A DNA stretch of 50,513 nucleotides from an uncultured Ruminococcus sp. GTDB lineage: Bacteria; Bacillota; Clostridia; Oscillospirales; CAG-272. The position numbers and the translations under genes were made by a program. Positions 1 to 50,513 of this stretch are shown here, one piece after another. The stretch covers positions 1-50,513 of the forward strand of contig CACYWW010000010.1 in the NCBI GenBank assembly GCA_902778145.1. Direction: 5' to 3'. Each line of letters begins with the position of its first letter. Position 1 is the first letter of the stretch. The notes beneath the pieces are model-generated. The model was not told the origin of the DNA. It did no database searches and worked only from the letters and a program-made list of their open reading frames with translations.

Positions 1-17
1 TTTGCTCGGCGCAGATT

Positions 18-285
18 TTTTGGGCACCGCAAACCGGATGTAAGGCCGGCTTTCCGGCCGCGCCCCCTCAGATACTTCTGAGGGAGGGGTAAGAGGGGGT
101 CAGGGGGAGTTTTGAGGGGTGGGGCTCCCCCGGCATTGAAGTCGAAGAGCACGATCGGTCGAGGTGCAGACTTCATCAGCCTGCCCTGTTTCCCGTTGAT
201 CACCGATCACTTGAATTCGGAATTCAAACCTGCTTTGTCACGCTTCCCCGTTCTGAATTCATCATTCCGAACTCTTCATTCTCTC
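18..285 (+). repeat. Long intergenic element, copy 1 (hairpin, G4 motif, hairpin)
   Basis: Noncoding. It matches 44468-44728 almost throughout, and the first 80 or so bases are nearly identical. In order it holds a GGCCGG/CCGGCC hairpin (43-58) and hairpin A at 65-84 (CCCTCAGA/TCTGAGGG, loop TACT). A four-tract G motif follows at 82-107 (G3, G4, G5, G5 with loops A, TAAGA, TCA), then hairpin B at 103-131 (GGGGGAG/CTCCCCC). The tail is AT-richer and repeats GAATTC-like words. It fills most of the gap upstream of pgk. Structure formation is inferred, not shown. Confidence 0.75.
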
Positions 286-313
286 GTGTTTTCAATTTAT
301 TTTCTTTTTATTC

Positions 314-342
314 TTGATAATACGCAAAAAAGATGGTAATAT
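314..342 (+). promoter_or_regulatory. Sigma-A promoter of pgk-tpiA operon
   Basis: TTGATA at 314-319 and TAATAT at 337-342 are separated by exactly 17 bases. The predicted start of transcription lies near 349, about 29 bases before the pgk ATG. It sits just past the end of the repeat element. Confidence 0.7.
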
Positions 343-377
343 GTAAGGTGACTGAAAATACAACAGAGAGGTTTTAT

Positions 378-1562
378 ATGTACAACAAGAAATCGATCAC
401 GGACATCAACGTTGCAGGCAAGAAGGTTCTTGCGCGCTGCGACTTCAACGTTCCCATGCAGGACGGTGTTATAACCGACGTCAAGAGGATCACCGGCGCG
501 ATGCCGACGATCAAGTATCTTTCCGAGCACGGCGCGAAGGTCATCCTTTGCTCCCATATGGGCAGACCGAAGGGCGAATTCAACATGAAATATTCCCTCG
601 CTCCCGTCGCGGAAAAGATCTCCGAATACCTCGGCAAGCCCGTCATTATGGCGAAGGACGTCATAGGCGAGGACGCCAAGGCTAAAGCCGCCGCTCTCAA
701 GGACGGCGACGTGATGCTTTTGGAAAACGTCCGTTTCCACAAGGAAGAAGAAAAGAACGATCCCGAATTCGCGAAGGAGCTTGCCTCCATGGCTGATATC
801 TTCGTGAACGACGCGTTCGGTACCGCTCACAGAGCCCACGCTTCGACCGAGGGTGTTTCCCACTATCTGCCCTCCGTATGCGGCTTCCTTATCCAGAAAG
901 AGCTTGACGTTATGGGCGGCGCGCTTGAGCATCCCGAGCATCCGTTCGTCGCGATCCTCGGCGGCGCGAAGGTCTCCGACAAGATCGGCGTCATCAACAA
1001 CCTGATCGACAAGGTCGACACGCTCATCATCGGCGGCGGCATGGCTTATACCTTCCTCGCGGCGAAGGGCTACAAAATAGGCAGCTCCCTCTGCGAGACC
1101 GAAAAGCTCGACCTCGCGCTCGAACTGCTTGCGAAGGCGAAGGAAAAAGGCGTTGAGCTTCTCCTCCCCGTCGACAACAGACTCGGCGACAAATATGATC
1201 CCAAATGCAACTTCATGCTCGTTAATTCCGACGAGATCCCGGACGGCTGGATGGGTCTCGACATCGGCCCCGCCACCGAGGTCCTCTTCGGCGACGCGAT
1301 CAAAGGCGCGAAGACCGTCGTATGGAACGGCCCGATGGGCGTTTCCGAATGGGATAAGTTCGCCTCCGGCACAAGAGCCGTGGCACAGGCCGTAGCCGAC
1401 AGCGGCGCGGTCTCGATCATCGGCGGCGGCGACTCCGCGGCGGCGATCGAAAAGCTCGGCTTTGCGGACAAGGTCACCCACATCTCCACCGGCGGCGGCG
1501 CCTCCCTCGAATTCCTTGAAGGTCTCGTACTTCCCGGAATAGCCTGCCTCGAAGACAAATGA
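378..1562 (+). CDS. pgk: Phosphoglycerate kinase
   Basis: Transfers phosphate from 1,3-bisphosphoglycerate to ADP in cytosolic glycolysis. At 394 residues it has the usual bacterial length. Visible landmarks are the N-terminal RCDFNVP substrate-binding strand, GGAKVSDK in the hinge region, [10 protein letters not shown] and the C-terminal GGGDSAAA nucleotide loop. The ATG at 378 is chosen because a purine-rich ribosome site (AGAGAGG) precedes it and the protein then begins like other family members; an in-frame upstream ATG at 333 falls inside the promoter. It is the first gene of a cluster with tpiA, 71 bases downstream. The usual gpmI and eno partners do not follow. Confidence 0.97.
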
Positions 1563-1581
1563 TCAGATAAAATATAAAAGA

Positions 1582-1612
1582 GCGGGCAGCACGGGTCTTT
1601 CCGGCTGCCCGC
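1582..1612 (+). other. Intercistronic hairpin between pgk and tpiA
   Basis: GCGGGCAGC pairs perfectly with GCTGCCCGC around a 13-base loop. No U-tract follows, so it is unlikely to be an intrinsic terminator. It is more likely an mRNA processing or stability element that sets different pgk and tpiA levels. That role is inference. Confidence 0.6.
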
Positions 1613-1633
1613 GATCACTGAAAGGAAAACATC

Positions 1634-2401
1634 ATGAACAAAAGAAAAAGAAAAGCCGTTATAGCCGGCAACTGGAAAATGAACATGACGCCCGACGAGG
1701 CATCCGCGATGATCTCCGAGCTGCGCGAGCTCGTAAAGGGCAAAAGAGGCTGTGAGATAGTTCTCTGCGTGCCTGCGATAGACATCCCCGCCGCGGTCAA
1801 AGCCGCGAAGGGCTCAAGGATAAAGATCGGCGCGGAAAACGTCCATTTTGAGGAAAAGGGCGCCTTCACCGGCGAGATCTCCGCAAAGATGCTCACGTCG
1901 TCCGGCGTCGAATACGTCATCGTCGGTCACAGCGAGCGCAGACAGTATTTCGGCGAGACGGACGAAACCGTCAACCGCCGCGTCAAAGCCGCGCTCAACG
2001 CGGGTCTGAAGGTCATACTCTGCGTAGGCGAAGTCCTCGCTCAGAGAGACCTCGGTATAACCGCGGAAGTGCTGAAGATGCAGACGAAGATCGCACTGAA
2101 CGGCGTTCCCGCCGAACAGCTTGAAAACCTCATAATAGCATACGAGCCCGTATGGGCGATCGGTACCGGCAGAGTCGCCACGCCCGAACAGGCTGACGAG
2201 GGCAACGGCTTCGTCAGATCCGCGGTCGAGGAGCTGTACGGCAAAAAAGCCGCCGAAGCGCTCACCGTCCAGTACGGCGGCTCCATGAACGAGAAAAACG
2301 CCTCCGACCTGCTCGGCAAGGTGAACGTCGACGGCGGTCTCATAGGCGGAGCATCTCTTGTGGCGTCTAAATTCGCCGCGATCGTCGACGCGGCTCAGTA
2401 A
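1634..2401 (+). CDS. tpiA: Triosephosphate isomerase
   Basis: Interconverts dihydroxyacetone phosphate and glyceraldehyde 3-phosphate in glycolysis. It is a complete 255-residue TIM barrel. AGNWKMN near the N-terminus holds the catalytic Lys15, VGHSERR holds the electrophilic His, AYEPVWAIGTG holds the catalytic Glu and phosphate loop, and YGGSM with the GGASL turn closes the phosphate site. AAAGGAA precedes the ATG. It follows pgk across a strong hairpin, and its stop is one base before the next start, so the following gene is probably cotranscribed. Confidence 0.97.
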   Translation: MNKRKRKAVIAGNWKMNMTPDEASAMISELRELVKGKRGCEIVLCVPAIDIPAAVKAAKGSRIKIGAENVHFEEKGAFTGEISAKMLTSSGVEYVIVGHSERRQYFGETDETVNRRVKAALNAGLKVILCVGEVLAQRDLGITAEVLKMQTKIALNGVPAEQLENLIIAYEPVWAIGTGRVATPEQADEGNGFVRSAVEELYGKKAAEALTVQYGGSMNEKNASDLLGKVNVDGGLIGGASLVASKFAAIVDAAQ

Positions 2402-2402
2402 A

Positions 2403-4733
2403 ATGAAACACAGATACGCCGCGCTTATTCTTGCCGCGCTGCTTATTTTCACGTCGATCCCGGTGTACGCCGCGTCATCCGGCGAGGCGGTCACCGCGCT
2501 GTCGGCTCAGATCAGCAAAAACGGCAGATATATCGAGATAAAAGGCTCGTTCTCCCCGTCGGACGTCAACGCTTACGCGGACCGTCAGCTCTCGCTTTTC
2601 GCGGTCGCGCCGGGCTCCTTCCCGGGTGACGACGCCGCCGTTCTCACGAACATAAAGGCCCGTGACAGTATATCCCTGCAGACGTCTGTGCCGGGAGACT
2701 GCCGCGTCGGCTACGTTCTCGCTTACGAGGAGGACGGAGCGTATGTCCCGGTGACTGAAAAAGCGTATATATCCAACCCCGACGCTTTGGCGAAATACAC
2801 GTACGACTACCCCGCCGTGACCGGCAAAAAGGGTCTTGACGTCACGCTTTTCGCCGACGCTCAGCTGCTCGGCGCCGCGCACACCGTCATCAGGGTGCCG
2901 GTCAACGAGTATCTGACCGAGGACGAATCAAAAGCCGTCCGCTTCAAGAGCGGCGGCACGACGTACCTCTTCAGCAAGGACAAGACGGCGTACCTCGATC
3001 ACCTGGTAAAGACGTACAGCGACGCGGGGATGCGCGTTTATATCCAACTCCTTCTGACGAAACGGGCGGAAGGCCAGCCCGGGTATCTCTACTTTCCTGA
3101 CGCCGATCCGTCGGCCTCGTATTTCGCGATAAACACGTCGTCGAAGGAGGCGTGCGACGCGCTTTACGCCTTCGTTTCGTTCCTTGCCGGCAAATACACA
3201 GCTCCGGGCGACGGCGGCTTCTGCGGCAGCTTCATACTCGGCTCCGAGGTGAACTCCGGCAGATACACTAACAGCGCGGGTCCGATGGCGCTGTCCGAAT
3301 ACACGGAATACTACATGCGCGCGCTCCGCATAACGGACACGGCGGCGCGTTCCGTGTACTCAAACGCGCGCGTCTTCGTATCCGTGGCGAACAATCTCAA
3401 CAAGCCTTCATATGACGGCAGCGCCGATCCGATGCTCGATTACTCCGTTATGGATTTCCTCTCGCATCTCGGCAGGCTCGTCTCCTCCGGCGGCGACATA
3501 CCATGGCAGCTGTCGATCGACCCGTACAACGCCGATCGCGCCAAAGCCGATTTCCGCGGCGCCGAGGGCTCCGAATACAGCTATGACGCGCGTTACGTAA
3601 CGATGGACAACATAAACATCATCACGTCGCTGCTCTCACAGCCCGCGTACCTTTACGGTACGGAGCGCAGGAGGGTCATAATCGGCGAGATCGCCTATCC
3701 GTCCGGCTCCGGCTCGGACGAAGCGCAGAAGGCGCAGGCGGCGGCTTACGCGCTCGCCTATTACAAGGCGGCGGCGAACGACCAGATCGATGCGATCATA
3801 TACACGGAACAGGTCGACCGGGTCTCCGATCCGCTGAACTGCGGGCTTTACAGCCGCGCGGACGGGACGGACGAGACGCCGTCTTCTCAGAAGAGCATTT
3901 ACCGCGTCTTCAAGTACATCGACACGGATTACGCCTCCGTCGTGACGGAGCCGTATCTTTCGTACTACGGTCTCGTATACTGGGGCGAGGCTGTATCCGG
4001 ATACGATCCCGCGTCGTCCGGGCGCACGGTGATCTCCGGCTACGCGTCGACCGACGCGCCATCCGGCGGGAAGCTCACGCGGATCGCGGATTTCAACGGC
4101 TCCGACCTCATATTCTGGCCGTCCGAGAACACGCATCTCATCACGACCGAGCAGGACGGCGAGGCTTCGTCGCTCTACGGCTCGGCAAATTCTCTTGTCG
4201 CGGAGCTCAATGAAGTCCCCGCCGACGAATACAGAGGCGTCTCCGCGACGCGCGCCTTCGACCTGAGCGGCGCGAGCGCCGCGGTGCTCGACATGAAGCT
4301 CGAGTCGGCAAACGCGTCCGGCATAGCCGACGTCATGTTCAGGCTGACCGGCAGGGATGAAAACGGACGCGGAGCCGTATACGAGGGCAGCTTTTCCGTT
4401 ACGCTCGGCGCATACCACCGTCTTTACTTTGATCTTACCGAATACATGAAGACGTGCACCGGCGAGATCAGCCGCGTGAGCGTCTGGGTCAAGCCGCACG
4501 GATCGACCGAAAACGGGGCGTACAAGCTTTTCATAAACGGCATATCCGTTATAGGCTCGGGCAAAAAGACGACGGCGGGCTCCGTTGTAAAGACAGTCGT
4601 CATCATCGTGATCAGCCTCGTCGCGGTCGCCGCGGCGGCGTACGGCATCATGTATCTGCGCGCTCTTATAAATTACCGCAAAAAGAAGAAGAAAATAGAA
4701 GAAAAGCGCCGCAGAAAGCAGGCGCACAAATGA
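2403..4733 (+). CDS. Membrane-anchored DUF5722-like glycosidase-fold protein
   Basis: This 776-residue exported protein has a signal peptide (residues 1-24, ending VYAAS) and a C-terminal membrane helix near residue 740. A lysine/arginine-rich cytoplasmic tail follows, so the body should be displayed outside the cell. The central part, beginning KKGLDVTLF, follows the DUF5722 pattern. GSEVNS and IGEIAYPS look like the acid/base and nucleophile strands of a clan-A type TIM barrel. A beta-rich region follows (around residues 545-725) and may bind carbohydrate. The ATG at 2403, one base after the tpiA stop, is preferred to the in-frame start at 2358 because it begins the signal peptide. Substrate is unknown; the enzyme assignment is inference. 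Confidence 0.75.
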   Translation: MKHRYAALILAALLIFTSIPVYAASSGEAVTALSAQISKNGRYIEIKGSFSPSDVNAYADRQLSLFAVAPGSFPGDDAAVLTNIKARDSISLQTSVPGDCRVGYVLAYEEDGAYVPVTEKAYISNPDALAKYTYDYPAVTGKKGLDVTLFADAQLLGAAHTVIRVPVNEYLTEDESKAVRFKSGGTTYLFSKDKTAYLDHLVKTYSDAGMRVYIQLLLTKRAEGQPGYLYFPDADPSASYFAINTSSKEACDALYAFVSFLAGKYTAPGDGGFCGSFILGSEVNSGRYTNSAGPMALSEYTEYYMRALRITDTAARSVYSNARVFVSVANNLNKPSYDGSADPMLDYSVMDFLSHLGRLVSSGGDIPWQLSIDPYNADRAKADFRGAEGSEYSYDARYVTMDNINIITSLLSQPAYLYGTERRRVIIGEIAYPSGSGSDEAQKAQAAAYALAYYKAAANDQIDAIIYTEQVDRVSDPLNCGLYSRADGTDETPSSQKSIYRVFKYIDTDYASVVTEPYLSYYGLVYWGEAVSGYDPASSGRTVISGYASTDAPSGGKLTRIADFNGSDLIFWPSENTHLITTEQDGEASSLYGSANSLVAELNEVPADEYRGVSATRAFDLSGASAAVLDMKLESANASGIADVMFRLTGRDENGRGAVYEGSFSVTLGAYHRLYFDLTEYMKTCTGEISRVSVWVKPHGSTENGAYKLFINGISVIGSGKKTTAGSVVKTVVIIVISLVAVAAAAYGIMYLRALINYRKKKKKIEEKRRRKQAHK

Positions 4734-5197
4734 TCATCGGCAGCGCAAAGAAAGAACAGGCGGAGCAGATTGCCCGCCTACTCGGATATATTTGCGACTA
4801 CCACGCAGACGGCAGACCGGATATATTCATTAAAGGCGGATCGAAATACGACGCCGAAAGCGTTTGCCGTCTGATAGACGATCCCGGCGTGACCGTCCTG
4901 ACCGCGGCGGAAGGCGACAGTGTGCTCGGATACCTGATCGCAAAAGTGACCGTGACCGGCGGCGATCCGCACATAAAGCGGATGAAGACGTTCTACGTGG
5001 ACGACCTCTGCGTTTCGCCTGAGCACGCTCGGACGGGCGTCGGCACCGCGCTTTTCAACGAGGCGAGGCGCCGGGCGAAGGAGCTCGGATGCGAGAGGAT
5101 CGACCTCAACGTCTGGTCGTTCAACGAAGGCGCGATCCGCTTCTATGAAAAAATGGGGCTCTCCGTCTACCGTATGCACATGGAAGAGCTGCTTTGA
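4730..5197 (+). CDS. GNAT family N-acetyltransferase
   Basis: This 155-residue acetyl-CoA-dependent acyltransferase has an unknown substrate. The core is visible: VDDLCVSPEHARTGVG, where the variant R-x-G-x-G/A loop binds the acetyl-CoA pyrophosphate, then LFNEARRRAKELG, and a C-terminal NEGAIRFYEKMG motif. Its ATG overlaps the stop of the preceding gene in ATGA, so the two are translationally coupled. This start is far better than the upstream in-frame one at 4454, which lies deep in the previous gene. A strong terminator follows seven bases after its stop and ends the pgk operon. Confidence 0.9.
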   Translation: MIIGSAKKEQAEQIARLLGYICDYHADGRPDIFIKGGSKYDAESVCRLIDDPGVTVLTAAEGDSVLGYLIAKVTVTGGDPHIKRMKTFYVDDLCVSPEHARTGVGTALFNEARRRAKELGCERIDLNVWSFNEGAIRFYEKMGLSVYRMHMEELL

Positions 5198-5203
5198 AAC
5201 AGC

Positions 5204-5238
5204 AAAAAACAGAGAGGAAATTTTCTCTCTGTTTTTTT
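5204..5238 (+). terminator. Rho-independent terminator of pgk operon
   Basis: AACAGAGAG pairs with CTCTCTGTT, extended by flanking A and T runs, and a T7 tract follows. It could also work for the opposite strand, where the cysteine-rich protein gene ends at 5288. Confidence 0.85.
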
Positions 5239-5287
5239 CAGCCCGGCGCCGGTCGAATTCAGCTCCGCGGCAGCTTTCAGCATCCCG

Positions 5288-6013
5288 TCACGTAAGTGTG
5301 ATCTCATCGGACTCGCAGAATTTATCCACGCTGTCCTCGGTTATCCTGTATTCCTTGCCGCAGCTGCAGCAGCGAACGGCGAAAGACTCGTATCTGACCA
5401 CAAGCTCTATATCGCCGTTGCAGTTGTTTTCCGGTTCTCCGCCGAGCAGGAGCATATTGTTCACGTCCGCGGAGGAAAGCGAATTTCCCTGCTTCACCTG
5501 ACAGCCGCAGTGTATCTTCCCCTCGTACATAAGCTCCTTTACGACGGTCGAGACGATCGGCAACAGCGACAGATCCGGTGTTATCCTGCCGTCGTACTCC
5601 TCCTCCCCGTCTTCGCCGCCGTCCTCGTCGAAGAAATCGAGCGCGTCGTTTTCCTCAAGCAGCTGATGAAGCTCGCGGTCGGCGCGCTCAAGCTGCTCCT
5701 CGACGTTTTTCTTCGTCCCTATGAAACAGATATCTATCCCGGTGAACGGGCAGGAGAGCAGAGTCTGCTCGCGCTCGAGCACCGCCTTGCGTGAAAGCGT
5801 GAATTCGTGATCCTTGCCGCAGAGGAAGCACGGGACGCCGAGCCTTATTTTTCCGTCCTGAGTGTACGACATCCTCATTTCGGAGCGAAGACACAGGCAT
5901 TTCAGTTTGAGCATGTCTCCGGAGAGTGAGAAAACGCCGACGACGCTTTTCACGGCGCCTCCGCAGTACGGACAGCGGTACGCTACCGTCGTATCCTTCG
6001 GTTTTACTATCAT
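5288..6013 (-). CDS. Uncharacterised cysteine-rich zinc-ribbon protein
   Basis: A 241-residue protein I do not recognise. It has four cysteine groups: YRCPYCGG near residue 13, CLCL and CFLCG in the middle third, and a C-terminal CGC...CCSCGKEY group. They suggest two or more zinc ribbons. Between them lies an acidic stretch (about residues 115-145, FFDEDGGEDGEEE) preceded by a predicted helix rich in Glu and Leu. There is no signal peptide or membrane segment. Its ATG overlaps the glycosylase stop in ATGA, so it is translated together with a base-excision repair enzyme. A nucleic-acid or redox role is possible but unproven. Confidence 0.8.
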   Translation of the reverse strand: MIVKPKDTTVAYRCPYCGGAVKSVVGVFSLSGDMLKLKCLCLRSEMRMSYTQDGKIRLGVPCFLCGKDHEFTLSRKAVLEREQTLLSCPFTGIDICFIGTKKNVEEQLERADRELHQLLEENDALDFFDEDGGEDGEEEYDGRITPDLSLLPIVSTVVKELMYEGKIHCGCQVKQGNSLSSADVNNMLLLGGEPENNCNGDIELVVRYESFAVRCCSCGKEYRITEDSVDKFCESDEITLT

Positions 6014-6834
6014 TGCAGGCTCCTTTCGTAGTAGAACAGATATTGCTGAGCGATACCGGCGTATTTGCCGAGAGATCTCACGTCAAGCTTTCCGCCGAAA
6101 TATTTATCTATGACCTTTTTTATCCACACGTCGACGGGGAACGCGTCGGTCTTCCCGAGCGCGAAAAGCAGCGTGCAGGACGCGACCTTCGGTCCCACGC
6201 CCTTGATGCGGCACAGCGCCTCAAGCCCCTGATCGTACGTGTATTCGTCGCGTATCAGACAGAGGTCGAGCCCGCCGAGCACGTTTTCCGCCGCGGATAT
6301 AAGATAACCCGCGCGGAAGCCGGTCTTCAGCGCCTTGAGTCCCTCCTCGCCCGCGTCGAGCAGCGCCCGGGGCGACGGGAACGAGTAGTATTCAGCACCG
6401 TTTACGGTGAATTTGTCTCCGTAACTTCTGCAGATAGCCGAAATGAGCGACTTGATCCGCGGGATATTGTTGTTCTGCGAGATTATAAAGCTGCACAGCG
6501 TTTCCCACGGCTCCTGACGCAGGATCCTTATACCGTCTCCCGCCTTCATCGCCGCCGCCATAGTCTCGCCGCCGAAGTTCGCTTCTATGTCCGCGTTCAC
6601 CTCGTCGTAATCGGTATCGAGGCAGAGGTAGCTTTTCCAGAGAGAATCGTATTCCTCCCTCGTGCAGTTTATGTATATATTCGAGTCGTCCTGAGAGACG
6701 CGCAGCAGTTTTCCGTACGCCACGCCCTCCCAGACGCCGTCCGCGCCCTTCTCGAACCGGAACGACTGTCCGCAATCAAATATCTTGTCAAGATCGAAGT
6801 GCGGCGGACGTACTGTTTTCAGATTATTTTCCAT
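6010..6834 (-). CDS. ogg: 8-oxoguanine DNA glycosylase/AP lyase, OGG1 type
   Basis: Removes oxidised guanine from DNA and nicks the abasic site during base-excision repair. At 274 residues it has the OGG N-terminal domain (about 1-115, FDCGQSFRF) followed by the helix-hairpin-helix-GPD domain. IKGVGPKVASC carries the expected Schiff-base Lys216, and FPVDVWIKK carries the catalytic Asp235, both matching the human OGG1 arrangement. There is no C-terminal Fe-S cluster motif, which argues against EndoIII or MutY. It is first in a two-gene operon and coupled by ATGA to the cysteine-rich gene. Confidence 0.93.
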   Translation of the reverse strand: MENNLKTVRPPHFDLDKIFDCGQSFRFEKGADGVWEGVAYGKLLRVSQDDSNIYINCTREEYDSLWKSYLCLDTDYDEVNADIEANFGGETMAAAMKAGDGIRILRQEPWETLCSFIISQNNNIPRIKSLISAICRSYGDKFTVNGAEYYSFPSPRALLDAGEEGLKALKTGFRAGYLISAAENVLGGLDLCLIRDEYTYDQGLEALCRIKGVGPKVASCTLLFALGKTDAFPVDVWIKKVIDKYFGGKLDVRSLGKYAGIAQQYLFYYERSLQ

Positions 6835-6840
6835 GAGCTC

Positions 6841-6869
6841 TTGATTTTTCTCCGGTTATTTGGTATCAT
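6841..6869 (+). promoter_or_regulatory. Promoter of DUF6062 gene
   Basis: TTGATT at 6841-6846 and TATCAT at 6864-6869 are 17 bases apart, reading toward 6903. Its -10 overlaps the -10 of the opposing promoter by two bases. Confidence 0.6.
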
Positions 6870-6896
6870 ATCATCATAAAGTAAAAAAGGAATCAA
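6868..6896 (-). promoter_or_regulatory. Promoter of ogg operon
   Basis: On the minus strand, TTGATT (6891-6896) and TGATAT (6868-6873) are 17 bases apart. It faces the DUF6062 promoter head-on, so the two cannot be occupied by RNA polymerase at once. Confidence 0.5.
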
Positions 6897-6902
6897 TGTA
6901 AA

Positions 6903-7607
6903 ATGAAAGAACAGATCTACACGATCCCGGTAAACACGGCGTTCGAGAAGTCACGCGACGATAAAAGCTGCGGATGTCCGTTCTGCACGATGCAGGAAAC
7001 GCTTCAGAAAAACGAGCTCGATCTGATAACGGGCGCCTCCATGATGGAGCCGGATATCCGTATAAAGACGAACGAGCAGGGCTTCTGCCGCAAGCACTAC
7101 GACATGATGCTTCTGATGAAGAACCGCCTCGGCATCGCTCTCATGCTCGAAAGCCATCTCGACGAGGTCAGAGGCAAGGTCAGATCGAAGGGCATCGTAC
7201 CGATGCTCAAGGGCAAGGGCACGGAGGCGTGCGATCAGCTCGGCAGGCTCGAGCGCTCCTGCTACGTCTGCGGAAAAATAGATTTCCACATAGACAAGAT
7301 GTTCGAATGCGCCGTCTATCTCTGGAGCACCGAGCGTGAATTCCGCGAGAAAACGGACGCGCAGCCGTTTTTCTGCCTGCCGCATTACAGGCGCTTCATA
7401 GAATACGCGAAGCGCGATCTTCCGAAAAATGATTTCGGCGACTTTTACGACGCCGTATCGAAAATAGAGAACGCGTACATGGACACCTTGTGCGAGGACG
7501 TTTCATGGTTCTGCAAGAAGTTCGATTACCGCTACACGGACGAGCCGTGGGGCAACTCGAAGGACTCGATAGAACGCGCCGTGGCTTTTCTGAACGGAAG
7601 GGTGTGA
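6903..7607 (+). CDS. DUF6062 family cysteine-rich protein
   Basis: A 234-residue cytosolic protein of unknown function, assigned to DUF6062 from its N-terminus (KEQIYTIPVNTAFE) and cysteine layout. Pairs occur as CGCPFC near residue 24, GFCRKHYD near 60, CYVCGK near 120 and FFCLPHYR near 158. The repeated C-x2-C and C-x-K/P-H-Y pattern looks like two related metal-binding halves. The start follows a weak ribosome site, and the ATG at 6903 is the first in frame after the promoter. The gene is alone between divergent ogg and its own terminator. Confidence 0.8.
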   Translation: MKEQIYTIPVNTAFEKSRDDKSCGCPFCTMQETLQKNELDLITGASMMEPDIRIKTNEQGFCRKHYDMMLLMKNRLGIALMLESHLDEVRGKVRSKGIVPMLKGKGTEACDQLGRLERSCYVCGKIDFHIDKMFECAVYLWSTEREFREKTDAQPFFCLPHYRRFIEYAKRDLPKNDFGDFYDAVSKIENAYMDTLCEDVSWFCKKFDYRYTDEPWGNSKDSIERAVAFLNGRV

Positions 7608-7613
7608 CTATGA

Positions 7614-7642
7614 GGCGGGAGCAAGCTCCCGCCCCTTTTTTT
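7614..7642 (+). terminator. Rho-independent terminator of DUF6062 gene
   Basis: GGCGGGAGC pairs with GCTCCCGCC around the dinucleotide AA, followed by CC and a T7 tract. The same stem, with one G-T change, is a module inside the intergenic repeat mosaics at 40774-40793 and 50057-50076. There is no T-tract on the other strand. Confidence 0.9.
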
Positions 7643-9068
7643 ATTTGTTTATCACAGGGAACCACTTTTCGAGATATTCCGCTACGTCGTCCTCGCGTTC
7701 TTTGTATTCTTCGAACGAAAGACCGCCTGAAACGAGCTCCCCGAAAGCGCCCGCCGTATTCGCGTAAAGCGTCGGGAATCCGTCCTTCATCGCGGTGACA
7801 AAATCGCAGTTTCCGCCGTCAAGGATGATATCAAGGCAGTTGACCGAGCCGTTGTCGCGCAGGACGTCGAGCATATAGTGGTATATATGATCGTACTTGA
7901 TATATCCGGTCGAGCAGGCAAAGAAGGCTTCGATGAAATCTCCGCTGAGCCTGTCGTCCGAATTGCACACGGGCACGCATAATACCGTCGCATCCGGGGC
8001 GATATATCCGGAGTAATCCGACTCGCGGTCGGCTTTCGGCATCGGGAGCATGCCCCACACGGTGTCAGACGACGACATGCTTTCCGCCGCGCTGACGCGG
8101 TCGACGTAAAACAGCGCGCCGCCTTCAAGAAACTTCTCCGTCGGATCGTCCGCCGGAAGCGGAGAGGGAACGGCCGAGATCAGCCTCACCGCGTTCTCAA
8201 ACGAAGAGCCGAAGGTCAGCGCCCGCGGCACCATGTCAGTCCCGTTTTCGGTGAAGTCGAGGCCGGCGCCGAGGTACAGCGCCGTCTGAAGGTCGAGCCC
8301 CTTTTCCGTCACGGTGTCGGAGGACGTGGAATTCAGGATATCCGCGAATTGTTCAAGCGTCCATTCGCCCGACGACACGAGCCCGTACAGATCGAGGCCG
8401 AGCGACGCGGCGAGCGTCTTGTTGAAGTATACGCAGTATATCTTTTCGGGCTCGAAGCACCCCTCGCCCGAAACGGCGTAAAGCCGGTGCCCCGCGGAGA
8501 ACGCGTTCACGGTATCGGCTGAGAAATACGGCGCCTTGTAATCGAACGCCGGCAGCGTGCGCAGGCTCTTGATCAGCCCGTCCGCCGCGAGCGTTCCGGC
8601 GAGATACCGCGGCACGGCGATAACGTCGGCGAAGTATTCCCCGCTGTCAGACGCGCTTTTCAGTTTATCGTAAAGCTCCTTCTCCGAAAACTGCGCGGCG
8701 GCTATGTCAGCGTCGAGCTTTTCCGCGAGCTTTTCTATCCTGATCGCCCTGTCCGAGGTGAGAGCCGTCAGCTCCCCGTCCCCCTCAAAGAACGTGAGGT
8801 CGACTCCGGCTACGAAAAGTCTGGCTCCGGAGATCTTCAGCGTGTCGAGACCGTTTAAGAGCTCGTCCGCTCTGTTTCTCATTTTCTCCGGCGTTTCGGG
8901 ATCGACGACTATCGTCCGAGGCGCGGTCGTCTCGCCGCCCCTCTCCGTCGCCGCCGGGTCCGTCACGGCGGCGGTCGTTTCCGTCCCGTGATGTATGACG
9001 ACTATCCCGCAGGACTGCAGCGACGTTATCACGGCGCATATGATCAGCGCCGAAAGAAGCTTTTTCAT
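7641..9068 (-). CDS. Divergent extracellular solute-binding lipoprotein
   Basis: A 475-residue lipoprotein with signal peptide and lipobox LQSC (Cys20), then a Thr/Ala-rich linker to about residue 50. The body resembles the sugar-type solute-binding proteins at 34963 and 36575: VYFNKTLAASLGLD, SSGEWTLEQFADI and WGMLPMPKAD align with their YFNKT, GEWT and FGIIPVPK segments. It is a distant third paralogue. No ABC permease is adjacent. Its ATG overlaps the mrp stop in ATGA, an unexpected partner. The ligand is unknown, and a non-transport role such as a sensor is possible. Confidence 0.8.
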   Translation of the reverse strand: MKKLLSALIICAVITSLQSCGIVVIHHGTETTAAVTDPAATERGGETTAPRTIVVDPETPEKMRNRADELLNGLDTLKISGARLFVAGVDLTFFEGDGELTALTSDRAIRIEKLAEKLDADIAAAQFSEKELYDKLKSASDSGEYFADVIAVPRYLAGTLAADGLIKSLRTLPAFDYKAPYFSADTVNAFSAGHRLYAVSGEGCFEPEKIYCVYFNKTLAASLGLDLYGLVSSGEWTLEQFADILNSTSSDTVTEKGLDLQTALYLGAGLDFTENGTDMVPRALTFGSSFENAVRLISAVPSPLPADDPTEKFLEGGALFYVDRVSAAESMSSSDTVWGMLPMPKADRESDYSGYIAPDATVLCVPVCNSDDRLSGDFIEAFFACSTGYIKYDHIYHYMLDVLRDNGSVNCLDIILDGGNCDFVTAMKDGFPTLYANTAGAFGELVSGGLSFEEYKEREDDVAEYLEKWFPVINK

Positions 9069-9883
9069 GCCTGCTCTATAAGATCCACGGCGCCCTTGAG
9101 GAGCCCGGAATCACATTCGTCGACTCTTCCCTCATCGGACAGTCCGGCGAGCTTCGGATCGAACGGGAGCCTGCCGAGCACCGGCAGCCCGAATTCGACC
9201 GCCGCCGCGTCCGTCGCGCCCTTGCCGAAGATATAATGCTTTTTGCCGCAGTCCGGGCACTCGAAATAGCTGAAGTTCTCGATGAGACCGATTATCGGTA
9301 TGTTCATCATCTTCGCCATGTTCACCGCCTTTGAGACGATGAGCGACACGAGCTCCTGAGGACTCGTGACGACGACGATGCCGTCAAGCGGGATCGACTG
9401 GAAGACCGTCAGCGGCACGTCGCCCGTTCCGGGAGGCATATCCACGTACATGAAATCCACGTCTCCCCAGAGCACGTCTGTCCAGAACTGTTTTACTGTG
9501 CCGGATATGACCGGACCTCTCCAGACGAGCGGGGATTTTTCGTTTTCGAGAAGAAGGTTCACGGAGATGACCTCTATGCCGTCCTTCGTCGTGAACGGGA
9601 TTATCCCGAGATCGTCGCCGTCGCAAAGTCCGTGGAGCCCGAACGCCTTCGGGATCGACGGCCCCGTTATATCCGCGTCAAGTATCGCGGTCCTGTGTCC
9701 GCGTCTCGCCGTCTCGAGCGCGAGAAGCGAGGTGACGGCGGATTTGCCGACGCCGCCCTTGCCGGATACGACGCCGATGACTTTTTTGATGTGTGAGTAC
9801 TTATTGCACGGCTCCTTCGACGGCACGCGGGAAGCGCAGTTCTCGCCGCAGGTCGAGCAATCGTGAGTACAGTTTTCTGCCAT
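9065..9883 (-). CDS. mrp: Mrp/NBP35-type ATP-binding Fe-S cluster carrier
   Basis: A 272-residue deviant Walker-A P-loop ATPase that carries or inserts Fe-S clusters in the cytosol. GKGGVGKS spans residues 41-48, then LDADITGPS and VDMPPGTGD (switch and Walker-B regions). The CPDC pair (YFECPDCGKK) is the typical C-terminal cluster site. An extra N-terminal cysteine group (Cys5, 9, 12, 16 and 26) resembles the clustered N-termini of NBP35-like proteins. It has its own consensus promoter and is first in a two-gene unit with the solute-binding lipoprotein. Confidence 0.93.
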   Translation of the reverse strand: MAENCTHDCSTCGENCASRVPSKEPCNKYSHIKKVIGVVSGKGGVGKSAVTSLLALETARRGHRTAILDADITGPSIPKAFGLHGLCDGDDLGIIPFTTKDGIEVISVNLLLENEKSPLVWRGPVISGTVKQFWTDVLWGDVDFMYVDMPPGTGDVPLTVFQSIPLDGIVVVTSPQELVSLIVSKAVNMAKMMNIPIIGLIENFSYFECPDCGKKHYIFGKGATDAAAVEFGLPVLGRLPFDPKLAGLSDEGRVDECDSGLLKGAVDLIEQA

Positions 9884-9920
9884 TGTCCTGTTTCCTTTTC
9901 AAAATGTATTCTGTTTTTCC

Positions 9921-9949
9921 ATTATACCCCGCCCGGGCCTTTATATCAA
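9921..9949 (-). promoter_or_regulatory. Consensus sigma-A promoter of mrp
   Basis: On the minus strand, TTGATA (9944-9949) and TATAAT (9921-9926) are 17 bases apart. It lies back to back with the DUF951/prfA promoter. Confidence 0.8.
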
Positions 9950-9989
9950 TAAAATTTGTTGGATTTTTTATTAAAAATATTGGAGGGTG

Positions 9990-10018
9990 TTGATTCCTTA
10001 ACAGAAATATGGTACAAT
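9990..10018 (+). promoter_or_regulatory. Sigma-A promoter of DUF951-prfA operon
   Basis: TTGATT (9990-9995) and TACAAT (10013-10018) are spaced by 17 bases. The first gene starts 40 bases after the -10. Confidence 0.75.
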
Positions 10019-10058
10019 GAAACAAAACCGGCGCGAAAGGAGCGCGAAAGGAGCACAG

Positions 10059-10265
10059 ATGGAACATCTCAGACTCGATCCGGGAGACGCGGTACAGCTG
10101 AAAAAGAAGCATCCGTGCGGCGGAGACGTTTTCCGCGTGCTCCGCGCCGCGTCCGACGTGCGCGCCGTATGCGTGAAATGCGGACGCGACGTGACGTTCG
10201 ACCGCGTGCGATTCGAAAAAAGCGTAAAAAAGATCGTTGGTGGAGACAATGACGGAGAAACTTGA
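10059..10265 (+). CDS. DUF951 small protein
   Basis: A 68-residue DUF951 protein, a family common in Firmicutes and of unknown function. Two conserved half-sites are visible: KKKHPCGGDVF and VCVKCGRDV, giving three cysteines that could bind zinc. The basic C-terminus (RFEKSVKKI) also fits the family. The ATG at 10059 is preferred because AAAGGAG lies six bases upstream and the protein then starts at the family's N-terminus; an in-frame ATG at 10017 overlaps the promoter -10. Its last 17 bases overlap prfA in another frame, so the two are translationally coupled. Confidence 0.9.
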   Translation: MEHLRLDPGDAVQLKKKHPCGGDVFRVLRAASDVRAVCVKCGRDVTFDRVRFEKSVKKIVGGDNDGET

Positions 10266-11316
10266 GGCGATAGCCGAAAAATTCATAAAAACAGAACAGA
10301 TGCTTCAGGATCCGGTCGTGATCTCGGATCCAGGAAAATACCGCAGACTCATGAAGGAGCGCAAATCGCTTCTGCCCGTCGCGGAAAAATATAACATGTA
10401 TAAAGACCTGACCGCGAGACGGGACGAGGCGAGGGAGCTGATCTCATCGGGAGATCCCGAGCTTGCCGAGCTTGCGAGGGCGGAGCTTGCCGAGGCTGAG
10501 GAGGCGATCGCGAAATGCGAGGAGGAGCTGAAGATACTGCTTTTGCCGAAGGACCCGAACGACGACAAGAATGTCGTCATCGAGATCCGCGGCGGCGCGG
10601 GCGGCGACGAGGCGGCGCTCTTCTCGTACGTGCTTTACCGTATGTACTGTATGTACGCCGAGAGCCGCAGATGGAAGACTGAGCTCATCAACTGCAATGA
10701 AACGGAGCTCGGCGGCTTCAAGGAGGTCTCCTTCACCGTCTCGGGCGAGGGCGCGTATTCGCGGCTGAAATTCGAATCCGGCGTGCACCGCGTCCAGCGC
10801 GTGCCGGAGACGGAGGCGCAGGGCAGGATCCACACGTCAACGGTCACCGTGGCGGTGCTTCCGGAGGCTGACGACGTAGAGGTCGAGATAAATCCCGCGG
10901 ACATAAGGTTCGAGACCTGCAAGTCGAGCGGCGCGGGCGGACAGCATATCAACAAAACGGAATCGGCGATAAGGCTTTATCACAAGCCGTCCGGACTGAT
11001 CATCGAGTGTCAGGACGAGCGCAGCCAGTTCAAGAACAAGGACAAGGCTCTCAAGCTGCTGAAAACGAAGCTCTACGACATGAAGCGTCGGGAGCAGCAC
11101 GACAGGATCGCGTCCGAGCGGCGGAGCCAGGTCGGCACCGGCGACAGGTCGGAGCGCATCCGCACGTACAACTATCCGCAGAACCGCGTCACAGATCACC
11201 GCATAGGCATGACCCTGTATTCGCTTGACGCGTTCCTTGACGGCGATCTCGACGCGATGATAGACGCGCTGATCACCGCCGACACCGCGGCAAAGCTTTC
11301 ATCAGAGGAAGAATAA
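10249..11316 (+). CDS. prfA: Peptide chain release factor 1
   Basis: Recognises UAA and UAG stop codons and triggers peptidyl-tRNA hydrolysis on the ribosome. The 355-residue protein has the stop-codon-reading P-x-T motif as PET in RVPETEAQGR, and the catalytic GGQ at residues 230-232. The ATG at 10249 is chosen because GGTGGAG lies just upstream; a TTG at 10237 would add four residues. The usual partner prmC, which methylates the GGQ glutamine, is not adjacent. Downstream is the Sua5-CoaE fusion, directly abutting. Confidence 0.97.
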   Translation: MTEKLEAIAEKFIKTEQMLQDPVVISDPGKYRRLMKERKSLLPVAEKYNMYKDLTARRDEARELISSGDPELAELARAELAEAEEAIAKCEEELKILLLPKDPNDDKNVVIEIRGGAGGDEAALFSYVLYRMYCMYAESRRWKTELINCNETELGGFKEVSFTVSGEGAYSRLKFESGVHRVQRVPETEAQGRIHTSTVTVAVLPEADDVEVEINPADIRFETCKSSGAGGQHINKTESAIRLYHKPSGLIIECQDERSQFKNKDKALKLLKTKLYDMKRREQHDRIASERRSQVGTGDRSERIRTYNYPQNRVTDHRIGMTLYSLDAFLDGDLDAMIDALITADTAAKLSSEEE

Positions 11317-12942
11317 TTGAAAACCATCCATTTGAAAACGACCGCCCGCAGCATAGCGCGCGCGGCGAACATAATAAAAAAAGGCGGACTCGTCGCGTTC
11401 CCGACGGAGACCGTCTACGGACTCGGCGGCAGCGCGGAAAACGCCGGATCCGCGAAAAAGATATACGCGGCAAAGGGCAGACCGTCCGACAATCCGCTTA
11501 TAATCCACGTTCCGCACGCCGAGGACGCGGAGAGATACGCAGTCACAAGCGATCTGTATTACAGACTGGCCGACGCGTTCTGTCCCGGTCCGCTGACCAT
11601 GATAATGCCGAAAAAGGACACGGTCCCGTATGAGGTGACGGGCGGGCTTGACACGGTCGCCGTAAGGATACCGTCGCACCCCGTCGCGAGGCTGTTTCTT
11701 GAAAAATGCGGGGTGGCTGTCGCCGCGCCGTCCGCCAACGTCTCCGGCTCCCCGTCTCCCACCTCCGCGCGTCACGTCGCGAAGGATATGGACGGACGCA
11801 TAGACGCGATCATCGACGGCGGCGAATGTGAGATCGGTCTCGAGTCGACGATCGTGCTTCTGAAGGACGATCGCGCCGTGATACTCCGGCCGGGCGCCGT
11901 TACCGAGGAGATGCTCTCGGCTGTCGTCCCGGTGAGCCGCGATCCGTCCCTGCTCGAAAAGCCGTCAGCCGACTTCAGACCGCAGGCGCCGGGCATGAAA
12001 TACCGTCACTACGCGCCGTCCTCACCCCTGACGCTTCTGCGCGGACCGCACGGCGACGCCGTGGAATATATGAAGGCAGCGCTCAAAAGCGATCCGTCGA
12101 CGGGCGTCATCTGCCTTTCGTCCGACAGAAATATCATCCGCGGCAAAAACGTTGTTTACCTGCCGGACGAGCCTTCGGGCCAGGCGCGGGGGCTTTTCTC
12201 GGCGCTGCGTTCGTTCGACGACCGCGGGACGCCGGGGATACTCTCGGTCATACCGTCGCGTACCGGCGTCGGTCTCGCGGTCTGCAACAGGCTGGTGAAA
12301 GCGGCGGGCTACGATATCCGTCCGGTGGGGATAACGATCCCGGTGATCGGGCTGACCGGGCAGAGCGGCGCCGGAAAAAGCACCGTTTCAAAGGTCTTCG
12401 CCGGGTTCGGCGGCACGGTGTTCGACTGCGATGAAATATATCATTCCCTGCTTTACCCGGGATCTCCGCTCTCAAAGGCGGTGATCGCGGCGTTCCCGGA
12501 GTCGGACTCCGACGGCGTGCCTGACAGAAAAAAGCTGTCCGCGGCGGTCTTCTCCGACAGGGGCAGGCTTGAGCTTCTGAATTCGATAACGCACGGCGCC
12601 GTGCTCGACGAGGTACGCGCCGGGATAAAACGCGCGGAAAAGGCGGGCGCCTCGTTCGCCGTCGTTGACGCGTCACAGCTTTTTGAGGCGGGCTATGACA
12701 ACGAATGCACCGCCGTGATCGGCGTGTGCGCTCCGTATGAAACGCGCCTCGGGCGGATTATCGCGCGTGACGGGATCAGCGCGGAGCGCGCCGCGTCAAG
12801 ACTTGAAAACCAGCATAACGAGGACTATTTCCGAGTATACTGTGACGAGATCATCGAAAACGGCGGGAAGGACGGCGATCTGTCGGCGCTTACGGCGCAG
12901 GTCCGCCGTATCATTGAGAAATACGTCGGGTGGCTGAAATGA
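11317..12942 (+). CDS. Sua5 threonylcarbamoyl-AMP synthase fused to dephospho-CoA kinase
   Basis: A 541-residue two-enzyme fusion in one uninterrupted frame. Residues 1-200 form a YrdC/Sua5 domain (KKGGLVAFPTETVYGLG, KGRPSDNPLI, SANVSGSPSPT) that makes threonylcarbamoyl-AMP for tRNA t6A. A C-terminal Sua5 domain follows the GMKYRHYAP linker (about 225-335). From about residue 340 a full CoaE domain begins, with P-loop GQSGAGKST at 348-356, FDCDEIYHSL, and a helical LID region (RLGRIIARDG). CoaE adds the last phosphate in coenzyme A synthesis. The start is TTG, immediately after the prfA stop. Both halves look complete, so dual activity is likely but untested. Confidence 0.9.
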   Translation: MKTIHLKTTARSIARAANIIKKGGLVAFPTETVYGLGGSAENAGSAKKIYAAKGRPSDNPLIIHVPHAEDAERYAVTSDLYYRLADAFCPGPLTMIMPKKDTVPYEVTGGLDTVAVRIPSHPVARLFLEKCGVAVAAPSANVSGSPSPTSARHVAKDMDGRIDAIIDGGECEIGLESTIVLLKDDRAVILRPGAVTEEMLSAVVPVSRDPSLLEKPSADFRPQAPGMKYRHYAPSSPLTLLRGPHGDAVEYMKAALKSDPSTGVICLSSDRNIIRGKNVVYLPDEPSGQARGLFSALRSFDDRGTPGILSVIPSRTGVGLAVCNRLVKAAGYDIRPVGITIPVIGLTGQSGAGKSTVSKVFAGFGGTVFDCDEIYHSLLYPGSPLSKAVIAAFPESDSDGVPDRKKLSAAVFSDRGRLELLNSITHGAVLDEVRAGIKRAEKAGASFAVVDASQLFEAGYDNECTAVIGVCAPYETRLGRIIARDGISAERAASRLENQHNEDYFRVYCDEIIENGGKDGDLSALTAQVRRIIEKYVGWLK

Positions 12943-13502
12943 AACAGGCAGTAAAACGGAGCGCGGTGGCGATAATACTCGTCGCGCTCGCGATATCGGC
13001 GGGCTTCCTCATACAGAAGCTGTATTACGCCGTTCAGAACAAGAATTATCCGAAGGGATATTCCGAATACGTTGAAAAATACTCCGCGCAGTACAACGTG
13101 CCGGAGGAGGTCATTTACGCCGTTATAAAGGTGGAAAGCAACTTCGTTTACAACGCAAGATCGTATAAAAGCGCACACGGTCTGATGCAGATCATGCCGG
13201 GGACGTATGAATGGCTCTGCGGCAAGGAGGGCATAGATCCCGACGCGCAGAGCATAGACGATCCGGAGATCAACATCCGGATAGGAACGTGCTATCTGTC
13301 ATATCTGTACGGTCAGTTTGAGATCTGGGACACCGTGTTCGCCGCGTATAACGCCGGTCACGGCATCGTCCGTCAGTGGCTTTCCGATGAAAGATACGGC
13401 AAGGACGGACACCTGATCAACATTCCCTACCCCGAGACCGCGGCATACGTAAAAAAAGTCTCGTCGGCAAAAGCGGTGTACGAAAAGCTGCTCGCAGAGT
13501 AA
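12939..13502 (+). CDS. Membrane-anchored lytic transglycosylase
   Basis: A 187-residue SLT-domain enzyme that cleaves the MurNAc-GlcNAc bond of peptidoglycan outside the membrane. One N-terminal membrane helix (about residues 8-30) anchors it. The catalytic Glu66 lies in KVESNF, followed by the family motifs GLMQIMPGTY and AAYNAGHG. The ATG overlaps the preceding stop in ATGA and is preferred to an in-frame GTG nine bases upstream. Placement after CoaE is a recurring clostridial arrangement. No ordinary terminator follows directly. Confidence 0.93.
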   Translation: MKQAVKRSAVAIILVALAISAGFLIQKLYYAVQNKNYPKGYSEYVEKYSAQYNVPEEVIYAVIKVESNFVYNARSYKSAHGLMQIMPGTYEWLCGKEGIDPDAQSIDDPEINIRIGTCYLSYLYGQFEIWDTVFAAYNAGHGIVRQWLSDERYGKDGHLINIPYPETAAYVKKVSSAKAVYEKLLAE

Positions 13503-13628
13503 AAAACAAGCCGAAGATCAAAAACGCGGGATGATACGTTCGCAGTGTGAAACGAAGGAATAAGATCCGCATATTTTTCCTTTTCTTCGCTTTCGCTCAA
13601 ATAGACCCGCTTCGTATCGCTCGCCCCG

Positions 13629-13830
13629 TTCTGAATTCATCATTCCGAAATCTGAATTCTCTGCCGCGCCCCCTCAACTACGGCTGAGGGAGGGGTAAGA
13701 GGGGGATAGGGGGGAAAACGGGATTTGCGCCGCCAAAGGGGTTCCCCGCCGCGAACTTGTGAGCGGTGGGGGTTCACGAGTGAGGGGTGGGGCTCCCCCG
13801 GCGTTGAGGCCGCAGGGCACGAACGACCGG
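13629..13830 (+). repeat. Intergenic element copy with hairpin A and G4 motif
   Basis: Hairpin A here has CCCTCA/TGAGGG arms (13673-13690), followed by G-tracts at 13688-13714 (G3, G4, G5, G6; loops A, TAAGA, ATA). A GGGGTTCCCC plus GCGAACTTGTGAGCGG module (13738-13775) is shared with 44397-44433 and, inverted, with 50388-50425. The hairpin B core CTCCCCC is at 13793-13799. It is downstream of the transglycosylase gene, in a 719-base gap (13503-14221) that holds no gene. Confidence 0.7.
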
Positions 13831-13903
13831 GGCAGAGTCTTTCGCCGGGTTCTCCGAACATATGCTTTCCATGAACCGACAGCCGGGTCAGGGGGTTCCC
13901 CCG

Positions 13904-13941
13904 CCCCCCCTTATCCACCCCCTTACCCCCGCCATCCCCCC
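13904..13941 (-). other. G-quadruplex motif on minus strand (four long C-tracts on plus)
   Basis: Four cytosine runs of 7, 5, 5 and 6 bases are separated by 7, 3 and 5 bases, giving a G4-capable minus strand. It does not belong to the element's own G-tracts, which are on the plus strand. Confidence 0.5.
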
Positions 13942-13961
13942 AAAACTTTTTTGGGGCTTTT
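13938..13961 (+). terminator. Terminator-like hairpin downstream of transglycosylase gene
   Basis: CCCCAAAA pairs with TTTTGGGG around CTT, followed by CTTTT. It is about 435 bases after the nearest plus-strand stop, so it may stop read-through from the prfA operon. Confidence 0.45.
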
Positions 13962-14012
13962 GACGTGTAGGTTGGGGGATTGTTCCCGTCGGTTTCTTCT
14001 GGTTGCTTGTAG

Positions 14013-14070
14013 AAATGATGTTCGCCTCATCCACCACTTCGTGGTCCCCCTTCCCCAATCGGGGAAGGTT
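14013..14070 (+). repeat. TTCG hairpin module (shared with window end)
   Basis: Holds ACCAC-TTC-GTGGT and CCTTCCCC/GGGGAAGG hairpins in tandem. The same run recurs at 50227-50285, and its first part recurs at about 50349-50372. Noncoding. Confidence 0.7.
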
Positions 14071-14215
14071 TGCCGCGCCCCCTCAACTACGGCTGAGGGA
14101 GGGGTAAGAGGGGGATAGGGGGAGGTTGAGGGGTGGGACTCCCCCGGCGATGAGGCCGCAGAGCACGAAAAATCGAGGCGACAGACTTCCGTCTGCCGCC
14201 CCGTTTCGCGTTGAT
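14071..14215 (+). repeat. Intergenic element copy next to rnf operon end
   Basis: Hairpin A with CCCTCA/TGAGGG arms, G-tracts at 14097-14122 (loops A, TAAGA, ATA) and hairpin B (GGGGGAG at 14118-14124 with CTCCCCC downstream). It ends only a few bases from the stop of the Gx transporter gene, so the minus-strand rnf transcript would run into it. Confidence 0.7.
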
Positions 14216-14221
14216 CGCTTT

Positions 14222-14734
14222 TCACTTTGCGTTTGACTTCACAATTCTTTCCGCCGCCGGAAGCGCGGCCTTCAGCAGCAGACCGTTGACGGTGCCTGTC
14301 ACGGCGGCGGCTGTCAGAAGGACCGGAAGATAATAAAACGCGTACCCGGAGCCGAGCATGAGAGAAGCGGCCGTGATCTGCGCCGTGTTGTGAGCCACCG
14401 CTCCGCCGACGCTCACGCCGACGAAGCCGAAGGCCTTGCTTTTTTTCAGCGCCAGCATGACGGCGAGGCTGAGCGCGCCGCCGCAGAAGCTGTAGACCAG
14501 CGACGTGAAGCTGCCGAACAAAAGCCACGACAGAAGTATACGCGCGGCGGATATGACAGCCGCCTCTCCCGCGCCGAGCAGATAAAGCGCCGCCATGATC
14601 ATTATGTTTGCAAAGCCCGGCTTGACGCCCGGAACTCCGGGGATCCCGACCGGGATGAGAAATTCAAGATAGCCGAGCGCGAGCGCGAGCGCCGCGAGTA
14701 TACCGGTGAGCGCCGCTTTTTTTGCCTTTTTCAT
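14222..14734 (-). CDS. Gx transporter family / heptaprenyl diphosphate synthase component I-like membrane protein
   Basis: A 170-residue protein with about five or six membrane helices and a glycine/alanine-rich core (GYLEFLIPVGIPGVPGVKPG, AHNTAQ). The family (Pfam Hpre_diP_synt_I) includes Gx transporters and EetB of Gram-positive extracellular electron transfer loci. The ATG at 14734 overlaps the NusG_II stop in ATGA and is preferred to the long in-frame extension to 14854, which is Arg-rich and overlaps that gene. It is the last gene of the rnf operon. Transport of a quinone or flavin-related compound is speculation. Confidence 0.85.
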   Translation of the reverse strand: MKKAKKAALTGILAALALALGYLEFLIPVGIPGVPGVKPGFANIMIMAALYLLGAGEAAVISAARILLSWLLFGSFTSLVYSFCGGALSLAVMLALKKSKAFGFVGVSVGGAVAHNTAQITAASLMLGSGYAFYYLPVLLTAAAVTGTVNGLLLKAALPAAERIVKSNAK

Positions 14735-15084
14735 ACCCTCGCGTCCACCTCTCCGCCGCCCGTAACGCGTATTATCACGGCGCCGGGCAGACAGACTATC
14801 GTCTCGCCCGCGCGGCTTATCGCTCTTTCGCGCACACAGTCGCCGCCGCGGCACGACGAAGACACGACGGACGCGCGCCCGTCCTTTATCGACACGACGA
14901 GCCTGCCGTCAACGTCGATCTCGCGGTCATCGTCAAGCGGATAAGTTCCGTATACCTTCCCGTCGACCGTTATCTCGACCGCGGTGCCTTCTCCCCGGCT
15001 TACGCGGAACGCGCAGAAAAGCGCCGCGGCGACAAGAACGACCGAGGCGACAAGTATCAGATCGCGCTTCGCGTTACCTTTCAT
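14731..15084 (-). CDS. NusG domain II-containing membrane-anchored protein
   Basis: A 117-residue protein with one N-terminal membrane helix (LILVASVVLVAAALFCAF) and an extracytosolic NusG_II (DUF1312) beta domain. The domain is seen as EITVDGKVYGTYPLDDD, a CRGGDC pair and ETIVCLPGAVIIRV. It is not a transcription factor; such domains occur beside ApbE, Rnf and extracellular electron transfer genes, where the counterpart is called EetA. ATG at 15084 gives the membrane helix and overlaps apbE by 11 bases. The CxxxxC pair could be redox-active or structural. Confidence 0.87.
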   Translation of the reverse strand: MKGNAKRDLILVASVVLVAAALFCAFRVSRGEGTAVEITVDGKVYGTYPLDDDREIDVDGRLVVSIKDGRASVVSSSCRGGDCVRERAISRAGETIVCLPGAVIIRVTGGGEVDARV

Positions 15085-16069
15085 ATGAAGAAAACCCCTC
15101 CGTTTTCGAAATCGTTCCGTCCGCTCTGATCCACAGGGCTTCCGCGCCGTATTTGCGGCAAAGCGCCGCGCCGCCCGCTTCATCCATCAGGAAAAGAGAC
15201 GTTGAGAGCGCATCGGCGTACGCCGGATCGCGGCAGATGACGGTGACCGCGCGGTATCTTGTCGCCGGCATCAGCGTGAACGGGTCGATTATATGGTGAT
15301 ATCTTACCCCGTCGACCTCGAAATACCGCTGATAATCACCGCTCGTCACGACAGAGGCGTCCGTGACGGCGAGCTTTGTTATAAAGCCCTCGCCCGTCGG
15401 ATCCGTGACTCCCACGACCCAGTCCCCGTCCGGTTTTTTTCCGGATACGAGGACGTTCCCGCCGAGATCGAGCACGAAATCCGAAACGCCGGCATTTCTC
15501 GCCGCCCCGGCGGCGGCGCCCGACGCGTACCCCTTTGCGACGGCGCCGACGTCGAGCGACATATCGGGATATTCAAACCTTACGACGCCGTCCGACATAA
15601 ACACCCGGTTGAACGACGCGTGCTCATCAGCCGCTTCAAGCGCGTCCGTATCCGGCAAAACGCCCTTTTCCCGGCAATCGTGCCATATGCGGAGCACCGG
15701 GCCGAGCGCCGGATCGAGCAGACCGCCGGTATCGTACCAGAACAAACCGTATACCGAAAGCAGGTCTCCGATCGCTTCCGGCACGGGTACGCCGTCTCCC
15801 GCGAGCCTGTTCACGGTCGCCAGATTCACCGTACCGTCATATTCGTTGTAAATATCGAACAGCCGGTGAAGCTCCCCGAGCTTGTCCCGCACCGCCTTTT
15901 CCGCCCGGTCGAACTGACTTTCCGACACGCAGTACGCCGTGAAATTCGTCACGGTGTCAAAAAACTCCGTATACGTAACGGAGTATCTTTTTTTTGTTTT
16001 GCCGCAGGACGGCAAAAACAGCGCGGCGGCAAGCAAAAGCGCCGCCGCGCGGCATATCACGCGTTTCAT
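15074..16069 (-). CDS. apbE: FAD:protein FMN transferase lipoprotein
   Basis: Transfers FMN from FAD to a Thr of target proteins, here most likely RnfG and RnfD, on the outer face of the membrane. The 331-residue protein has a signal peptide with lipobox LPSC. Motifs are LDVGAVAKGYASG, DFVLDLGGNV (flavin binding) and VTSGDYQRYF with HHIIDP (Mg2+ and substrate site). The ATG at 16069 overlaps the rnfB stop in ATGA. It lies inside the rnf operon, which fits its role. Confidence 0.95.
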   Translation of the reverse strand: MKRVICRAAALLLAAALFLPSCGKTKKRYSVTYTEFFDTVTNFTAYCVSESQFDRAEKAVRDKLGELHRLFDIYNEYDGTVNLATVNRLAGDGVPVPEAIGDLLSVYGLFWYDTGGLLDPALGPVLRIWHDCREKGVLPDTDALEAADEHASFNRVFMSDGVVRFEYPDMSLDVGAVAKGYASGAAAGAARNAGVSDFVLDLGGNVLVSGKKPDGDWVVGVTDPTGEGFITKLAVTDASVVTSGDYQRYFEVDGVRYHHIIDPFTLMPATRYRAVTVICRDPAYADALSTSLFLMDEAGGAALCRKYGAEALWIRADGTISKTEGFSSYER

Positions 16070-16878
16070 CTTCTCTTCACTATTATCTTCGACGGGCATT
16101 TTTCGGCGCAGGCGCCGCAGCCCGTGCATTTTTCCTGATCGATATGCGCGATATTGTTCTCCACCGTGACAGCGCCCGCGGGGCATACCTTTGCGCAGAT
16201 GCCGCAGCCGATACAGCCGTCGGTGCACGCCTCCCTCACCGCCTTGCCCTTGCTCTTCGACGAACAGCGGACGACGTATTCCGCCTCATACGGGATTATC
16301 TCGATAAGATGGTTGGGGCAGACGTCGACGCAGCGTCCGCAGGCGCGGCACTTTTCCGGGTCGACTATGGCGAGGCCGTCCGCCACGCGTATCGCGTCGT
16401 ACGGGCAGAAATCGGCGCAGGTGCCGAAGCCGCAGCAGGCGTACGCGCATTTTTTCGACCCGTGACCGGGCGCGAGATACGCTATCCGGCAGTCGTGAGT
16501 ACCGGTGAAGTCATAGTTCGCCGTTGTTTTCGTACAGTTGCCGGAGCAGTGCACATATGCGGTCATACGCCGTTTTTCCTCGACCGTCACGCCGAGGATC
16601 CGTCCTATCTCCGCGCTGTCCGCGGCGGTGCAGAGACCGGGATCGGCGCCGTCGTGCACTACCGCTTTCGCGTACGCGTCGCATCCGGTATAGCCGCAGG
16701 CGCCGCAGTTGGAGCCGGCGAGCGCTTTGCGGAGCTTCACCTCACGCGGGTCCGTATCTACCTTGAATTTTTCTCCGAGTATTCCGAGGACGATACCGAT
16801 AACGAGACTGACCGCGGCGATGACGCCGCACGCCGTCAGTATCGGCACGACGGGGGAGACGGCAGCTATAATGAACAT
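16066..16878 (-). CDS. rnfB: Ion-translocating oxidoreductase subunit B (ferredoxin-type)
   Basis: Takes electrons from reduced ferredoxin into the Rnf complex. The 270-residue protein has an N-terminal membrane helix (about 8-35) and the RnfB-type CGACGYTGCDAYAKAV cluster site. Further cysteine motifs follow: CCGFGTCADFCP, CRACGRCVDVCP, CIGCGICAKVCP and CTGCGACAEKCP, i.e. several 4Fe-4S clusters. It is the last rnf subunit gene, 12 bases after rnfA and coupled to apbE. Confidence 0.97.
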   Translation of the reverse strand: MFIIAAVSPVVPILTACGVIAAVSLVIGIVLGILGEKFKVDTDPREVKLRKALAGSNCGACGYTGCDAYAKAVVHDGADPGLCTAADSAEIGRILGVTVEEKRRMTAYVHCSGNCTKTTANYDFTGTHDCRIAYLAPGHGSKKCAYACCGFGTCADFCPYDAIRVADGLAIVDPEKCRACGRCVDVCPNHLIEIIPYEAEYVVRCSSKSKGKAVREACTDGCIGCGICAKVCPAGAVTVENNIAHIDQEKCTGCGACAEKCPSKIIVKRR

Positions 16879-16890
16879 CTCCGCACCTCC

Positions 16891-17478
16891 TCAGAACGAA
16901 ACGCCCTTGAAGCCGAAGAAGGCTATCGCCATAAGGCCCGCGGTCAGCAGGACTATCGGCATACCCTTGAACGATTTCGGGATCTTGTTGTATTCTATCC
17001 TCTCGCGTATTCCCGCCATAAGGACTATGGATATGAGAAATCCGAGAGACGTGCCTATCGAGAACACCATCGCGTCGAAGAAGCCGAGGCCCTTCTGCGC
17101 GCTGTCTATCGCCACGCCGAGGACGGCGCAGTTCGTTGTGATAAGCGGCAGATAAACTCCGAGCGCTTTATACAGCGACGGTATTTTTTTCTTCAGTATT
17201 ATCTCGACCGACTGGACGAGCGCCGCGATTATCAGTATGAACGCTATCGTGCGCATATACACGAGGCCGAGCGGGATCAGCACGTAACGGTTTATGACGT
17301 ACGTTATTGCGGACGACAGCGTTATCACCGCGACGACGGCGGTCCCCATGCCGGCGGCGGTCGACGTCTTCTTCGAGACGCCGAGGAACGGGCAAAGCCC
17401 GAGGAAACGGCTGAGGACGACGTTATCGAGCAGGGCGAAATTTATGAGCCCGAGCAGGAAACCGGAAACGTATCTCAT
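16891..17478 (-). CDS. rnfA: Ion-translocating oxidoreductase subunit A
   Basis: A 195-residue integral membrane subunit with six predicted helices, part of the ion-pumping core. LDNVVLSRFLGLCPFLGVS and LPLITTNCAVLGVA carry the conserved Cys residues of the RnfA/NqrE family that hold the intramembrane Fe-S cluster with RnfE. Its ATG overlaps the rnfE stop in ATGA. Confidence 0.97.
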   Translation of the reverse strand: MRYVSGFLLGLINFALLDNVVLSRFLGLCPFLGVSKKTSTAAGMGTAVVAVITLSSAITYVINRYVLIPLGLVYMRTIAFILIIAALVQSVEIILKKKIPSLYKALGVYLPLITTNCAVLGVAIDSAQKGLGFFDAMVFSIGTSLGFLISIVLMAGIRERIEYNKIPKSFKGMPIVLLTAGLMAIAFFGFKGVSF

Positions 17479-18173
17479 TTCTCCTCATCCTCCTTTTTCC
17501 CGAGGCTGCAGGAGGCGTCCATACAGCCGGCGCAGTTGCCGGAGCAGAATTTCTCCGGGGGCTCGGTTTTGCTTTTGCCGAGCTTCAGCTTGTTCTGAAG
17601 CGCGGTGAGACCGGCGAGCACGAAGAACGCGCCCGGCGCCATTATCATTACGGTCGCGGGGACGAATCCCTTCGGCATTATATCGAAGCCGAACACGCTG
17701 CCCTTGCCGAGCAGCTCGCGGAACGAGCCTATGAGCGTCAGCGCGAGCGTGAAGCCGAGACCCATACCGAGCCCGTCGAAGAACGAGGGCAGCGGCGGAT
17801 GCTTCGAAGCGTACGCCTCGGCTCTGCCGAGGATTATGCAGTTGACGACTATCAGCGGTATGAAAAGCCCGAGGGCGTTATAAAGCGGACGCACGTACGC
17901 CTGCATCAGAAGCTCAACGACCGTGACGAACGTCGCGACTATGACTATATACGCCGGCATCCTCACCCTGTCCGGTATGAATTTGCGCAGAAGCGATATG
18001 ATCAGGTTCGACATCATGAGTACGGCGCACGTCGACAGTCCCATGCCGAGACCGTTTGTCGCGGAGGTGGTGACGGCGAGCGTCGGACACATGCCGAGCA
18101 TGAGCACGAACGTCGGGTTTTCCTTTATTATGCCGTTGTAAAGTCTTTCTATCGGTTTTATCATCAGGCTCAC
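17475..18173 (-). CDS. rnfE: Ion-translocating oxidoreductase subunit E with cysteine-rich tail
   Basis: A 232-residue integral membrane subunit, paired with RnfA around the membrane Fe-S cluster. LGMCPTLAVTTSATNG and IPLIVVNCIILGRAEA are the family cysteine motifs. The last 24 residues form a charged tail with four cysteines (FCSGNCAGCMDASC) that I do not expect in a minimal RnfE. ATG at 18173 overlaps rnfG; an internal ATG three codons later is possible. Confidence 0.96.
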   Translation of the reverse strand: MSLMIKPIERLYNGIIKENPTFVLMLGMCPTLAVTTSATNGLGMGLSTCAVLMMSNLIISLLRKFIPDRVRMPAYIVIVATFVTVVELLMQAYVRPLYNALGLFIPLIVVNCIILGRAEAYASKHPPLPSFFDGLGMGLGFTLALTLIGSFRELLGKGSVFGFDIMPKGFVPATVMIMAPGAFFVLAGLTALQNKLKLGKSKTEPPEKFCSGNCAGCMDASCSLGKKEDEEK

Positions 18174-18763
18174 CTCCCGGCAATGTACGCGCGGCAGAAC
18201 GCGGTACCGGAATTGACCGCCTCAAGCACGGCCTTTGTCGTTATCGTGGCGCCGGTTATGGCGTCGATCTGATCGTCGCCCGGGTTCCCGTTCTTGACGT
18301 AACCGAGCGTATCCGCGGTCTTTCCTTTGAACTGATCCGTGAAATCCGCGCTCTGGCAGTTGGCGCCGAGACCGGAGGTCTCGCTCATCCCGGTCACGCG
18401 GACTCCGGTTATCTCGCCTTCCGGCGAAACGCCGACGGAAAGCACAATATCGCCGCCGTAGCCGTTGTGTGATACGACGGAGGCGACGACTCCGGCAAAT
18501 CCGCCGTCCGCGGTCTTCGCCTCGTACGCCTCAAGCACGGCGACGCCGGTCTTATCCGCGTTGAACGCGCTTATCACGTCTTCCGCTATAGCCTCGAACG
18601 AATCCGCGCCGTCGGAGACGAGATAGAACGAATCCGTTTTTTCCTTCTTCTCCGCCTCCTCTATCTTGCCGGACGTGATCCTGTACACGAGCGACAGGCA
18701 GAGCGCCGCGGCGATCGTTATCACGAGCAGGGCGAGGGTGTCCTTAAGTATCTGTTTTTTCAT
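18170..18763 (-). CDS. rnfG: Ion-translocating oxidoreductase subunit G (FMN-binding)
   Basis: A 197-residue subunit with one N-terminal membrane helix and an extracytosolic FMN_bind domain. The flavinylation motif ITGATITT places the covalent FMN on Thr173, the expected ApbE target. GMSETSGLGANC is the conserved FMN-domain loop. Coupled by ATGA to both rnfD and rnfE. Confidence 0.96.
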   Translation of the reverse strand: MKKQILKDTLALLVITIAAALCLSLVYRITSGKIEEAEKKEKTDSFYLVSDGADSFEAIAEDVISAFNADKTGVAVLEAYEAKTADGGFAGVVASVVSHNGYGGDIVLSVGVSPEGEITGVRVTGMSETSGLGANCQSADFTDQFKGKTADTLGYVKNGNPGDDQIDAITGATITTKAVLEAVNSGTAFCRAYIAGR

Positions 18764-19713
18764 TTTTTTCCGCCTCCCCTCACGCCGAAGGGCTTCGGAT
18801 ACGTGACCTTCTCGATTATGGGCGTCAGAAGGTTCGCTAAGATTATGGCGAACGATATGCCCTCGTACATACCGCCGAAGCAGCGGATGACCGCGGTGAA
18901 AAGGCCGACCGCCACGCCGAATATTATCTGGCCCCAGAAGGTGACGGGCGTAGTCGTATAGTCCGTCGCCATGAAGACCGCCGCAGCGAGAAGACCGCCG
19001 CCCAGGACGTGCACGGTGAGAAAATTGAGGGTTATCGGCTCACCCTTGATCGCGGTGAAGAGCGCGACGAACGCCGCGGTGGAGCCGACGACGGAAAGCG
19101 GCACCTTCACGGTTATGACGCGCCTTATCAGAAGATACGCCATGCCTATGAGTATCGCTATCGCCGACGTCTCACCGATCGAACCGGGGTGATTCCCTAT
19201 GAACATCTGAGCGTAGCTGACCGTCCCTCCGTCCTTGACCAGCTGAAGCGGCGTCGCGGAGCTCACCGCGTCGACCGAGGCGACCTCCGGATACGTCGTC
19301 ATGATCGACGAAAACGCGAGGACAAGGAAGCACCTCGCGGTGAGGGCCGGGTTCATGAAGTTCTGCCCGATACCGCCGAAAAGCATCTTCACGACGAGTA
19401 TGGCGAACACTCCGCCGATGATCGGGATCCACCACGGCGAGGTGGAATAAAGGCTGAGCGCGAGGATCAGTCCCGTCACGACGGCTGAAAGATCTCCGAT
19501 CGTGACCGGCAGCTTCATCAGCTTCTCATATACGAACTCCGCGGCAACGCACGACGCGACGCTTATCGCCGTGATAAGCAGCGCGCGCCAGCCGAAATAC
19601 ACGAAGCCGAAGATCATCGCGGGTGACAGCGCTATTATCACATCGAGCATCACGGATCTTGTCGTTTTCGGCGTGCGTATATGCGGAGAAATCGAAACGT
19701 TGAGCGTTTTCAA
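18760..19713 (-). CDS. rnfD: Ion-translocating oxidoreductase subunit D
   Basis: A 317-residue membrane subunit with about nine or ten helices (NqrB/RnfD family). SSATPLQLV carries the Thr expected to bind FMN covalently, and GGIGQNFMNPAL with YTTTPVTFWGQ are family signatures. It follows rnfC after 25 bases. Confidence 0.96.
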   Translation of the reverse strand: MKTLNVSISPHIRTPKTTRSVMLDVIIALSPAMIFGFVYFGWRALLITAISVASCVAAEFVYEKLMKLPVTIGDLSAVVTGLILALSLYSTSPWWIPIIGGVFAILVVKMLFGGIGQNFMNPALTARCFLVLAFSSIMTTYPEVASVDAVSSATPLQLVKDGGTVSYAQMFIGNHPGSIGETSAIAILIGMAYLLIRRVITVKVPLSVVGSTAAFVALFTAIKGEPITLNFLTVHVLGGGLLAAAVFMATDYTTTPVTFWGQIIFGVAVGLFTAVIRCFGGMYEGISFAIILANLLTPIIEKVTYPKPFGVRGGGKK

Positions 19714-19738
19714 TCAAAAAATTCCTTTCGATACGGCG

Positions 19739-21067
19739 TCATTTCAGCGACGCCGCTTTTTTCTTTTCTATCATCACGAACTGCTTCGCGGCGACGATGG
19801 ACTGCGAGAGCCTGCGCTTCGCCGGGCAAATATACGTGCAGCTTCCGCAGCCGATGCATTCAAGCCCGTGGAGCCGCTCGAATTCCGCGTAATCGCGCTC
19901 GTCAGCCGTGTTTTTCAGCTTTATCGGCATCAGGTGTTCGGGGCAGACGGTCAGGCATTTGCCGCAGCGGATGCATTCCGACGGCTGATACACCCTGTCG
20001 CGCTTGTATGACAGTATGCACGACGTCGTCTTGTTTACCGGCAGATCGAGATCGTACACGGCGAAGCCCATCATCGGGCCGCCGAATATGACCTTTTCCG
20101 GCTCCTCTGTGAAGCCGCCCGCAGCCTCTATCAGCTCGCGCGCCTTCGTCCCGATCGGAGTGAGGAAATTTGAGGGCTCGCGCACGGCGTCTCCCGTCAC
20201 GGTGACGACGCGGCGCGTCAGCGGCATATTGTAAGCCACCGCCTCCGCCACGGCTATGACCGTTGAGAAATTGACGACTATGCATCCGGCGTCCGCCGGC
20301 AGCATCTTTGAGTTTATGCGGCGCTTCGTCACCGCCTCGATTATCATCCTCTCGCCGCCCTGCGGGTACTTTTTCTTAAGCGGCAGGACGGATATGTTGT
20401 CATATCCCTCGCACGCCGCGCTTACCGCTTCTATCCCGTCCGGCTTGTTGCCCTCGATCCCTATGACTCCGACGGAGCCAGGGAAAAGCGACGTGAGGAT
20501 CCTCATTCCGAGGACGGCGGCGGATGGCTTTTCAAGCATGAGCCTGTGATCGCAGGTGATATACGGCTCGCACTCGGCGCCGTTGCATATCACGTGATCG
20601 ATCTTCACACCCTCTTTTACGGAAAGCTTGACGTGGGTCGGGAATCCCGCGCCGCCCATGCCGACGACGCCGGCGTCTCTGACGGCGGCGATGATCTCCG
20701 CGGGCGTCATGCTCTGCCAGTCGCGCTCCTCGCCGTAGCCGGGGACGGCCTCGTTCAGCCCGTCATCCTCGAGGACGATCGCCGTCGCCGTGTCGCCGTT
20801 CATGCATTCACGGCCGGTTACCGCCTTTACCGTGCCGGAGACAGGACTGTAAAGCCCCGCCGAGACAAAGCCGCCGGGATCTGCGAGCTTCTGTCCGAGG
20901 AGCACGCGCTCCCCCGCTTTGACGCACGGCACGGCGGGCGCGCCGATGTGCTGATTCGTCATCAGCGTCAGCTCGCCCTGCGGCTTGTATTCTTTTATCG
21001 CGGAGGCGGACGACAGCTTTTTACCGTCTCTTATATGTACGCCGCCGCGGAACGTTTTCAAAAACAT
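19739..21067 (-). CDS. rnfC: Ion-translocating oxidoreductase subunit C (NADH-binding)
   Basis: The soluble subunit that binds NAD(H) and FMN and passes electrons. At 442 residues it has an N-terminal barrel-sandwich region, the flavin/NAD loop GMGGAGFPTHVK, and two C-terminal 4Fe-4S motifs: CIRCGKCLTVCPEH and CIGCGSCTYICPAK. It is the first gene of the nine-gene operon, with AAAGG just upstream of the ATG. No long C-terminal extension is present. Confidence 0.97.
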   Translation of the reverse strand: MFLKTFRGGVHIRDGKKLSSASAIKEYKPQGELTLMTNQHIGAPAVPCVKAGERVLLGQKLADPGGFVSAGLYSPVSGTVKAVTGRECMNGDTATAIVLEDDGLNEAVPGYGEERDWQSMTPAEIIAAVRDAGVVGMGGAGFPTHVKLSVKEGVKIDHVICNGAECEPYITCDHRLMLEKPSAAVLGMRILTSLFPGSVGVIGIEGNKPDGIEAVSAACEGYDNISVLPLKKKYPQGGERMIIEAVTKRRINSKMLPADAGCIVVNFSTVIAVAEAVAYNMPLTRRVVTVTGDAVREPSNFLTPIGTKARELIEAAGGFTEEPEKVIFGGPMMGFAVYDLDLPVNKTTSCILSYKRDRVYQPSECIRCGKCLTVCPEHLMPIKLKNTADERDYAEFERLHGLECIGCGSCTYICPAKRRLSQSIVAAKQFVMIEKKKAASLK

Positions 21068-21099
21068 TATACGTACCTTTCAGCATATCGGATAAGTAT

Positions 21100-21128
21100 A
21101 TTTTACCATCACGCCGGGTCGTTGTCAA
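21100..21128 (-). promoter_or_regulatory. Sigma-A promoter of rnf operon
   Basis: TTGACA (21123-21128) and TAAAAT (21100-21105) on the minus strand are 17 bases apart, 33 bases before the rnfC ATG. The -35 is a perfect consensus. No regulator site was evident. Confidence 0.8.
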
Positions 21129-21159
21129 TACTTTTTTGTCACCTATGACCAAAAGCGTC

Positions 21160-22317
21160 TTATTCTCCCGAAGGGACAGCTATCTTTTCGCTGCGCGGCA
21201 GGGGTTCTCCGAGCAGCGGTGTGCCGTCCTCGTCAAAATCTATCCTCTGTATATACGCGTATCTGCCCTCGACTCCGGCGTCCGGCGTCGCCATGCCGTG
21301 GTAGGCGATCCACGTTTCCGTGCCGTCGGGGCTCTGGAAGAAGCTGCAGTGACCGACGCCGTAGACCTCGTTCGCGGATTCGAACACCGGTTCCTTGCTC
21401 TTCACCCAGTTGTCGGGATCGAGAAAGTTCTTTCTCGACGTATCCTTGCCCTTGTATTCGAGCATACCGAGGCAGTACCACTGAGACCAGCAGCCCGAGG
21501 CGGAATAGAGCAGGAAGATCCTGCCGTCGCGCTTCAGGAATATCGGTCCCTCGTTCACTCTGCCGTCGTTGTTTGCGTCGGTCCCGCGCTTTTCCCATTT
21601 GTATTCGGGAGCGGTGATTATGACGCGCTTCGATCCGACCTTGTAAGGGCTTGTCATATAAGAGAGCATTATGCACTGTCCGCGCTCGTTGAAATCGCAG
21701 AAGGCTGTGTAGAGCTCACCGCTCGCCTCGTCGTAGAACACGGTCTGATCTATTCCGATGCGGTTGCTGATCGTCAGGCCCTTGAACGTATAGTCGCTGA
21801 ACGGGTCGTCCGTTTCGGACTCAAGGCAGAACATACGCATGGAGCCGAAGTCGAAGCCGTCCGTGCACGCGCAGGAGTAGACGCACCATTTGCCCGTCGT
21901 CGGGATATAGTGGATCTCGGGAGCCCATACGTTCCAGCCGAGCGTCTTGCCGCCGCCTATGTCGTTTCCGGTCTGGAAGATATCCTTGTATTCGCCCTTC
22001 GTGAACAGATCCTCTACCGTTTTGTTCCTGTAAAGGCGCACGAACGGCACGAGCGTGGCAAGGCCGTAATAATATCCGTCATGATACGTTATATACGGGT
22101 CCGGTGCCGAGATATCAGATATGGGGTTGCAGAACGTTCTTACGGGTTCCATCGGTTTTTCCTCCGTTTCTGTGATTTCCCGTGTTTCGGTCTCGGTTAC
22201 GCTTTCGGCCGGCGTCCCGGTCGCGGGGGCGGCGGTGCCGTCCGCGTCGGTTTTGCCGCAGGCGGGAAGCGCGGCGAGCGTCAGCGCGAGCAGGACTGAT
22301 ATGAGTTTTCTCTTCAT
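21160..22317 (-). CDS. GH43-family glycosidase lipoprotein
   Basis: A 385-residue secreted lipoprotein (lipobox LPAC, Cys20) with an acidic Thr/Glu linker to about residue 58. A five-bladed beta-propeller glycoside hydrolase family 43 domain follows. The three expected acids are visible: Asp73 (SAPDPYI), Asp190 (IGIDQTVF) and Glu256 (VNEGPIFL). GH43 enzymes mostly release arabinose or xylose from plant polysaccharides; the subfamily cannot be told by eye. It starts 10 bases after the helicase stop with AAGGAG as ribosome site, so it may be the tail of that operon. Confidence 0.93.
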   Translation of the reverse strand: MKRKLISVLLALTLAALPACGKTDADGTAAPATGTPAESVTETETREITETEEKPMEPVRTFCNPISDISAPDPYITYHDGYYYGLATLVPFVRLYRNKTVEDLFTKGEYKDIFQTGNDIGGGKTLGWNVWAPEIHYIPTTGKWCVYSCACTDGFDFGSMRMFCLESETDDPFSDYTFKGLTISNRIGIDQTVFYDEASGELYTAFCDFNERGQCIMLSYMTSPYKVGSKRVIITAPEYKWEKRGTDANNDGRVNEGPIFLKRDGRIFLLYSASGCWSQWYCLGMLEYKGKDTSRKNFLDPDNWVKSKEPVFESANEVYGVGHCSFFQSPDGTETWIAYHGMATPDAGVEGRYAYIQRIDFDEDGTPLLGEPLPRSEKIAVPSGE

Positions 22318-22327
22318 GATGTCTCCT

Positions 22328-24355
22328 TTATTTTTTCACTTCTTTCAAAAGCGAATTCTTTATTACTATGTCACGGTCGAGCTTTTTCCGCCCGTACAGA
22401 TCGAAATCCACCGTTATGTACTCACGGTCGGTCTTTGATACGGCGCCGGATCCGAAAACGGGATGCCTCACACGCTCGCCCGGGTAAAACGGTTCGTTTG
22501 ACGCCGGCTTATCGCGCCCGCGGTCGAACAGCTCCGCACAGAATGAGGACGGTTCGCTGTCCGCGCTGAACACATAGAGCGCGTTTTTCGCACGCGTCAC
22601 GGCCACGTAGAAGAGCCTTCTCTCCTCCATATATTCCCGCTCTTCGGGGCTCCCCGGTTTTGCCGCGTCCGCGGGATCCGTTTTCGGGAGCATGCCGTCG
22701 AAAACGTCAGTGAGGATCACCGTGTCGTATTCGAGTCCCTTGCTCGAATGGACGGTGGAAAGGACTATGCGCCTCCCCTGAAGATCCTTGTGCGCCTCGG
22801 TTATATCCTTCAGCTCGCGGAGCCTTTCCGAAAACGACGCGATATCGCGGCAGCCCGCCGCCGTCGCGCGGAGTATGGGCAGCTTCTCGGCGCCGGCGCC
22901 GCGGTCTGAGATCCATTCCTCGTATCCGAGCTCACGGTAAAGTATATCGAGCGCGTCGGAGGCGGTCGCCGTGCGCACGCGGGCAAAGCTCTCCTTCAGC
23001 TCGCGCATCCGCGACATCACGCCGTACGGCAGAAGTCCCGAGGCGTACGCCGCGCCGAATACGGACAGCCCTCTCGAGCGGGCTATCGCGGTGATCTGCG
23101 CCGTCTGATCCTTCGTCAGATACGAGCCGATCTTATAATATATCTCCGAAAACGCGTCCGTGTCCGTAGGATCGAGCGCAAATCTGATCATATTCTCCGT
23201 ATCCGTCACCGCGCGGTGCGTGAAGAACGACATCGTCTCCGATCTCATATTGACCGAGAAATCGGCGCCGGCGCGGTCGAGCAGGTCGATCAGCGGCAGC
23301 GCGCATTCGTTGTCCCGGTACAGGACCGCCGTCTGTCTGTCCGACGAAACGAGCAGCTTTACGGCCTCCTCGTACTGTCTCATCCGGTCGGGGACCCTGA
23401 TCCGTTCGACAGTGCCCTGATCGGATCGCTCGGCGATCATCTTTTTTTCGCGTCTTCCTTTATTCTTTTTTATGAAGCCGTCAGCCATGGCGACCACGCT
23501 CTTGCACGATCTGTAATTCTTCTCAAGGAACATAACGCGGGCGCCGTCATGGTCCTGCTCGAACCGCGCCAGCGCGTCAGGCCACGCCGCCCTGAAGCCG
23601 TATATGCTCTGATCCTCGTCGCCGACCATGAAGATACTGCCTTTTCTGCCGGTGAGCATCCGGATCATCTCGTGCTGGAGCTTTGACGTGTCCTGCGCCT
23701 CGTCGACGCAGATGTGCGTATAGCGCCGCCTCAGCTCATCGAGCATCCCCGGGCTCTTCCGGAGGATCCTGTGTGCGTAGACGATCTGGTCGTCGTAGTC
23801 CATCAGGCGGCTGCCGCGCAGTATCCTGCCGTACCGCTCCGCCATTTCCTTCATATCGCGTCCGAGCTCCTCCGGATCGCAGCCCGTGTTTTTCAGATAC
23901 GTTATATCCGTTCTGAGCTGCTTCACGTCGGCGTCCGTCGGATACGAGCCGCGGACGTCTTTATATACGCTCCTCAATATATACGCGGACTCCCTTTCGT
24001 CGGAGACGAGCCTGAACGGCTCCTTCCCGGTGAGTCTGCCGTACCGTTTTATTATCCTGTCGCAGACGCCGTTTATCGTTCTGAAGGCAATGCCGTCGTC
24101 GCCGAACACGGATTCGTATCTTCTGCGCATATCCTTCGCCGCGGAGACGGAATACGTCATCGCGAGGATGTTTCCGGGGTCGACCCCGAGCACGTGTACG
24201 AGATATCCGAGCCGCGCGGTGAGCGCCGTCGTCTTGCCGCTGCCGGGGACGGCGGCGAGAAGCGTGGGAACATCGGCGGAGCAGACCGCCGCCGCCTGTC
24301 TTTCGTCAAGTCTGAGCTTGTATTTTTCCGCAAATCCGCGGTATGCGTCATCCAT
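22328..24355 (-). CDS. UvrD/PcrA-type superfamily 1 helicase
   Basis: A 675-residue 3'-to-5' DNA helicase-like ATPase. All SF1A motifs are visible: Walker A AAVPGSGKTT (about 34-43), CVDEAQDTS, VGDEDQSIYGFRAAW, EKNYRSCKSV, TVHSSKGLEYDTV and RRLFYVAVTRAK. The C-terminus (GERVRHPVFGSGAV) resembles the small beta domain of PcrA. It is somewhat shorter than typical PcrA. Its start overlaps the esterase stop by eight bases. A repair role is likely, but its exact subfamily and partner are not clear. Confidence 0.93.
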   Translation of the reverse strand: MDDAYRGFAEKYKLRLDERQAAAVCSADVPTLLAAVPGSGKTTALTARLGYLVHVLGVDPGNILAMTYSVSAAKDMRRRYESVFGDDGIAFRTINGVCDRIIKRYGRLTGKEPFRLVSDERESAYILRSVYKDVRGSYPTDADVKQLRTDITYLKNTGCDPEELGRDMKEMAERYGRILRGSRLMDYDDQIVYAHRILRKSPGMLDELRRRYTHICVDEAQDTSKLQHEMIRMLTGRKGSIFMVGDEDQSIYGFRAAWPDALARFEQDHDGARVMFLEKNYRSCKSVVAMADGFIKKNKGRREKKMIAERSDQGTVERIRVPDRMRQYEEAVKLLVSSDRQTAVLYRDNECALPLIDLLDRAGADFSVNMRSETMSFFTHRAVTDTENMIRFALDPTDTDAFSEIYYKIGSYLTKDQTAQITAIARSRGLSVFGAAYASGLLPYGVMSRMRELKESFARVRTATASDALDILYRELGYEEWISDRGAGAEKLPILRATAAGCRDIASFSERLRELKDITEAHKDLQGRRIVLSTVHSSKGLEYDTVILTDVFDGMLPKTDPADAAKPGSPEEREYMEERRLFYVAVTRAKNALYVFSADSEPSSFCAELFDRGRDKPASNEPFYPGERVRHPVFGSGAVSKTDREYITVDFDLYGRKKLDRDIVIKNSLLKEVKK

Positions 24356-24992
24356 CGCGTTTCATTATATCAAGGAACGCCTTCGCCGTGCGGATATCGG
24401 CGTCCCTGAAGTGGTTTCCTTCGTTGTATTCGAGCACGGCGGACACGCCCTGCGAGCAAAGATATGAATACGTGTCCCGGATGCGGTCGCCGACGCGCGC
24501 CATTACCGGGTTTTTGGCCTTCTCCTCCCGGTCGCCGACGCTCAGGTATACGTTCTTACACGTCATGCGGCGGGTGCGGATATACGCGTCCCAGCCCTCG
24601 TACCACACGGACGGCGAAGCGGCGGCGATGCCGTACAGGCCCTCGTAGTTATAGCCTCCCCACAACGCGAAAAGCGCGGAAAGGGAATATCCGCCGAGGA
24701 CGGTCTTCACGCCGCGGGGCAGACCTTCGAGCGCCTCCGGTATGATCTCTGTTTCAAGGGCCGAAAGCGTACTTTCCGCGCCTCCCCGAAACGGCGTCTT
24801 CCCGAAAACGGGCGGCGCCTCCCACGGCGACAGATCGGCAAACCAGTCGTTTACGCGCACGGAAAGCATAAGGAAGCCGCGGACGGTGTGATCCTTTATA
24901 TATTCAAACTCCGGGCGGATATCCTCGTCCCTGTCCGTCATCTGAACGAGAAGGAATTCCGGCTCGCCGCTCAGGTACTCTGTTTTTTCCAT
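24348..24992 (-). CDS. Esterase-like alpha/beta hydrolase
   Basis: A 214-residue cytosolic hydrolase of the esterase-D type fold. The nucleophile Ser103 is in GGYSLSA, the candidate Asp154 in SVGDREEK and His194 in EGNHFRD, so a full triad is present. No signal peptide. The start codon lies inside the preceding 57-aa gene, giving a 22-base overlap. Substrate unknown. Confidence 0.83.
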   Translation of the reverse strand: MEKTEYLSGEPEFLLVQMTDRDEDIRPEFEYIKDHTVRGFLMLSVRVNDWFADLSPWEAPPVFGKTPFRGGAESTLSALETEIIPEALEGLPRGVKTVLGGYSLSALFALWGGYNYEGLYGIAAASPSVWYEGWDAYIRTRRMTCKNVYLSVGDREEKAKNPVMARVGDRIRDTYSYLCSQGVSAVLEYNEGNHFRDADIRTAKAFLDIMKRDG

Positions 24993-25144
24993 TCGGCGAG
25001 CTCCTTATCCGTTATGCCCATCTTCGTGACGAGCCCGTTATAGCTGAATTCGAACTGCTCGCGGCTGATCGCGCCGTGCTCGAGCAGAGTTTCCATCGTC
25101 TTCACCTGTCTTAAAAACAGGTCCTTTTTCTGCTTATCTGTCAT
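24971..25144 (-). CDS. Small 57-aa SHOCT-like protein
   Basis: A short gene supported by context. Its ATG overlaps the stop of the TtcA-Nudix gene in ATGA, and its end overlaps the esterase start. The predicted 57 residues are charged and helical, with a segment METLLEHGAISREQFE followed by GLVTKMGI. This resembles the SHOCT helix pair, a short oligomerisation or regulatory module. No membrane segment. No function is known; coupling suggests it may modulate a neighbour. Confidence 0.72.
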   Translation of the reverse strand: MTDKQKKDLFLRQVKTMETLLEHGAISREQFEFSYNGLVTKMGITDKELAEWKKQST

Positions 25145-26376
25145 ATCCTCTTTATCTTTTCAATGATCTCTTCATCCGCCGGGCAGAACCGAAGATCCCC
25201 GATCTGATCCTTTGTTATCCATTTTATATCGACGTGCTCGAGAAGCCGGGGCTCGCCCTCGGTTATCCGGGCGTTGAACACGGTCAGATCTACCGTCAGA
25301 TCCGGATAATCGTGTATCAGCCGCGCGAATACGGACCCGGGCTTCACCGTGACGCCCAGCTCCTCGCGGCATTCCCTGACGAGCGTCTCCGGAAGCGTCT
25401 CCCCCGGCTCGCGCTTGCCGCCGACGAATTCCCAAAGAAGCCCTCTCGCCTTGTGCGGCGGTCTCTGACAGACAAGGAACCTGTCCCCGTCGCGGATCAG
25501 CGCCGCGGCGACCTCTACGGTCTTCTTCGTCTCCGCCGCCTCCGTGACGTCATAACCGTCAAGGAACGAATGGAGCGCGCCGCCGCTCTTATACGACGGG
25601 AACGTGTCGAGGCAGACGTTGTGTATGCTGTTGAAAATGCTTTTTTCTATATTCGGGTTCGTTTTTTTGAGCTGTTTTATCAGATTTTTCGTCTCGAGCC
25701 GCTTCGACGCGTCCTCCCGCTCCGACGACAGCTCCGTGAATCTGCACGCGCAGCGGATGAATTCGAGCCCGTTGTACGACGCCCAGGAGATTATATCATC
25801 CTCATGCACGCGGTAAAGCGGACGGATGAGCTCCATCCCGCCGAAATTCTTGCTGTGCAGTTTCGGCAGCATCGCCTGAAGCTGCGAGCCGTAGAACATA
25901 GCCATAACGGTCGTCTCTATGACGTCGCTGAAATGGTGCCCGAGCGCGATCTTGTTGCAGCCGAGCTCCTTCGCCTTCGCGTAGAGATGCCCGCGGCGCA
26001 TACGCGCGCAGAGATAGCACGGCGCGCCGCCTGCCCCGTTCGCTATCTCGAATATGTCCGAATCGAATATCCGGACGGGGATCTTCAGCGCCTCCGCGTT
26101 TTCGATTATCTTCGCCCTGTTCTTTTCGTTATACCCCGGATCCATCACGATGAATTCGAGTCCGAACGGCACCTCGCTGAATCTCTGCAGCATCTGCAGA
26201 AGCTTCGCCATCAGCATCGAATCCTTGCCGCCCGATATGCAGGCGGCGATCCTGTCTCCCGGTTTTATCAGCTCATAAGTCTTCACAGCCTCGATGAACG
26301 GGTTCCAGAGCGTTTTTCTGTACTTTTTCGTTATGCTCCGCTCAGCCGCGGCGCAGAGATCAAGCTCCTTGTCCAT
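25141..26376 (-). CDS. TtcA-family tRNA thiolation-type ATPase fused to Nudix hydrolase
   Basis: A 411-residue fusion. The first about 280 residues are a TtcA-like PP-loop ATPase: SGGKDS at 48-53, APCYLCARMRRGHLY with a CxxC pair, and a second Cys region (CACRFTEL). TtcA enzymes insert sulfur at cytidine 32 of tRNA using an Fe-S cluster. Residues 285-411 form a MutT-like Nudix domain with a perfect Nudix box at 319-342 (GX5EX7REUXEEXGU fits), so it should cleave a nucleoside diphosphate bond. Both parts look intact. Coupled to the 57-aa gene and three bases from tcdA. Confidence 0.88.
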   Translation of the reverse strand: MDKELDLCAAAERSITKKYRKTLWNPFIEAVKTYELIKPGDRIAACISGGKDSMLMAKLLQMLQRFSEVPFGLEFIVMDPGYNEKNRAKIIENAEALKIPVRIFDSDIFEIANGAGGAPCYLCARMRRGHLYAKAKELGCNKIALGHHFSDVIETTVMAMFYGSQLQAMLPKLHSKNFGGMELIRPLYRVHEDDIISWASYNGLEFIRCACRFTELSSEREDASKRLETKNLIKQLKKTNPNIEKSIFNSIHNVCLDTFPSYKSGGALHSFLDGYDVTEAAETKKTVEVAAALIRDGDRFLVCQRPPHKARGLLWEFVGGKREPGETLPETLVRECREELGVTVKPGSVFARLIHDYPDLTVDLTVFNARITEGEPRLLEHVDIKWITKDQIGDLRFCPADEEIIEKIKRI

Positions 26377-26379
26377 ATC

Positions 26380-27093
26380 TCACCTTTTCTCCCGTACGCC
26401 CGTTATATCCTTTATCACCTCGCCGGCTATGATCAGACCGACGACCGACGGCACGAACGCAACGCTGCCGGGCGCGTGCCTGCCGTGCTCCTCTCCCGCC
26501 GTCGCCTTCACCGGCTCCTCGCGCGAGTACACTACCTTGAGAGAATCCACGCCGCGCTTTCTCAACTCGGTACGCATGACGCGCGCGAGCGGACATACCG
26601 ATGTTTCGTATATGTCCGCGACGCGAAACGCCGTCGGATCGAGCTTGTTTCCCGCGCCCATGCTCGAGATGACGGGCACGCCCGCCGCCTTCGCGCACAT
26701 GATCAGACCGAGCTTGCCGGTCACAGTATCTATCGCGTCGACTACGTAGTCGTACGACGAAAAATCAAATTTACCTGACGTTTCCGGGGTGAAAAACGTT
26801 TTATTGACCGTGACTTTGCAGTCCGGGTTTATCCGCCTGACGCGCTCGGCGGCGACGTCGACCTTGTATCTGCCGACGGTCTCCGTGTCCGCGATTATCT
26901 GGCGGTTGATGTTTGAAACGGACACGACGTCGTTATCCGTCAGATCGAGCGCGCCGACGCCCGTACGGGCGAGCGCCTCGACGACGTAACCGCCCACGCC
27001 GCCCACACCGAAGACCGCGACGCGTGCTCTCTTCAGTTTTTCCATGCCGTCCGCGCCGAGGATCAGCGCGGAACGCGAAAACCGTTCATCCAT
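26380..27093 (-). CDS. tcdA: tRNA threonylcarbamoyladenosine dehydratase
   Basis: An E1-like ATP-dependent enzyme that cyclises tRNA t6A to ct6A. The 237-residue protein has the nucleotide loop FGVGGVGGYV (about 28-37), the E1 motif LTDNDVVSVSNINRQI and VVDAIDTVTGK, and the catalytic-region CPLARVMR. It complements the Sua5 half of the fusion at 11317, since t6A is its substrate. It sits one base after the alpha/beta hydrolase gene. Confidence 0.93.
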   Translation of the reverse strand: MDERFSRSALILGADGMEKLKRARVAVFGVGGVGGYVVEALARTGVGALDLTDNDVVSVSNINRQIIADTETVGRYKVDVAAERVRRINPDCKVTVNKTFFTPETSGKFDFSSYDYVVDAIDTVTGKLGLIMCAKAAGVPVISSMGAGNKLDPTAFRVADIYETSVCPLARVMRTELRKRGVDSLKVVYSREEPVKATAGEEHGRHAPGSVAFVPSVVGLIIAGEVIKDITGVREKR

Positions 27094-27094
27094 A

Positions 27095-27859
27095 TCAGTC
27101 CCTCATGAGAAACGAGTAAATTCTGTTCTTGTAATCCGGCGCCTCGTCGTACACCGCGTGACCGTACGGCGCGCCGTATATATAAAGCTCGCAGCCGAGC
27201 GCAAGGGCGATATCGAGGCTTCCCTGCGGCGGGATGATCTTATCCCCTATCGCGCCGATGACGAGCGTCGGGCATTTTATCCCGCCGAGCTCCCCGTAAG
27301 CGTCAAAGCCGTCGCTTGCGCGGAGAGAAACGGCAAATCTGTCAAGCTCTTCCTCCGTCAGCTCAACGTCCGTCGGATCGAATCCCGGCGCCGCTTTTTT
27401 AATGAAATCGTCGGAATACAGCCCGGAAAGGAAGGAGAGCGCCGCCTCCCTCGCTTTTTCACGCGGGACGGGCGCGACCGTCCGGACGGCGTGCGGCGTC
27501 GTGGAGCCGAGCACCAGTCTGTGCACGAGCTCCGGATGATCTATCGCGATGAACTGCGCGATCATGCCGCCCTGCGATACGCCGAAAACGTCCGCCCGTT
27601 CTATCCCGAGCGCCTTCATCGCCGCGGCGGTGTCAGCCGCCATATCCCGGATCGTGTAATTTTCGGGCATACCGAGTCTGCGGTCGAAAAGATATACCGT
27701 GAAATCACGGGCGAACACGTCGTATGCCGCCGTGATCTGATCCTCCGACATAAGCACGCTCTTCACACTGAGCCCGGGTATCACGGCGAGCACGCGTCCT
27801 CCGCTGCCGAATTTTATATACCGCATCGAAAAATCTCTCGTATCGACTGTTTGTATCAT
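27095..27859 (-). CDS. Alpha/beta hydrolase
   Basis: A 254-residue cytosolic alpha/beta hydrolase. The catalytic triad is Ser95 (GVSQGG), Asp206 (GAIGDKII) and His234 (PYGHAVYDE). The layout and size are those of broad epoxide-hydrolase/lactonase-type enzymes; the substrate cannot be told. A strong GGAGG site precedes the ATG. First gene of the seven-gene operon. Confidence 0.88.
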   Translation of the reverse strand: MIQTVDTRDFSMRYIKFGSGGRVLAVIPGLSVKSVLMSEDQITAAYDVFARDFTVYLFDRRLGMPENYTIRDMAADTAAAMKALGIERADVFGVSQGGMIAQFIAIDHPELVHRLVLGSTTPHAVRTVAPVPREKAREAALSFLSGLYSDDFIKKAAPGFDPTDVELTEEELDRFAVSLRASDGFDAYGELGGIKCPTLVIGAIGDKIIPPQGSLDIALALGCELYIYGAPYGHAVYDEAPDYKNRIYSFLMRD

Positions 27860-27888
27860 CAGACCGGCCTCCGTCGTTTTATCGTATT

Positions 27889-27917
27889 ATTATACAATAT
27901 GTTTTCGGTAATATCAA
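27889..27917 (-). promoter_or_regulatory. Sigma-A promoter of hydrolase-tcdA operon
   Basis: TTGATA (27912-27917) and TATAAT (27889-27894) on the minus strand are 17 bases apart, 30 bases before the start codon. Confidence 0.8.
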
Positions 27918-27938
27918 GGCTGTTTCGGTAAAAAATAT

Positions 27939-27978
27939 AAAAAAGCGCCCCCGACGGGAGTCGGGAGCGTTGTTTTTT
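27939..27978 (-). terminator. Terminator of efp operon
   Basis: GCTCCCGAC pairs with GTCGGGGGC with one G-T pair around TCCC, followed by T6 on the minus strand. It also has a T6 run on the plus strand, so it may be bidirectional. Confidence 0.85.
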
Positions 27979-27982
27979 CGTG

Positions 27983-28435
27983 TCAGTCCTCGTCCGTGGG
28001 ACCTTCATCCTCTTCGATGTACGAGAATTCCTCGTTGCAGGACGGGCAGATGAGATGCGCGTAGTCGACCGTGGGCGGAACGCAGATCGTCTCGCCGCAG
28101 TTGGGGCATTCGATCTCTATGACGTCGTCGTCATAATCTTCGTCCTCGTCGTCGAGATCGAAGTCGTCGTCCTCGTCGTAATCGTCGTCATCCTCATACT
28201 CGTCGTCTTCGTCATCGCCGTAGAGGTATTCCTCCGCGTCGCCGAGATCCTCATCGATCTCTTCAACGTAATCGTTCAGACGGTCGCACTCGTCCTCAAG
28301 CGCGGTCACGCTGTCGGCAACGTCCTCAAGCACACCGATTATCTCGGTAAGGAGCCTTCCCTCGTCACTTTTGCCGTCGACCTTCATGCCTTCGGCAAGA
28401 CCTTTAAGATAAGCTACTTTTTCACTCAACGTCAT
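27983..28435 (-). CDS. CD1247 N-terminal domain-like acidic zinc-ribbon protein
   Basis: A 150-residue protein in three parts. An N-terminal helix pair (TLSEKVAYLKGLAEGM) matches the CD1247-type domain. A very acidic low-complexity stretch (about 65-105, rich in Asp, Glu and Tyr) follows, then a C-terminal zinc ribbon (CPNCGE and CPSCNEE). It follows efp by 28 bases, and this pairing is common in Clostridia. The function is unknown. Confidence 0.85.
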   Translation of the reverse strand: MTLSEKVAYLKGLAEGMKVDGKSDEGRLLTEIIGVLEDVADSVTALEDECDRLNDYVEEIDEDLGDAEEYLYGDDEDDEYEDDDDYDEDDDFDLDDEDEDYDDDVIEIECPNCGETICVPPTVDYAHLICPSCNEEFSYIEEDEGPTDED

Positions 28436-28463
28436 AACAGTTTACCTCCTTTGGCGGCAAAGC

Positions 28464-29027
28464 TCACTGCTTTGCTCTTTCAAGATATTCGCCGGTCCTC
28501 GTATCTATTCTCAGAACGTCGCCTTCGTTTATGAACAGCGGGACTTTGATCGTCGCGCCTGTTTCAAGCGTCGCGGGCTTCGTTGTACCGGTCGCCGTGT
28601 CGCCCTTGAAGCCGGGCTCGGTCGCCGTGACGGCGAGCTCGACGAACATCGGCGGCTCGACCGCGAACACGTTGCCTTTATAGGAGACGAGTCTGCATAT
28701 CATCTCTTCCTTGACGAACTTGAAGTTGTCGCTCAGCTTGTTCGCGTCGATCGGAACGAGCTCATAGCTGTCAAGATCCATGAAGTAGTACAGATCTCCG
28801 TCGTTATACGAATACTGCATATCCTTGCGCTCGACCACGGCCTCTTCGAATTTGTCCGTAGGCGAGAAGGAACGCTCTATCACGGCTCCCGTGATAACGT
28901 TCTTCATTTTGGTGCGGACGAACGCCGCGCCCTTGCCGGGTTTGACGTGCTGGAATTCGACGACCTGCATTACCTGACCGTCGAGCTCGAACGTCTTGCC
29001 GTTTCTGAAATCACCTGCCATCAACAT
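28464..29027 (-). CDS. efp: Elongation factor P
   Basis: Rescues ribosomes stalled at polyproline runs. The 187-residue, three-domain protein has the tip motif [10 protein letters not shown], where Lys32 is the residue modified in many species. The C-terminal [15 protein letters not shown] is the family signature. The ATG at 29027 (MLMAGDF) is preferred because GGAGG lies nine bases upstream; MAGDF at 29021 is possible. No modification enzyme is nearby. Confidence 0.96.
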
Positions 29028-29069
29028 AAATGGTATCCTCCGTAAACAAATCTCTGGTTTATCTGATAT

Positions 29070-29099
29070 ATGATACACTACACATTAAGTGCTTTTCAA
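29070..29099 (-). promoter_or_regulatory. Promoter of efp
   Basis: TTGAAA (29094-29099) and TATCAT (29070-29075) on the minus strand, 18-base spacer. Confidence 0.6.
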
Positions 29100-29343
29100 T
29101 ACGAAATCTGAAATAATTTTTAAATTTCAGTCCTTTTTTGAGGTAAAACCGGCTTTTTTCACCGTTTTCCCCCTCCGGCAGTATACATTCTACCACAAAT
29201 GTCCCCGTTTGTCAAGAGCAAACCTCGCAGCCCGGCGTCAGGCGAATTCAGCTTCCCGACTGTCCTTCAGCTGAATTGCCGCTCCGCATCATCCGGATCG
29301 CACACCGAAGGCCAAATATTTACAAATCGTTACTGCAAAAGTG

Positions 29344-29372
29344 TTTAAAACAGCGTAAAGTTGCGGTATCAT
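29344..29372 (+). promoter_or_regulatory. Possible promoter of carboxypeptidase gene
   Basis: TTTAAA (29344-29349) and TATCAT (29367-29372), 17 bases apart. The -35 is a weak match. Confidence 0.4.
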
Positions 29373-29398
29373 TTACAAAAAGACCCCGGAGGCGGAAT

Positions 29399-30451
29399 AT
29401 GAAAAGATTCATTTGCATATTGCTCTTGGCAGTGATCGCGCTCTCCGCGCTCGTTTCGTGCGGGAGCGCCGAAGATATACAGACGACCGCCGCGCCGTCA
29501 ACCGACACCGGTACTCAGACGTCAGCGCCGGAAACGGCAGATACCGCGGCTGACACGGAGGATACGGCGGAGGGCGAAACGACGGTCACGGAACAGGTGA
29601 CAGAAGCTCCCCAACCGTCGCCGTACGGTCAGTTCACATATACGGAAAACAAGGTGAACGCGATGGTCTCGGCGCCGTATGCGATACTGATCGACGCGAA
29701 AACAAAGGAAATACTCTACATCAACTGTGATCCCGACGCGAAGATATATCCCGCGAGCACGACGAAGGTGCTCACGGCGATAGTGGCGCTCAGGCACTGC
29801 GATCCGGACGTTGTATTCAAGCCCGGAAACGAGCTTGAGCTCGTTGCGAAGGATTCGTCGATCGCGTACGTCAAATCACGTCACGAGCTGTCGCTCGAGA
29901 TGCTCATCGAGGGCATGATGCTCCCGTCCGGCGGAGACGCGGCTTACGTCGTCGCGGCGGGCGTCGGCAAAAAAATAGCCGGCAACGATTCGCTCACCGG
30001 GAAGGAAGCGGTCGCAGTATTCATGGACGAGATGAACAGATACGCAAAGGAGGAGCTCGGGCTCACCGGCTCTCACTTCACCTGCCCGGACGGTTATCAC
30101 GACGACGACCACTACACCACGCCGATAGATATCATGACGGTGGCGTACGCCGCGCTGTCAGAGCCGATCATCATGAAATACGCCGCCACGTACGAGGACG
30201 ACGTGAGATACGCGAGCGGTCACAAGAACACCTGGGTCAACACCAACTCGCTGATAGATCCCGAAAGCCCGTATTTTTACGAGAACGCCACGGGGCTGAA
30301 AACGGGGACGACAGACGAAGCCGGGTGCTGTCTGCTCTCATCCGCCGCGTTCGGCTCGAAAAAGGTCATAGCCGGAGTGTTCGCCGCGGAGAGCAACAAG
30401 GTCAGATTCTCCGATTCACGGGCGCTTCTCACGGCAGGGATCAACAGATGA
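29399..30451 (+). CDS. D-alanyl-D-alanine carboxypeptidase lipoprotein
   Basis: Trims the terminal D-Ala of peptidoglycan side chains outside the cell. The 350-residue class-A low-molecular-weight PBP has a lipobox VSC (Cys21), a Thr/Glu-rich linker to about residue 70, and the catalytic S-x-x-K (Ser120-Lys123, PASTTK). The KTG motif is at Lys301 (GLKTGTT). The usual SxN motif appears as SGG (Ser177). The ATG at 29399 has GGAGGCGG just before it and is preferred to the long in-frame extension. Coupled by ATGA to the DUF2752 gene. Confidence 0.9.
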   Translation: MKRFICILLLAVIALSALVSCGSAEDIQTTAAPSTDTGTQTSAPETADTAADTEDTAEGETTVTEQVTEAPQPSPYGQFTYTENKVNAMVSAPYAILIDAKTKEILYINCDPDAKIYPASTTKVLTAIVALRHCDPDVVFKPGNELELVAKDSSIAYVKSRHELSLEMLIEGMMLPSGGDAAYVVAAGVGKKIAGNDSLTGKEAVAVFMDEMNRYAKEELGLTGSHFTCPDGYHDDDHYTTPIDIMTVAYAALSEPIIMKYAATYEDDVRYASGHKNTWVNTNSLIDPESPYFYENATGLKTGTTDEAGCCLLSSAAFGSKKVIAGVFAAESNKVRFSDSRALLTAGINR

Positions 30452-30861
30452 AAAAATATCCCGCCGCGGCGCGCGTCGCCGTCGGCGTCGGTATCCCGGC
30501 GGTGATCGCCGCGGGCGTGCTGTTCTTTATCAAAGCGGGATCTCCGCCGTGTTTCATCCACGCGATGACCGGGCTGTACTGCCCCGGGTGCGGCGCCGGC
30601 AGGGCGATCGACGCGCTCATGCATCTCCGCATACTTGACGCGCTGCAGTACAACCTGCTCTTCACGCTCGCTCTGCCCGTCGGGATACTTTTTCTTCTGA
30701 AGTGGTATATATCCGTCGTCGGCGGGCGGGAGATCATGAAGCGCGTGCGCATAACGGACAGAGGCGCATGGATCTGCCTCGCCGTCATACTGTCGTTTCT
30801 CGTGCTCAGAAACATACCGGCGGCACCGTTCAAATACCTTTCGCCGAACGATTTTTTGTAA
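30448..30861 (+). CDS. DUF2752 membrane protein
   Basis: A 137-residue membrane protein with about three helices (near residues 9-29, 65-85 and 108-124). The DUF2752 signature is visible: TGLYCPGCGAGRAIDAL, with a CPGC pair near the membrane surface. Family function is unknown. Coupled by ATGA to the carboxypeptidase. No ribosome site of its own stands out. Confidence 0.88.
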   Translation: MKKYPAAARVAVGVGIPAVIAAGVLFFIKAGSPPCFIHAMTGLYCPGCGAGRAIDALMHLRILDALQYNLLFTLALPVGILFLLKWYISVVGGREIMKRVRITDRGAWICLAVILSFLVLRNIPAAPFKYLSPNDFL

Positions 30862-30868
30862 AAAAACA

Positions 30869-30897
30869 TTGACAAACAGCCCGTGCGGTTGTATAAT
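30869..30897 (+). promoter_or_regulatory. Perfect consensus sigma-A promoter
   Basis: TTGACA (30869-30874) and TATAAT (30892-30897), 17 bases apart, ahead of the zinc-ribbon gene. It is the only perfect match to the -35/-10 consensus that I found in the window. Confidence 0.88.
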
Positions 30898-30930
30898 AGA
30901 TAAAAATAACCATGAAAGGAATCTGATAAT

Positions 30931-31764
30931 ATGCCAGTATGTCCGAATTGCGGTTCGGTCTGTGAGGAAGGCAGTTCCTTCTGCACCGAATGCGGTACCA
31001 GGCTTGTAAAGCCGGAGCCCGCTGCGGCTCCCGTTCCCGAGCCCGAAGCTCCGAAGCCGGAGACCGTCGAAACACCCGAGCCTGTCGTTATACCCGCGCC
31101 CGGGGCATCCGTACCGGATCCCGCGGAAATACCGAAGCCGGAGATCGATGAAAAGATCGAGACCGTTATAAACGAGGCGGCGGATCAGACGTTCCGGCCC
31201 TCAGACGAACCGGTGAAGCCCGAGCAGCCCAAGTTTGAGCAGCCCAAGTTCGAGCAGCCCAAGTTCGAGCAGCCCAAGTTCGAGCAGCCCAAATTCGAGC
31301 AGCCCAAAGCCGAGCAGACTCAGCAGACGAACGGTCAGCAGTCGTGGCAGGAAAGATATCAGCAGCAGCGCCCGCAGTACGGCCAGCAGCAGTATCAGCA
31401 GTTTGATACGCCTCAGTACGCCCAGCCGACGTACCGGCCCGCGCAGGAACCCGAGGACGACGGTGCCGGCAAAGCGTCCGGCATAGTCAGCCTTATATTC
31501 GGTATACTCGGACTTCTCTGCTGCCTGTGTCCGCTCTTCTCGGTAGTGGGTCTTATCGCGGGTATCATTTCCGTATCGAAGAAACGCAGAGGCACGGCGA
31601 TCGCGGGTCTTATACTGTCGATCATCGCTCTCGTGCTGTTCGTCGTTTCGATCGTGCTCTCCGTGATATTCTTCAAAGACGCGCTCCTGTACTTGCAGGA
31701 AACGTGGCCCGATCTGTTCGACCGCTTAAAGGAAGCGGTCCCCGAGATCAACAAGTATCTCTGA
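30931..31764 (+). CDS. Zinc-ribbon, Pro/Gln-rich, DUF4190-like membrane protein
   Basis: A 277-residue protein with an N-terminal zinc ribbon (CPNCGSVC, CTECGTRL). A long Pro/Glu/Lys/Gln-rich linker follows and includes six copies of EQPKF-like pentapeptides. A DUF4190-like pair of membrane helices (around residues 185-245) ends it, with GKASGIVSLIFGILG and GTAIAGLILSIIALV. A cytosolic zinc ribbon and membrane anchoring are predicted. Function unknown. It is alone between a perfect promoter and a terminator. Confidence 0.85.
   Translation: MPVCPNCGSVCEEGSSFCTECGTRLVKPEPAAAPVPEPEAPKPETVETPEPVVIPAPGASVPDPAEIPKPEIDEKIETVINEAADQTFRPSDEPVKPEQPKFEQPKFEQPKFEQPKFEQPKFEQPKAEQTQQTNGQQSWQERYQQQRPQYGQQQYQQFDTPQYAQPTYRPAQEPEDDGAGKASGIVSLIFGILGLLCCLCPLFSVVGLIAGIISVSKKRRGTAIAGLILSIIALVLFVVSIVLSVIFFKDALLYLQETWPDLFDRLKEAVPEINKYL
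31222..31311 (+). repeat. In-frame 15-base tandem repeat (six copies)
   Basis: Six 15-base units encode E-Q-P-K-F (last unit E-Q-P-K-A). The middle copies are identical, and only silent T/C or A/G changes mark others. Copy number is likely to vary by slippage. Confidence 0.9.
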
Positions 31765-31802
31765 TAAGTCCGCGCGTCGCGTGACGCGTTCAAAACCGAA
31801 AC

Positions 31803-31834
31803 AAAACCGACTGACCCGTGTCAGCCGGTTTTTC
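31803..31834 (+). terminator. Terminator of zinc-ribbon gene
   Basis: AAAACCGACTGAC pairs with GTCAGCCGGTTTT with one mismatch around CCGT, then a T-rich stretch. Confidence 0.8.
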
Positions 31835-31884
31835 TTTGTTCTGACTGCGGAAAGCCCCGGATCGCTTCCGCCCGCGCAAGCTCC

Positions 31885-32135
31885 GCCGCGCCCCTCAACT
31901 CTCTCGGAGTTGAGGGAGGGGAAAGGGGGTTTGGGGGTTATGAGGGGTGGGCACCCCCAAGAACGTGAAAGCAGAAGAGCACAAACGGTCGAGGTGCGGA
32001 CTTCATCGGCAATACCCGTTGATCACCTATCACTGCGCACTTGAATTAAGAATTCAAAACTTCCGCTCCGCTCGGGATGACACCGCTTTGTATCGCCCTC
32101 TCATTCTGAATCCTTCATTCCGAATTCCGAATTTC
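31885..32135 (+). repeat. Intergenic element copy with covarying hairpin B
   Basis: Hairpin A is CCCTCAACTC/GAGTTGAGGG (31892-31916). G-tracts run 31914-31937 (G3, G4, G5, G5; loops A, AAA, TTT). Hairpin B is GGGGGT/ACCCCC (31933-31958) instead of GGGGGAG/CTCCCCC, a change kept on both arms. The tail repeats GAATTC-like words. It separates convergent genes, and the GH38 stop lies at its right edge. Confidence 0.75.
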
Positions 32136-34916
32136 TCAATGTATCACTACCGTCACCGTTCCGTTCGCGGGGACCGTGACCGTGAGCGTGTTCGCGTCGG
32201 GTCTGATCTCATGAAGCTTCTTTTCGTCGCTTCTGCAGAGATAAGCGCAAGCGATCGGGCGGCAGGCTGATATTTTCGCCTCGCGGTCCGCGCCGGTCGT
32301 ATCGAAAAGGCGCACGGCGATGCCCGCTCCGTCCTCGGACGGCTTTACCGCGGACACCTCCGCGCCGTCGACGGACAGAGCCGATCCCTTGAGCGGAAGG
32401 GCGCCCGGATGCTTCGTTGCCGAGAAGAACGCGATCGGATGGACGAAGGACGACGATACTTCCCTCTCCTTGCCGCGGCCGCTCACGGCGACGCCTATGC
32501 GGATGTCATGGATACCGCGTTCGGGATACGGATCGGGATCGTATGCGCTTCTGATCAGCGTCACGGAAAGCTCGCCGCCCGCCGATCTGTAACCGTATTT
32601 CGTATCGGTCAGAAGCACCAGGGACGCGCCGTTCTCCGTATCCTTCGAAACGTATGACAGCGCGGGGACCGCGTGCGCGGCGTCCTTCATGCGGAGCGTT
32701 CCGTACGGGATATCACGGACGAACGTGTCATCCGTAAACACGGCCGCCGGGACCGCGAACGCGAGCTGCGGCACCTTCCTGCCGTGTTCCGCCGGTTCGT
32801 TCCAGTCGATCCTTGCCGTAAATCCGAGTACGGGCGAGCCTTCCGTGAGCCTTACCGAGCAGTTTATGACGGACGATCCGAACCGGAGCTCATAGTTGAG
32901 CCGGCTGAATACGCCGTTTGACGAAAACGACGTGTAGCGTGCGCCGTATTTTCCGTTCAGGTCCTCCTCGAGCGTGTGCGGGCCCTCTCTCCAGCTCGTC
33001 ATGTGATAGACCGGGTTTTCCTCGACATACCTGAAATAACACGACGGCTCGCCGATCATCTCGGCTCCCGTCTTTTTATCTGTCAGCGAGATAAGGCGGC
33101 AGCTCTTCTTTTCGAACACCGCGCGGATCAGACCGTTTTCAAGCACGAACGGGTCGTCGTTTATATGTGAATCGACGTATTCATACACGCGCGGGCTGAT
33201 CTGCTTGTGTCCGTCGTGCTCTCTCTGCGACAGGACGAGCGTCGTATATCCGTACGGCTCAAGCTCCGCCTTTACGAGCAGAGCGGAATACCTGTGGCCC
33301 CAGTAGCCCTCGCCTTCTTTGATCACGGAAAACGGGATCTCCCTGCCCGCCGGATCCGTGATCCTCGCGTCGGCAAAGCCGGGGGTATAGTCCCACACCG
33401 TGACCTCGGTGAATTCATTTCTCGCGTAACCCGTCGGGTTGAAAAGCTGCAGCGCGCGCACGGGACCGTTCCCGCGCTCCGCGGCGGTGAAGTTATAGTG
33501 ATTTCCCTGCGCCTGCAGATATCCGGCGCCGCCGCCCTCCGATACGGTCTCACCGGGATCGCTGAACGGTATGGCGGTCGTATCCGTCGCCTCGGAGATC
33601 CGTCTTATGCTGAGCGTGGCGTATGTGTTGAGATCGGCCATGGCCTCCTGGAAGCGTCCCATTGCGAACTCGCGCGTCTCGACGGTCCCGGAGCCCGGCA
33701 GTATATCGTGAAAATGGTTGAAAAGCGTATTTCTCCACGCGCGGTCGAGTCTGTCCGGCTGTACGGGTGCCGACGTGAGCAGATGTGCGGCGGAGGAAAG
33801 CGCCTCCGTCTCGTTCAGCCTCGCCTCGGCTATACGGTTAGACATTTTGATGCGCGACTGCGTTATATAGCATCCGGTGAACAGGTAATTGCGCTCGGTA
33901 CGGTATACCGGGAAATCCCTGCCCGAGCCTTCAAGCGCGCCGAAAAACTCACGGAACGTGCCGAATCTCATCGTCGGGACGAGGGGCCAGGTCATATATT
34001 CCGTGATCCTCTCGATATCGCGTCTCGACGGCCCGCCGCCGTGGTCTCCCACGCCGAACACGCAAAGGTACGTGTCCACGCCCTCGTTCCGGCAGAAGCC
34101 CGGGACGAGCTCGAATTTGTGAGGCGTTATCTCTCCGTTGTACCATTCATATTCACGGTAGACGAGGACGCTTTTTCCGGACGGCGACTCATAGCGGTAT
34201 ACGCACGGTCCTTCATGTCCCCTGCAGTGATACATGTATTTCACGCCGGCGTCGGCGAGGATCAGCGGAACGTTCGCGTTGTGTCCGAACGTATCCGGGA
34301 CGAAATCGATGTCCAGCATCTCCGGGTCGATCTTCAGGATCCTCTGAAGATATTTGCGCGCCTGGAGGATCTGCCGCGTGAGCGACTCTCCGTCCGGCAT
34401 GTTCTTGTCCGGCTCGACCCATTCCGCGGCGGTCACCTCCCATCTGCCCTCGCGTATGCGTTCTTTGATGCGCGGCAAAAGCTCCGGGCAGAAACGGTCG
34501 ATTATCTCGTAAGTCGACGCCTGCGACTGTGCGAACGTCATCCCCGGGAAATCGTCCATCAGATCGAGCACCGTGCGGAACGTGTCCACGGTGACCGCCG
34601 CCGTCTCGTTGTAGCCCCACATCCAGTTCATGTCTATGTGAGCGTGCGATATGAAAAGCTCCGTGTATTTCTTCGCCGCGGGAGACAGATCGAGAAGCGA
34701 GTCCTCAACACGCTTCGCCGCTGACGCGGTCAGCGTTCCGTCCCGCTCTATGGCTGACAAAAGCGAATCAGCCGCCGCCTCTATACGCGCGTCATACGCG
34801 CCGTTTTCATTTGCGGACACGCCGTCAAGATACGTAAGCTCAGATATTATCCGCTCCGCGTACCCGCAGCTGCCCCTGTAAGCGTCAAGTTTTTTCAGTT
34901 TTTCAAGATACGTCAT
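32136..34916 (-). CDS. Alpha-mannosidase, GH38
   Basis: A 926-residue cytosolic enzyme (no signal peptide) that cleaves alpha-mannosides. Zinc-binding His93 and Asp95 lie in SHAHIDMNWMWG, the nucleophile Asp208 in FVPDTFGHN, and GVGDHGGGPS closes the active site. The middle and C-terminal beta domains are present, so the length is complete. It follows the second solute-binding lipoprotein by 46 bases and probably acts on the imported oligosaccharide. Mannose-rich glycans are the likely source. Confidence 0.94.
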   Translation of the reverse strand: MTYLEKLKKLDAYRGSCGYAERIISELTYLDGVSANENGAYDARIEAAADSLLSAIERDGTLTASAAKRVEDSLLDLSPAAKKYTELFISHAHIDMNWMWGYNETAAVTVDTFRTVLDLMDDFPGMTFAQSQASTYEIIDRFCPELLPRIKERIREGRWEVTAAEWVEPDKNMPDGESLTRQILQARKYLQRILKIDPEMLDIDFVPDTFGHNANVPLILADAGVKYMYHCRGHEGPCVYRYESPSGKSVLVYREYEWYNGEITPHKFELVPGFCRNEGVDTYLCVFGVGDHGGGPSRRDIERITEYMTWPLVPTMRFGTFREFFGALEGSGRDFPVYRTERNYLFTGCYITQSRIKMSNRIAEARLNETEALSSAAHLLTSAPVQPDRLDRAWRNTLFNHFHDILPGSGTVETREFAMGRFQEAMADLNTYATLSIRRISEATDTTAIPFSDPGETVSEGGGAGYLQAQGNHYNFTAAERGNGPVRALQLFNPTGYARNEFTEVTVWDYTPGFADARITDPAGREIPFSVIKEGEGYWGHRYSALLVKAELEPYGYTTLVLSQREHDGHKQISPRVYEYVDSHINDDPFVLENGLIRAVFEKKSCRLISLTDKKTGAEMIGEPSCYFRYVEENPVYHMTSWREGPHTLEEDLNGKYGARYTSFSSNGVFSRLNYELRFGSSVINCSVRLTEGSPVLGFTARIDWNEPAEHGRKVPQLAFAVPAAVFTDDTFVRDIPYGTLRMKDAAHAVPALSYVSKDTENGASLVLLTDTKYGYRSAGGELSVTLIRSAYDPDPYPERGIHDIRIGVAVSGRGKEREVSSSFVHPIAFFSATKHPGALPLKGSALSVDGAEVSAVKPSEDGAGIAVRLFDTTGADREAKISACRPIACAYLCRSDEKKLHEIRPDANTLTVTVPANGTVTVVIH

Positions 34917-34962
34917 ATTTTCCCCTTAAAAGCTCGACCGCAAGGTCGGATTCAGCCCGGCG

Positions 34963-36429
34963 TCAGCCCCTCTGCAGGCTCTTGTCGAACGCCTTGACTA
35001 TATTCTCTATCTTTCTCTTCGCCGATTTCTGGTACGACTTCATCGCGGACGATATGTCCTTCGAGCCTTTGGAGAGAAGGACCCGTACATATGATCCGAC
35101 TCCGTCGTACATATTAACGTAAGCCATGTCGAACACGCGGTTCCTGACGATATAATCTATCATCTCCGCGGAATCCGCGTCGCGCGTCACCTTGCGTTTC
35201 AGATAATTCTCCTTCAGTACGGGCGTTACGATCCTGTAAGCCTCGCTCGCTATGCCTTCGATAAGGATAGAGACGTATTCCCGGTCGCTCTCCTTTACCG
35301 TCGCCGGCACGCAGATCATGCTTGAGGCGCCGTTGACGAACGATTTGTATTCCGGCTGGCTCTTGTTCAGCTTCGGGACCGGGATAATACCGAATTCGTC
35401 ATTCATTTCGCGCATGCTTCCCGCAAGGTTGAGCATCGAATCGAGGAACATCGCCCTGCCGTCGGTGAACAGCTTGTACACGTTGTTGTAGTTCGCCATA
35501 TCCGTTGCGTAAAACGCCTTGTTCGTGATTATCACGTCGTACAGCTTGCCGTAGATCTCCGTATCGCGATCGAGCTGCGGATCATAGTACGGAACGTCGT
35601 CCTGATCCTTCGATACGAGCATGCCGCCCGCCGCGTAGTACAGACTGTACGGCACGTCGAGATGCCACGACGTCAGGCCGTATATGTCGGACGAGCCGTC
35701 CGGCGTGATCTTTCCGTCGCCGTCTGCGTCCTGAGTTATGCCTTTTGTATATTCTATCAGTTTATCGAGCGTCCATTCGCCTTTTTTCACAAGCTCGTAA
35801 GGATACTCAAGGTCGAGCCTGTCGAACATCGTCTTGTTGAAGTACATACACGACGTTATGCTGAAGCTGAACGGGCTTATATCTCCGTTAAGCATCATAA
35901 GATTGTTTCTTATGGAAAATCCGTTTTTGATCGATTTGTCCCACCAGGGCTTCGACAGATCGATGTACGGCAGTTTTTCAAAAGGCAGAACGTCGTTGTC
36001 CAGCGCGAGCTCGGCTCCGGACACCATATGGACGAAGCAGAGGTCGTATTCGTCGGCGCCTGATTTCACGCTGTTTTTTATCCTGTTGTTCACGTTGACG
36101 TATCCGTCCACGTTTATCTCGAATCTGACGTCGAAACGGTCCTCAACGTTTTTGTTGCGCTCGAACACGGCGTCATGTACCGGCTCGGCTATTTCGTGAT
36201 TCTCCGTGAAAAAGTCGGACTGACCGCCCTCCTGTAGCAGCACGCGGAACGTCCTGCCGCTGAATTTGCTGTTCGGAAGATCGTCCGGAACGGCGGTTTC
36301 ATCCGCTTCCGTGGCATTTGCGGTACCGTCTGCCGCCGTCGTCTCCTCTTCCTTTACGGCGCAGCCCTCCGCGAAGAGAGTCGCGAGCAGAAGAGCGAGA
36401 GCAATGACTGTGCACAATTTGTTTTTCAT
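34963..36429 (-). CDS. Extracellular sugar-binding lipoprotein, copy 1
   Basis: A 488-residue family-1-type ABC solute-binding protein with lipobox EGC near residue 23. It is a close paralogue of the product of the upstream gene at 36575, clearly alike over its full length by eye. The mature part holds YFNKTM, KKGEWTLDKL, a DADGDGKI calcium-type loop and IIPVPKL. The ATG at 36429 starts the signal peptide; an in-frame ATG at 36471 adds 14 residues. The next gene is GH38, suggesting an oligosaccharide ligand. No permease or ATPase is present. Confidence 0.9.
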   Translation of the reverse strand: MKNKLCTVIALALLLATLFAEGCAVKEEETTAADGTANATEADETAVPDDLPNSKFSGRTFRVLLQEGGQSDFFTENHEIAEPVHDAVFERNKNVEDRFDVRFEINVDGYVNVNNRIKNSVKSGADEYDLCFVHMVSGAELALDNDVLPFEKLPYIDLSKPWWDKSIKNGFSIRNNLMMLNGDISPFSFSITSCMYFNKTMFDRLDLEYPYELVKKGEWTLDKLIEYTKGITQDADGDGKITPDGSSDIYGLTSWHLDVPYSLYYAAGGMLVSKDQDDVPYYDPQLDRDTEIYGKLYDVIITNKAFYATDMANYNNVYKLFTDGRAMFLDSMLNLAGSMREMNDEFGIIPVPKLNKSQPEYKSFVNGASSMICVPATVKESDREYVSILIEGIASEAYRIVTPVLKENYLKRKVTRDADSAEMIDYIVRNRVFDMAYVNMYDGVGSYVRVLLSKGSKDISSAMKSYQKSAKRKIENIVKAFDKSLQRG

Positions 36430-36525
36430 ACGTTTTGTTATTCCTTTACAGCGAAAATATTGAGCCGACATGCGTCACGGAAGCCGGCAAATGAAGATTC
36501 CCGTGATAAATACGTTTATTTACCG

Positions 36526-36567
36526 AAAAAGGGAGCGCGGGCGTCTCCGCGTCCGTTCTCCCTTTTA
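36526..36567 (-). terminator. Terminator between the two binding-protein genes
   Basis: AAAGGGAG pairs with CTCCCTTT, with an inner CGCGG/CCGCG stem, followed by T5 on the minus strand. It should reduce read-through from the upstream copy, so the two are made at different levels. Confidence 0.75.
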
Positions 36568-36574
36568 CACTTCG

Positions 36575-38053
36575 TTATTTTGAAAGGCTCTTGTCGAACG
36601 CCTTCACTATGTTTTCGACCTTCTTCTTTGCGGACCTCTCATAGCTCTTGAGCTTGGAGGATATATCCTTCGAGCCCTTGGTGAGCAGATCGCGCACGTA
36701 GGAACCGACTCCGTCGTGCATGTTAACGTAAGCCATATCGAACACGCGGTTTCTGACTATGTAGTCTATCATGTCGGCGGAATCCGCGTCACGCGTCATC
36801 TTACGCTTCAGATACGTCTCCTTCAGCACGGGCGTTACAACGCGGTAAGCCTCGCTTGCAAGCGCCTCGATTATGATCGAAACGAATTCGCGGTTCGATT
36901 CCGGAACGGACGCGGGCACGCACACCATGCTCGATGCGCCGTTGACGAAAGATTTGTATTCCTGATCGGCCTTGAGCTTCGGGACCGGAAGGATACCGAA
37001 ATCGTCCTCCATGTCGCGCAGCTCTTCAGCCGTTGCGAGCTTCGCGTCAAGGAACATCGCGCGGCCGTCCGCGAACGTCTTTGCGACGTTGGGGAATTTC
37101 GCCGCGGTGCTGTCCGTCTCGTAATACGCGTTATTCGTGATTATCGCGTCGTAGATCTTCGCGTAGATCGCGGTGTCGCGCTCGAGCTGCGGATCATAGT
37201 ACGGGACGTCGTCCTGATCCTTGGATACGAGCATGCCGCCCGCGGCGTAGTAGAAGCTGTACGGAACATCGAGATACCACGACGACAGACCGAAGGTGTC
37301 CTTCGTGCTGTCGGACGAGATCTTGCCGTCGCCGTCACCGTCGGCGGTGAAGTCCTTAGTATACTCGATGAATTTGTCGAAGGTCCATTCACCGGATCTG
37401 ACGAGCTCGTACGGGAACTCAAGGTCAAGGCTCGTGAGGATCTTCTTGTTGAAGTACAGGCAGGACGTGATGCTGAAGCTGACGGGGCTTATATCGCCGT
37501 TCACCATCATAAGATTGTTCCTGATCGAGAAGCCGTTCCTTATATCCTTGTCCCACCAGGGCTTTTCAAGGTTCACATACGGCAAAAGCTCAAACGGGAG
37601 CACCTCGTTCGACTGTGCGAGCGACGCGCCGGAGACCATGTGCACGAAGCAAAGGTCATAGTCATTGGAGCCGGCCTTCACGGAACGGCTGATGGCGGCG
37701 TTGACGGCAGAATACTCGTTATACTCGACAATAAGATCGATGCCGAATCTATCGATAACGTTGTTGTTTCTGCGGAAGACCGCGTCATGCAGCGGGTCGC
37801 TCGTCTCGTGATCCTCTGTGTATACGTCCGTCTTCGACTGCTCCTGAAGAAGCACTCTGAATTCCCTTCCCTTGAAGGAAGTCTCGGGCAGATCGTCGGA
37901 GACCTCGGTCACGACCTCAGATTCGGGAGCGGTCGTTCCGTCGCCCGTGCCGTCGCCCGTCGTCGTCGCGGGATCCTTCTTTTCGGCGCATCCCGTAAAG
38001 AAGCAGGACGCGAGCATCAGGACCGCGAAAAACACAGCTAAATACTTTTTCAT
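36575..38053 (-). CDS. Extracellular sugar-binding lipoprotein, copy 2
   Basis: A 492-residue family-1-type solute-binding lipoprotein with signal peptide and lipobox TGC (about residue 22), then a Thr/Gly linker. The body matches copy 1 closely: YFNKKI, RSGEWTFDKF, a DGDGDGKI loop and ILPVPKL. Its own terminator follows, so high expression relative to copy 1 is expected. No transport partners are in the window. Confidence 0.9.
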   Translation of the reverse strand: MKKYLAVFFAVLMLASCFFTGCAEKKDPATTTGDGTGDGTTAPESEVVTEVSDDLPETSFKGREFRVLLQEQSKTDVYTEDHETSDPLHDAVFRRNNNVIDRFGIDLIVEYNEYSAVNAAISRSVKAGSNDYDLCFVHMVSGASLAQSNEVLPFELLPYVNLEKPWWDKDIRNGFSIRNNLMMVNGDISPVSFSITSCLYFNKKILTSLDLEFPYELVRSGEWTFDKFIEYTKDFTADGDGDGKISSDSTKDTFGLSSWYLDVPYSFYYAAGGMLVSKDQDDVPYYDPQLERDTAIYAKIYDAIITNNAYYETDSTAAKFPNVAKTFADGRAMFLDAKLATAEELRDMEDDFGILPVPKLKADQEYKSFVNGASSMVCVPASVPESNREFVSIIIEALASEAYRVVTPVLKETYLKRKMTRDADSADMIDYIVRNRVFDMAYVNMHDGVGSYVRDLLTKGSKDISSKLKSYERSAKKKVENIVKAFDKSLSK

Positions 38054-38395
38054 TTTTTTCCTCTCTGTGATTTATTTGATGTCGTCTGTACCGTTCGCCG
38101 CCCGGGATCCGGACTTTTACGGTATCATATCTCTATTATATTAATATCATAAACCGGCGGAAATTTCAATAGCTTTTACACATTTTTTTATAACGAAACG
38201 GAAAAAATTTGCGCATACCCGAAAAACCGTGCGGCAAATACCGCCACGCGGCGACTAAAACGGCGGTCAAAACAAAATCTTGACTTTTCTTTTCAGATTC
38301 TCGAATAAAAACAATATTCTGCGACACTACGGTATGACAATGTTATCGCCCCGGGCGGTGTATCATATAGCAAAGCGACAAAGGAAGGCAAGAAA
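38054..38395. other. Intergenic region between binding protein and spoIIE
   Basis: A 342-base divergent gap without a gene. Toward the left it has a minus-strand TATAAT (38135-38140) with only a weak -35, and an overlapping TTGAAA-N17-TATTAA alternative. Toward spoIIE it has TGCGACA (38320-38326), one mismatch from the Spo0A box TTCGACA, and TATCAT at 38361 as a possible -10 with no good -35. Confidence 0.45.
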
Positions 38396-40693
38396 ATGAA
38401 GGAAAAAACAAAGTCCGGCGGATACGGAGCGCTGCTGTCCGCCGTTTCGGAAAAAAAGGAGATCATTGTAAAAAGCGTCGTTTTCGCGTTCACGGCGTGT
38501 CTGTTCGGGAGGGCGGAGCTTCTGTTCGAGACGTCTCCGCTCGGCCTCGCGTTCGTCTGCGCCGTGCGTGAAGGTATACCGTTCGCGTCGCTCGGGCTTG
38601 CGCTCGGCACGCTGTTCGCGGATCCGCTGAAGACGGCGTCGACGCTGTCCGGGCTCGCGGTGTCGCTGTCGTTCAGATACGCGCTTTCATACGTTCTGAG
38701 AAGGTCAAAGGGCTCCCTCCTCTCCCTGAACGACGGTCTCGCGGCAAGGATCGCGTCCGCCGCCGCCGGCGGGTTCACCGTATCGGCGATCCGGGTGATA
38801 TACAACGGCTTCAGATACTACGATCTGCTCGCCGCGGCGTTTTACATGCTTTGCGTCTGCGGCGGCGTGTTCGCGTACTCCGCGTTCCTTGACGCAGGAA
38901 GCCGCGGGACCGAGAAGTACGGCGCCGGAGTCGCCGCGCTCATATACTCGGCGGTGATCTCGCTTTCGGGGATAAGCATGTTCGGAATCCGGGCGTCGGC
39001 GCTCGCCGCGTTCACGCTGACGCTCATAGCCGGCAGACGCTGCGGCGCGCTTTTCGGAGTGGCGGCGGGATTTCTGTGCGGCGCGGCGACGGAGCTGTCT
39101 CTCTGCCCCGTTTACGGCTCGGTCGGCTTTTTATGCGGGCTTTTGTCTCATTTTTCGGCGTACATCGGTATACTGTTCTCTCTCGTATCCGGACTGTTCA
39201 TAGGCCTGCAGACCGGGGGCTTCTCCACTCTCGTGTCTCTGCTTCCCGAGGCGTCGATCGCCGCGTGCCTCGTTTTGCCGGCGGAATACTTCGGCAAGCT
39301 CAAGGGCGGCAGAACGGTCAGACTTCTGAAAAGCGGCGAAAAAGCGAGATCGTCCGCGGCGCCCGCTGCGAAGGACGCCGCCCTGCGCGAAAGGCAGAGC
39401 GTGATCCGGATGGCGGAGGCGTACGGGAGCCTTGCCTCCGTGATGCGCGGGATCTCGGAGGATGAACGGCGTCCGGACAAGCGGCGCCTCGCACGGGTCT
39501 TTTCCGATACCGCCGCGTCGTTCTGCGGCGGCTGTCCGAAAAAAGCCGTTTGCTTTCCGGGCGCCGTATCGTTCCCTGCCGCCGTCGACGCGGCAGCCGC
39601 GGGAAAGCCGGTAACGGCGGATCTGCTGCCCGCGGCAGTCGCGGCAAACTGCAGGCACAAGGACGCCCTGACCGCAAAGCTCGGGATCAGGACCGGCGAC
39701 TATCTGAGACGCCTGACGGAAAGCGACCGCGCCGGCGCCGCGTCCGAAAGCTGCGCCTTCACGTCAGGACTGCTGAGAGCGTCGGCGGACGCGTCGTCAC
39801 GCTCCTTCGAGACAGACCGGGAAAGCACGGCTCTGCTCGCGGATCAGCCGCTCTTCAGAGAGGCGTTCCGGGGTGACGTGACCGTCACGGGATCGCGGAA
39901 AAAATATATAACGGCGTGCTGCGGCATCGGAGGGCCGCGGCTGAACGCCGCCGAGCTCAGGCGAGCCGCGGAAAAGGCTCTCGGGATCAGTCTGACGGAG
40001 CCGGAGCTCAGCCCGTGGGAGGACAGGATCGTGTTCCGGACGGAGCAGTCACCCGTGATTGATGCGGATCACGCGTCGTCCGGCGCGGCAAAGGAGGACA
40101 GGTTCATAAACGGAGACACGTCGTTCTCCGTCCGCTGCGGAGATATGCTGTATTTCGCGGTATGCGACGGTATGGGCAGCGGGCGTGACGCCGCGGTCTC
40201 GTCAAGGCTCGCCGGAGTCACGCTCGGGAGACTGTTCTACGCCGACGCCGACGGATCGGACGCGCTCGATACGCTGAACAGACTGATGAGGCTGCGGCGG
40301 ACCGAATGCTTCTCGACGGTCGACGTGCTCGCGCTCGACACGCTTGACGGCTCCGCGGTATTCTATAAGTGCGGAGCGTGCCCGTCGTTCATTATAAGGG
40401 ACGGCAAGGTGTACGGAATAACCTCGCATACGCCCCCGGTCGGGATCATGGAAAAGCTGAGCGCGGAAAAGATCGCCCTGAAGCTCAAGCCGGACGACAC
40501 CGTCGTCATGGTGAGCGACGGCGTGACGGGCCAGACCGAGGATACTGAAAGTATTGTCGCAACGCTCAGATCCGCAGCCGGCGCCTCTCCGGAGACAGTC
40601 TGCGACGCCGTCCTCGAAAACGCAAAGACCGCCCACGGCCTCCGCGACGACATGACCGTGATGGCGGTAAGAATAAAGAGAATTAAGAATTAG
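38396..40693 (+). CDS. spoIIE: Stage II sporulation protein E (PP2C phosphatase)
   Basis: Dephosphorylates SpoIIAA to activate sigma-F in the forespore. The 765-residue protein has about ten N-terminal membrane helices (to residue about 300) and a central regulatory region. A PP2C domain ends it: CDGMGSGRDAA (metal-binding Asp591), VSDGVTGQ and LRDDMTV near the C-terminus. The full family layout is present, so endospore formation is plausible. A possible Spo0A box lies about 70 bases upstream. It is a single gene, and the intergenic mosaic follows. Confidence 0.95.
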   Translation: MKEKTKSGGYGALLSAVSEKKEIIVKSVVFAFTACLFGRAELLFETSPLGLAFVCAVREGIPFASLGLALGTLFADPLKTASTLSGLAVSLSFRYALSYVLRRSKGSLLSLNDGLAARIASAAAGGFTVSAIRVIYNGFRYYDLLAAAFYMLCVCGGVFAYSAFLDAGSRGTEKYGAGVAALIYSAVISLSGISMFGIRASALAAFTLTLIAGRRCGALFGVAAGFLCGAATELSLCPVYGSVGFLCGLLSHFSAYIGILFSLVSGLFIGLQTGGFSTLVSLLPEASIAACLVLPAEYFGKLKGGRTVRLLKSGEKARSSAAPAAKDAALRERQSVIRMAEAYGSLASVMRGISEDERRPDKRRLARVFSDTAASFCGGCPKKAVCFPGAVSFPAAVDAAAAGKPVTADLLPAAVAANCRHKDALTAKLGIRTGDYLRRLTESDRAGAASESCAFTSGLLRASADASSRSFETDRESTALLADQPLFREAFRGDVTVTGSRKKYITACCGIGGPRLNAAELRRAAEKALGISLTEPELSPWEDRIVFRTEQSPVIDADHASSGAAKEDRFINGDTSFSVRCGDMLYFAVCDGMGSGRDAAVSSRLAGVTLGRLFYADADGSDALDTLNRLMRLRRTECFSTVDVLALDTLDGSAVFYKCGACPSFIIRDGKVYGITSHTPPVGIMEKLSAEKIALKLKPDDTVVMVSDGVTGQTEDTESIVATLRSAAGASPETVCDAVLENAKTAHGLRDDMTVMAVRIKRIKN

Positions 40694-40985
40694 GAATTAT
40701 GAGTGCGTTGTCATCCCGAGCGCTGCGAATGAGCTCCTTCGATCAGCGCCGCTCACCGTCTGTGCCGCCGTAGGGCGGGGGCTTGCTCCCGCCGCGCGCG
40801 CCCCCTCAACTCTCTCCGGAGTTGAGGGAGGGGTAAGAGGGGGATAGGGGGAGTTTTGAGGGGTGGGGCTCCCCCGGCGTTTAAGCCGCAGAGTACGAAC
40901 GATCGGGGCAGATTCTTCATCAGCCATCCTCGTCGATTACTGCACGTTTATCACTTTGCGGTTGAATTCAGCCCGGCACACCCGG
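40689..40985 (+). repeat. Composite intergenic element downstream of spoIIE
   Basis: Starts with AT-rich GAATTA words and a TCATCCCGAGC segment. The GGCGGGGGC/GCTCCCGCC hairpin (40774-40793) is next, then hairpin A (40803-40828), G-tracts (40826-40851) and hairpin B (40847-40875). The tail to 40985 ends in a GAATTCAGCCCGGC word. The gap 40694-41022 between convergent genes holds nothing else. Confidence 0.75.
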
Positions 40986-41022
40986 GCCGTTGATTTAATC
41001 GGTCCGCCTTTCCGTTCACCTG

Positions 41023-42033
41023 TCACGTGAAAAGGTCGTTCGCGTTCTGAACGATGCGCGGCTTTACACGGGTGGTGAAGAAATATATTAGCTTTGCCGT
41101 AAGGACGCCTGCCTCGCCGAGCCGGCAGACGGACGCTTTCAAAGCGGTCCGGAAGTCGTATTTTCCGTATATTATCTCTTTGTAATGCTCCCTGATAAAC
41201 CCGCCGACTGAGAGCCGGACGTCTTTTTCCTCCTGCGTCATTTTTTTCCGGGAGGTAAAAGTGCACGTCACGTAAAACGCTGAGGATACGCACTCTTTTA
41301 TCACGGCGCGCGTGTCGGCTCCTACGGAAACGAACGTCTTGTATCTGTTCAGTCGCGCCTTCCAGCGGTCCGCCTCGACGTCCGGCGTGTGCTTGTGCAC
41401 AATACTGGAGGCACGCTGTCTGTAATGATACAGCCGATCGGGGATCTTTACCACCTTGCCGCCGTTTTTTATGATCTCGGACGACAGATAATAGTCCTCG
41501 AACAAGCGGCCTTCGGGAAACCGGAAACCGTCCTTGAAAAAGCTCGAACGGAACAGCTTGTTCCAAACGTAGACTCCGAGAAGCTCTGTGTATGACGACG
41601 CGATCTGATCCGGACCGTTAAGTTCCGTGCGCTTTTCCGGCATGCCCGACGGACGTGTTCCGCTGACATACTCGCGGTCAAAATCACAGACGACGATCTG
41701 CGCGTCCGTCTTTTCGGCGCATTCGAGCATCGTCCCGAACATTCCGGGCTCCACCCGATCGTCGCTGTCGACGAATCCGATCCATTCTCCCCGGGCGCTG
41801 TCTATGCCGCGATTCCTTGCGGCGGAAAGGCCTTTGTTTTCGGTGTGGAATACCCTCACCCTGCAGTCGTTTTTAAAACTGTCACAGATATCTCCGCTGT
41901 TGTCCGTCGATCCGTCATCTATCAGTATAATTTCAATATTGCCGTACGTCTGGCGCGTCAGCGACTCAACGCATTGCGCGACGTATTGCCCTACGTTGTA
42001 AACAGGCACAACGATCGAGATCATCTGATCCAT
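41023..42033 (-). CDS. Glycosyltransferase family 2
   Basis: A 336-residue GT2 enzyme that transfers a sugar from a nucleotide donor. The GT-A fold motifs are visible: VVPVYNVGQYV, LIDDGSTDNSGDIC, NKGLSAARNRGID and the metal-binding VDSDDRVEPGM. No membrane helix is evident. GAGG just ahead of the ATG at 42033 supports this start. It begins eight bases after the esterase gene. Donor and acceptor are unknown; a surface polysaccharide is likely. Confidence 0.92.
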   Translation of the reverse strand: MDQMISIVVPVYNVGQYVAQCVESLTRQTYGNIEIILIDDGSTDNSGDICDSFKNDCRVRVFHTENKGLSAARNRGIDSARGEWIGFVDSDDRVEPGMFGTMLECAEKTDAQIVVCDFDREYVSGTRPSGMPEKRTELNGPDQIASSYTELLGVYVWNKLFRSSFFKDGFRFPEGRLFEDYYLSSEIIKNGGKVVKIPDRLYHYRQRASSIVHKHTPDVEADRWKARLNRYKTFVSVGADTRAVIKECVSSAFYVTCTFTSRKKMTQEEKDVRLSVGGFIREHYKEIIYGKYDFRTALKASVCRLGEAGVLTAKLIYFFTTRVKPRIVQNANDLFT

Positions 42034-42041
42034 TTCTTACC

Positions 42042-44138
42042 TCATTGTTCCACATCCGTAAACGGGGTGGACGTTATATAAGTTTTTCCGCCGCATTTGG
42101 CGGATATTTCAACGTAATAGCTGTGCGCTTCATCCGGCAAAACGGCGCTGATCCTGCCGCCGTCGACCTTGCACGCGGTGAAGTGCCATTCCTGGTCTAT
42201 TGTATTCTGTCCGTTTATGTGAAGTCTGCCGTTTGCGGAATAGCTGAGCGGCTCCGTTATGCAGCACACCCGCGCTTTGACGGACGACGCGTCGGCGGGG
42301 ACGGTTATCTCAAACGATATATCGCGCCCCTTGCCCGGCAGAGTCAAGGGCGAGGGAAGCGGCTCGCCGCCCTTCACCGTCTGATCGGCGAAGCGGTATA
42401 TCTCCTCTCTGCTCCAGCCCTCTATATGGCCGTGTCCCATGCCCTGTATCACCGAAAGGACTCCGTTTTCCGTATCAAGACACGATTTGCTGTTCGAGTT
42501 TATCGAAAAGCAGTTGTCGTCCGCCCAGCAAAGCCAGAGGATCGGCGTGCGGCACCCCTTCAGTCTGAGCGACGGCTCCCACAGCTCCTTTGTCCCGGGC
42601 GTGTTGAAGTTGTCGCGCATCCATGAATGCGCCTCGTTGAGGTATCCGCTGCCGTAGACCGGCACGGCGAACGCGAATCTGTCGTCGTAACCAAGGGTGA
42701 CTGACGTTATTACGCCGCCCCACGATATGCCTGTCACGCCGACTTTATCGGCGTCCACTCTCGGATCAGCGCGGAGCAGGGTGTTCGCCGTCATCGTCTG
42801 CGCGACGGCGTGATACATCCACATGCGGTCGAGCTTCCCCTGCGACGAATACATACCGTCGTTGTCGGGCGGCATGATCCGCGGATCCGCTTTGAGCGTT
42901 TCCGCCGGTATCTCACGCGTCCACGACGAGGCTGAATAAAAGTCAGTCATTCCCTCTTTTGCCGGGTAATATCCGGTGTTTCCGACGGCTATCGCCGCGT
43001 ATCCGCGGTCGTTCCAGATCTTCACCCACGACGGATACGCGTATCCTCCGCCGCCGTGCAGCAGCACGACCCCGGGCACGGGACTGTCCGAAGACGCGCC
43101 CTCGGGAAAGCCTATATACGCAAAGAATTTCGTGTCCTTGCCGCCGTATTTCACCCCGTCCATCCAGACGGCTTTTATGCCCGGATAGCCCTTCGGATCG
43201 TATTCGGGGCAGTATTGAAACGTCGCTTCTTTGTTTTTGAGTTCGGAAAACATATATTCCGCCTCCTCGTTTTTTGAGCTGTATGATGATCCCGGATCGT
43301 CCGCGCGCCCGGGGAAAAGCTCCGCGACGGGGCTGTCGGTGATGCAGAGCGCGTCTACGGCGCATCTGTCCCCCGCGTCCGCGACCGTCGGTCTCACGTC
43401 GAGCTTCAGATAATCGACGTTTCCGATACCGGATATCCCCTCGCTTCCTCTCCACGGTCTCAGAACGTCAAGCGGCACCGCGACGTATCCGCAAAAGCCC
43501 GCGGGAACGCGGAACGAGGACGAAGGCCCGGCGTCATCCGTGTCGTTTCCGGCAGCCGTCTCGAAGCTTTTGCCGGAAATGTCCGTCAGGATCGCGCCCG
43601 CCGCGTCGGGATAGCTTCTGTGAGATCCGTTTTCGGAGCCCAGGCAGAACGTGAAGCCTACGCTGCTTCCGTCCGGCGCGGCGACGTACATCCGCAGATA
43701 CATACCGTCTCCCGCTTCCTTGAAGACATCGAGACGCTCTCCTCTTATCTCATAGACCTGACACCAGGTATCGCGCCGGAGCGTCGCAAGAAGCGACGCG
43801 CCCTCCTGCGCGTACTCCGTATCGGACGAAAGCTCCGGGAAGCCGATCCCGAAGGTCGACAGATCCGGCATCGTGAAATATTTCACGGCGTCCGTCACGT
43901 TGTTGAAATCCTCTATCATGAGGGTCACGCGCGAGGGATCCGGTACCGTTTCCGGTTCGGTTTCCGGCTCTGTTTCCGTGTCCGGCGCCGTCTCAGTGCC
44001 GGGATCGTCCGGCAGTGTTTCGGTCGCCGCGGATGAAGGCTCCTCGGTCACCTTCGGATCGGTCACGCCCGCGTCTCCGTTGACGCATCCCGCAAGCAAA
44101 AGCGGCAAAGCAAGAACGATGCAGCAAATTTTTTTCAT
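42042..44138 (-). CDS. Secreted alpha/beta hydrolase lipoprotein (esterase-like)
   Basis: A 698-residue lipoprotein (lipobox AGC, Cys18) with a TEPETEP-type linker. A beta-rich domain (about 70-270) of carbohydrate-binding type comes next, then an alpha/beta hydrolase domain. Ser472 (GISWGG), Asp540 (WADDNCF) and His569 (GMGHGH) form a candidate triad. The overall pattern resembles acetyl-xylan esterase-like proteins. A beta sandwich ends it (about 605-698). It could deacetylate plant polysaccharide; this is inference. GT2 follows in the same unit. Confidence 0.85.
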   Translation of the reverse strand: MKKICCIVLALPLLLAGCVNGDAGVTDPKVTEEPSSAATETLPDDPGTETAPDTETEPETEPETVPDPSRVTLMIEDFNNVTDAVKYFTMPDLSTFGIGFPELSSDTEYAQEGASLLATLRRDTWCQVYEIRGERLDVFKEAGDGMYLRMYVAAPDGSSVGFTFCLGSENGSHRSYPDAAGAILTDISGKSFETAAGNDTDDAGPSSSFRVPAGFCGYVAVPLDVLRPWRGSEGISGIGNVDYLKLDVRPTVADAGDRCAVDALCITDSPVAELFPGRADDPGSSYSSKNEEAEYMFSELKNKEATFQYCPEYDPKGYPGIKAVWMDGVKYGGKDTKFFAYIGFPEGASSDSPVPGVVLLHGGGGYAYPSWVKIWNDRGYAAIAVGNTGYYPAKEGMTDFYSASSWTREIPAETLKADPRIMPPDNDGMYSSQGKLDRMWMYHAVAQTMTANTLLRADPRVDADKVGVTGISWGGVITSVTLGYDDRFAFAVPVYGSGYLNEAHSWMRDNFNTPGTKELWEPSLRLKGCRTPILWLCWADDNCFSINSNSKSCLDTENGVLSVIQGMGHGHIEGWSREEIYRFADQTVKGGEPLPSPLTLPGKGRDISFEITVPADASSVKARVCCITEPLSYSANGRLHINGQNTIDQEWHFTACKVDGGRISAVLPDEAHSYYVEISAKCGGKTYITSTPFTDVEQ

Positions 44139-44149
44139 AAAACACCTTT

Positions 44150-44319
44150 TGAATTAAGAGTGATGGATCAAGAATGCGGAATGATAAGCGCCCCGTCATC
44201 CCGAGCATGGCGAAGGAGCTCCTTCGACCGCTGTCGAGTGTAATTGTATGACGGGGGCTTTTCAGTTATGAGCTATGATCGCCTGCGGGCAGTTATGGGC
44301 ACTCCGCGCGTTTTCGGCC
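44150..44319 (+). repeat. Palindromic intergenic module
   Basis: Runs from AT-rich GAATTA words through TCATCCCGAGC, the palindrome GAAGGAGCTCCTTC, and a CAGTTATGAG-type stretch with short hairpins (about 44262-44315). The same order recurs at 49939-50160, and its first part recurs at 40689-40750. Noncoding, between the esterase start and the next element copy. Confidence 0.65.
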
Positions 44320-44441
44320 GAGCCCCCTCAACTCTCTCCGGAGTTGAGGGAGGGGTAAGAGGGGGATAGGGGGGAAACGGGATTTGCGCCGCCAAAGGGG
44401 TTCCCCGCCGCGAACTTGTGAGCGGTGGGGGTTCCCGCCGT
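44320..44441 (+). repeat. Intergenic element copy (hairpin A, G4 motif, GTTCCCC module)
   Basis: Hairpin A CCCTCAACTC/GAGTTGAGGG ends at 44350. G-tracts run 44348-44374 (G3, G4, G5, G6), then the GGGGTTCCCC and GAACTTGTGAGC module (44397-44433), as at 13738-13775. Confidence 0.7.
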
Positions 44442-44467
44442 GGGCGGATAAAGCAAATCACGTTTCG

Positions 44468-44728
44468 TTTGGGCACCGCAAACCGGATGTAAGGCCGGCT
44501 TTCCGGCCGCGCCCCCTCAGATACTTCTGAGGGAGGGGTAAGAGGGGGGGGTAGGGGGAGTTTGAGGGGTGGGGCTCCCCCGGCGTTGAGGTCGCAGAGC
44601 ACGAACGGTCGAGGTACGGACTTCTTCAGCCGGACCCGTTGATCACTGATCACTTGAATTCAGAATTCCGACCCGCTTTGTCCCGCTTTACTCATTCTGA
44701 ATTCATCATTCCGAATTCCGAATTTTCC
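44468..44728 (+). repeat. Long intergenic element, copy 2
   Basis: Full-length partner of 18-285. GGCCGG hairpin, hairpin A (44514-44533), G-tracts (44531-44558, with an 8-base third tract), hairpin B and an AT-rich tail. It abuts the DUF4340 stop (44729), so the minus-strand transcript enters it. Confidence 0.75.
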
Positions 44729-46582
44729 TCAGTTGTCCGCTCTCGGGTCGACCGCCTGATACGAAAGGAGCTTATCGGCGTCGGACACGAGCTTGCGTAT
44801 CATCGAACGCATCACGTAGAACTCACCGCTGTCGTTGACGGTCATGAAGCAGCGGCGCTCGGAATAAGAGTAGAATCTGTACGTTCTGACGGTGCCGTTT
44901 CTGAACGTCACCTCCATCGTCAGGAGCAGAGCCCTCTCATCCTCATGCGGTTCCTCCGTGAAATCTTCCCTGTTTATACTCAGTATCGTCTGATAGAACT
45001 TTCTGAAGTTGCGTATACCGCGGTTTTCTCCGACGTCCTTGTCGTCTCCTCTGAACGTCGTTCTTCCGTTCGCCGTTTCCGTGGCGACGAGGTCGTCGCC
45101 GGTGCCGGTGAGCGTGAAGTCGTAATGCTTGTCCTCCGCGTCGATCTTTATGCGCGAGACCTTGTCGATGTTCACGCTGAAGACCGGCTTGTCGAGATAA
45201 TCCATGAGCGACCAGTCGAGGAACGTGAGTGCGCTCGCCTCGACCCTCGCTATCGTATCGAAAACGTGCGACGCGACGTAGTAGTATTCGCCGCTGTCAT
45301 CGCGCTGTTTCGCGCTGACGGACACCATATTGTCGACGACTATACCGTCCGCGGCCTTGTATTTGTAGTAAATATCGAACGCGGGATCCGAAAGACCGTA
45401 CTTCTCGCCGATCCCGGGCTTCAGCACGTAATCGTGCTCCTGCTCCCCGTTCTCGTCAAGCACGGGGTCGCCGTTCTCGTCGACCGCGGGCACTATGTCG
45501 TAGATGCTGTACTCAAGCAGCTGCGAGCCGGACATGTTCACTATCTGTCCGAGAAGCGCCGTCATCTTTTCGGTCGACGCGTCGTATTCGACCGGCTTCG
45601 TCACTATATACGGGACCGTGACGCCGAAATTCTCGACGCCCGGCACGTTCGCCTGCTCGTCCTGATACTGGATCAGGGCAAAAAGCGAGCCGTCCTTGCC
45701 TATGATGATCTGTGAGATGTTAGTGAGATAAGAGTTGTCCTCTATCGGATACGTAAGGATAGGCGTCAGAAGCGACTTCACGTCGGCAAGCAGCGTCGTC
45801 TTTATCGACTGTTCAAGGATGTAAACTATATCGCGTCCCTCCACCATGCAGTAGTAATAATTCTCCGTAAGCGAAGGCTTTCCTATGAACACCTTGTAGG
45901 AACGGGTCTGTTCTCCCTCGACCGGGCGCGTGGTGATCACGAAATACGCCTTGTCGTCCTCCGGGGCGAGTCCGTATTCCGAAAGATCCGCGCGATCCTC
46001 TCCCGGTAAGAACCTGTCGGAAATGAGCGGGAAGCCCGCCGCGACGATGAGCTGAGAGAACAGTTCCTCGTTATACGGCGCTCCCTCGAGACCTTTGAAG
46101 CAGAATCTATCGGTCTCCGCGTTGTAATACGCCGTATATTCGCCGTATTCGTTGTGCACCTCAATCGACTGTATCTGCGAGCGTTCCAGATGCTCGAACA
46201 TCATGACCCTGCGGCTGCCGGACAGCACCTCGCCCTCGTACAGAACGGGCGGCTGCTCTACCTCTTTTTTGAACAGACCGGGCAGAAATATCGCGGCGAG
46301 CGCAACGGCGGCGACGATCACCGCCGAGACGATGATGATAGTCCTGACCTTCTTCGTCGTCTCGGTGACCGTCTTTTTCTCCGTTTTCGCCTCTTCCTTC
46401 CGTCCGAAGGTCTTCAGGCTCATGGCGGGCAGCTCTTCCTCGCTGCCGAGAGCGTCCCCGTACTCGGAGTATTCTCCGCCGTAGAGTATGCTGTGCAGCT
46501 CGGAATCGGAGTTTTCAGCCGTTATGTCCGTTTCCTTCGGCTCGGCGTCTCCGTTTTCCTGTTTTTCGTATATATCTTCCAT
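44729..46582 (-). CDS. DUF4340 membrane-anchored protein
   Basis: A 617-residue protein with an acidic cytoplasmic N-terminus (about 80 residues), one membrane helix (TIIIVSAVIVAAVALAAIFL) and a large extracytosolic DUF4340 region. DUF4340 proteins commonly follow GldG-like and ABC genes, as here. Function unknown; assembly of a cell-surface structure or secretion is proposed for the system. It starts one base after the GldG stop. Confidence 0.88.
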   Translation of the reverse strand: MEDIYEKQENGDAEPKETDITAENSDSELHSILYGGEYSEYGDALGSEEELPAMSLKTFGRKEEAKTEKKTVTETTKKVRTIIIVSAVIVAAVALAAIFLPGLFKKEVEQPPVLYEGEVLSGSRRVMMFEHLERSQIQSIEVHNEYGEYTAYYNAETDRFCFKGLEGAPYNEELFSQLIVAAGFPLISDRFLPGEDRADLSEYGLAPEDDKAYFVITTRPVEGEQTRSYKVFIGKPSLTENYYYCMVEGRDIVYILEQSIKTTLLADVKSLLTPILTYPIEDNSYLTNISQIIIGKDGSLFALIQYQDEQANVPGVENFGVTVPYIVTKPVEYDASTEKMTALLGQIVNMSGSQLLEYSIYDIVPAVDENGDPVLDENGEQEHDYVLKPGIGEKYGLSDPAFDIYYKYKAADGIVVDNMVSVSAKQRDDSGEYYYVASHVFDTIARVEASALTFLDWSLMDYLDKPVFSVNIDKVSRIKIDAEDKHYDFTLTGTGDDLVATETANGRTTFRGDDKDVGENRGIRNFRKFYQTILSINREDFTEEPHEDERALLLTMEVTFRNGTVRTYRFYSYSERRCFMTVNDSGEFYVMRSMIRKLVSDADKLLSYQAVDPRADN

Positions 46583-46583
46583 T

Positions 46584-48158
46584 TCAGTGTCTCTTTCTTC
46601 TGACCACGACGAACACGCCGACGCCGAGCGTCACGACGGGAAGCACGACCGCCAGAACGACCGTCCAGCCGCGGACGGCGCCGCTCGTCACGGACGTCAG
46701 ACCGTAGTTTTCAAGATTCTTGTAATCGATATCCACCGGGATCTTGAGCAGCGGTATCCTCGTGAGAAGCACGTTCAGTATGCCCCTGTTCGCGTACGCC
46801 TGCGATCCGCAGTATTTCAGCATCTCGGGACATCCGCAGGTGAGGACGTACGAATAATAATCCTCGTTGTTTTCATACTTGAGCTTGCTCGAGACGACGA
46901 ACAGGTCGAAGCCGTCGGGCGAGCCGGTATCCGCGGGAGCGAGCACGTCGGTATCCGACGCGTACGCCTTTGCCTGCGGGCTCGTACGGAAGGAGCTCGT
47001 TATGTTCATCGAGCTCGTCTCACGCTCGGTGAAGAGTATCTGCACCGGCGCCGCGTGCTCGAATTTCGTCCTCAGGTTCCTGTAGTTCTGCTGAACGGAC
47101 GCGCCGAGTCCCTCTGTCGTGTAAACGACCGAGAAGCTGCGGTCATCGGACGAAAGCGTGTTCACGCTGTCCTCTATCGTGTATGTCGTCTGTACCTTCA
47201 CGCCCCATTCGGCGAGATAGTGGCTCAGGTTCGTGTATTCATAGCCCGTGGGTCCGAGGAACACCATTATCGAGCCGTGGCGCGATACGAAATCCGCAAC
47301 CTTGTCAAGCTCCGAATTGCTTTCAAGCGAGGTGAGCTCCGCGGGGATGAAGTCGCGCTGCGGGTCGAGTATGACGATGAGCCTGCAGTCGGGGTCGACA
47401 TCCTCACGCGTGAGGTCGGAATACCTTATCCTGAAGCCGAGCTCCTCGAACATCCGCATGAAATCCGAATATTTGTTGTCGGTGTCCGAGAGCGACTTTC
47501 CGATCGGCTCGCCGTGTCCGGTCGTGAACACGACGACGGGCTGTTCGACTCCCGCAAGCTGCAAAAACGCGAGCAGGAAACGGCGTTCGCCGTTGAAGCC
47601 GACGGTCTTGCCCTCAGACGTCGTGAAGAACGAGCTCAGCGTGTAGACGAGCGGAAGCGTCGCCTCCCCGCCCTCCTCCGTTCCGAAGGTGCTCTCGATG
47701 ATCACGTTCGTGCTCGACCAGCCGGCGCCGGAGGTGAGCTGTTTATACTTCTCGAACTGCGCCGGGTATTTGTATGAATCGAAATATTCCACGGTGATAT
47801 CCGGTATCTCGTCGTTCTTGTCGTCCTCCTTCGACGCGCGGCTGAACTGATCCGCGGTCAGATAGACCATGAAGAGCTGTGAATTCGATTTGATCGTATC
47901 GAGCGGGACGGCGAATTTTATCGTTATCGGCGCTTTTATCTGCTTCAGATAATCCTTTGCCTTGTCGCTCAGAGTATAGAGTCCGGAACCGGTAAGGTCC
48001 GTATAGTAGTTGTTCGATCTTACGACGGACGTGATTATCACGTTCGCTATTATTACGACGGCGATGACGACCGCGGAAAGCAGTACCGATATGCCGCCGT
48101 ATTTGAGCCTTCTTTTAAGGCTTACCTTTTTTGCTTCGTTTTCTGTTTTGTTGCTCAT
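46584..48158 (-). CDS. GldG family ABC-associated protein
   Basis: A 524-residue protein with an N-terminal membrane helix (SVLLSAVVIAVVIIANVIIT), a large extracytosolic domain and a C-terminal helix followed by RRKRH. It is of the GldG/ABC_transp_aux type, found with gliding-type ABC systems (gld names come from Bacteroidetes, but such operons are broad). The body includes VVVFTTGHGEPIG and DPQRDFIP. Downstream of the permease by 13 bases. Confidence 0.88.
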   Translation of the reverse strand: MSNKTENEAKKVSLKRRLKYGGISVLLSAVVIAVVIIANVIITSVVRSNNYYTDLTGSGLYTLSDKAKDYLKQIKAPITIKFAVPLDTIKSNSQLFMVYLTADQFSRASKEDDKNDEIPDITVEYFDSYKYPAQFEKYKQLTSGAGWSSTNVIIESTFGTEEGGEATLPLVYTLSSFFTTSEGKTVGFNGERRFLLAFLQLAGVEQPVVVFTTGHGEPIGKSLSDTDNKYSDFMRMFEELGFRIRYSDLTREDVDPDCRLIVILDPQRDFIPAELTSLESNSELDKVADFVSRHGSIMVFLGPTGYEYTNLSHYLAEWGVKVQTTYTIEDSVNTLSSDDRSFSVVYTTEGLGASVQQNYRNLRTKFEHAAPVQILFTERETSSMNITSSFRTSPQAKAYASDTDVLAPADTGSPDGFDLFVVSSKLKYENNEDYYSYVLTCGCPEMLKYCGSQAYANRGILNVLLTRIPLLKIPVDIDYKNLENYGLTSVTSGAVRGWTVVLAVVLPVVTLGVGVFVVVRRKRH

Positions 48159-48171
48159 ATCTGCCTCCGTG

Positions 48172-48879
48172 TCATGCCCAGCGTCTGCGCTCGTATACCC
48201 TGACCGTCAAAAACAGGAACACGAACGAGATGGAGGCGTAGTAGATCAGCGCTGACCAGTCGATCACGCCGTATGTGAAGTATGTGAAGCGGTTGAACAC
48301 GGAAAGGAAGTCGAGCACGGCGCGCAGCGGTGCGAAGCCTATGCCGGAGGAATACATGCCGATCACGAGGAACAGCACGATCGCGGCGATCGTCGTCACG
48401 GCGGCGACGAGCTGGTTTTCCGTGAGGCAGGACATGAACACGCCGACGGATATGAACGCCGTACCGACGAGCAGCACGGAGATTATGTTTCCGATAATGA
48501 CCGCCGTGTTCTGATTGCCGTACATATAAAGCGGTATCAGGTTGACGCAAGAGAGCAGGAACGTGGAGACGAACATCGTCAGAGCCGCAAGGAACTTCGC
48601 CATAACGATCCCGAAAAGGCTTACCGGGCTAGTCAGGAGAAGCACCTCGGTGCGCAGACGCTTTTCGTCGGCGAAAAGCTTCATCGTCAGAAGCGGTATC
48701 AGCACCGCGAACGCGAGCATCACTATCGTGTAATACGACGTGACGTCGGCGCTCTCGCCGCGCGACAGCGTTGTAAGTACGAATATCACACTGCTCAGGA
48801 GCAGGAACGTGGCTATGAAAACGTATCCGATGAAGGTGGTGAAATACGCCCTCATCTCACGCTTATATATCGCAAGCAT
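48172..48879 (-). CDS. ABC-2 type permease
   Basis: A 235-residue membrane protein with six predicted helices and no ATPase motifs. It has the size and layout of ABC-2 permeases of GldF type. The N-terminal MLAIYKREMRAYFTTFIG is typical. It forms a transporter with the ATPase encoded 13 bases upstream. Substrate unknown. Confidence 0.9.
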   Translation of the reverse strand: MLAIYKREMRAYFTTFIGYVFIATFLLLSSVIFVLTTLSRGESADVTSYYTIVMLAFAVLIPLLTMKLFADEKRLRTEVLLLTSPVSLFGIVMAKFLAALTMFVSTFLLSCVNLIPLYMYGNQNTAVIIGNIISVLLVGTAFISVGVFMSCLTENQLVAAVTTIAAIVLFLVIGMYSSGIGFAPLRAVLDFLSVFNRFTYFTYGVIDWSALIYYASISFVFLFLTVRVYERRRWA

Positions 48880-48892
48880 ACAAAAGACCTCC

Positions 48893-49819
48893 TTATTTAG
48901 TCAGCGCTATGAAGATATCTTCAAGCGAGGCGCCCACCGGGCTGAGCTCGAGGATCGGCCAGCGCTTTTCCGCCAGCGCGTAGAAAAGCGCGCGGCGCAG
49001 ATCGGCGCCCTTTTTGCACTGCACCATGAACAGGGACGAGCCGTCCTTACCGGAGGACATATAATCCACCTTGGCGGCGCCTTCGGTCTTGCGCAGGAAC
49101 TGCGTCACCTCGCCCTTCGGGCCGAGTATGCGTATCGTGAAACGGCGGTTCTCCTCGGCGAGGGTGTTTATGTTGTCGGTCTTCTCGTCCGCGATCAGCC
49201 TGCCGCGGTCGATTATGAGTATCCTGTCGCAGACGGCCTGCACCTCCGGCAGGATATGGGTCGACAGGATTATGGTGTGATCCTTCGAAAGCGTGCGGAT
49301 GAGCTCGCGTATCTCTATGATCTGACGCGGGTCAAGCCCTATCGTCGGCTCGTCGAAGATGAGGATCCGCGGGTCGGAAACGAGCGCCCCGGCTATTCCG
49401 ACACGCTGCTTGAAGCCCTTTGAGAGCTGGCCGATCAGCCGCTTCTCCATCTCCCGGAGTCCCATAACGTCGATAATTTCGTCGATATGCTCGCGCCTGT
49501 TGAGCGTGCAGCGCTTCAGATCGTAGATGAACCGGAGATATTCGATCGTCGTCATATCATAATAAAGCGGAGGCTGCTCCGGAAGGAAGCCGATGAGCCG
49601 CTTCGCCTCCGACGGGTTCTCAAGGATATCGATCCCGTTGATGCTGCATTTGCCCGATGTGGACGAAAGATATCCGGTCAGCATGTTCATCGTGGTGGAT
49701 TTTCCGGCGCCGTTCGGACCGAGGAAGCCGACGACCTCCCCTTCTCCTACCGAAAACGAGATGTCGTCCACCGCGAGCTTCTGCCCGTAATACTTCGTCA
49801 GGTGTTCGATTTGTATCAT
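48893..49819 (-). CDS. ABC transporter ATP-binding protein
   Basis: A 308-residue ABC ATPase that drives the permease. Walker A GPNGAGKST (34-42), Q-loop region LPEQPPLY, signature LSKGFKQR, Walker B ILIFDEPTIGLDP and the H-loop STHILPE are present. A C-terminal regulatory extension of about 85 residues is typical of GldA-type ATPases. First gene of the operon; a TATAAT -10 (49872-49877, minus strand) with a weak -35 lies upstream. Confidence 0.95.
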   Translation of the reverse strand: MIQIEHLTKYYGQKLAVDDISFSVGEGEVVGFLGPNGAGKSTTMNMLTGYLSSTSGKCSINGIDILENPSEAKRLIGFLPEQPPLYYDMTTIEYLRFIYDLKRCTLNRREHIDEIIDVMGLREMEKRLIGQLSKGFKQRVGIAGALVSDPRILIFDEPTIGLDPRQIIEIRELIRTLSKDHTIILSTHILPEVQAVCDRILIIDRGRLIADEKTDNINTLAEENRRFTIRILGPKGEVTQFLRKTEGAAKVDYMSSGKDGSSLFMVQCKKGADLRRALFYALAEKRWPILELSPVGASLEDIFIALTK

Positions 49820-49938
49820 TTTACAGTCCTTTCTTTCCCGCGCCGCGGGTAAAGATTCGTATTCACGGTATATTATAGCAGATATATATAAAAAAATCTT
49901 GAATTTTCGTCCGAATATTTAAAAAGGAAAGAGCGGGG

Positions 49939-50160
49939 GAATTAAGAATGATGAATTCAGAATGCAGAATGATAAACGCCATGTCATTCCGAGCGCAGTG
50001 AATGGTCTCCTTCGGCATCATTGCACGCCGCCACGTGCCGCCGCGCTTCGCCGTAGGGCGGGGGCTTGCTCCCGCCGTTTTCAGTTATGAGTTATGAGTT
50101 ATGATCGCCTTCGGCGAGTTATGAGCGCTTCGCGCGTTTTCAGTCGAGCCCCAATAGGGG
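49939..50160 (+). repeat. Palindromic intergenic mosaic
   Basis: Repeats the module at 44150-44319. It adds the GGCGGGGGC/GCTCCCGCC hairpin (50057-50076), TCGCC-TTC-GGCGA (about 50104-50116) and GCGC-TTC-GCGC (about 50129-50139), spaced by GTTATGAG. The window's last gene starts at 49819, and from there to 50513 I see no gene. Confidence 0.65.
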
Positions 50161-50166
50161 AAAGTA

Positions 50167-50372
50167 TAACGCACCGCGTTATCCTGAGCAGAGCGAAGGA
50201 GCTCCTTCGGCATCATCGCACGCCGTTGTATGGTGTTCGCCTCATCCACCACTTCGTGGTCCCCCTTCCCCAAAAGGGGAAGGTTTAACGCACCGCGTTA
50301 TCCTGAGCAGAGCGAAGGAGCTCCTTCGGCATCATCGCACACCGTTGTATGGTGTTCGCCTCATCCACCACA
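50167..50372 (+). repeat. 119-base tandem repeat of hairpin modules
   Basis: Copy one spans 50167-50285. Copy two starts at 50286 and stays nearly identical until about 50372, where it diverges. Each unit starts TAACGCACCGCGTTA (a palindrome), then GAAGGAGCTCCTTC. Copy one then has ACCACTTCGTGGT and CCTTCCCC/GGGGAAGG; the second copy loses these. Confidence 0.85.
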
Positions 50373-50387
50373 TCCCGCGAACCCCCA

Positions 50388-50425
50388 ACGCTCACAAGTT
50401 CGCGCCGGGGAACCCCGGGCGTGGT
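50388..50425 (-). repeat. Inverted copy of GTTCCCC / GAACTTGTGAGC module
   Basis: Reverse complement of the modules at 13738-13775 and 44397-44433, with small differences. The only clear inverted copy of a module in the window. Confidence 0.65.
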
Positions 50426-50513
50426 CCCCTGTCCGGTTCGCAATCATAGATTGCTTCACCGCTTTGGCTGAAAACTCCACACCGTGGAGTTTTCTTAACG
50501 CGTCGCGCCCCAA

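Follow-up and report, generated by a model that had tools for sequence, protein, structure and literature searches.

An intergenic repeat mosaic in a genus of rumen Clostridia that mostly keeps one orientation within a contig and may spread with the replication fork

In a 2.42-Mb, 84-contig MAG of a rumen Clostridia bacterium (the home genome, G000), many gaps between genes hold a repeated element. Along a given stretch of chromosome, its copies nearly always have one direction in common, however the genes beside them are oriented. This agreement suggests copying or insertion coupled to the replication fork. The repetition itself is not due to chance. We consider it an even proposition that the element forms the core of a BIME-like intergenic mosaic, specific to the genus, that spreads in a fork-polarized manner, with a REP-associated tyrosine transposase (RAYT) as the candidate agent. 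In a literature search of partial coverage, the texts, as excerpted, gave no account of near-complete replication polarity in an interspersed mosaic. Below, the window is the whole of contig C10 of G000, 50,513 nucleotides, and G011 is a sister species.

The element and its distribution

A first-pass annotation of the window had listed seven intergenic copies, each with a hairpin (hairpin A) leading into a block of G-tracts and five with a second hairpin (hairpin B). Rescanning the window recovered all seven at the positions given, every one on the + strand, and in 7/7 copies hairpin A is followed by G3-A-G4-..-G5-..-G5 or longer tracts. The core positions were right, but the repeated unit reaches further than the limits first drawn; the copy at 40797, for instance, starts at about 40703 and includes a GTAG-REP.

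Further copies outside the window, which the annotation had proposed to look for with a covariance model, were found by such a model. Model R1, built from 24 copies, gave at least 57 matches in G000 (150 of 663 candidates scored) and matched 12/12 genomes of the genus. With the 40797 copy as the query, BLAST found at least 54 places in G000 (40 of 55 candidates scored) and matches in 10 of the 11 other genus genomes. The same query matched 0/47 genomes outside the genus, and R1 matched 0/57 genomes of other genera in a family sample of 59, searched with stricter filters, in which both genus members were matched. There was no match to the element in phage and plasmid records at a distant-similarity setting, and no Rfam match in the window at the family gathering cut-offs. 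When G043, a closed genome from the same order, was sampled for similar repeats (20 stretches of 20 kb from 3.0 Mb), every 14-mer was limited to at most 4 of the 20 stretches.

Composition of the mosaic

The copies in the window, with their parts and the genes that border them, are as follows.

18..285, + strand: copy 1; module m4, hairpin A, G-tracts, hairpin B, and tail, with the left side cut by the contig end
378-1562, + strand: phosphoglycerate-kinase-like gene; copy 1 lies upstream of it
13629..13848, + strand: copy 2; inserted m5-m6 (GGGGTTCCCCG..GGTGGGGG) parts hairpin A and the G-tracts from hairpin B
14015..14215, + strand: copy 3; m2, hairpin A, G-tracts, and hairpin B, in the same convergent gap as copy 2
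31885..32135, + strand: copy 4; variant hairpin B, GGGGGT/ACCCCC
32136-34916, - strand: gene at the right border of copy 4; the heptamers begin no more than 2 nt from its stop codon
40703..40985, + strand: copy 5 in full, with its upstream m10 and m11 modules
40770..40793, + strand: GTAG-REP (m11) of copy 5, just 5' of hairpin A
40799..40833, + strand: hairpin A of copy 5 (computed fold)
40826..40851, + strand: four G-tracts of copy 5, G3-A-G4-TAAGA-G5-ATA-G5
40847..40875, + strand: hairpin B of copy 5, whose left arm is the last G-tract (computed fold)
44188..44441, + strand: copy 6; m10, m1, hairpin A, G-tracts, inserted m5-m6, and the start of m7
44468..44728, + strand: copy 7; m4, hairpin A, G-tracts, hairpin B, and tail
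44729-46582, - strand: gene at the right border of copy 7; the border begins 2-4 nt past its stop codon
49938..50513 (contig end), + strand: core-less composite; m13 reversed, m10, m11, m1, m10, m2, m10, m2, m6 reversed, and m3
50053-50076, + strand: GTAG-REP (m11) of the core-less composite

The order of the modules is largely fixed, and the subsets of modules vary between copies. In the aligned copies, alternative 5' modules (m1, m2, m3, m4, m10, and m11) precede hairpin A and the G-tracts. After these come an optional insert (m5-m6-m7-m4, often with a second core), hairpin B, a tail (m8 and m9), and border repeats; in the copies at 13629 and 44320, the inserted modules follow the last G-tract. 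The joins between modules are sharp and fall at short GC-rich words in common.

The border repeats are 7-nt purine units (GAATTCGGAATGATGAATTC...). With genes called by a simple custom script, not a published gene finder, the heptamer motif was found at -21 to +30 of the stop codon in 26 of 45 element-facing gene 3' ends versus 5 of 317 other 3' ends, and in several cases the border repeat furnishes the stop codon itself. A search for terminal inverted repeats of the MITE kind found heptamer tracts resembling GAATTAAGAAT at the two borders, inverted relative to each other, although these are degenerate and of low complexity.

The window also holds repeats of other kinds: a 15-base tandem repeat at 31201-31320, within the open reading frame 30931-31764, and a tandem duplication at 34963-38053, made up of two adjoining genes of ∼1.5 kb with 79% similarity across two blocks of 300 bases.

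Copies follow the contig and not the neighboring genes

The statement in the first-pass annotation that orientation is independent of the direction of neighboring genes was supported; orientation follows the contig. We compared neighboring loci at least 2 kb apart on the same contig in G000, G011, G010, and G008, in stretches mostly picked around copies and thus a nonrandom sample. At ≥30 bits, 36 of 38 pairs agreed; concordant and discordant pairs numbered 39 and 3 at ≥19 bits and 31 and 1 at ≥40 bits. The mixed contigs were G011:C62 and G010:C7 at ≥30 bits, joined by G000:C38 at ≥19 bits. Among the matches listed for G000, no contig with several BLAST places was mixed, and the covariance model gave one deviating weak match (24.9 bits, on C38). 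Within clusters there were three reverse matches, all weak (19.2-25.5 bits), and these are apparently module m12. On the 100-kb contig G011:C1, all copies among the matches listed are on the + strand.

The same polarity was found in G000 and G011 when no model of the element was used. Pairs of intergenic regions on one contig that have at least five 14-mers in common were direct or inverted in 39 and 4 cases, respectively, in G000 and in 27 and 3 cases in G011; the corresponding numbers were 5 and 5 in G010, 3 and 0 in G008, and 7 and 8 in G043. When 457 kb of contigs were turned by the element, the 759 14-mers with at least six copies occurred 7,393 times in the majority direction versus 169 times in the other, sums that are inflated somewhat by taking the majority for each word and to which many words of the core contribute. 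By module, m1, m3, m4, m5, m7, m8, m9, and m12 had no reverse copy, and the numbers with and against the element were 13/1 for m2, 22/5 for m10, 10/1 for m11, and 19/3 for m13; these counts are partly linked to the core and hence not independent. Module m6 was mixed (12 with, 11 against), its reversed copies lying mostly at set positions in the mosaic.

The annotation had placed the copies in gaps between transcription units, including convergent ones. They are indeed intergenic and do occupy convergent gaps, but across the genome tandem and divergent gaps are occupied too. Both neighboring genes were in view at 29 of 46 G000 loci: 16 were in tandem-leading, 7 in convergent, 3 in divergent, and 3 in tandem-lagging gaps. 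Ten of the 13 loci that were not tandem-leading share a contig with other loci, and all 10 follow that contig. The occupied fractions of such gaps in G000 were 16/75 tandem-leading, 7/22 convergent, 3/35 divergent, and 3/31 tandem-lagging; in G011, 5/15 convergent gaps were occupied. With these small numbers, there was no significant difference in occupancy between tandem-leading and tandem-lagging gaps (P = 0.18 in G000; 3/39 versus 2/27 in G011). The phosphoglycerate-kinase-like gene (proteins 98% identical) has the element upstream in both G000 and G011, in opposite orientations relative to the gene in the two genomes yet concordant with the contig in each.

At the G004 gap 3' of the orthologue of gene 32136-34916 (L083, G004:C209), core-like sequence was seen by eye in the opposite relation to the gene compared with G000; the covariance model gave no match to it at an E value of 0.01.

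Polarity relative to replication

With the element itself excluded, GC skew on the element strand was negative at 41 of 46 G000 loci (P = 4e-8, for loci that are not independent), or in 23 of 26 contigs by a hand count of the same table. It was negative at 17/25 loci in G011, 5/9 in G010, and 4/6 in G008; the opposite sign was found at 5/46, 8/25, 4/9, and 2/6 loci of G000, G011, G010, and G008, respectively. In the G000 stretches examined, 203 kb of coding sequence runs against the element and 90 kb along it. At 4-fold sites, where the effect of gene direction is removed, the sign of the gene mean was the same in all four genomes, weakly (P = 0.089, 0.11, 0.036, and 0.66 for G000, G011, G010, and G008, respectively). 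From the skew at the 46 loci and the weak 4-fold-site result, we take the element strand in G000 to be probably the lagging strand, with fair, not full, confidence.

This assignment bears on one explanation of the polarity, the avoidance of G-quadruplexes (G4s): copies with their G-tracts on the lagging-strand template would be lost, leaving one orientation. The G-rich strand is on the probable lagging strand at 41/46 G000 loci, as avoidance would have it. However, modules without four G-tracts, some of them C-rich on the same strand, are equally polar (though partly linked to the core), and G4 heptamer repeats of Xanthomonas have no preference for leading or lagging strand (PMC4692102, as excerpted). 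We have largely rejected this explanation as very improbable.

Hairpins, G-tracts, and terminator-like sites

All four-tract G motifs on the + strand of the window (loops of 1-7 bases) fall inside the seven copies, and a predicted G-quadruplex motif (four tracts of at least three Gs with short loops) is present in 7/7. The only other four-tract motifs in the window are on the minus strand at ∼13898-13941, in module m12, and are the source of weak reverse model matches. In the five copies named by the annotation, the last G-tract doubles as the left arm of hairpin B, as it had described; the arms are GGGGGAG..CTCCCCC in four copies and, in the 31885 copy, GGGGGT..ACCCCC. For the 40797 copy, the computed DNA fold has hairpins A and B with the common G-tract (z = -2.57; z = -1.47 for the RNA fold). 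The annotation had further proposed that a folded G4 and hairpin B compete as in a structural switch. We find no support for such a switch as the central feature, since the G-tract block is one module of the mosaic and modules without four G-tracts are equally polar.

Compensatory change in hairpin A, another of its expectations, was supported. Arms from different genomes differ yet stay complementary (CTCAACT/AGTTGAG, ATCAACT/AGTTGAT, ATCAATT/AATTGAT, and CTCAATC/GATTGTG). Across 46 distinct arm pairs (both anchors were present in 118 of 131 copies, some clearly out of register), 0.680 of positions paired, more than in any of 2,000 shuffles of the right arm (mean, 0.577; maximum, 0.640). Because the copies are related, the result supports, but does not prove, covariation of hairpin A across the genus.

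Terminator scans covered the seven window copies and a locus on another stretch (L010). In none of the seven copies was hairpin A or B terminator-like, and the numbers of sites in the seven scans were about those of shuffled sequence except at 31765-32135, where the sites lie outside the element. Copy 5 has a terminator-like site at 40971-40987. The tail of copy 3, which follows directly on a leading-strand gene, holds a strong one (14203-14174, minus strand) whose direction opposes that of the element, and the same strong hairpin recurs beside a gene in the tail of another composite (L010:374-403, + strand), again against the element. Of the functions that the annotation had offered, the best fit is to "replication-strand mark" and "mobile remnant"; in the window copies, terminator-like sites are absent from hairpins A and B but present in some tails.

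Polarity may instead have been selected for a function: the composite would be a fork-polar or transcript-3'-end site, and misplaced copies would be lost so that orientation is kept. A leading-strand transcript through the element would be a C-rich, G-poor RNA (CCCCCUAUCCCCCUCUUACCCCUCCC) beside hairpins and could load Rho or protect 3' ends. Consistent with this are the heavier occupancy of convergent gaps in both species and the rarity of copies in divergent gaps of G000, the borders that abut stop codons, the covariation of hairpin A, and the two composite tails with a strong terminator-like site against the element; finding these tails raised the weight that we give to this explanation. 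It accounts less well for the divergent and tandem-lagging loci, which still follow the contig, for a polarity common to nearly all repeat words and not confined to one motif, for the absence of a misoriented class in G000 at ≥30 bits, and for terminator-like sites in roughly the numbers given by shuffling outside the stretch at 31765-32135. We regard selected function as a less favored, rather unlikely explanation.

Sites that are empty in the sister species

Four gaps of 532-629 bp in G000 that hold the element have syntenic counterparts of 41 to ∼140 bp in G011, with no element there.

Gap C74: 554 bp in G000 versus 123 bp in G011
Gap C19: 539 bp in G000 versus 46 bp in G011
Gap C31: 532 bp in G000 versus 41 bp in G011
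Gap C10@44320 (copies 6 and 7): 629 bp in G000 versus ∼140 bp in G011

The model search found no copy in the G011 stretch syntenic to C10@44320. In these four gaps, replacement of the spacer extends from close to the stop codon to close to the following Shine-Dalgarno sequence, and by eye the spacers of the four occupied and empty pairs are too diverged or replaced to define a target-site duplication or a clean junction. All four G000 copies follow their own contig, C74 holding one core locus only. Two other window copies were compared: at C10@31888 the contig of the G011 orthologue ends soon after the gene, with no element in the portion present, and for C10@40798 the nearest G011 copy is >7 kb off and its match is just 50% identical. 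Six sites are read as common to both species, with the same relation to the genes (C31@19010, C31@30344, C43@4380, C48@8172, C38@3789, and C7@17693). For the four gaps, loss in G011 in place of gain in G000 may be the explanation. Since the copies missing in the sister species are already oriented, and since G000 has no misoriented class at ≥30 bits, we infer that polarity would be set at the time of gain.

A RAYT gene that carries the REP of the mosaic

RAYTs are homologues of the HUH single-strand transposases. The Pfam Y1_Tnp profile gave weak matches in 5/12 genus genomes, two of them above the cut-off, and none in G000; that absence was a false negative. A genus alignment (A4), made from the five Y1_Tnp matches, all of which NCBIfam REP_Tyr_transpos recognized below its cut-off, found matches in 12/12 genomes, some of them just fragments. 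The G000 gene (C24:34784-35335; L126:1501-2031) has one full-length open frame of 182 amino acids, placed at C24:34784-35299, that scores 57.2 bits to NF047646, below the cut-off of 80. Its start overlaps the stop of a gene for a RarA-like AAA ATPase. G004 keeps the same junction sequence upstream of its RAYT gene, and at G010:C15 the gene before the RAYT gene looks like lexA.

Within the G000 RAYT gene is an in-frame inverted REP pair, both members of which are m11 over about 24-26 bases. The gene thus carries the mosaic's own REP, as expected of a cognate RAYT. Module m11 has the features of a REP; hairpin A lacks the GTAG tag in the aligned copies. There are 13 REP matches in G000, 2 in the RAYT gene and 11 outside, a low copy number for a REP. 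In the stretches examined, exact copies outside the RAYT gene are oriented with the element in 8/8 cases; by a looser BLAST search it is 10 of 11, with one reversed REP-like match. Module m11 thus occurs in a single orientation and does not alternate as REPs in BIMEs do.

Among 30 RAYT matches listed, we examined 16 longer genes (L124-L132, L136-L141, and L145), and by exact 12-mers 14 of them contain an in-frame inverted pair of their own GTAG-REP, of a type that differs from gene to gene. The pair in the G011 gene is visible by eye but imperfect, and none was detected in the G001 gene. REP insertions within tnpA_REP genes are on record, and an in-frame REP pair is described for TnpA subclass 2.4 (PMC6006769, in excerpt). 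In vitro, TnpA_REP cuts one strand of single-stranded REP DNA; its activity is on the REP strand, and the complementary strand is no substrate (PMC8266576, in excerpt). In G010:C7 (L060:12274-12647), a RAYT gene is broken at the expected second REP by an m6-like GGGGTTCCCCG..GGGGG hairpin.

As the agent of spread, RAYT is the part of our reading that we infer more weakly. Against it stand the 11 REP matches outside the RAYT gene compared with at least 57 core matches, most mosaics having no REP, and the absence of core copies from nine scanned loci, six of them RAYT loci (L119-L123 and L126, the last from G000, by model search). A reverse transcriptase was rejected as the agent because no link was found; the one such gene, with an Rfam RT-5 RNA at its start, is on another contig (L038:1192-2508, G000:C5). 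A search for Tn7 TnsA gave no match in 12 genomes, with the controls equally silent. A T-box leader was noted at L019:8763-9001 (- strand).

The mosaic could also have arisen with no transposase at all, if nascent strands at the fork switch from one repeat or short homology to another and copy modules, whose orientation relative to the fork is thereby preserved. Such template switching would suit the ordered mosaic with its sharp joins at short GC-rich common words, the polarity of nearly all repeat words, and the four gaps with replaced spacers. Yet the genome offers an enzyme, a RAYT with its matching REP, and so general a process should recur in other bacteria, whereas the BOX, RUP, and SPRITE repeats are only 60.8-63.3% leading (PMC3049150, in part). 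We think it unlikely that switching alone is the cause.

How the mosaic may spread

The reading that we favor, at about even confidence for the whole, is that the mosaic spreads by fork-polarized copying or insertion. RAYT would be the foremost candidate for moving the REP module, if not more, and nested insertion together with template switching between copies would build the mosaic. The hairpins would matter for spread as single-strand folds, not as a G4 switch. Insertions of IS200/IS605 and Tn7-TnsE elements offer a precedent in that their orientation follows replication (PMC5371812, in part). A broader version, tentative and in our view doubtful, has the whole interspersed-repeat population laid down by fork-coupled, strand-specific copying, with a RAYT encoded in overlap with a RarA-like replication-recombination ATPase.

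Several findings count against fork-polarized spread. The GTAG strand is on the probable lagging strand, whereas the IS608 rule would put it on the lagging-strand template. Repeats in common in G010 are unpolarized (five direct, five inverted) despite its RAYTs. There are exceptions in GC skew, a weak strand assignment from 4-fold sites, and mixed contigs, and neither a target-site duplication nor a clean junction could be defined.

The mode of spread of REPs and BIMEs is an open question in the field, and the sources that our literature search reached, as excerpted, hold little genome-wide strand evidence on it. Fork-coupled spread can be put to the test here, given the near-complete polarity, the empty syntenic gaps of a sister species, and the cognate RAYT that the home genome encodes. 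If the broader version is true, intergenic DNA records the direction of replication almost as strictly as a compass, and such polarity could help to orient MAG contigs. A caution also follows: G4 or terminator function should not be read from multicopy hairpins alone.

Relation to known systems

KOPS and other skewed segregation motifs are, like the element, polar relative to replication. KOPS are G-rich on the leading strand, whereas here the unit spans hundreds of bases and has its G-rich strand on the probable lagging strand; a KOPS-like role was set aside because of this strand.

The TM_ECO (PIT) element resembles ours in being intergenic and multicopy and in having a hairpin with a C-rich and a G-rich arm followed by one or more further G-rich arms. 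Its motif is a C-rich stem (9), a loop of 3-6, a G-rich stem (9), a loop of 3, and a second G-rich stem (9), forming a purine-motif triplex, and it has no strand bias (PMC4666352, in excerpt). By eye, the stem of hairpin A (CCCTCAACTC/GAGTTGAGGG) is mixed, with no homopurine/homopyrimidine duplex, and so lacks what a TM_ECO triplex calls for.

The pneumococcal BOX repeats are likewise modular and ordered, and BOX, RUP, and SPRITE are all overrepresented in convergent gaps; unlike our element, they mirror the coding bias, at 60.8, 60.9, and 63.3% leading, respectively (PMC3049150, in part). We claim no relation in sequence.

IS200/IS605 and Tn7-TnsE share with the mosaic an orientation that follows the direction of replication (PMC5371812, in part), but they are whole transposons, and here a noncoding mosaic has its GTAG strand on the template opposite to the IS608 rule. 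In Pseudomonas fluorescens SBW25, tandem REP arrays give a hint of polarity, with five in forward orientation near 2 Mb and six in reverse orientation near 4 Mb (PMC3116915, in excerpt); these are few tandem arrays and not dispersed mosaics.

Closest is the REP/BIME system with its RAYT: an intergenic mosaic of short palindromes with a GTAG-REP within it, a RAYT in the genome, and a REP pair in frame inside the RAYT gene, as in TnpA subclass 2.4 (PMC6006769, in excerpt). BIMEs, however, alternate the orientation of their REPs (PMC2817692, in part), whereas here the REP is a minority module in a single orientation, the core hairpin A has no GTAG tag, and polarity is nearly complete.
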